In this document: positions 1 to 33,322 of the stretch, one piece after another
Layout: the number at the start of each line of letters is the position of its first letter
Numbering within the stretch: position 1 is the stretch's first letter
Assembly: GCA_021442595.1 (NCBI GenBank)
Contig: JABUST010000045.1
Span: 1-33,322 of the forward strand
Source of the DNA: Lachnospiraceae bacterium
GTDB lineage: Bacteria > Bacillota > Clostridia > Lachnospirales > Bianqueaceae
Length of the DNA stretch: 33,322 nucleotides
Direction of reading: 5' to 3'
Made by a program: the position numbers and the translations under genes
Notes under the pieces: model-generated
Seen by the model: the letters and a program-made list of their open reading frames with translations, nothing else
Databases searched by the model: none
Told to the model about the DNA's origin: nothing

Positions 1-61
1 GAATTGCGAAGCAATTCAGGGTGAACGTCAAGTGTATCGACTAACAGGACGATGTAATCGT

Positions 62-1441
62 TCACCTGCCGCCAACAGTTATGGAAGAAACTCGGATCAG
101 AGGCTGACCCACATTTGTGGGAATGGAACCGGAGGAAGAACCGCACATACCCTGAGCCATCTCCATGTCGGAGCCGATCATATCGATCTTGGCAATGGTA
201 TCGGCGCCGGTACCTACCAGGCTGGCTCCCCGGACAGGTTCACAGATCTTTCCGTTCCGGATGATGTAGCCTTCATTGACCGCAAAGTTGAATTCGCCGG
301 TGACAGGATTCACGCTGCCGCCGCCCATTTGCTTTGCATACAGACCGTACTCGATGGAAGCGATGATATCCTCGTTCTTATCGGGACCGGGGGCAATGTA
401 AGTATTACTCATTCGGGAGGTGGGAGTATAGGCATAGCTCTGGCGGCGGGCATTGCCGGTGGGAGCCATGCCCATGCGGCGGCCGTTGAACTTGTCGATC
501 ATGTAGGTTTTTAAGACGCCGTTTTCAATGAGCACATTGCGGCGGGATGGGGTTCCCTCATCATCAAAGTTAAAGCTGCCCCATTCGTTGGGCATGGTGC
601 CGTCATCGATGGCGGTAAACTTCTCGCAGGCAACCTTCTGACCAAGCTTCCCGGCAAACTGAGAACGTCCGTAAGCCACGGAGGAAGCTTCCAGAGAGTG
701 ACCGCAGGCCTCGTGGAAGATGACACCGCCGAAACCGTTTTCAATGGCTACGGGCATTACACCGGCAGGACAGTAGCCTGCGCCGGCCATGACCACAGCC
801 TGACGGGCGGCTTCTTCTCCGGTAGCTTTGGGGCTGACAGTTTCAAAAAGTTCAATACCCTTGCGGGCGCCGGGACGGCAGCCGCCGGTCTGGGTCTCTC
901 CGTTGATCTCAGCCACAGCCTGAATGGTGAGGCGGGTGCGGATCTGACGGTCGGAAGCGAAGATGCCCTCCGTATTGGCGATCTGGATCTTATGGTCTAC
1001 ATCCAGAAAAGCTCCGGTGACCTGCTTGATGGAGTCGGCATAATTTCTGGCGGCAAAGTAGCCTTCCTTCAGAATGTCGATCTTTTCTGCGTTAGTAACA
1101 TCTGCGGGGACGATACGGATGGGATGGATATCGCCGTAGAGACGCTCCTTCAGGGTGATGCTGATTTCGGCCTTTCCCTGGCAGAGAGCTTCGGCAGCCC
1201 GCAGGGCGCAGGCCACCAGACCGGCCTCGGAAGTGTCCACGGTGGAGGCCATGACAGAGCGAAGACCCTTGTAGACCCGAACGGCTGCGCCGGCCACGAT
1301 GGAATCCTGGATCTGGCTGACCTTGGAATCGATCATATTGATCTGATGGTTCAGCGTGTTCTCTGCGAAGATCTCGGCATAATCGGCGCCGGTGGAAACT
1401 GCAGCCAGAAGGACACGCTCACATACGTCACGTGAAATCAT
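62..1441 (-). CDS. tldD: TldD/PmbA-family metalloprotease (TldD-type)
   Basis: 459 aa ORF; contains GGVIFHEACGHSLEA, the TldD-type HExxxH motif, and a C-terminal GMCGSSSGSIPTNVGQP motif typical of TldD. Confidence 0.9.
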   Translation of the reverse strand: MISRDVCERVLLAAVSTGADYAEIFAENTLNHQINMIDSKVSQIQDSIVAGAAVRVYKGLRSVMASTVDTSEAGLVACALRAAEALCQGKAEISITLKERLYGDIHPIRIVPADVTNAEKIDILKEGYFAARNYADSIKQVTGAFLDVDHKIQIANTEGIFASDRQIRTRLTIQAVAEINGETQTGGCRPGARKGIELFETVSPKATGEEAARQAVVMAGAGYCPAGVMPVAIENGFGGVIFHEACGHSLEASSVAYGRSQFAGKLGQKVACEKFTAIDDGTMPNEWGSFNFDDEGTPSRRNVLIENGVLKTYMIDKFNGRRMGMAPTGNARRQSYAYTPTSRMSNTYIAPGPDKNEDIIASIEYGLYAKQMGGGSVNPVTGEFNFAVNEGYIIRNGKICEPVRGASLVGTGADTIAKIDMIGSDMEMAQGMCGSSSGSIPTNVGQPLIRVSSITVGGR

Positions 1442-1469
1442 AGTATGAGCTCCTTGAACTTAACGGTGC

Positions 1470-2252
1470 TTATTTGGTTCCGAAGAATACGGAATCAAAG
1501 AAATCTCTGGTGGTATCTACACCAAGGGCTCCCTTGAATACGTCGGTGGAAAGGCCGCCCAGGTCAATGAGGTTGTTGGAATAACCCTGGACTGCCGCTT
1601 TCTTGGCGGCAATGCCTTCTGCATCCAGCGCAGGGGTCTCGTTGACCCACCGGGCATAGAAAGCGGTCATCTCGGCCACCATGTCATTCAGGGTTGCGGT
1701 GTGGGTATCCTGCTTTCGCATCAGTACATCCTGAACCTCATCCAGCCAGCTGGGATCGGCAGGGAAATTATCGATGCTGCTGTAGGTATCCAGCAGAGCA
1801 TTTCCTTCGGCAACCTTCTTCTGATAGGTTTCGTCCGCATTCACCATGGTGTTGTCCATTTCCATGATGTACTTGCGGGTGGCAAACATATACATAAAGT
1901 CGGTGGAGAGCAGAGGAGCATCTTTTTCGTAGGGAGTGACCACCACGGTACCCATCTGCATGAGGCCGAACATGTTCACAGTCATGACGCACACATTGCC
2001 CACATTTTCCTGGTCATACTGCTTGACCTTGAATTTCAGGACGCCGTAGATCTTGATCTCGTTGTAATCGTTGGTTATCTCGGTAAGCTCTCCGCACTGG
2101 GAAATCTCTTCCAGAACCACATCGATGGTCTCGTTCATGGCTCTTACGTTGTTGACGGAGTTGATGGTGATAGCCAGCACGATGACAGCCAGAATGCCCA
2201 GAATGATCAACCATACCTTGCCGGATTTCTTCTTGCCGTTTTTCTTGCTCAT
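1470..2252 (-). CDS. Membrane-anchored hypothetical protein; C-terminal layout resembles ferredoxin-dependent bilin reductases
   Basis: 260 aa ORF: N-terminal KKNGKKKSGK then a single hydrophobic helix, then a soluble domain with N.C....FG.MQMGTVVVTPYEKDAPLLSTDF and terminal AAVQGYSNN...GGLSTDVFKGALGVDTTRDFFDSVFFG. RBS aggagaac upstream. Confidence 0.75.
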   Translation of the reverse strand: MSKKNGKKKSGKVWLIILGILAVIVLAITINSVNNVRAMNETIDVVLEEISQCGELTEITNDYNEIKIYGVLKFKVKQYDQENVGNVCVMTVNMFGLMQMGTVVVTPYEKDAPLLSTDFMYMFATRKYIMEMDNTMVNADETYQKKVAEGNALLDTYSSIDNFPADPSWLDEVQDVLMRKQDTHTATLNDMVAEMTAFYARWVNETPALDAEGIAAKKAAVQGYSNNLIDLGGLSTDVFKGALGVDTTRDFFDSVFFGTK

Positions 2253-2366
2253 CTTTGTTCTCCTTTTTTATTTTAGTTTTTTCAGTAACTGTTTGTTGAC
2301 CGAATTGCTGCGGGGGGGCTTTTCAGTAAGCCGCATCCGCCTCGGCATTGATTGAGCCGGGCCGGA

Positions 2367-3533
2367 TCAGCCCCAGAGGTCCTCTTCTGTAGGCTTGTTC
2401 TTCTCGTCTGTCAGATCTGCGGAAGCCTCGGTTTCTTCCTCTTCGGCAGCTTTGTCTGCCTCGGAGGCAGCTTCGTCTTCAGCGTCGGAGTCTGCAGCGG
2501 CATCGGAGCCAACGGATTCAATGTCGTCGACATTGTCGGAGGCCTCTGCAGCATCGGAGCTCTCGTCATCCTGCTCGGAAGTCTCTGATGCACCGGAAAA
2601 CTCCTCATGGGCGGCGTCATCATCGTCTGCATCTAAAGAGGGGGCATATTCGTTCTTCTTGCCTTTGTTGGCTTTTTTCTTGGCTTCCACCTTGGCTCTG
2701 GCGCCCAGAATGATCATGAGGATCACACCCAGAAGAGCCATGACCACGGATACAAACACAGACACGGGGAAGTCCGTGTTCCAGACCTTCAGCTGGTCAG
2801 TCCGGAGATTCTCGATGAAAGCCCGGAGGATGCCGTAGCCGATCATGTAGACGCAGGCGGTCTGGCCTCTGAATTTGCGGTGCTTGAAGACGATCAGCAT
2901 GATGGCGAAGATGGCCAGGCAGCCGATGGACTCGTACAGGAAGGTGGGATGCACCTGAATGTAACGGACATCGCCAACTTTTACGGAGTTCTGCAGAAGC
3001 TCTGTGGTGGTGTAGGCAGCGGTCTTGATGTTAAGCCGCATGGCGAAGACGGAATCGGTGTAGGAGCCGAAGGCTTCCTGATTAAAGAAGTTGCCCCAGC
3101 GGCCGATGGCCTGTCCCAGCACCAGACCGGGCATGGCCGTGTCCAGAAGCTCCAGTACAGGCTTGTGCTTGGAACGGCAGTAGAAGACGGCAGTGAGCAC
3201 GGAGGCAATGACGGCGCCGTAGATGGCCAGCCCGCCGTTTCGGATGTTCAATATGCTCAGCAGATCGTCTTTGTAATTATCCCACTCGAAGGCAACATAG
3301 TAGGTCCGGGCGCCGATGACGCTGAAGATCAGGGCGTAGATCAGGAAATCCGTGTACATTTCGGGATCCTGCCCCGAACGCTTGGCCAGGGCTCTGGCTG
3401 TCAGCAGACCGGCCACCACACCGCAGGCGATGATGACGCCGTACCAGGCTACGTAGAAGCTGCCGATGGTGATGGCATATTTGCTTAGATGTTCGATTTC
3501 AATTCCCAGATAGGGAAACCAGATGTCGGGCAT
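2367..3533 (-). CDS. lgt: Prolipoprotein diacylglyceryl transferase with long acidic C-terminal extension
   Basis: 388 aa; multi-TM; signature GQAIGRWGNFFNQEAFG and HPTFLYES; roughly 110-aa Asp/Glu/Ala/Ser-rich tail after the last TM helix. Confidence 0.93.
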   Translation of the reverse strand: MPDIWFPYLGIEIEHLSKYAITIGSFYVAWYGVIIACGVVAGLLTARALAKRSGQDPEMYTDFLIYALIFSVIGARTYYVAFEWDNYKDDLLSILNIRNGGLAIYGAVIASVLTAVFYCRSKHKPVLELLDTAMPGLVLGQAIGRWGNFFNQEAFGSYTDSVFAMRLNIKTAAYTTTELLQNSVKVGDVRYIQVHPTFLYESIGCLAIFAIMLIVFKHRKFRGQTACVYMIGYGILRAFIENLRTDQLKVWNTDFPVSVFVSVVMALLGVILMIILGARAKVEAKKKANKGKKNEYAPSLDADDDDAAHEEFSGASETSEQDDESSDAAEASDNVDDIESVGSDAAADSDAEDEAASEADKAAEEEETEASADLTDEKNKPTEEDLWG

Positions 3534-3737
3534 GTTTGTACCAACCTTTTCTCCTAGTATAAATATAAGGAAACTTCAGACAGTATACTACAAAAACGAG
3601 TGTTATTCCAATGAAGAAATTGTTAATCTCCCTGTAGGAGAAAAGAGGGGTGCTAATTCTTACAAGTAATTCGCTAAAACGAAAGGTAGGCTGAACTTTC
3701 CCTCTTTTCATGGTAAAACATTGGCACTTCAAGTTTC

Positions 3738-3812
3738 GATTTGGGCAAAACACTCGAAAGGGTGCGACGCAAAGCTAAAGGGCCTTTCAAATGGCAGCCA
3801 GTTGCCGCAATC
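3738..3812 (+). ncRNA. Cyclic di-GMP-I riboswitch (GEMM-I) aptamer
   Basis: GGGCAAAACACTCGAAAGGGTGCGACGCAAAGCTAAAGGGCCTTTCAAATGGCAGCCAGTTGCCGC matches the GEMM-I core: GGGCAAA, P2 with GAAA tetraloop, GACGCAAAGC, then GGCAGCC-GTTGCC. P1 can form between GATT (3738-3741) and AATC (3809-3812). Confidence 0.92.
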
Positions 3813-3844
3813 AGCGTGCTGATTAGGTGTATATGTTTCATATA

Positions 3845-3875
3845 CTGCCCAAGTCAATGAACTTGGGCAGTTTTT
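3845..3875 (+). terminator. Intrinsic terminator serving as riboswitch expression platform
   Basis: CTGCCCAAGT-CAATGA-ACTTGGGCAG followed by TTTTT: 10-bp perfect stem. Confidence 0.92.
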
Positions 3876-3897
3876 CATTTACAGAAAGGAGGTCAAC

Positions 3898-4080
3898 ATG
3901 AGTGGTTATCTAACTGTTCGTGAAGTCGCTGAGAAGTGGCATGTAACCGTTCGATGTGTCCAGATTTCCTGTAAGGAAGGACGGATCGAGCGCGCGGTCA
4001 AGTTCGGAAGAGACTGGATGATCCCCGTGGATGCTGAACGCCCGGAGGATCGAAGAGTTAAATTCGGCGTGAACGTATGA
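3898..4080 (+). CDS. Small excisionase/MerR-like helix-turn-helix DNA-binding protein
   Basis: 60 aa; YLTVREVAEKWHVTVRCVQISCKEGRIERAVKFGRDWMIPVDAERP matches the HTH_17 pattern; strong RBS aaaggagg. Confidence 0.85.
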   Translation: MSGYLTVREVAEKWHVTVRCVQISCKEGRIERAVKFGRDWMIPVDAERPEDRRVKFGVNV

Positions 4081-4091
4081 AAAACTGAAAT

Positions 4092-4119
4092 GGAGCCGTA
4101 TCCCCCGGGATACGGCTCC
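4092..4119 (+). terminator. Intrinsic terminator downstream of small HTH gene
   Basis: GGAGCCGTATCCC-CC-GGGATACGGCTCC perfect inverted repeat, followed by a moderately T-rich gattcgtttta. Confidence 0.75.
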
Positions 4120-4124
4120 GATTC

Positions 4125-4228
4125 GTTTTAAGGAAAAAGGGGACAGGAATTGACATAAAGGGGATGGGCATCGACATACAGGAGATAGTCGCCGGCATAA
4201 TGAGAATATATATCAACAGAAACAGGAT
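4125..4228 (+). repeat. Degenerate direct repeats with 21-bp periodicity upstream of the DUF1538 gene
   Basis: GGAATTGACATAAAGGGGAT (4146-4165) and GGCATCGACATACAGGAGAT (4167-4186) match at 16/20 positions with 21-bp spacing. A preceding half-unit (aaaaaggggac) and weaker copies near 4188-4207 and 4209-4228 share the phase. Confidence 0.55.
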
Positions 4229-4299
4229 AGACACACGGCGGTGAAGTATGGCATAATGAAGACAGGTTATTTGTATGCTGCGGGATGGGAGGTGAAGCT

Positions 4300-5823
4300 A
4301 TGGAAAGACAGAGTCTATTGGCAGAGAAGCTGCGGGAAGCGGCTCTTTCCGTCCTGCCCATTATTTCCATCGTGTTTGTTCTTTCCCTTATTCTGGTACC
4401 GGTGCACAGCGGTTTGATCCTTTCTTTTCTCATAGGTACGGTCATGATTATTGCCGGAATGGCTCTGTTCTCCATCGGTGCGGACTCCGCCATGGCCCAG
4501 ATAGGAACCCATATCGGATCCAGGCTGACAGCCACAAAGAAGATTGGTCTTATCGTGCTGGTGAGCTTTTTGCTGGGTGTGATCATCACCGTTGCAGAGC
4601 CCGATCTTCAGGTGCTGGCTACCTATGTGCCGGATATTGATACTACGGTTCTCATCGTCCTCGTGTCCATCGGCGTGGGGGTGTTTCTGGTGGTGAGCAT
4701 GCTGCGCATCCTTTTCGGTATTCCTCTTCGCTGGCTGCTTCTGTTTTTCTATGGTCTGGTTTTTATTCTGGCGATCCTGTCCAGACCGGATTTTCTTTCC
4801 GTTGCCTTTGATTCCGGCGGCGTTACCACCGGTCCCATGACGGTGCCCTTCATCATGGCTTTGGGCGTGGGCGTATCCTCCATCCGAAGTGATGAAAAGG
4901 CTAAAGCGGACAGCTTTGGTCTCATTGCACTTTGCTCCATTGGACCCATTCTGGCAGTGCTGGTTCTGGGCTTCATCTATGATACGGATACGGCAGGAGA
5001 GACTGCTATTCTGATCCAAAACCTGGACACCTCCGTGGAGGTGGGAAAGACTTATATGGAAGCTATCCCCGACAAGCTGAAGGAGGTGGCCTTTGCCCTG
5101 CTGCCCATTGCAGGCTTTTTCCTGCTCTTTCAGATGGTCCTGCTCAGGTTGGAAAAGCGGACACTGCGGTCTATTCTGGTAGGCATCGTCTTTACTTATC
5201 TGGGTCTTGTCCTCTTCCTCACCGGCGCAAATGTGGGCTTCTCCGCTCTGGGCTTTGCCCTGGGCGGATCCATGAAGGAGCAGGGACTGCTGTGGCTTTC
5301 CATTCCCCTGGCTATGGTCATGGGCTGGTTCATCATCGGGGCAGAGCCTGCGGTGCACGTGCTGACTAAACAGGTCTATGAGCTTTCTGCAGGCGCTATC
5401 AAAGAAAAAACCATGCGGATCACCCTGGCTGCTGCCATCGCTGTGGCAAATGGGCTGGCTATACTCCGTGTGCTCACAGGACTTCCTATCTTCTGGTTCG
5501 TCCTGGTGGGCTATGCCATCGCTCTCTTTCTTTCCTTCGTCGTTTCTCCTACTTTTACAGCTATCGCCTTTGATGCCGGCGGCGTTGCCTCCGGTCCCAT
5601 GACGGCGGCCTTCATGCTGCCCTTTGCCATGGGCCTGTCCGATGCGGTAGGGGGAAACATTATGACGGATGCCTTCGGTCTGGTGGCTCTGGTGGCAGTG
5701 ATGCCTTTGATTACAGTGCAGATCATGGGCGCCGTTACAGCTCTTCGTAACAGCCGTATTCCTGTCCATGAGGCACCGGAAACGGTGGATGATGAGGTCA
5801 TTGAGCTTTGGGAGGTGGTCTGA
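4300..5823 (+). CDS. DUF1538-family membrane protein with internal duplication (putative transporter)
   Basis: About 507 aa from ATG 4300 (RBS gggaggtg). Two homologous halves each carry FDSGGVTTGPMTVPFIMALGVGVS / FDAGGVASGPMTAAFMLPFAMGLS and a DSFGLIAL / DAFGLVAL motif. Confidence 0.88.
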   Translation: MERQSLLAEKLREAALSVLPIISIVFVLSLILVPVHSGLILSFLIGTVMIIAGMALFSIGADSAMAQIGTHIGSRLTATKKIGLIVLVSFLLGVIITVAEPDLQVLATYVPDIDTTVLIVLVSIGVGVFLVVSMLRILFGIPLRWLLLFFYGLVFILAILSRPDFLSVAFDSGGVTTGPMTVPFIMALGVGVSSIRSDEKAKADSFGLIALCSIGPILAVLVLGFIYDTDTAGETAILIQNLDTSVEVGKTYMEAIPDKLKEVAFALLPIAGFFLLFQMVLLRLEKRTLRSILVGIVFTYLGLVLFLTGANVGFSALGFALGGSMKEQGLLWLSIPLAMVMGWFIIGAEPAVHVLTKQVYELSAGAIKEKTMRITLAAAIAVANGLAILRVLTGLPIFWFVLVGYAIALFLSFVVSPTFTAIAFDAGGVASGPMTAAFMLPFAMGLSDAVGGNIMTDAFGLVALVAVMPLITVQIMGAVTALRNSRIPVHEAPETVDDEVIELWEVV

Positions 5824-6501
5824 ATGGAACTGTATTATATGATTGCAGTGGTGGACCGGAACCGTGAAAAAGGGCTGCTGTCTATTTGCCGTGAGCTGGA
5901 TATCAGTATGACCCTTACCATGAACGGTTGGGGCACAGCCACCGCCTCTCATCTTCTGCTCCACAATCTGAGACCCACAGAGAAGACCATTTTTGGTGCG
6001 GTGGTTTCGGCTATCACCAGAAAGAAGATGATCCACGGGGCTGAAAGAAAGCTGTTCATTGATATTCCGGGAAACGGAATCATGATGTTTATCCCTTTAA
6101 AAAGTGTGGTCAGCCGGAGAGCGCTGGATTTCTTTACATTTAACCAGGAACTGGAAGGAGATGGTCCTGTCATGGATTTCAAGCATGAACTCATCGTTGT
6201 GATATTAAATGAAGGCTATTGTGACATGGTCATGGATTCGGCCAGAGAGGCCGGAGCCTCGGGCGGTACCATTCTGCATGCCAAGGGCACCATGGGACGG
6301 GAAACGGAAAAGTTCTACAGTGTTTCCATGGCAGAGGAGAAGGATATGCTTTACATTCTGGCTGCTGCGGAGAAAAAGACGGATATTATGCAGACTATTC
6401 AGAGAAAGTGCGGCAGCGGTACCGATGCGGGCGCCATCTGCTTTTCTCTTCCCGTCTCCGATGTGATCGGTCTTCGCCATTTGGACGAGTCAGCGTATTG
6501 A
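5824..6501 (+). CDS. Tandem PII-like (GlnB-fold) signalling protein
   Basis: 225 aa; starts just after the DUF1538 stop codon; second half has GASGGTILHAKGTMGRETEKF...GSGTDAGAICFSLPV, similar to PII proteins; the first half looks like a divergent repeat of the same fold. Confidence 0.75.
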   Translation: MELYYMIAVVDRNREKGLLSICRELDISMTLTMNGWGTATASHLLLHNLRPTEKTIFGAVVSAITRKKMIHGAERKLFIDIPGNGIMMFIPLKSVVSRRALDFFTFNQELEGDGPVMDFKHELIVVILNEGYCDMVMDSAREAGASGGTILHAKGTMGRETEKFYSVSMAEEKDMLYILAAAEKKTDIMQTIQRKCGSGTDAGAICFSLPVSDVIGLRHLDESAY

Positions 6502-6525
6502 TTTCTGTATATTGATTTCATAAAG

Positions 6526-6555
6526 AAACCGCGGGATATCATCCTGCGGTTTTTC
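6526..6555 (+). terminator. Intrinsic terminator
   Basis: AAACCGCGGGAT-ATC-ATCCTGCGGTTT plus TTTC; 12-bp stem with one G.U pair. Confidence 0.9.
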
Positions 6556-6639
6556 TTGTGAAAAAGGTCGGTTTATGCTAAAATAAAGGTTCGTGATGCA
6601 ATCTGTAAAAACACTTGCAACAAAGGAGTTTTACCATAA

Positions 6640-7737
6640 ATGAAATTAGGTATCGTAGGGCTTCCCAATGTGGGAAAGAGCACTCTGTTCAACTGCCTCA
6701 CCAAGGCAGGCTCCGCCCAGGCCGCAAATTATCCCTTCTGCACCATTGAACCCAATGTGGGCATCGCCGCCGTCCCGGACGAGAGACTGCAGGTCCTGAC
6801 TAAAATGTATGACTCTGCCAAGACCACCCCGGCCATCGTGGAGTTCGTCGACATTGCCGGTCTGGTGAAGGGGGCCAGCAAGGGAGAGGGTCTGGGAAAC
6901 CAGTTTCTGAGCCATATCCGTGAATGTGATGCCATCGTGCACGTGGTCCGCTGCTTTGAGAATGATGATATCATCCATGTGGATGGGTCTGTGGATGCCA
7001 TCCGTGACATTGAAACCATTAATCTGGAGCTGATCTTCTCCGATATGGATACCTTGGAGCGCCGTAAGGCCAAGGTGGCCAAGCAGGCCAAGATGGACAA
7101 GTCTCTGGGAGAAGAGCTGAGGGTCATCGAGAAGGTGTCTGCCGGTCTGGGAGAGGGCGTTCGGGCCAAGAATCTGGATCTGACGGATGAGGAAAAGGCC
7201 ATGATGATGACCTTTGATCTTCTCACCTCCAAGCCGGTCATCTACGCTGCCAACGTCAGCGATGATGAACTGGCAGATGACGGAGCCGGAAACGAGCAGG
7301 TGGCTAAGGTCCGTAAGTTTGCTGAGGAGCAGGGGGAAGAGGTCTTCGTGATCTGCGCTTCCATCGAGGAAGAGATCGCGGCTCTGGACCCGGATGAAAA
7401 AGAGATGTTCCTGGAGGAGCTGGGTCTGACTGCCGCCGGTCTGGACCGCCTCATTGCCGCCAGCTACCATCTGCTGGGTCTCATCTCCTACCTGACAGCA
7501 GGTCCTACAGAGAGCCGTGCCTGGACCATCCGGAAGGGTACCCTGGCTCCTCAGGCAGCCGGAAAGATCCACTCTGATTTTGAGCGGGGCTTTATCCGGG
7601 CTGAGGTGGTGGCCTACGAGGATCTCATTGCCTGCGGTTCCTACAACGGCGCTCGGGAGAAGGGTCTGGTCCGCTCTGAAGGCAAGGAGTATGTGGTGAA
7701 GGACGGCGACGTGGTGCTGTTCCGGTTTAATGTTTGA
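6640..7737 (+). CDS. ychF: Redox-regulated ATPase YchF (Obg/OLA1 family)
   Basis: 365 aa; MKLGIVGLPNVGKSTLFNCLTKAG and C-terminal TGS-type domain with GFIRAEVVAYEDLIACGSYNGAREKG. Confidence 0.97.
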   Translation: MKLGIVGLPNVGKSTLFNCLTKAGSAQAANYPFCTIEPNVGIAAVPDERLQVLTKMYDSAKTTPAIVEFVDIAGLVKGASKGEGLGNQFLSHIRECDAIVHVVRCFENDDIIHVDGSVDAIRDIETINLELIFSDMDTLERRKAKVAKQAKMDKSLGEELRVIEKVSAGLGEGVRAKNLDLTDEEKAMMMTFDLLTSKPVIYAANVSDDELADDGAGNEQVAKVRKFAEEQGEEVFVICASIEEEIAALDPDEKEMFLEELGLTAAGLDRLIAASYHLLGLISYLTAGPTESRAWTIRKGTLAPQAAGKIHSDFERGFIRAEVVAYEDLIACGSYNGAREKGLVRSEGKEYVVKDGDVVLFRFNV

Positions 7738-7752
7738 TATTGAGGAGAGTTC

Positions 7753-9357
7753 ATGTCTGATACAGTTTTATCACTGCAGGACAGAGAGGAAATAGAGAAG
7801 CGAAGGACCTTCGCCATCATTTCCCATCCCGATGCAGGTAAGACCACCCTCACCGAGAAGCTGCTTCTGTACGGAGGCGCCATCGTAGAGGCCGGTATGG
7901 TCAAAGGTAAGAAGAATATGCGCCATGCAGTCTCTGACTGGATGGAGATCGAAAAGCAGAGAGGAATCTCCGTGACTTCCTCTGTCATGCAGTTCCGCTA
8001 CGACGGCTTCTGCATCAACATCCTGGATACCCCGGGACACCAGGATTTCTCCGAGGATACCTACCGTACCCTGATGGCAGCGGATTCCGCTGTCATGGTG
8101 ATCGACGGCTCCAAGGGTGTGGAGGCTCAGACCCGAAAGCTGTTCAAGGTCTGCCGCATGCGTGGCATTCCTATTTTTACCTTCATTAATAAGATGGACC
8201 GGGAAGCCAAGGACAGCTTTGATCTCATGAGTGAGATCGAAACAGAGCTGGGCATCGAGACCTGTCCCATTAACTGGCCCATCGGTTCCGGAAAGCGGTT
8301 CCAGGGCGTATATGACAGAGAAAAGCAGCGCATGCTGAAGTTCGCAGCTACGGGAGGAGCCCATGAAGTGGCCTCTGTGGAGATGGCTCTGGACGATCCC
8401 GGTCTGGGAGACCTGATCGGAGAAGAGGCCAGAGATCAGTTGCTGGAGGAGATGGAGCTTCTGGACGGAGCCGGGCATCCTCTGGATCTGGACATGGTCA
8501 GAAAGGGAGAGCTGTCTCCCGTGTTCTTTGGATCTGCCCTGACCAACTTCGGTGTGGAGCCTTTCCTGGAGGAGTTCCTGCGCATGACCACATCCCCCCT
8601 GCCCAGACAGTGCGTGGAAGGGGTGGTGGAGCCTGCAAGCGCTGATTTTTCCGCCTTTGTATTTAAGATCCAGGCCAATATGAACCGGGCCCACCGGGAC
8701 AGAGTGGCCTTTATGCGCATCTGCAGTGGCGTCTTTGAAAAGGGCATGGAGGTCTACCATGTGCAGCAGGGCAAGAAGATCAAGATCTCCCAGCCAACTC
8801 AGCTTATGGCTCAGGACCGCAGCATCGTGGACAAGGCCTGGGCCGGGGACATCATCAGTGTCTTCGATCCCGGTATCTTCTCCATCGGCGATACCATCTG
8901 TTCTTCCTCCAACCGGGTGAAGTTTGAGGGCATCCCCACCTTCGCTCCGGAGCATTTCTGCCGTCTCCGCCAGGTTGATACCCTGAAGCGCAAGCAGTTT
9001 ATCAAAGGTACCACGGAGATCGCCCAGGAGGGCGCCATCCAGATATTCGTGGAGCCCAACAAGGGTATGGAGGAAGTCATTGTGGGGGTGGTGGGCACCC
9101 TGCAGTTCGATGTGCTGACTCACCGTCTGGTGAACGAGTACAACATTGAGACCCGCATGGAGTCTCTCCCCTATGAGCACATCCGATGGGTGGAGAACAA
9201 GGACCTGGATATGTCCGCTCTAACCCTTACATCCGATACTAAGGTGGTTCAGGATATGAAGGGCAACTATCTGCTGCTGTTTGCCGATGAGTGGAACATC
9301 GACTGGGCCCTGTCTCATAACAAAGGATTGAAGCTGGCTGAGTTCAGCCGGAACTGA
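7753..9357 (+). CDS. prfC: Peptide chain release factor 3 (RF3)
   Basis: 534 aa translational GTPase; [33 protein letters not shown]...[23 protein letters not shown]-type RF3 signature, [14 protein letters not shown]. Confidence 0.97.
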
Positions 9358-9371
9358 TTAAGGAGAAAAAC

Positions 9372-11051
9372 ATGAGTGAAGAAGTGAAAGTACCGGCTGA
9401 GGGCATGCTGCCCGAGGCTGCCAACTTCATTGAGCGTGAGATCAATGCCGATCTGGAAGCCGGAGTGAACACTGTGGTCCAGACCCGGTTCCCCCCTGAA
9501 CCCAACGGCTATATGCACATCGGCCACATTAAGGCCATCTGCGTGGATTTCGGTACTGCCGAGAAGTACGGCGGCGTGTGCAACCTTCGTTTTGATGATA
9601 CCAACCCCAGCCGTGAGGAAACGGAATATGTGGAGGGCATCAAGAACGATATCGAGTGGATGGGCTTCAAGTGGAAGAACGTCTACTATGCCTCCGAGTA
9701 TTACGATCAAATCTACGACTTCGCCATTCAGCTCATTAAGAAGGGCGTCGCCTATGTGGACGACCTGACTCCCGAGCAGATGAAGGAGTACAGAGGCACC
9801 CTGACAGAGCCCGGCAAGAACAGCCCTTACAGAGACAGATCCGTAGAGGAAAATCTGGACCTGTTTGAGCGCATGAAGAACGGGGAGTTCAAGGAGGGCG
9901 AGAAGGTTCTGAGAGCAAAGATCGACATGGCCTCTCCCAACATGAACATGCGTGATCCCGCCATGTATCGCATTTCCTATACGCCTCATCACAGAACCGG
10001 AACCAAGTGGTGCATCTATCCCATGTACGACTTTGCTCATCCTCTCAGTGATGCCATTGAGGGCGTGACCTATTCTCTCTGTTCCTTCGAGTTTGAGGAT
10101 CATCGCCCTCTGTACAACTGGTTCATCCAGCAGACAGAGGCCTTTGACCATCCTCCCAGACAGATCGAGTTCTCCCGCATGGAGATCACCAACGTGGTCA
10201 CCTCCAAGCGCAAGCTGAGAGCTTTGGTGGAGAACGGCACCGTCAACGGATGGGACGATCCCCGTATGCCCACCCTGGCAGGTCTTCGGAAGAGAGGCTA
10301 TACTCCCGAGACCATTAAGAAGTTCATCGCTGACACCGGCGTGTCCAAGTCCCGGGGAGCCACCATCGACTATCGCTATCTGGAGTACTGTCTCCGGGAG
10401 GACCTGAAGCTGCAGAACAAGCGCATTATGGCGGTTCTGGATCCTGTGAAGGTCATCATCGACAACTATCCCGAAGGTCAGGTGGAGTGGTTTGAAGTCT
10501 CCAACAACCCTGAAAATCCGGACCTGGGCAGCCGCAAGGTTCCCTTCACCCGGGAGGTCTACATTGAAAAGGATGACTTTATGGAGGAGCCGGAGAAGAA
10601 GTTCTTCCGCATGGCTCCCGGGCGTGAGGTGCGCCTTATGGGCTCCTATCTGGTAACCTGCACCGGCGTGGATAAGGACGAAGAGGGAAACATCACCGCT
10701 ATCCACTGCACCTACGATCCCGAGACCAGGGGCGGAAATGCGCCGGACGGACGTAAGGTGAAGGGCACCATTCACTATGTCAGCGCTGCGGAAGGTGTGA
10801 AGGCCACCGTGCGTCTGTATGAGCATCTCTTTGTATATGATGAAGAGGCTCAGGACTATGTGATCAATCCCAATTCCGTCACCGTGATGGACCGGGCCTT
10901 GGTGGAGCCTTACATCCGGGAGGAGCAGCTGGGAAGCCGCTTCCAGTTTGTCCGGAACGGCTATTTTATCACCGATCCCGCAGACTCTGCGGAGGGAGAA
11001 CTGGTCATCAACCAGATCGTACCTCTGAAGAGCTCCTACAAGCCTGAGTAA
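9372..11051 (+). CDS. glnS: Glutaminyl-tRNA synthetase
   Basis: 559 aa; [22 protein letters not shown] (HIGH motif, GlnRS type) and [11 protein letters not shown] (KMSKS-equivalent region). Confidence 0.96.
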
Positions 11052-11189
11052 ACCGGAACCATTACTGAATAGATCTACCTCGGGGGCAGCAGTGTGTTTT
11101 TGCAGTGCTGTCTCCCTTGCATTTATTTTTGGTGTATCGAACTTTGGTTTTATGCACTATGTATTATCTGTATTTATGAGAGGTGTCTT

Positions 11190-11945
11190 ATGACAGTCAT
11201 TCAAGCGCTTAACAGCACACCTTTGTACCTGATCTGCGGCGGGATCGTGCTCTTCGTGGCTCTGGTCTGCGTGTTCTTTATGATCCGCGCTTACCGGCAG
11301 GGAATTGCCATCGGCATGGATAAGACCAAACTGAAACGAACCATTACCTCCAGTGCTACCTTTACCATTCTTCCCAGTGTGGGCATCCTGCTGGGTGTCA
11401 TCGCTCTCTCCGGAAGTCTGGGAACACCCCTTCCCTGGCTGAGACTGTCTGTCATCGGTGCGCTCCATTATGAGACCCAGGTGGCAGAGGCTGCCGCCGA
11501 GGTGGTAGGGCTCCCGGGACTCAGCATGTCCTCCATGACCTTCGAAGCCTTCGTCAACATTGCCCTGCTGATGAGCTTCTGCATCATCTGGGGGATGCTG
11601 CTGTCTATCTTCTTTACCAAGAAGTATCTGGGCAAGTTCAAGGGCTCCGGTAAGACCGGCAGCGCAGTGGCAGGTTTCGGTGATACGGCCATGACTGCTA
11701 TGTTCATTGGTCTGGTATCCGCTTATGTGGCCAGCTACATCGGAACCTTTGTGTCCGGAAACGGTGTCTTTACCTTTACGGGAAGTCTGATGCCCCTGGT
11801 GGTGTCGGTGGTGGCCGGAGCGGTCATGGCCGGGTTCATTTTCCTGGCGGAGAAGAAGAAGGCTACCTGGGTGGAGAGCTTTTCCATTGCCGGCAGCATG
11901 ATTCTTGCCATGGCTGCGGCTGTCTTTCTGAACGCAGTGCTTTGA
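11190..11945 (+). CDS. DUF5058-family multi-pass membrane protein
   Basis: From ATG 11190 with RBS gagaggtg; hydrophobic helices; RTITSSATFTILPSVGILLGVIALSGSLGTPLPWLRLSVIGALHYE and GFGDTAMTAMFIGLVSAYVASYIG. Confidence 0.8.
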   Translation: MTVIQALNSTPLYLICGGIVLFVALVCVFFMIRAYRQGIAIGMDKTKLKRTITSSATFTILPSVGILLGVIALSGSLGTPLPWLRLSVIGALHYETQVAEAAAEVVGLPGLSMSSMTFEAFVNIALLMSFCIIWGMLLSIFFTKKYLGKFKGSGKTGSAVAGFGDTAMTAMFIGLVSAYVASYIGTFVSGNGVFTFTGSLMPLVVSVVAGAVMAGFIFLAEKKKATWVESFSIAGSMILAMAAAVFLNAVL

Positions 11946-11958
11946 GGAGGTGAGACCC

Positions 11959-12642
11959 ATGACTGAAAACGAGAAGAATCAGATTTTCGAGAAATACAAC
12001 GACCGGACTCATGTGTACGGCCGCATTGCCTGCTCCATCGCCCTCATTCTGCTGCTGGGAGCTCCCTTCCTCATGGGAGCTTATCTGGGGGTCATGCCGG
12101 ATCTGGGTATCCTGTTGAAGGGATTTCTGGCGGTGGGTCTGGTATATCTGGTGAGCTGCATCGCCGAGTACCTGATCTACACGCCTATGCTGGGGGCCGG
12201 CGGCAGTTATCTGGCCTTCATCACCGGCAACCTCATCAACATGAAAATACCCTGTGCCGTCAGCTCCCGGGACATCGTGGGAGCCAAGACGGGCACACCG
12301 GAGAACGAGATCGTCTCCACCTTGTCCATCGCCACTTCCTCTCTGGTGACCATCCTGGTGCTGTTTGCCGGGGTAATGCTGCTGATCCCGCTGCAGCCCA
12401 TTCTCCAGAGCCCGGTGCTCCAGCCTGCCTTTGATAATGTGGTGCCCGCCCTGTTCGGCGCACTGGCTTTCAAGTATTTCAGAGGCAACATGAAGATCGC
12501 AGCCCTCCCGCTGTTGATCATGAGCGCGCTGTTCATCGCAGTTCCCACCCTCACGGGCTCCACCAGTTTTATGATCATCCCCAGCGGCGCCATTTCCATC
12601 GGCGTTGCTTACCTGCTGTTCCGTAAGTCCGACAAGAAGTAA
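11959..12642 (+). CDS. Multi-pass membrane protein, probable partner of the DUF5058 protein
   Basis: About 227 aa from ATG 11959 (RBS ggaggtg); multiple TM segments; GAGGSYLAFITGNLINMKIPCAVSSRDIVGAKTGTPENEIVSTLSIATSSL. Confidence 0.75.
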   Translation: MTENEKNQIFEKYNDRTHVYGRIACSIALILLLGAPFLMGAYLGVMPDLGILLKGFLAVGLVYLVSCIAEYLIYTPMLGAGGSYLAFITGNLINMKIPCAVSSRDIVGAKTGTPENEIVSTLSIATSSLVTILVLFAGVMLLIPLQPILQSPVLQPAFDNVVPALFGALAFKYFRGNMKIAALPLLIMSALFIAVPTLTGSTSFMIIPSGAISIGVAYLLFRKSDKK

Positions 12643-12676
12643 CCATCATCCAACACCTGTACAGGAGGATCCTTCT

Positions 12677-14116
12677 ATGAAAGGCAAGAATCTGATCAAG
12701 TTTGCAGCCACAACGGCGGTCCTGACCCCTGTGGCTGTGGCCCTCACCAAGACCCTGCTTTCTGACAGACAGGAGTCTGTCTACGAGCCCCACGGCGACG
12801 AAGCCCGGGTGCAGAGCTATGCGGAAAAGCTTTCTGCCATGCTGCAGTATGACACCACTTCCTATCCGGGACAGGAGCAGCGGGAGAAATTCCTGGGCTT
12901 TCACAAGCTGCTGGAGGAGCTGTTCCCCCAACTGCATGCCACCCTGGAAAAGACAGAGATCGACGGCAACCTTTTCTATTACTGGAAAGGCAAGAGCAGC
13001 GACAAGTCCCTGGTGCTCATGAGCCATCAGGACGTGGTTCCCGCAGAGGGGGAGTGGCTCCACGGACCCTTCTCCGGAGACATTGCCGACGGAAAGGTGT
13101 GGGGAAGAGGGGCTGCAGACATTAAATGCGGCATTATGACCTTCATGCAGGCCATCGAGGAGCTGGTTTCCGAAGGTTATACACCCGATCATGACGTATA
13201 TATCTGTTCTTCCTGCACAGAGGAGACGGGTGGAGACGGCGGTCCCAAGCTGGTGGCAGAGCTTCAGCGCAGAGGCGTTCGCCCCTGGCTGCTCTGCGAT
13301 GAGGGCGGCGCCATCGTAGATGAGCCCATGGGGGGCGTGAAGGGATCCATTGCCATGATCGGCGTGGTGGAGAAGGGCATCGCCAATGTGCGGTTCATCG
13401 CCCGCTCCAACGGCGGTCATGCCAGTTCTCCTTCTAAAGGAACACCCATTGCCCGTCTGGCAGCCTTTGTCCATGATGTGGAGACGAATTATCCTTTCCG
13501 TTCCGAGTTTCTTCCTCAGACGGAGGAGATGCTGAATGCCATGGCTCCTTACTCTGACTTTTGTCTGCGTTTACTGCTGGGAAACACCTGGCTGTTCAAG
13601 CCTCTGCTGAAGAAGATCATGCCTGTCCTCTCCGGTGAAGCAGCTGCCATGCTTCGGACCACTATCGCCTTCACCATGCAGTCCGGCTCCGAGGCCTTTA
13701 ATGTGATTCCACAGGAGGCTTCCGTGTCTGCTAACCTTCGGTTCATTCCTCATCAGGGAAGAGCGGACTCTCTGGAAATCCTAAGAAAGCGGGCTGAGAA
13801 GTTCGGTCTGGAGATGGAGGTCATCACCAGCTCCGAGTGCTGTCCTGTGGTGGATACTACCAGCAGCGGCTTTAACCATGTAGTAGAGACCATCAAGACC
13901 ACCTTCCCCGGACTGGCCTACAGTCCCTATGTGATGACCGGCGCTACGGATGCCCGCTTTTACGGGGATGTGTGCGAGACCTGTATCCGCTTCGCTCCTC
14001 TTCTGTACGGAAAAGAGCAGATGAAGGGCATGCACGGACTGAATGAAAACATGTCCGCTTCCTGCCTCACCGGCGCTGTGGATTTTTACCGGAATCTGAT
14101 CACTTCGAATAAATGA
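12677..14116 (+). CDS. M20-family metallopeptidase (Cps1/PepV-like)
   Basis: About 479 aa from ATG 12677 (RBS aggagg); SLVLMSHQDVVPAEGEWLHGPFSGDIADGKVWGRGAADIKCG, EETGGDGG, MTGATDARFY. Confidence 0.93.
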   Translation: MKGKNLIKFAATTAVLTPVAVALTKTLLSDRQESVYEPHGDEARVQSYAEKLSAMLQYDTTSYPGQEQREKFLGFHKLLEELFPQLHATLEKTEIDGNLFYYWKGKSSDKSLVLMSHQDVVPAEGEWLHGPFSGDIADGKVWGRGAADIKCGIMTFMQAIEELVSEGYTPDHDVYICSSCTEETGGDGGPKLVAELQRRGVRPWLLCDEGGAIVDEPMGGVKGSIAMIGVVEKGIANVRFIARSNGGHASSPSKGTPIARLAAFVHDVETNYPFRSEFLPQTEEMLNAMAPYSDFCLRLLLGNTWLFKPLLKKIMPVLSGEAAAMLRTTIAFTMQSGSEAFNVIPQEASVSANLRFIPHQGRADSLEILRKRAEKFGLEMEVITSSECCPVVDTTSSGFNHVVETIKTTFPGLAYSPYVMTGATDARFYGDVCETCIRFAPLLYGKEQMKGMHGLNENMSASCLTGAVDFYRNLITSNK

Positions 14117-16359
14117 TTACGAAAATAAAGAGCCTTCTCCCCAATACATTGATCTTTATGGGTCTCTGTGTCTGGGGAGAACTGCTTCTGTGGCTGGTGG
14201 ACGGCATCAGCCCCTTTGAGCCCCTGATCCTCCTTAGAATGTTCTCCTCCGGCGCCATGCTGGGGACCATTCTGGAGATGGTTCTGGTGATTCTGCCGGA
14301 GAGGATCTCTCCTTATATTATCGGTCTGATCCTGTTTCTCATGGGCACTTTGTCCGCTGCTAACCACTGCTGCTATGTGTTCTTCGGAACCTACTTTAAT
14401 CTTTCTTATATGCTTCAGATGGGAACCACGGTGGCGGGGGATTATCTGAGCAATACTTTACAGACCCTGATTCGGAATATCTGGTATTTTCCTCTCTGCT
14501 ATCTCCCGCTGATCCTCTATCTGGTCTTTCGCAGGAAGTTCAGAAGGGAAGAGGAAGGATCCCGAATCCTTTCATGGGTCGTGTCTTTGGTGCTTTTCCT
14601 GGTTTGCCTGGTGCTTTCTCTGGGGACCTGTCGGCTTGGAAAGGACGGGGATTTCTACGGCTCGGATTTCAGCGCGGCCAATGCCACTCCCCGCTATGGT
14701 ATGGGAACTGCTGTGAGGCTGGAGATCCACTACGGCATCTTCGGTCTGCCTTCTTCAAGAGCCCTGACCCCTATGAGTCAGCTGTCTTCATCTGCCGGGT
14801 CTGCCGATGGATATTCTGATGGAAATGGCGGTGCTAACGGGGAAACCTCCGGTATGTCCGGGACCTCTTCCGTCAGCTCGGACACTTCGAATGGCACTGA
14901 TGAAGGAAACTCAGCTTCAACCATGGGCACTGGGGCAGGCAGCGGTGCGGACTCTGCCGGAGAACAGGATGGCACGGGTGTGAATGGTGATTCCGGTGAT
15001 GCTTCCGGCTCTGAGGACTCCCGGCAGGAGGAGGTCGTCATCATATACGAGCCTAATGTGACGGATATTGATTTTGCTTCTCTGGACGGGAGATTTCCGG
15101 AGCTGGATGCCTACGTGGCTTCTCTGGAGCCCACCATGCAAAGTGCCTATACGGGCATGTTTGCAGGGAAGAATCTGATTTTCATTACGGCGGAGGCATT
15201 TTCTCCCGTGGCGGTGGATAAGGAGCGCACGCCCGCTCTGTACAAGCTGTCCCATGAGGGATTTGTGTGCAGCAATTATTATCAGCCCGGCTGGAGCCAG
15301 TCCACCACCGGCGGCGAGTTTGCCAACATGACCGGCCTGATTCCCACCTGGATTAACGGGTCTCCCGCTTTCCAGGTCAGCGGATATGTGAGCATGCCCC
15401 TGGGCATGGGATGGAAGTTCGCTGAGGAAGGCTACAGCATCTACGCCTTTCATAACAACAATTACACCTACTACTCCCGGCAGATCACCCACCCCAATTT
15501 GGGATATCTGAACTGGATGGGCTACGGCAATGGTCTGGAGCTCCAGCGTCCGGACTATGTGCCTTGTTCCGATCTGGACCTGATGCAGGTTACGGTACCG
15601 GAATATATCCGTGTGTACAAAGAGACCGGTGTGCCCTTCCATACCTACTATATTTCCATGTCCGGTCATGCCAACTACATTTTCGGTGTTAACGACATGT
15701 CAGACAAGAACCGGGAGGCGGTGGAGGAGCTGCCTTATTCGGATCCGGCCAAGGCTTATCTGGCAGGACAGCTGGAGCTGGAATATGCCATGGAGTACCT
15801 GCTGGAGCAGCTGGAGGAGGCGGGCATCCTGGAGGACACCGTGATCTGCATATCTGCAGACCATTATCCCTACGCCCTGGCCCAGTACTTCAGTCAGGAT
15901 TATTATAGAGAACTGTCCGGTATCGATGATGACGAACATTACATCACACGCTATCGAAATACACTGATCCTCTGGTGCGGCTCCATGGAGAAGGCGGTGA
16001 TTGTGGAGACTCCCTGTTCCTCCATCGATCTGGTGCCCACTCTGTACAACCTGTTTGGAATCGAGTACGATTCCAGATTGTTTGCGGGGAAGGATATCTT
16101 CGGATGTGAGGTGCTTCCCGGTGAGGTGTCTACAGCTATGCCCATTGTGGTATTCCCCAGCTACGGAGGAGATAAGAGCTGGATCACAAACGCAGGTTCT
16201 TATGAGGGATATACCCGTGAATTCACACCCTTCCCGGGAGTGACTGTGGGGGAGGATTATGTGGAGCTGGTGACCCAGGTGGCTGCCGGCCGCTGGGCTT
16301 ATTCTAAAGAAGCGGTGCAGTATGATTATTTTTCTCATCTGTTTCCGGAGGAACAGTAG
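14113..16359 (+). CDS. LTA synthase (LtaS)-like sulfatase-domain membrane protein
   Basis: 748 aa; five-TM-like N-terminus, low-complexity Ser/Gly/Asp linker, then an alkaline-phosphatase-superfamily domain (NLIFITAEAFSPVAVDKERTPALYKLSHEG, SQSTTGGEFANMTGL, VICISADHYPYAL). Its ATG overlaps the M20 stop (ATGA). Confidence 0.88.
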   Translation: MITKIKSLLPNTLIFMGLCVWGELLLWLVDGISPFEPLILLRMFSSGAMLGTILEMVLVILPERISPYIIGLILFLMGTLSAANHCCYVFFGTYFNLSYMLQMGTTVAGDYLSNTLQTLIRNIWYFPLCYLPLILYLVFRRKFRREEEGSRILSWVVSLVLFLVCLVLSLGTCRLGKDGDFYGSDFSAANATPRYGMGTAVRLEIHYGIFGLPSSRALTPMSQLSSSAGSADGYSDGNGGANGETSGMSGTSSVSSDTSNGTDEGNSASTMGTGAGSGADSAGEQDGTGVNGDSGDASGSEDSRQEEVVIIYEPNVTDIDFASLDGRFPELDAYVASLEPTMQSAYTGMFAGKNLIFITAEAFSPVAVDKERTPALYKLSHEGFVCSNYYQPGWSQSTTGGEFANMTGLIPTWINGSPAFQVSGYVSMPLGMGWKFAEEGYSIYAFHNNNYTYYSRQITHPNLGYLNWMGYGNGLELQRPDYVPCSDLDLMQVTVPEYIRVYKETGVPFHTYYISMSGHANYIFGVNDMSDKNREAVEELPYSDPAKAYLAGQLELEYAMEYLLEQLEEAGILEDTVICISADHYPYALAQYFSQDYYRELSGIDDDEHYITRYRNTLILWCGSMEKAVIVETPCSSIDLVPTLYNLFGIEYDSRLFAGKDIFGCEVLPGEVSTAMPIVVFPSYGGDKSWITNAGSYEGYTREFTPFPGVTVGEDYVELVTQVAAGRWAYSKEAVQYDYFSHLFPEEQ

Positions 16360-16473
16360 ATAGGCTATAACAGCCATATTTACTCTATCATCTTTTGCAT
16401 AAGCTTCCAAAGCGGAGGATGAACCATGGCAGCGGAAGTTCGGAGAAGATTAAGAAGAAAAGGGGAGATAACC

Positions 16474-17028
16474 ATGGATGAATATTGGTGGAGTGGGGCT
16501 TTCGCAGATCCCGCAGTACTGAAAGAAAAAATGGGGGAAGGGGTGAAGACTTTCCCCGGGGCATCCATGCTGGCTACCTTTGAGGTCTGCAGTCAAAAAA
16601 CATCCGGACAGAATACCAATAGTTCAGATGCTTGCAATATGGGTTTCATTGAAGTTGATCAGAAAGCCTTCAAGGAGATTTTCTCAAATGCTGAACCTCA
16701 GCTGCTCACTAAGCTTGAGACTTACAGAAAGCGGCTGGAGGAAGCCCTTGGAGATCCTGCCATTGCAGAAGCCATGGAGCAGGGAGAGATGGAGCCTTTG
16801 CTCACAGAGAATGAGAGTATCATAGTATTCCAAAGAGTCAGCGAGAATAGACGTGCCATCATCATCCTCAACCTTCTGTCGGAGGAGAATCTCATCACCA
16901 TGCCCTGTCATGTGGCCGGGACCATTATCAGCAATTACGAACAGACGGACCTGCGCAGCCACGGAAGATTGCTTTTCCTGCAGCCCAACCAGGCTATTGT
17001 GTTCGAAAGCTTTAAATTCAAACTTTAA
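16474..17028 (+). CDS. Short hypothetical protein; C-terminal half resembles the GH13 oligo-1,6-glucosidase C-terminal domain (possible remnant)
   Basis: The ORF track opens at 16426; ATG 16474 has RBS aggggaga. C-terminus NESIIVFQRVSENRRAIIILNLLSEENLITMP...IISNYEQTDLRSHGRLLFLQPNQAIVFE resembles the GH13 beta-sandwich domain; N-terminus MDEYWW resembles the GH13 start. Confidence 0.6.
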   Translation: MDEYWWSGAFADPAVLKEKMGEGVKTFPGASMLATFEVCSQKTSGQNTNSSDACNMGFIEVDQKAFKEIFSNAEPQLLTKLETYRKRLEEALGDPAIAEAMEQGEMEPLLTENESIIVFQRVSENRRAIIILNLLSEENLITMPCHVAGTIISNYEQTDLRSHGRLLFLQPNQAIVFESFKFKL

Positions 17029-17090
17029 AATAGCACCTGCTTGGTTCTCGTAATTCATAATATTCAAGGCTGGATTAAAATATGACATAA

Positions 17091-17135
17091 TAAAGTCCCT
17101 GCGCATCTTTTGCAAAGAGGTGCGCAGGGACTTTA
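17091..17135. terminator. Bidirectional hairpin between convergent genes
   Basis: TAAAGTCCCTGCGCA ... TGCGCAGGGACTTTA, perfect 15-bp inverted repeat with a CTTT-TGC-AAAG inner stem. Confidence 0.8.
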
Positions 17136-17168
17136 TCTCCCTATTTGCAGGAATGAGTGGGAGTGCAC

Positions 17169-18671
17169 TCATGAGAGCTTATACAGACGAGTATATTTCT
17201 CTCTAAAGTAAGCAAGCAGAGGCTCGGAGGACAGCTCCTTTCCGCAGACTCTCTGCAGAACAGTGCCGGGATTCTCCAGGCTTCCCTTGAACTGAATGTT
17301 CTCCTTCAGCCAACGGGTAATCTCAAGGATCCTGCCCTGGGAGAGGAGCTCGTCCACAGGACCCAGATCCCGTTCCAAAGCCTCCAGGAACATACCATCA
17401 TAGAGGGAGCCCAGCAGGTAAGTGGGGAAGTATCCGAAGTACACAGAGGACCAGTGAAGGTCCTGGAGGATACCGTGGGTATCGTCTGAAGGAGTAACGC
17501 CCAGGTACTCTTCCATGAGTTCATTCCAGCGATCCCGGGCGGCTTCCACAGGGGTCACGCCACGGAACAGCTCCTTCTCCAGCTGGAATCTCAAAATGAT
17601 GTGGAGACAGTAAGTGACATCGTCTGCACCGGTACGGACTTCACTGGGAATCACATGATTGGCAGCCCGCTCCAGATCCTCCGGGGAGACGTTTTTGAAT
17701 CCGGGAATGACTTCCTTAATCTGATCATAGACCGGAAGCCAGAAGGAGGCTCTGCGGCCAAGAATATTTTCATAGAACCGGGACTGACTCTCATGGAGAT
17801 CGCTGAAGATGAGCCGGGCGGCAGCCGTTCCTTCCAGAGAAGGATCTACATTCTGATCATACAGTGCATGACCGCCCTCGTGGATGGCGGTGAAGAGGGT
17901 GTCCAGGGGCATATCTTCCCTGTAATGGTTGATGATGCGGATGTCTCCGGGAGCCATTTGACCCGTGAGACCGTGGGCGCCGTTGCACACCAGAACCCCA
18001 TCCATGTCCAGACCCATGTAACTGAGAAGGATCTTTTCGGCTTTCTGCAGCTCCGGGATGGAGGCATGGTCCGGAATCATGCTCAGATCCGGTTCGCCTG
18101 CTTCCTTGATCTGCCTGAGAAGAGGCACCAGACCGTCCCGTACTTCATCGAAGAGCTGCTCCACCTTGGCGCAGTCGATGCCTTCCACCCACTGGGAGAG
18201 GAGGGCTTCGTAGATCTCCTTCTCCGGGTAGAGGTAACGGGCATATTGAGCGGTCATTTCTATATTCTTCTTCAGCCAGGGGAGAAACGCCTCCCAGTCA
18301 TTTCGGATTTTGGCTTCCTCCCAGGCCCTTTCGCACTGAGTGCGCATTCTATTCAGCTCTTTGTAAAAGTCAGCCGGAATGCGGGCCTTGGCCTCCGCAT
18401 CCTTTCGGGATCGGTCCACAGTGAGCTTCATGGCAGGGTCCAGAGTTGCGTAGACCTCAGGAACCTCCAGATCCCGAAGGATCTGAAGGTACTCCTCTGA
18501 AGTCTGGAGACGGAATATCTCGGAGGTGAAGTAACTCAGGACCTCCACCCGGCGGGAGGCAGCTTTTTTGGGGGCTGCGGTGCGCAGATCCCAGGACAGG
18601 ATGCTGCGGGCTGTCTGGAGAGGCTCTAACTGTTTTTGGAATTCCTTCCAGCGAAGGACAGGATCGTTCAT
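17169..18671 (-). CDS. M32-family carboxypeptidase (carboxypeptidase Taq type)
   Basis: 500 aa; HEGGHALYDQN zinc motif (HExxH), HESQSRFYENILGR, and DDVTYCLHIILRFQLEKELF, typical of M32. Confidence 0.94.
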   Translation of the reverse strand: MNDPVLRWKEFQKQLEPLQTARSILSWDLRTAAPKKAASRRVEVLSYFTSEIFRLQTSEEYLQILRDLEVPEVYATLDPAMKLTVDRSRKDAEAKARIPADFYKELNRMRTQCERAWEEAKIRNDWEAFLPWLKKNIEMTAQYARYLYPEKEIYEALLSQWVEGIDCAKVEQLFDEVRDGLVPLLRQIKEAGEPDLSMIPDHASIPELQKAEKILLSYMGLDMDGVLVCNGAHGLTGQMAPGDIRIINHYREDMPLDTLFTAIHEGGHALYDQNVDPSLEGTAAARLIFSDLHESQSRFYENILGRRASFWLPVYDQIKEVIPGFKNVSPEDLERAANHVIPSEVRTGADDVTYCLHIILRFQLEKELFRGVTPVEAARDRWNELMEEYLGVTPSDDTHGILQDLHWSSVYFGYFPTYLLGSLYDGMFLEALERDLGPVDELLSQGRILEITRWLKENIQFKGSLENPGTVLQRVCGKELSSEPLLAYFREKYTRLYKLS

Positions 18672-18683
18672 GGTTACCTCACA

Positions 18684-20927
18684 TTAAAAGCTCAGTCCGA
18701 AGTTCAGCTCATAGTAGTTGCCTGCAGCATCCCGGTAAGCATAGGCCTTGCCGTTCTCATCCTTCATGCTGTCAGGCATGTACTGATCCTTGTCAAAGCC
18801 GGGGACATCGTTGGGGCTGATGCAGCGGCCATTCTCGTCCACGGCGATGACGGAGTCATCCTTGGGCAGGGTGATGGGCAGCTTGCCGGTGGGGGTGCAG
18901 CGGCCGAAGATCACATCCAGGGTGGCTGCAGGGTAGGTCTCAAAGCCTGCCAGCAGTACGTCGGAATACTGCTCCACATTGCCTACCAGCCAGGCCAGGG
19001 GGAAGTTGATGTTGGAGATGACTTTTCCGCCATGGGCATGGAGAGAAGCGGCGATCTCTTTAATGCGTCCTGCGCCTGTAAGGGTGGTCTCCTGATGAGT
19101 CTCCTTCTGAGGAATGTTGTTGTCATCTACATTACAGACAGTCTTGTCTTCGCAGATATCCAGTTCCAGGAAACCGGGGGTTGCATTGAAGTAGTTGCCG
19201 GAGGAGGGAGTTACAAACAGGATGGCCAGATCTGCCTGAGCAGGATCATCCGTAAGTGCATACTCTTTCAGGAGCTCCTTCAGAGCGGCGGTAGAGAGCT
19301 CTGCCTGGCGGGGATCCTTGTCGAAAGCTTCCACATAGATCTTTTTATCCTCGGCCTTTTCGGCGGTGAGGGGCAGGGTTCCATCGTTCTTCAGCAGAAC
19401 CACAGACTGAAGATGTGCCTTGTAGGCATTATCCCAATCCTTCTGATTAGCGCAGATGCGCACGGCTTCCTTTGCGTCACGGTATGTGTTTTCAAACATG
19501 CCAAGACGGAACATTTCCGTGAGGGTGCGGGTGACAGCTCTGTCGATGGCTTCATCCGTCAGTGTGACCATTTCAGGGGTAAAGCCCTCGGGAAGCTCGT
19601 GGGTGTCATAATATCCGTTGATGGCTCTCTCGTAGGCGATGCGTCCGCTTTCATTGTCAAACAGACCGGAGATCAGATCCACACCGGAGTGAGAGACGGC
19701 AAAGCCGATGCGCTCCGGATAATCCAGAGCCTCTACGCCCCAGCTCATGTTATGGACGATGCCGGTGTCGGAATTGATATAGCCCTTGAAGCCCATCTGG
19801 TCCCGGAGCATATCCTGAATGAAGAAACGGTTGTAGGCAAAGCCGTAGGGCTTGAAGTCAATATCGTTGCCCAGGCAATCCTGCTGTACAGAGGATTTCT
19901 CCGTGGAGGGCTTGGAATAGTAGGGCATGATGGAGGAAGTATTCTGTGCAACAGCAGCGGTAAAGCCGGGAATATGATACTTCTGCAGGCTTCCGGGAGT
20001 AGCGTATACGTTCCACTGTCCTGCGGCATAGTGGGGGTCGAAGCCATTTTCACGGGGACCGCCGCCGGGGAAGTGCTTGGTGGTCACGGCAACGCCGTCC
20101 TGGGTGACACCCTCCGGGCTTCCCTGAATGCGGGGAATAATATGCTCCATGATCTGGCAGATGAGCTCCGGGTCCTCGCCGAAGGTGCCATAGGTGCGCT
20201 GCCAGCGGGGATCCGTCAGACAGTCTGCCATATACATATATCCTTTGCGCAGGTTGCTGGCCTCCCAGCTGCGGCGGATAGCCTCTGCCCATTCATCGGC
20301 AGTTTCGATGCCGTTGCCTCTGACGGCGGCTGCGATGCCAAGGGTTCCGGGCCAGGTAGCATAGATGCCGCCGGCATCGTTCATGCCGAATACGATGGCG
20401 CCGTTCTCGTTTCGGGAGTTGGAGGCTGCCTGGACAGGCACGAAGTGATCGCATTCCTCGGCAATGGCCTGAAGCTGATTCAGATAATCTGCCATATCAT
20501 CCGGGGCAGCATTCTCACGGACAATGGTGTGACGGGAGAACCATTCCTTTAGCAGGGTGGAGGTGCCGGGAAGCTTCTGCTCGCCGAAGATGGTTTTCTG
20601 GGTGACCTCCGCTTCATCCACGCAGCCGGACTCGTCAGCCACCGGAGTATGTCCCGGAAGTCTTCCGCTGGGATACTTGGGGCCCATACGCCAATCGGAG
20701 ATGAACAGCTGACCGATCTTTTCGTCGGTGGAGAGAAGCTTCACGTAGGCGGAGGCTCTCTCTTCGGGAGACCGTCTCCAGTCGTTGACGACAGATACAG
20801 TGCCTGTTCCGTCGATATCTTTGAAATACAGATTATCCTGCTGCATCACAGGGCGGGCAACGGTGGTGATGACCGGACCATTGGGATTTTGGTAGGTCTT
20901 GAAATTGTCGCTGGCTTTGTTGGACAT
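18684..20927 (-). CDS. Glycoside hydrolase family 3 protein
   Basis: From M at 20927 (RBS cggaggta); KHFPGGGPRENGFDPHYAAGQW, GFKGYINSDTGIVHNMSWGVE with the GH3 SD-type nucleophile region, then a C-terminal GH3_C domain. Confidence 0.9.
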   Translation of the reverse strand: MSNKASDNFKTYQNPNGPVITTVARPVMQQDNLYFKDIDGTGTVSVVNDWRRSPEERASAYVKLLSTDEKIGQLFISDWRMGPKYPSGRLPGHTPVADESGCVDEAEVTQKTIFGEQKLPGTSTLLKEWFSRHTIVRENAAPDDMADYLNQLQAIAEECDHFVPVQAASNSRNENGAIVFGMNDAGGIYATWPGTLGIAAAVRGNGIETADEWAEAIRRSWEASNLRKGYMYMADCLTDPRWQRTYGTFGEDPELICQIMEHIIPRIQGSPEGVTQDGVAVTTKHFPGGGPRENGFDPHYAAGQWNVYATPGSLQKYHIPGFTAAVAQNTSSIMPYYSKPSTEKSSVQQDCLGNDIDFKPYGFAYNRFFIQDMLRDQMGFKGYINSDTGIVHNMSWGVEALDYPERIGFAVSHSGVDLISGLFDNESGRIAYERAINGYYDTHELPEGFTPEMVTLTDEAIDRAVTRTLTEMFRLGMFENTYRDAKEAVRICANQKDWDNAYKAHLQSVVLLKNDGTLPLTAEKAEDKKIYVEAFDKDPRQAELSTAALKELLKEYALTDDPAQADLAILFVTPSSGNYFNATPGFLELDICEDKTVCNVDDNNIPQKETHQETTLTGAGRIKEIAASLHAHGGKVISNINFPLAWLVGNVEQYSDVLLAGFETYPAATLDVIFGRCTPTGKLPITLPKDDSVIAVDENGRCISPNDVPGFDKDQYMPDSMKDENGKAYAYRDAAGNYYELNFGLSF

Positions 20928-20960
20928 GGGGTACCTCCGATAAAATAGTTTGGCTATATG

Positions 20961-20984
20961 AAAAGAGGGCACAGGCCCTCTTTT
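20961..20984 (-). terminator. Hairpin terminator between the small membrane protein gene and the GH3 gene
   Basis: AAAAGAGGGC-ACAG-GCCCTCTTTT perfect 10-bp stem. Confidence 0.8.
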
Positions 20985-20987
20985 AGT

Positions 20988-21317
20988 TTACGTTTTATTG
21001 CGAGAGCGGCTCTTATCCTGTGTGCCGGAGGACACAGAACCGAGCTGCTTCAGAGCTTTCTGATGTACGGTAGAAGTATTGCGGGAAGCTTTGGTTTTGG
21101 CGGCGGATACTGCCTTTTTGTTTTTTTCAGTCTTAACCTTGGAACTTTGGGAGAGCTTGGGCGCAGTTATCCCTGCAAGCTTGCTTTGGGCTCTCTGCTG
21201 CTGCATGCGGTTCATGAGCATGGGGACAACGATACAGATGGCAATGAGAATCAATGTCACATAGACATTGGGCATCTCATGGTCCGGATTAAATAGAAAG
21301 CGGATCACATCGTTCAT
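20988..21317 (-). CDS. Small single-TM protein with basic C-terminal tail
   Basis: 109 aa; VYVTLILIAICIVVPMLMNRMQQQR then a Lys/Arg/Ser-rich tail; RBS aaggagacg. Confidence 0.75.
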   Translation of the reverse strand: MNDVIRFLFNPDHEMPNVYVTLILIAICIVVPMLMNRMQQQRAQSKLAGITAPKLSQSSKVKTEKNKKAVSAAKTKASRNTSTVHQKALKQLGSVSSGTQDKSRSRNKT

Positions 21318-21329
21318 GGGGACGTCTCC

Positions 21330-21716
21330 TTATACGTAAATGTTGCCGTTTTCGTCTACGGGGAAGGGAATGAATTCCAGCACATCGATGACCGTCATGG
21401 CCAGGGAAAATCCTGTCCAGCAAGTCAGCAGGTATAATACGCCCAGACCGTACTGCTTGGCATAGAAACGGTGTCCGCCGAAGGCTCCGGTGAAAAACAT
21501 CAAAAGCATGAACTTCTTGCGGTTCACGCAGACCTTTTCACGGTTATCTCTGCGCTCAAAGAAAGAGGAGATCATGCGGGAAATCTTTCCTTCTTTTTTC
21601 TCGGGAGCTTCGATGCCGTACTTCTTTCGAAGTTCATCCAGTTCCATCTGGGCTGCCAGCATCTCTTCTGCAGATACGCGCTCTTTTCCGGGATCGGGGG
21701 ATTTTTTCTTGAACAT
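21330..21716 (-). CDS. TM2 domain-containing protein
   Basis: From M at 21716; NRKKFMLLMFFTGAFGGHRFYAKQYGLGVLYLLTCWTGFSLAMTVIDVLEF is a TM2 domain. Confidence 0.9.
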   Translation of the reverse strand: MFKKKSPDPGKERVSAEEMLAAQMELDELRKKYGIEAPEKKEGKISRMISSFFERRDNREKVCVNRKKFMLLMFFTGAFGGHRFYAKQYGLGVLYLLTCWTGFSLAMTVIDVLEFIPFPVDENGNIYV

Positions 21717-21736
21717 GATATACCTCTCTAAATGAA

Positions 21737-21763
21737 GGTGGGTGCCGAAGAACGACACCCACC
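21737..21763 (-). terminator. Probable terminator after the GPH transporter gene
   Basis: GGTGGGTG-ccgaagaacga-CACCCACC inverted repeat; weak T tract on the minus strand. Confidence 0.5.
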
Positions 21764-21815
21764 CGGTGTATTGTGGAATCAGATAAATGATCCTGATTTG
21801 GTGTTTGGGCTTGGA

Positions 21816-23321
21816 TTATTCAGCTGCTTCAGCATCCTCAGCCATAGCCTTAGCCTTGATGGCAGCTACTTCTGCCTGGATCTCAGCCATCTTTTCCTTG
21901 GTCAGGGGATAGAACTTAAGAGCGATCAGGTTGCAGAGCAGACCGATCATGATCATACCATAGGCCAGGAATACGACACCAACGACCAGAGGACGGGTGA
22001 CGACATCTCCCATAACGGGGTTGTGATCGGTGAATCCCACAGCGGCGAAGATGACACCTGCGATCATGGGAGCGAAGGAGGAGACGATCTTATCCACGAA
22101 GGAGAACAGGGTTCCCATCAGACCGGGAACGTACTTGCCGGTACGATAAACTTCGTAGTCAGCACAGTCAGCGGTCATAGGAATAACGATGTTTCCGGAG
22201 ATGCCCTGGAAACCGCCCTGGAGCAGGGTCAGCAGCACATAAGCGATGGTGAAGAAGCCCCAGTTGATGGCGCCGGTCTCGGGATTGGAGGTCATGGTGG
22301 TGGGGTCGCCGAAGAGCCACAGCAGGGCCAGCAGACCGTTACAGATCAGACCGCCGATGGAACCGAGAAGCATAGCTTCCTTCTGTCCAAGCTTTCTTGC
22401 GAAGTAGGTGATGAACAGGAAGGTGATGACTGCGCCGGGGATGGTGGTGATACCGGTGATGCCGGTCTGCAGCAGGGTAGATCCGGCGATGCAGGCGAAC
22501 ATGGCAACGGTAACAGCAGAGGTCTTAGCGGAAGCACCCAGCTTATCAGTGGATGCGGAGATGACCAGCATCTGGATGGCACGGTTGCCCTTCAGGGTAT
22601 CCCAGTAGTCTCTGATGCGGATCAGGGTGGGCTTACCGGTTCCGAAGAACTCGGTGCGATCCTTGGGAGCGATGGAGATAACAGCGATGGCAGTGAAAAT
22701 AGCGGAAACGATAGCGCAGATGAGCCACAGCTTATCGAAGAACTCAACAGTGTTGTAGCCGCCGGTCTTAACTGCCAGGACGGGAGTCAGCATGCCCATG
22801 CCTGCGAACAGGAGGGTATTGTAGGCGCCGTCAAATGCAGCGAACATGGGTCTCTGCTTGGGGTCGTTGGTCAGACAGGTCTGAGCGGACTTGGTGCAGA
22901 CACACTGGAAGGTGTAACCAATGTAGTAGATAGCACCGCAGACGATGAAGAAACCGAAACGCAGAGCAGTGTTCTCGGGAAGCTTATGGGTTACATGGAA
23001 CATGATGTAACTCATGATGCAAAGGATGATGTTACCGATGACCATGAAAGGACGGTTCTTACCGAACTTACCGTTGGTCTTATCTACGGCAAAACCGATG
23101 AAAGGATCGGTGACGCCGTCCCAGATACGCATAACCATTGCGAAGCTGGAAGCGACTACCATGGTCACGCCTACGAATCCCATCAGATAATAGGAAACGA
23201 AGTTCATGAAGAAAAGGTAGATGTTGGTAGCGGTATTGTTCAGGGTGAAGCCTGCAATACGCCACAGCGGTACGCGATGCACACCGTTCTCGCCATAGTA
23301 CTTGGAAGTATTAGTGGCCAT
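21816..23321 (-). CDS. GPH-family (glycoside-pentoside-hexuronide) MFS sugar:cation symporter
   Basis: 501 aa; MRIWDGVTDPFIGFAVDKTNGKFGKNRPFMVIGN signature of MelB-type GPH transporters; 12-TM pattern. Confidence 0.93.
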   Translation of the reverse strand: MATNTSKYYGENGVHRVPLWRIAGFTLNNTATNIYLFFMNFVSYYLMGFVGVTMVVASSFAMVMRIWDGVTDPFIGFAVDKTNGKFGKNRPFMVIGNIILCIMSYIMFHVTHKLPENTALRFGFFIVCGAIYYIGYTFQCVCTKSAQTCLTNDPKQRPMFAAFDGAYNTLLFAGMGMLTPVLAVKTGGYNTVEFFDKLWLICAIVSAIFTAIAVISIAPKDRTEFFGTGKPTLIRIRDYWDTLKGNRAIQMLVISASTDKLGASAKTSAVTVAMFACIAGSTLLQTGITGITTIPGAVITFLFITYFARKLGQKEAMLLGSIGGLICNGLLALLWLFGDPTTMTSNPETGAINWGFFTIAYVLLTLLQGGFQGISGNIVIPMTADCADYEVYRTGKYVPGLMGTLFSFVDKIVSSFAPMIAGVIFAAVGFTDHNPVMGDVVTRPLVVGVVFLAYGMIMIGLLCNLIALKFYPLTKEKMAEIQAEVAAIKAKAMAEDAEAAE

Positions 23322-23431
23322 TTTTCTCCTCCTTGGATTTTAGGACGCAAATGTCCGAGAGTGTGTTTTTATTGTAAACGATTTATAAAAAAAATGTAAG
23401 GTGGCTTTTTGGTCGTTGGGATTTCAAAGTG

Positions 23432-23453
23432 ACAAAAAGTTTTCTCTTTTTGT
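23432..23453. promoter_or_regulatory. Inverted repeat in divergent intergenic region (candidate operator)
   Basis: ACAAAAAG-TTTTCT-CTTTTTGT between divergent GPH transporter and GH79-like genes. Confidence 0.35.
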
Positions 23454-23567
23454 TGTGCATTCTGACTAAATGCTGACATTTCAAGAATAGGTACTTACAT
23501 AAAATGTCCTATTTGTGCTACACTTGGAGTACTCTTTACTTAATCTTTTATGAAAAGGAGCGATATC

Positions 23568-25097
23568 ATGGCACAAGTCGTACAGCTTAAAAATGAAGGA
23601 TTGAATGTCATTCTGGAACAGAATCCGTTTCTGCTTTCTTATAATGTGGAAATGGCCGAAGTTACCGGAGGAACCTTCTGGAAGGCCTATACCCCCGGTC
23701 AGATCGCCGGTACCGAGCCCTTTGAGGTGGACATCAGCGGTGGACTTACCGCAGCCTACAAGGATCTGATGCAGGTCTACCCTCCCATTGACCTTTACAA
23801 TGAAAAACTGCGCAAGCTGGCCAAGAATTTCGGAGAGCTCTGGGTAAGAGTCTCCGGCACCTGGGCCACCAAGACCTATTATGACCTGGATGATTCCATG
23901 GGCGGAAAGGTACCGGAGGGATACCTGAACACCCTGACCCGGAAGCAGCTCACAGGTGTGCTGGACTTCGTAAAGGCCATGGGCGCCCATCTCATGACTT
24001 CTGTATCCGCATGCCCCGGTGTCTACGGTGTCAATGAGGCTCCTGTTCCTGCCTGGACTCCCAGAGAAGCAGAGAAGCTCTTCAAGTTCTGCGCAGATTA
24101 TGGTGTGCCCATTGAAGCTTCTGAATTCGTTAATGAGCCCAATATGCTGGCAGAGACCGGCTTCCCCCAGGGCTATACCGCTGCCGATCATGCCCGTGAC
24201 CAGAAGATATTCCAGAAATGGCTGAAGGAGAATTATCCCGACTGTCTGTACATTGGTCCTTGCACCGTTGGCGCAGAGGGCTCCCTGGGCAGAAAGTCCG
24301 AAAAGTCCGGCGGCGTGGAGAATCTGGTTGGCAACACCGCTTCCACCCATGCCCTGATGGGCGAGGATCCTGCTCCTCTGGATGTATTCGTATATCACTA
24401 CTATAACGGCGTATCCGAGCGCCTGGGCGGCGTTATGCCTCAGGCTCATTGGCTGGCAGAGGAGGCCAACAGTGAGGACTATCTGGCTGTGGCTCCTGAC
24501 AATGCCCGCACCTATGCTCCCTTCCGTGATCAGTACTGCCCCGGCGGCGAGATGTGGGTAACGGAATCCGGAGATGCAGGCGGCGGCGGAGACACCTGGG
24601 CTTCCACCTATCTGGATGTGCTGCGTACCCTGAATGAGGCCGGCGGCTTCTCTCAGGTATCCCGGGGTATCATCTTCCATAATACTCTGGCTGCTTCCGA
24701 CTATGCATACCTGGATCGTGTGACTCATGAGCCTCGTCCCAATTACTTTGCGGTGCTGCTGTGGATCCGCCTTATGGGAACCACCGTCTACGAGACCGAA
24801 CCGGTACGCATGGGCGCTCACGTATACGCTCACAGCCGCAAGGACGGAAAAGAGGGTGTGGCTTATCTGGTCATCAACAACTCCGAGACCGATACCACTA
24901 CGGTGGAGCTGCCCTGTGACGCTCAGAGATATACTTTGGCCGGCAAGGACGGAAACAAGCGTGCCACGGTCATGACCCTGAACGGAAAGGATCTGGTTCT
25001 GAAGGAAGGCAACGAGCTTCCGGATATGGATCCTGTGCTTCAGCCTGCAGGTACTGTGGAGCTGGCTCCCATGACATGTACCTTCTTTGTGCTGTAA
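23568..25097 (+). CDS. GH79-like glycoside hydrolase (beta-glucuronidase/heparanase-type)
   Basis: About 509 aa from ATG 23568 (RBS aaaggagc); LWVRVSGTWATKTYY, ASEFVNEPN acid/base motif, MWVTESGDAGGGGDTWAS nucleophile region; no signal peptide. Confidence 0.8.
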   Translation: MAQVVQLKNEGLNVILEQNPFLLSYNVEMAEVTGGTFWKAYTPGQIAGTEPFEVDISGGLTAAYKDLMQVYPPIDLYNEKLRKLAKNFGELWVRVSGTWATKTYYDLDDSMGGKVPEGYLNTLTRKQLTGVLDFVKAMGAHLMTSVSACPGVYGVNEAPVPAWTPREAEKLFKFCADYGVPIEASEFVNEPNMLAETGFPQGYTAADHARDQKIFQKWLKENYPDCLYIGPCTVGAEGSLGRKSEKSGGVENLVGNTASTHALMGEDPAPLDVFVYHYYNGVSERLGGVMPQAHWLAEEANSEDYLAVAPDNARTYAPFRDQYCPGGEMWVTESGDAGGGGDTWASTYLDVLRTLNEAGGFSQVSRGIIFHNTLAASDYAYLDRVTHEPRPNYFAVLLWIRLMGTTVYETEPVRMGAHVYAHSRKDGKEGVAYLVINNSETDTTTVELPCDAQRYTLAGKDGNKRATVMTLNGKDLVLKEGNELPDMDPVLQPAGTVELAPMTCTFFVL

Positions 25098-25134
25098 TCA
25101 ACATTCATTCATATTGTAAGGAGATGGAAGATCA

Positions 25135-25839
25135 ATGCCGATAGGAATCATTACGGATGTGTGCGCTACCTTTGTGGGTTCCGTGCTGGGTATTTTGATT
25201 GGAAAGAAGCTGCCGGATTATTTGAAGACAGCCTTGAATAACATTCTGGGTATGGCCGCCATCACCATGGGCGTCGTGCTGATCATGAGACAGCATGCCC
25301 TATCCGCAGTGGTGCTTTCCGCAATTCTGGGATGCATCACCGGTGAGGTGCTGAAGCTGGAGACCGTCATTAACAAGGGTGTCAGCAAGGTTACGGCGAA
25401 GCTCATGAAGGGCCAGCAGACCGACGAGAATTATCTCATTCAGGTCAGCGCTGTGGTGGTGCTGTTCTGCTTCGGAGGTACCGGCTGGTACGGTGCACTG
25501 AACGAAGGTATCACCGGAGATTCCGGCATCCTGATCACCAAGTCCATACTGGATCTGGTGACCGCCACCATCTTCGGTTCCATTCTGGGCAAGATCGTTC
25601 CCGCCCTGTGCGTGCCTCAGGCTCTGGTATATGCCATTCTGTTCCTGGTTTCCGGGCTGGTGAAAACTCTGATCACCCCGGAGATGATTTCCGACTTTTC
25701 TGCTGTGGGAGGCATCATCACCCTCTGCGCAGGACTGCGGCTCAGCGGCATCAAGAAGGATATTAAGGTCCTGAACCTTTTGCCGGGTCTGATCATCGCC
25801 TTCTTCATCTCGGCTCTCTGGACAGCCGTCATAGGATAA
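25135..25839 (+). CDS. DUF554-family membrane protein
   Basis: 234 aa; GIITDVCATFVGSVLGILIGKKLPDYLKTALNNILGMAAITMGV, characteristic of DUF554. Confidence 0.92.
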   Translation: MPIGIITDVCATFVGSVLGILIGKKLPDYLKTALNNILGMAAITMGVVLIMRQHALSAVVLSAILGCITGEVLKLETVINKGVSKVTAKLMKGQQTDENYLIQVSAVVVLFCFGGTGWYGALNEGITGDSGILITKSILDLVTATIFGSILGKIVPALCVPQALVYAILFLVSGLVKTLITPEMISDFSAVGGIITLCAGLRLSGIKKDIKVLNLLPGLIIAFFISALWTAVIG

Positions 25840-25915
25840 AACCGGGTCTGCATTTTTCTGTTTGCGGCAGGGAAGCTTATCCGACCTAAAGTATCCCCTC
25901 GGATGCAACTGTATA

Positions 25916-25944
25916 TTTATAGACAGCCTCTCCTGTGCTATAAT
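25916..25944 (+). promoter_or_regulatory. Putative sigma-A-type promoter
   Basis: TTTATA-N17-TATAAT (perfect -10 at 25939-25944; -35 is 4/6). Confidence 0.5.
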
Positions 25945-25991
25945 CGGTGCATTATGTGCTGATTACAGTCACAGAGGAGGCTGTTTATATT

Positions 25992-28820
25992 TTGGAACGA
26001 ATCACGGGAACCGGTGCAAAGGCGCCTCTTTGCGCTGCTTTACTTGCCCATGTGGATGCGGGCAAAACCACCTTGTCGGAAGCCATGCTGTTCAGGTCCG
26101 GCAGGATCCGGAAGCTGGGCAGAGTGGATCACCGGGATTCCTTCCTGGACCAGGATGTCCAGGAAAGGGAGCGGGGCATCACCATCTACTCCAAGCAGGC
26201 TCGCCTGTCTCTTCCGGGAACGGAGATTACCCTGCTGGACACTCCGGGGCATGTGGACTTTTCCACGGAGATGGAGCGCACTCTGCAGGTGCTGGATTAT
26301 GCCGTACTCCTCATCAGCGGGTCTGACGGGGTCCAGAGCCACACCCGGACTCTTTGGAGGCTTCTTAACCGGTACCGGGTCCCTGCCTTTATATTCATAA
26401 ACAAGATGGATCTGGGACAGCGCTCCCGTGAGGAACTGCTGGAGGAGCTGCAGAAGGAGCTTTCCCCCGGCTGCATCGATTTTACGGAGGGCTATGAAGC
26501 TGCCACAGAAGATATTGCCGCCCTGGATGATGGGCTGATCGAAGAATTTCTGAATAAAGGAACTATTGAAAAGCAAAGTGTTAAAGAGCTTATTTCTCAG
26601 AGAAAACTGTATCCCTGCTATTTTGGTTCTGCCCTGAAGGTCCGGGGGGTAGACCGCCTCATGACCGATTTGGACGAACTCACTTTGAGAAAGCTGTATC
26701 CCCATGAGTTCGGAGCCAAGGTGTATAAAGTGGGGCATGATCCCAACGGAGAAAAGATCACCTTTTTGAAAATCACCGGCGGAACCCTCCGGGTCAGAGA
26801 CCTTGTGCGCTGTGGCTCCGGAGAGGATGCTAAAGAGAGCAAGGTCACTCAGATCCGCTTCTATTCCGGCGGGAAATATACCACCGCAGACCAGGCCCGT
26901 GCCGGAGACGTCTGCGCAGTTACCGGACTGGCCGATACCTATCCCTCCCAGGGATTGGGAGAGGAGCTGGATTCCGATGCCCCTCTTCTGGACAGCTTCC
27001 TGACCTATGAAGTGATTCCCGAGGACGGAACGGACAGTCACACCCTATACGGTTATCTGAAGACCCTGGAGGAGGAGGATCCCCAGCTCCATGTGCTGCG
27101 GACAGAGCAGCCCTCGGCTCTCCATGTGCAGCTCATGGGAGAAGTGCAGCTGGAGGTGCTGAAGCGGCTGATGAAGGACCGTTTCGGCGCGGGGATCGAA
27201 TTCGGTCCCGGCCACATCGTATACCGGGAGACCATCCTGGCCCCGGTGGAAGGGGTGGGGCATTACGAGCCACTGCGTCATTATGCGGAGGTACATCTCC
27301 TCATGGAGCCCCTGGAGAGAGGCGCCGGTATCCGCATTGGCTCCAACCTGAGCACAGATAAGCTGAGTCGACCCTTCCAGCATCTGGTGCTGACCCATCT
27401 CACGGAGAAGGTCTTTCGGGGAAAGCTGACAGGAGCTCCCATTACAGATATGAAGATCACTCTGGTGGGGGGCGCCGCCTCCGTTAAGCATACCGTGGGA
27501 GGAGACTTTCGCCAGGCTACCTACAGGGCTGTGCGCCAGGGTCTTATGGAAGCCCGCTGCATGCTGCTGGAGCCCTGGTATGATTTTGAACTGACAGTGC
27601 CCGCTGCTGCAGTAGGACGGGCCCTCAGCGACCTTCCCCAGCTTTCCGCTGTGTTTGAAAGCCCGGAGACAGATGGCAGAATGGCCCTCATTCGGGGTTA
27701 TGCCCCTGTGGCCTGCCTTCAGGGCTATGCTCTGCAGGTCACATCTTACACCAAGGGAGAGGGAAGCCTGGTCTGCATTCCCCGGGGCTATGCTCCCTGC
27801 CACAATGAAGATGAAGTGGTGAACGGAGCCGCCTATGACCCGGCGGCGGATCTGGAGAATTCTCCGGATTCCATTTTCTGTGCCCACGGAGCCGGTTTCC
27901 AGGTCCCCTGGTATCTGGTGCCCTCCTACATGCATCTGGAGACGGAGTACAGCTATCTCCACACTGTCCGACGCACTCCCGTCAAACGGCCGGGCGATGA
28001 TGACCCGGATCTCGGTCAGGACGGGTTTGATTCAGAGTCCGGGGAGACGGGGAAGGCCATTGACAGAAAATTTGCTGCCAGAGAGAGTAAGGGCTACGGA
28101 GGCACGCCGGCAGAGGATAAGGAGCTCATGGCCATCTTCGAGCGGACCTACGGAAAGACTAAAGAGAAGGATTTTGAGAGAGTCCGGAAGACCGGACAGC
28201 CCAGGCAGAAGGAGACAGACTCTTCCGGACAGGCCGGCCCGCTTGCGGAAGGATCATCCGGAGAAGCATCTTTTGATAAGACGGAAAAGAGAAAGCACCG
28301 GGAGATCCCTCCTTATAAAAAGAAGGAATATCTGCTGGTGGACGGCTACAATGTGATCTTCAGCTGGCCCTTCCTCAAGGAGCAGGCCTCCGTGAGCATG
28401 GATCTGGCCCGGCGCAGACTCATGGATCTTCTGTGCGAGTATCAGAGCATGCAGGATCTGACGGTGATTCTGGTCTTCGATGCCTACAATGTAGAGAGGG
28501 ACACGGAAGATATCTATCAATACCATAATATCTATGTGGTATTTACCCGGCAGGCGGAGACCGCCGATACCTACATCGAGCGCACCACTTATGACATGGA
28601 TAGGAAATATACCACAAGGGTGGTTTCCTCCGACGGGGCGGAGCAGGTCATCGTGCTGGGCCATGGGGCTCTGCGGGTCTCCTCCCGGGAGTTTGAGAGC
28701 GAGGTCATGCAGGTCCATGAGCGTTTTCAGGATTCACTGGATCGGTGGAACCGGCAGGAAAAGAGCAGGCTTACCCAGACACCCATGGTGAAGCTGGCAG
28801 AGAAAAAAGAAGAAACTTGA
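25992..28820 (+). CDS. TetM/TetO-like ribosomal translation GTPase fused to a C-terminal NYN (Rae1/YacP-like) ribonuclease domain
   Basis: The ORF track opens at GTG 25947; TTG 25992 downstream of GAGGAGG is the more likely start. N-terminus: LLAHVDAGKTTLSEAMLF, DTPGHVDFSTEMERTL, NKMD. C-terminus from about 28325: EYLLVDGYNVIFSWPFL...VILVFDAYNVERDT...VVFTRQAETADTYIERTTYDM...VVSSDGAEQVIVLGHGALRVSSREF. Confidence 0.9.
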   Translation: MERITGTGAKAPLCAALLAHVDAGKTTLSEAMLFRSGRIRKLGRVDHRDSFLDQDVQERERGITIYSKQARLSLPGTEITLLDTPGHVDFSTEMERTLQVLDYAVLLISGSDGVQSHTRTLWRLLNRYRVPAFIFINKMDLGQRSREELLEELQKELSPGCIDFTEGYEAATEDIAALDDGLIEEFLNKGTIEKQSVKELISQRKLYPCYFGSALKVRGVDRLMTDLDELTLRKLYPHEFGAKVYKVGHDPNGEKITFLKITGGTLRVRDLVRCGSGEDAKESKVTQIRFYSGGKYTTADQARAGDVCAVTGLADTYPSQGLGEELDSDAPLLDSFLTYEVIPEDGTDSHTLYGYLKTLEEEDPQLHVLRTEQPSALHVQLMGEVQLEVLKRLMKDRFGAGIEFGPGHIVYRETILAPVEGVGHYEPLRHYAEVHLLMEPLERGAGIRIGSNLSTDKLSRPFQHLVLTHLTEKVFRGKLTGAPITDMKITLVGGAASVKHTVGGDFRQATYRAVRQGLMEARCMLLEPWYDFELTVPAAAVGRALSDLPQLSAVFESPETDGRMALIRGYAPVACLQGYALQVTSYTKGEGSLVCIPRGYAPCHNEDEVVNGAAYDPAADLENSPDSIFCAHGAGFQVPWYLVPSYMHLETEYSYLHTVRRTPVKRPGDDDPDLGQDGFDSESGETGKAIDRKFAARESKGYGGTPAEDKELMAIFERTYGKTKEKDFERVRKTGQPRQKETDSSGQAGPLAEGSSGEASFDKTEKRKHREIPPYKKKEYLLVDGYNVIFSWPFLKEQASVSMDLARRRLMDLLCEYQSMQDLTVILVFDAYNVERDTEDIYQYHNIYVVFTRQAETADTYIERTTYDMDRKYTTRVVSSDGAEQVIVLGHGALRVSSREFESEVMQVHERFQDSLDRWNRQEKSRLTQTPMVKLAEKKEET

Positions 28821-28898
28821 TATTAGAAGAAGTATTCATAAAGGCACCCGTAAGGGAGAACATAGGGACTAACACTATAGAGATTTGGAAGGATAAGT

Positions 28899-31361
28899 AT
28901 GAAGGAACTTTGGTACAGGCAGCCCGCTTCCAGTGAAGTGGAGACCTTGCCTCTTGGCTGCGGCTCTCTGGGAGCCATGGTGTGGGGAGATCCTGTTGAT
29001 GAGCGAATCGCACTGAATCACGAGCTGCTCTGGTCAGGCACCGGAAGTACGGATCCTAAGGAATCCCGGAATCTGTCGGAGGAGCTTCGGACCGTCAGGA
29101 GCCTGCTCCGGGACGAGGTTTACCGGGAGGCGGAGCATCTTCTGGAACAGCATTTTCTGGGAGAATACACGGAGAGCTATATGCCTGCCGGCGACCTCAG
29201 GATCCGGCTTCTCTCCGCGGAAGGGGAGTACGGGACCTATCGCAGGTCTCTGGATCTGGAAGAGGCCATAGCTTATGTGGACACAGATATTGCTTTGCCG
29301 GGGGGCAGGGAGACCCATCTGCACAGAGAGATGTTTACATCCTTCCCGGAGAAGACCTTCTTCCTCCGGCAGACCTCCACAGAAGCTGTGGACTGCAGCA
29401 TCACCCTGGAATCCCCGGAAAGGCTGCTAAACGTGATCCCTCTGGAAAACAGGGGCATGCAGTGGAAGCTGCAGCTTCCGGAGCATGTGGATCCCAGCTA
29501 TCTGGGACCTAAGGAGAATGCCATCCTCTGGGGAGACCGGGGCATTTGCTATACGGTCACAGCCCGGATTCTGCAGTGTGACGGATGGGCCCAGGGCACA
29601 TTGACGCCCTGTTATGACTTGATTCCCTTTTTCTTAACAAACGATAAGAACAGCGGTGCAGAGGATCTCCAAGAAGATTTAGAAGATTACACGCCGGAGG
29701 CAAGCCTCGAGATCAGGGGCGCCAAAGAGTGGGTCCTGGCTCTCTCCATTCAGGTGGAGGATCCTGCATCCCGGACAGAGGCTGATGCCTGCGTCGAGGG
29801 AAGATTGGATCCCTGCGAAGATGGCAGCGCTTCTGCCTGGGCCGGTAACAGTTTTGATTCTTGCCCAAAGGCCAATGCCGAGGACGGCGCCCATGTCCGT
29901 TCCTCCCTGGCTGTGGGTCCCGAGGCTTTCAAGGCCGGAGACATGCTCCAAATCGATTGGTCCTTTGATCAGCACAAGGAAGCTCATGTCCGGGACTACC
30001 GGGCTCTGTACGACCGGGCGGATCTGGAGCTTCCCTCCTGTAAGGATGATCTGCCCACAGATGAGCGGCTGAAGGACCCGGATCCCGGACTCTATGCCAT
30101 CTACTTCCAGTACGGCCGCTATCTGCTCATCGCTTCCTCCCGGGAAGGGGGACTTCCCGCCAATCTTCAGGGCATCTGGTCCTGGGAGATGCGGGCTCCC
30201 TGGAGCGCCAATTACACGGTGAACATCAACCTTCAAATGAATTACTGGCCCGCTCTGGTGTGCAACCTGGAGGAGTGTGACCGGGTCTACATTGACTTTA
30301 TTAAACGGATCTGCGAGAAGGGCCGAAAGACTGCGGCTGCCTTCGGGTGCCGTGGCTCCGCCTGCGGCCACAATTCCGACGGATGGGGCCACACCTATCC
30401 TGTGGGAGTGACCCGTGGGGAGGAGGCGGGGGAGCCTCACTGCCTCATGTGGGCCTATTACCTCATGGCCCAGGTGTGGATGGATCAGGAGGTGTGGAGA
30501 CGGTATGAGTATCATCCGGAACCTTCCTACCTGACGGAAACGGTGTACCCGCTGCTGAAGGCCTCGGTGGAATTTGTGCTGGATTATCTGCATTTGCAGG
30601 ACGGCTATTATGTGACCTCCCCGGCTTCCACCCCGGAGAATACCTTCCTGGATGAGGAGGGCTTCCGGGTCAGCGTGTCCTATGCAACCACCATGGACAT
30701 GACTTTGGTGAGGGAGCTCTTCGCCGAATTCCGCCGGACCGTCAGTGCTCTGGGAAAGGCCGGGGCCCCGGAGCTCATGAGGGAAGGGCTGCAGTACCTG
30801 GAGATGATGGACCGGGTGGAGCCTTTGCTGTATCCGGTACAATTTAATCCCGATGGCTCCGTCTGCGAGTGGTTCCGTCCCAGGTCAGAGGCGGAGAAGG
30901 GGCACCGCCATGTGTCCCACCTCTACGGTCTGTTTCCCTCGAATCTTTGGCGGGGCGATGCTGACATGCACCGAGCCGTGGCCAAGAGTCTGGAGAACCG
31001 CATGAAGGCAGGCAGCGGTCACACGGGCTGGAGTCTGGCCTGGATCACCAATCTTTACACCATCCTGGGCGATGCAGACGCAGTGCAGCGCTGTCTGGTT
31101 CAGATGCTGGAGAGGTCCACTTATCCTAATCTCTGGGACAAGCATCCTCCTTTTCAGATCGACGGAAACTTCGGTATGACGGCGGCCATTGCCCACATGC
31201 TGGTGAAGGAGCAGGAAGAGCCGGAGCTGCTGCCCTGTCTGCCCCCTGCCTGGCGGGATGGCTCTGTACGGGGACTGCGGCTTCCCGGAGGAAAGGAGAT
31301 CAGCTTCGCTTGGAAGGACGGGAAGGTCCTGAAGGACACGGTGAAGGTGGAAACCCAATAA
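28899..31361 (+). CDS. Glycoside hydrolase family 95 protein (alpha-L-fucosidase-like)
   Basis: 820 aa; MKELWYRQPASSEVETLPLGCGSLGAMVWGDPVDERIALNHELLWSGTG, GGLPANLQGIWSWEMRAPWSANYTVNINLQMNYWPA, HRHVSHLYGLFPSN, QIDGNFGMTAAIAHMLV. Confidence 0.95.
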   Translation: MKELWYRQPASSEVETLPLGCGSLGAMVWGDPVDERIALNHELLWSGTGSTDPKESRNLSEELRTVRSLLRDEVYREAEHLLEQHFLGEYTESYMPAGDLRIRLLSAEGEYGTYRRSLDLEEAIAYVDTDIALPGGRETHLHREMFTSFPEKTFFLRQTSTEAVDCSITLESPERLLNVIPLENRGMQWKLQLPEHVDPSYLGPKENAILWGDRGICYTVTARILQCDGWAQGTLTPCYDLIPFFLTNDKNSGAEDLQEDLEDYTPEASLEIRGAKEWVLALSIQVEDPASRTEADACVEGRLDPCEDGSASAWAGNSFDSCPKANAEDGAHVRSSLAVGPEAFKAGDMLQIDWSFDQHKEAHVRDYRALYDRADLELPSCKDDLPTDERLKDPDPGLYAIYFQYGRYLLIASSREGGLPANLQGIWSWEMRAPWSANYTVNINLQMNYWPALVCNLEECDRVYIDFIKRICEKGRKTAAAFGCRGSACGHNSDGWGHTYPVGVTRGEEAGEPHCLMWAYYLMAQVWMDQEVWRRYEYHPEPSYLTETVYPLLKASVEFVLDYLHLQDGYYVTSPASTPENTFLDEEGFRVSVSYATTMDMTLVRELFAEFRRTVSALGKAGAPELMREGLQYLEMMDRVEPLLYPVQFNPDGSVCEWFRPRSEAEKGHRHVSHLYGLFPSNLWRGDADMHRAVAKSLENRMKAGSGHTGWSLAWITNLYTILGDADAVQRCLVQMLERSTYPNLWDKHPPFQIDGNFGMTAAIAHMLVKEQEEPELLPCLPPAWRDGSVRGLRLPGGKEISFAWKDGKVLKDTVKVETQ

Positions 31362-31396
31362 AAAACGAGCAGGAGGATTTTCCTCCTGCTCGTTTT
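31362..31396. terminator. Bidirectional intrinsic terminator between GH95 and typA
   Basis: AAAACGAGCAGGAGGA-TTT-TCCTCCTGCTCGTTTT, 16-bp perfect stem with A/T flanks. Confidence 0.95.
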
Positions 31397-31407
31397 GATT
31401 GGTTTAT

Positions 31408-33237
31408 TTATTGCCTGGCTTTGGATGCGGCGTAGTTGGCCTTGGCCCGCAGTCCGGCATCCAGAATGTCCTTGCGCATGCGGATGTTCTTGGGAGTGAC
31501 CTCCACCAGCTCATCGTCGGCGATGAACTCCAGGCACTCTTCCAGAGAGAGGACCTTGGGAGGCGTCAGGCGCAGAGCCTCGTCTGCAGCGGCGGAACGC
31601 ATGTTGGTGGCATGCTTTCTCTTGCACACATTGACGGGAATGTCCTCACCCCGGGAGCTTTCTCCTACGATCATGCCCTCGTACACCTCTGTGCCGGGGC
31701 CGATGAACAGGGCGCCTCGCTCCTGGGCAGCGTGAAGACCGTAGGCCACGGCTTCACCGGTCTCATGGGCAATGAGAGAGCCTCTGGAACGGTGAGAGAT
31801 CTCACCCTTGAAGGGCTTGAAGCTGTCAAAGATATGGTTGAGAACAGCGGTTCCTCTGGTCTCCGTCATGAGCTGGGAGCGGTATCCGATGAGACCTCTG
31901 GCGGGGATCAGGAACTCCACCCGGGTGTAGCCGCCCTGGGTGGGAGTCATGTTCAGCAGCTCTGCCTTTCGGGCAGCAGCACCTTCAATGAGGACCCCGG
32001 TGTACTCATCCGGCAGGTCTACAAAGAGGCTCTCGTAGGGCTCCCAGACCTGACCGTTGACGATCTTGGTAATGACCTTGGGAGAGGTGACGGCAAACTC
32101 ATAACCGCCCCGGCGCATCTCCTCAATGAGCACGGAAAGGTGCAGCTCCCCGCGGCCGGATACCACGAAGGAGTCGGGAGAGTCGGTCTCTTCCACACGA
32201 AGAGAAATGTTGGATTCCAGTTCACGGAACAGACGGTCTCTCAGGTGGCGGGAGGTTACATATTCACCATCCTTGCCGGCAAAGGGACTCTTGTTGACGG
32301 TGAAGGTCATGGACAGAACGGGCTCGTCGATAGCCACAAAGGGCAGAGGCTCAATGTTCTGAGGGTCACAGACGGTCTCACCGATGTTAATGTCCTTCAG
32401 ACCGCTGATGGCAACGATCTCACCGGCAGAAGCGCCTTCTACAGGTACTCTTGCCATGTTCCGGAACACGTAGAGATTGCTGATGCGGATACCGGAGGTG
32501 GTGCCGTCCTTCCGGCAGACCACGCAGTTGTCACCGACTTTGATGGCGCCTCTGTCGATACGTCCCACGGCGATACGGCCGGTATAAGCATCGTAGTCGA
32601 TATTGGAAACAAGAAGCTGAAGGTCCCCCTCCGGATCTCCCACAGGAGCCGGGATGGCATCTATGATGGTGCGGAACAGAGGTTTCATGTCGGTTCCGGG
32701 GACGGAGGCATCCAGAGATGCCCAGCCTTCACGGGCGGAGCAGAATACAACGGGGGAATCCAGCTGTTCGTCGGAGGCACCCAGATCCAGCAGCAGCTCC
32801 AGTACCTCGTCCACTACCTCCGTGGGGCGGCCGTTGGGTCTGTCCACCTTATTGATCACGATGACGGGAGTCAGGTTAAGATCCAGAGCCTTCTTCAGAA
32901 CGAAGCGGGTCTGGGGCATGCAGCCCTCATAGGCATCCACCACCAGGAGAACGCCGTTGGCCATTTCCAGGGCGCGTTCTACCTCGCCGCCGAAGTCGGC
33001 ATGGCCGGGGGTGTCCAGAATATTGATCTTATAATCCTCATAGGTCAGAGAGGTGTTCTTGGCCAGGATGGTGATGCCTCTCTCTCTTTCCAGATCGCCG
33101 GAGTCCATGACACGCTCCACCACTTCCTGATTGTCCCGGAAAATGCCGCTCTGGTGCAGCAGGGCATCCACCAGGGTGGTCTTGCCGTGGTCAACGTGAG
33201 CGATAATGGCGATATTTCTGATGTCTTCGCGAACCAT
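31408..33237 (-). CDS. typA: GTP-binding protein TypA/BipA
   Basis: 609 aa; NIAIIAHVDHGKTTLVDALLHQSGIFRDNQ, DSGDLERERGITILAKNTS, DTPGHADFGGEVER, PARGLIGYRSQLMTETRG. Confidence 0.98.
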   Translation of the reverse strand: MVREDIRNIAIIAHVDHGKTTLVDALLHQSGIFRDNQEVVERVMDSGDLERERGITILAKNTSLTYEDYKINILDTPGHADFGGEVERALEMANGVLLVVDAYEGCMPQTRFVLKKALDLNLTPVIVINKVDRPNGRPTEVVDEVLELLLDLGASDEQLDSPVVFCSAREGWASLDASVPGTDMKPLFRTIIDAIPAPVGDPEGDLQLLVSNIDYDAYTGRIAVGRIDRGAIKVGDNCVVCRKDGTTSGIRISNLYVFRNMARVPVEGASAGEIVAISGLKDINIGETVCDPQNIEPLPFVAIDEPVLSMTFTVNKSPFAGKDGEYVTSRHLRDRLFRELESNISLRVEETDSPDSFVVSGRGELHLSVLIEEMRRGGYEFAVTSPKVITKIVNGQVWEPYESLFVDLPDEYTGVLIEGAAARKAELLNMTPTQGGYTRVEFLIPARGLIGYRSQLMTETRGTAVLNHIFDSFKPFKGEISHRSRGSLIAHETGEAVAYGLHAAQERGALFIGPGTEVYEGMIVGESSRGEDIPVNVCKRKHATNMRSAAADEALRLTPPKVLSLEECLEFIADDELVEVTPKNIRMRKDILDAGLRAKANYAASKARQ

Positions 33238-33256
33238 GTTTGGGATTAGCCTCCTT

Positions 33257-33322
33257 TTATCTCTCCGCCGTATCCTTCAGGATCAGGCCTTCGTTGTTTT
33301 CGCAGGCCAGGCGGATGCTCCA
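33257..33322 (-). CDS. C-terminal end of a partial CDS running off the window
   Basis: Minus-strand reading WSIRLACENNEGLILKDTAER-stop, directly upstream of typA and its RBS aaaaggagg. Confidence 0.5.
   Translation of the reverse strand, partial: WSIRLACENNEGLILKDTAER

Follow-up and report, generated by a model that had tools for sequence, protein, structure and literature searches.

What a translational GTPase gains from carrying an RNA-cutting domain on its tail is the question raised by one gene in the window analysed here, the whole of a 33,322-nucleotide stretch from a Lachnospiraceae bacterium (contig JABUST010000045.1). An open frame with no stop inside (25947..28820, + strand) encloses the gene, whose probable start is the TTG at 25992. 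As this TTG is preceded, 11 bases upstream, by the Shine-Dalgarno-like AGAGGAGG at 25973-25980, the start given in a preliminary description of the locus is right, and its single unbroken reading frame from 25992 to 28820 holds. The gene and its parts are laid out as follows.

25992..28820, + strand: GTPase-Rae1 (NYN_YacP) fusion gene, 942 aa from the TTG start
26037..26681, + strand: G domain (Pfam, motifs), with G1 AHVDAGKTT, G2 RGIT, G3 DTPGH and G4 NKMD intact
26715..27206, + strand: EF-G-type domains II and III (Pfam)
27213..27554, + strand: EF-G-type domain IV (Pfam), which reaches the decoding centre in TetM and EF-G
27258..27293, + strand: domain IV loop 1, with the family signature GHYEPLRHYAEV, nearly invariant in fused and unfused proteins
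27468..27530, + strand: domain IV loop 3, (G)xAxxKHTxGGDFRQATYRA, in place of TetM YYSPVSTPADFR
27564..27809, + strand: EF-G-type domain V (Pfam)
27810..27941, + strand: conserved C-terminal extension of the GTPase, SIFCAHGAGFxVPW..YMH, where typical unfused relatives stop
27942..28325, + strand: variable linker, mostly at pLDDT <50
28116..28154, + strand: short conserved linker motif DKELMAIFERTYG, a predicted helix, in 75/80 fused proteins
28326..28778, + strand: NYN_YacP (Rae1-type) endoribonuclease domain, with equivalents of Rae1 D7, D53, D81 and D104

Pfam recognises GTP_EFTU (E 4e-48), EF-G domains II, III, IV and V, and NYN_YacP in this one protein, and an AlphaFold2 model based on 44 relatives (mean pLDDT 81) has both the GTPase and the NYN parts well folded, bearing out the N-terminal EF-G/TetM-type G motifs and the full C-terminal NYN domain that had been read from the sequence beforehand. 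Across fused proteins the linker, counted from the C-terminal motif of the GTPase to the NYN domain, is 83-148 residues long, variable and disordered; in the model two of its stretches (669-703 and 729-776 in 942-aa numbering) fall at pLDDT <50, and the short helix between them is the conserved motif DKELxAIFERTYG. The preliminary description was correct in calling the linker charged, and it is disordered as well, but the limits of about 28000-28310 given for it have to be moved to a span from about 27942 to 28325.

The C-terminal domain matches NYN_YacP (PF05991) at residues 796-943 (E 3.7e-43; 147.8 bits vs a cut-off of 24.6; positions 1-150 of 166), and its sole match by sequence in the PDB is B. 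subtilis YacP/Rae1 (5mq8/5mq9; E 2.7e-22), in agreement with the proposed NYN/YacP assignment. The catalytic acids are likewise unsubstituted. Rae1 positions D7, D53, D81, E85 and D104 are identical in 37/37 diverse fused proteins, and the window protein also has D7, D53, D81 and D104. Since these acids are conserved, a dead nuclease can be rejected, as can a dead GTPase given the intact G motifs. In domain and catalytic acids the fusion is the same as Rae1/YacP of Bacillus subtilis (PDB 5mq8; PF05991), an A-site mRNA endonuclease (PMC12320835; PMC8266666); the latter, however, is free-standing and about 170 aa long, whereas here a translational GTPase carries it at its C-terminus.

The GTPase part has the hallmarks of the EF-G/EF2 translational GTPases, namely the G1-G4 motifs, including DTPGH, and domains II-V, and in Foldseek it aligns with EF-G structures at TM-scores of about 0.5-0.7 (target-normalised). 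It is not the housekeeping EF-G, scoring 269 against a cut-off of 659 on TIGR00484; the EF-G gene of the same genome adjoins that of EF-Tu on contig C3. Among named GTPases the Tet proteins come closest; the GTPase part shares with them the EF-G-like domains G and II-V (about 29% identity to Tet(M)). A tree made by a quick method, with only four Tet-type rows and with the genome’s own EF-G, RF3, TypA and LepA included, joins the family to the Tet sample as its sister. Unlike Tet(M)/Tet(O) (NF012153), the fusion falls below NCBI’s curated tet_protect cut-off (407 bits vs 775, with a Tet(M) control at 880), and it does not conserve the tetracycline-dislodging loop: Y506-Y507-S508-P509-V510 (YYSPV) of TetM, in which P509 is the residue overlapping tetracycline (PMC7456112), aligns with A-S-V-K-H in the window and with KHT family-wide. 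It has instead its own domain IV signature, consisting of two nearly invariant tips (GHxEPLRHYAEVHL and KHTxGGDFRxATxRA), a C-terminal extension (SVFCxHGAGFxVxW) and the added NYN domain, and it is chromosomal, fusions on plasmids being nearly absent (two records among 72,556 plasmids cover it). A few of the fused proteins, L105-L107, are divergent and have lost parts of the family signatures. The GTPase is a chromosomal clostridial family, sister to yet distinct from the tetracycline-protection proteins. Its initial label of “TetM-like” is therefore loosely right as to kinship and misses the domain IV tip that is the family’s own, while the absence of TetM’s contact loop supports the accompanying view that it serves something other than plain tetracycline resistance. 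A full-length relative in NCBI (e.g. WP_320690501.1, with 48% identity across 96% of the query) goes by “translation factor GTPase family protein”, a generic name only. A deeper-branching unfused relative (L099, genome G010), with the loop HHLEHTHGGDFRMATIRA, lies between the family and the Tet proteins.

The fusion is widespread in clostridia. A search of GTDB genomes gave at least 573 candidate stretches that code for a relative; of the 80 loci kept, 79 hold the full-length fused frame, the other (L071) being interrupted by a contig end. It occurs in hundreds of independent clostridial genomes, single-contig ones among them, which excludes both chance and a misassembly of two genes, an outcome named beforehand as refuting. 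Within one order it has been retained by dozens of genera. In a survey of 245 genomes of the order, using a profile from domain IV to the extension, 127 have the GTPase family (two further genomes with only weak Tet-like matches were excluded from this count); 100 of these are fused or cut by a contig end and 27 unfused. The unfused genes that were read have the same domain IV tips and typically stop just past the extension. In a tree of the GTPase module (58 rows) the fused proteins form one clade (100/99) nested within an unfused grade, which makes the fusion the derived state, with a single origin among the proteins sampled; repeated independent fusions are unsupported. None of the fused-clade proteins sampled lacks the NYN domain. 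In a tree of the NYN domain only, whose alignment is too short for resolution, the fused domains are not one clade, and their monophyly is not rejected (AU p 0.4).

Whether fused genomes lack a stand-alone yacP had been proposed as a check, and usually they do. Within the order, stand-alone yacP typically lies in the ancestral order mrnC-rlmB-yacP-sigH (neighbours identified by Pfam), an arrangement shared with B. subtilis. The genome of the window has one YacP match, the fusion itself, and on its contig C30 rlmB adjoins sigH, with no space for yacP. This adjacency recurs in six other genomes (G025, G047, G209, G229, G240, G242), the mrnC-rlmB-sigH order being otherwise kept in all seven, and in the fused genome G017, which has a second YacP match elsewhere. 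Among the 99 fused genomes of the order with a detectable YacP, 95 have only one match, which was taken to lie in the fused frame where it fell below the limit for listing, whereas about 127 of the 145 other genomes have YacP outside any fusion (Fisher p 2e-43, uncorrected for relatedness). A phylum-wide draw gave a single YacP in 18/18 fused genomes and a stand-alone yacP in 3/3 unfused ones. Two genomes (G107 and G125) carry the fusion plus an intact stand-alone yacP at the old site, and G044, of the same genus, has an intact fusion and the following remnant.

L159 (genome G044), about 2400-2700, between rlmB and sigH: yacP pseudogene, interrupted by in-frame stops and shortened by an internal deletion

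The double state of the first two genomes together with this pseudogene looks like replacement caught midway. It is thus well supported that the fusion has replaced stand-alone Rae1/yacP in these bacteria, standing in for the gene that lies between rlmB and sigH. The unfused GTPase, for its part, is always accompanied by a stand-alone yacP (30/30 genomes: 27/27 in the order, with a one-sided Fisher p of 0.019, not phylogenetically corrected, and 3/3 phylum-wide). Many genomes carry Rae1 without this GTPase, indicating that Rae1 is in general independent of it; the dependence is one-sided, as none of the 30 genomes with the unfused GTPase is without Rae1.

That yacP moved onto the tail of the GTPase in many gut-type clostridia and the free gene was lost suggests that both proteins act as one machine, not as a tetracycline resistance factor. 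We consider it probable that the fusion is this bacterium’s Rae1/YacP ribosome-associated endoribonuclease, tethered by a flexible linker to a distinct translational GTPase and cutting A-site mRNA. The replacement of yacP and the intact catalytic acids support the original idea of a ribosomal GTPase carrying a nuclease that acts in the A site. The model that follows, with its ribosome binding, A-site cleavage and succession of steps, draws on the biology of Rae1 and of TetM/EF-G, as does the putative delivery of the nuclease by the GTPase. TetM occupies the ribosomal A site via domain IV (PMC8161019; PMC7456112), and because a TetM-type GTPase and Rae1 cannot share that site simultaneously, we infer that the two parts act in sequence. 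In this model, the GTPase part would most likely bind, like EF-G and TetM, to stalled or paused ribosomes whose A site is free, would place its conserved domain IV tip in the decoding centre, and would clear or check the A site. GTP hydrolysis would then move the GTPase away, and the tethered NYN domain, after or during this departure, would enter and cut the A-site mRNA, with decay or rescue to follow. The long linker would permit such a succession, although the GTPase and the nuclease could also act at different sites or times. More tentatively, the fusion may be a one-polypeptide, GTP-driven cutter of A-site mRNA, with a GTPase that inspects stalled ribosomes and gives the tethered Rae1 nuclease licence to cut, in parallel to eukaryotic Hbs1/Dom34 plus an endonuclease. 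If so, Rae1 of other clostridia would have in the unfused GTPase a partner that has gone unrecognised.

The GTPase may, on the other hand, have a job of its own, for example as an EF-G-like rescue translocase, with the fusion fixing only stoichiometry or recruitment and the NYN domain riding along without GTP-coupled delivery. A linker that is long, variable and disordered does not require tight geometric coupling, and the unfused GTPases are complete without an NYN domain. However, conservation of DKELxAIFERTYG within that linker suggests a specific contact, and the unbroken retention of the NYN domain throughout the sampled fused clade also argues against a passenger, so that we think this rather unlikely. 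Still less likely, in our judgement, is a ribosome-biogenesis or rRNA-processing factor, with the GTPase acting on pre-ribosomes and the NYN domain trimming rRNA. Other EF-G-like GTPases have assembly roles, and the neighbours of ancestral yacP encode an RNase III-like protein (mrnC) and a SpoU methylase (rlmB). A part for NYN/YacP in rRNA/tRNA maturation was also formerly proposed (cited in PMC4342817). Yet Rae1 of B. subtilis is described as acting on mRNA in the A site (PMC12320835; PMC8266666), and the conserved domain IV tip would be expected, by analogy with TetM, at the decoding centre.

The published reading is different again. Atkinson 2015 noted, in one sentence, the gain of a YacP-like NYN domain by Tet proteins in ten species of clostridia and suggested an antibiotic-resistance mechanism (PMC4342817); on this reading the fusion would be a protection factor against tetracycline or another A-site drug, the nuclease adding a new resistance step. 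The nearest named GTPases are indeed Tet proteins, and the clade is sister to the Tet sample. The tet_protect score, the replacement of YYSPV, P509 included, the chromosomal setting, and the lack of a conserved neighbourhood for a fusion kept over dozens of genera nevertheless make this very improbable. The proteins in question have the same architecture and the window protein is a further member; they were filed under Tet, whereas we see the fusion replace Rae1 and belong to a GTPase family that exists unfused too. No functional study of the fusion was found in the openly accessible literature, the key Rae1 papers lying beyond that scope. The architecture was already known, and the Rae1-replacement reading is new relative to that literature, with earlier mention possible in the key Rae1 papers. 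On this reading, a large clostridial family moves out of the “tetracycline resistance-like” category and into core mRNA surveillance. A caution follows for resistome surveys of gut metagenomes, in which fusion genes should not be scored as resistance determinants. To our knowledge, the recruitment of Rae1 to particular ribosomes has not been explained so far; the family supplies a candidate partner GTPase.

Among related loci, seven of them unplaced, no conserved neighbour or operon partner of the fusion was found, which, with its near absence from plasmids, led us to reject a mobile resistance gene or part of a defence island. Directly 5' of the fusion gene lies a near-perfect 70-base inverted repeat (25919-25988; about -41 kcal/mol as RNA), its 3' arm holding the Shine-Dalgarno and its 5' half an extended -10 box, TGCTATAAT. 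The repeat could be an operator; it is single-copy in its own genome and was not found upstream of four relatives, three of which have -10-like boxes there. Other genes of the window are these, the DUF554 and glycoside hydrolase genes being the neighbours of the fusion.

7753-9357, + strand: release factor RF3
25135-25839, + strand: DUF554 membrane protein, unrelated to translation
28899-31361, + strand: glycoside hydrolase family 95 protein, unrelated to translation
31408-33237, - strand: TypA/BipA

The window thus holds three translational GTPases, RF3, the fusion and TypA/BipA, and TypA is a near neighbour of the fusion in a few related loci too.
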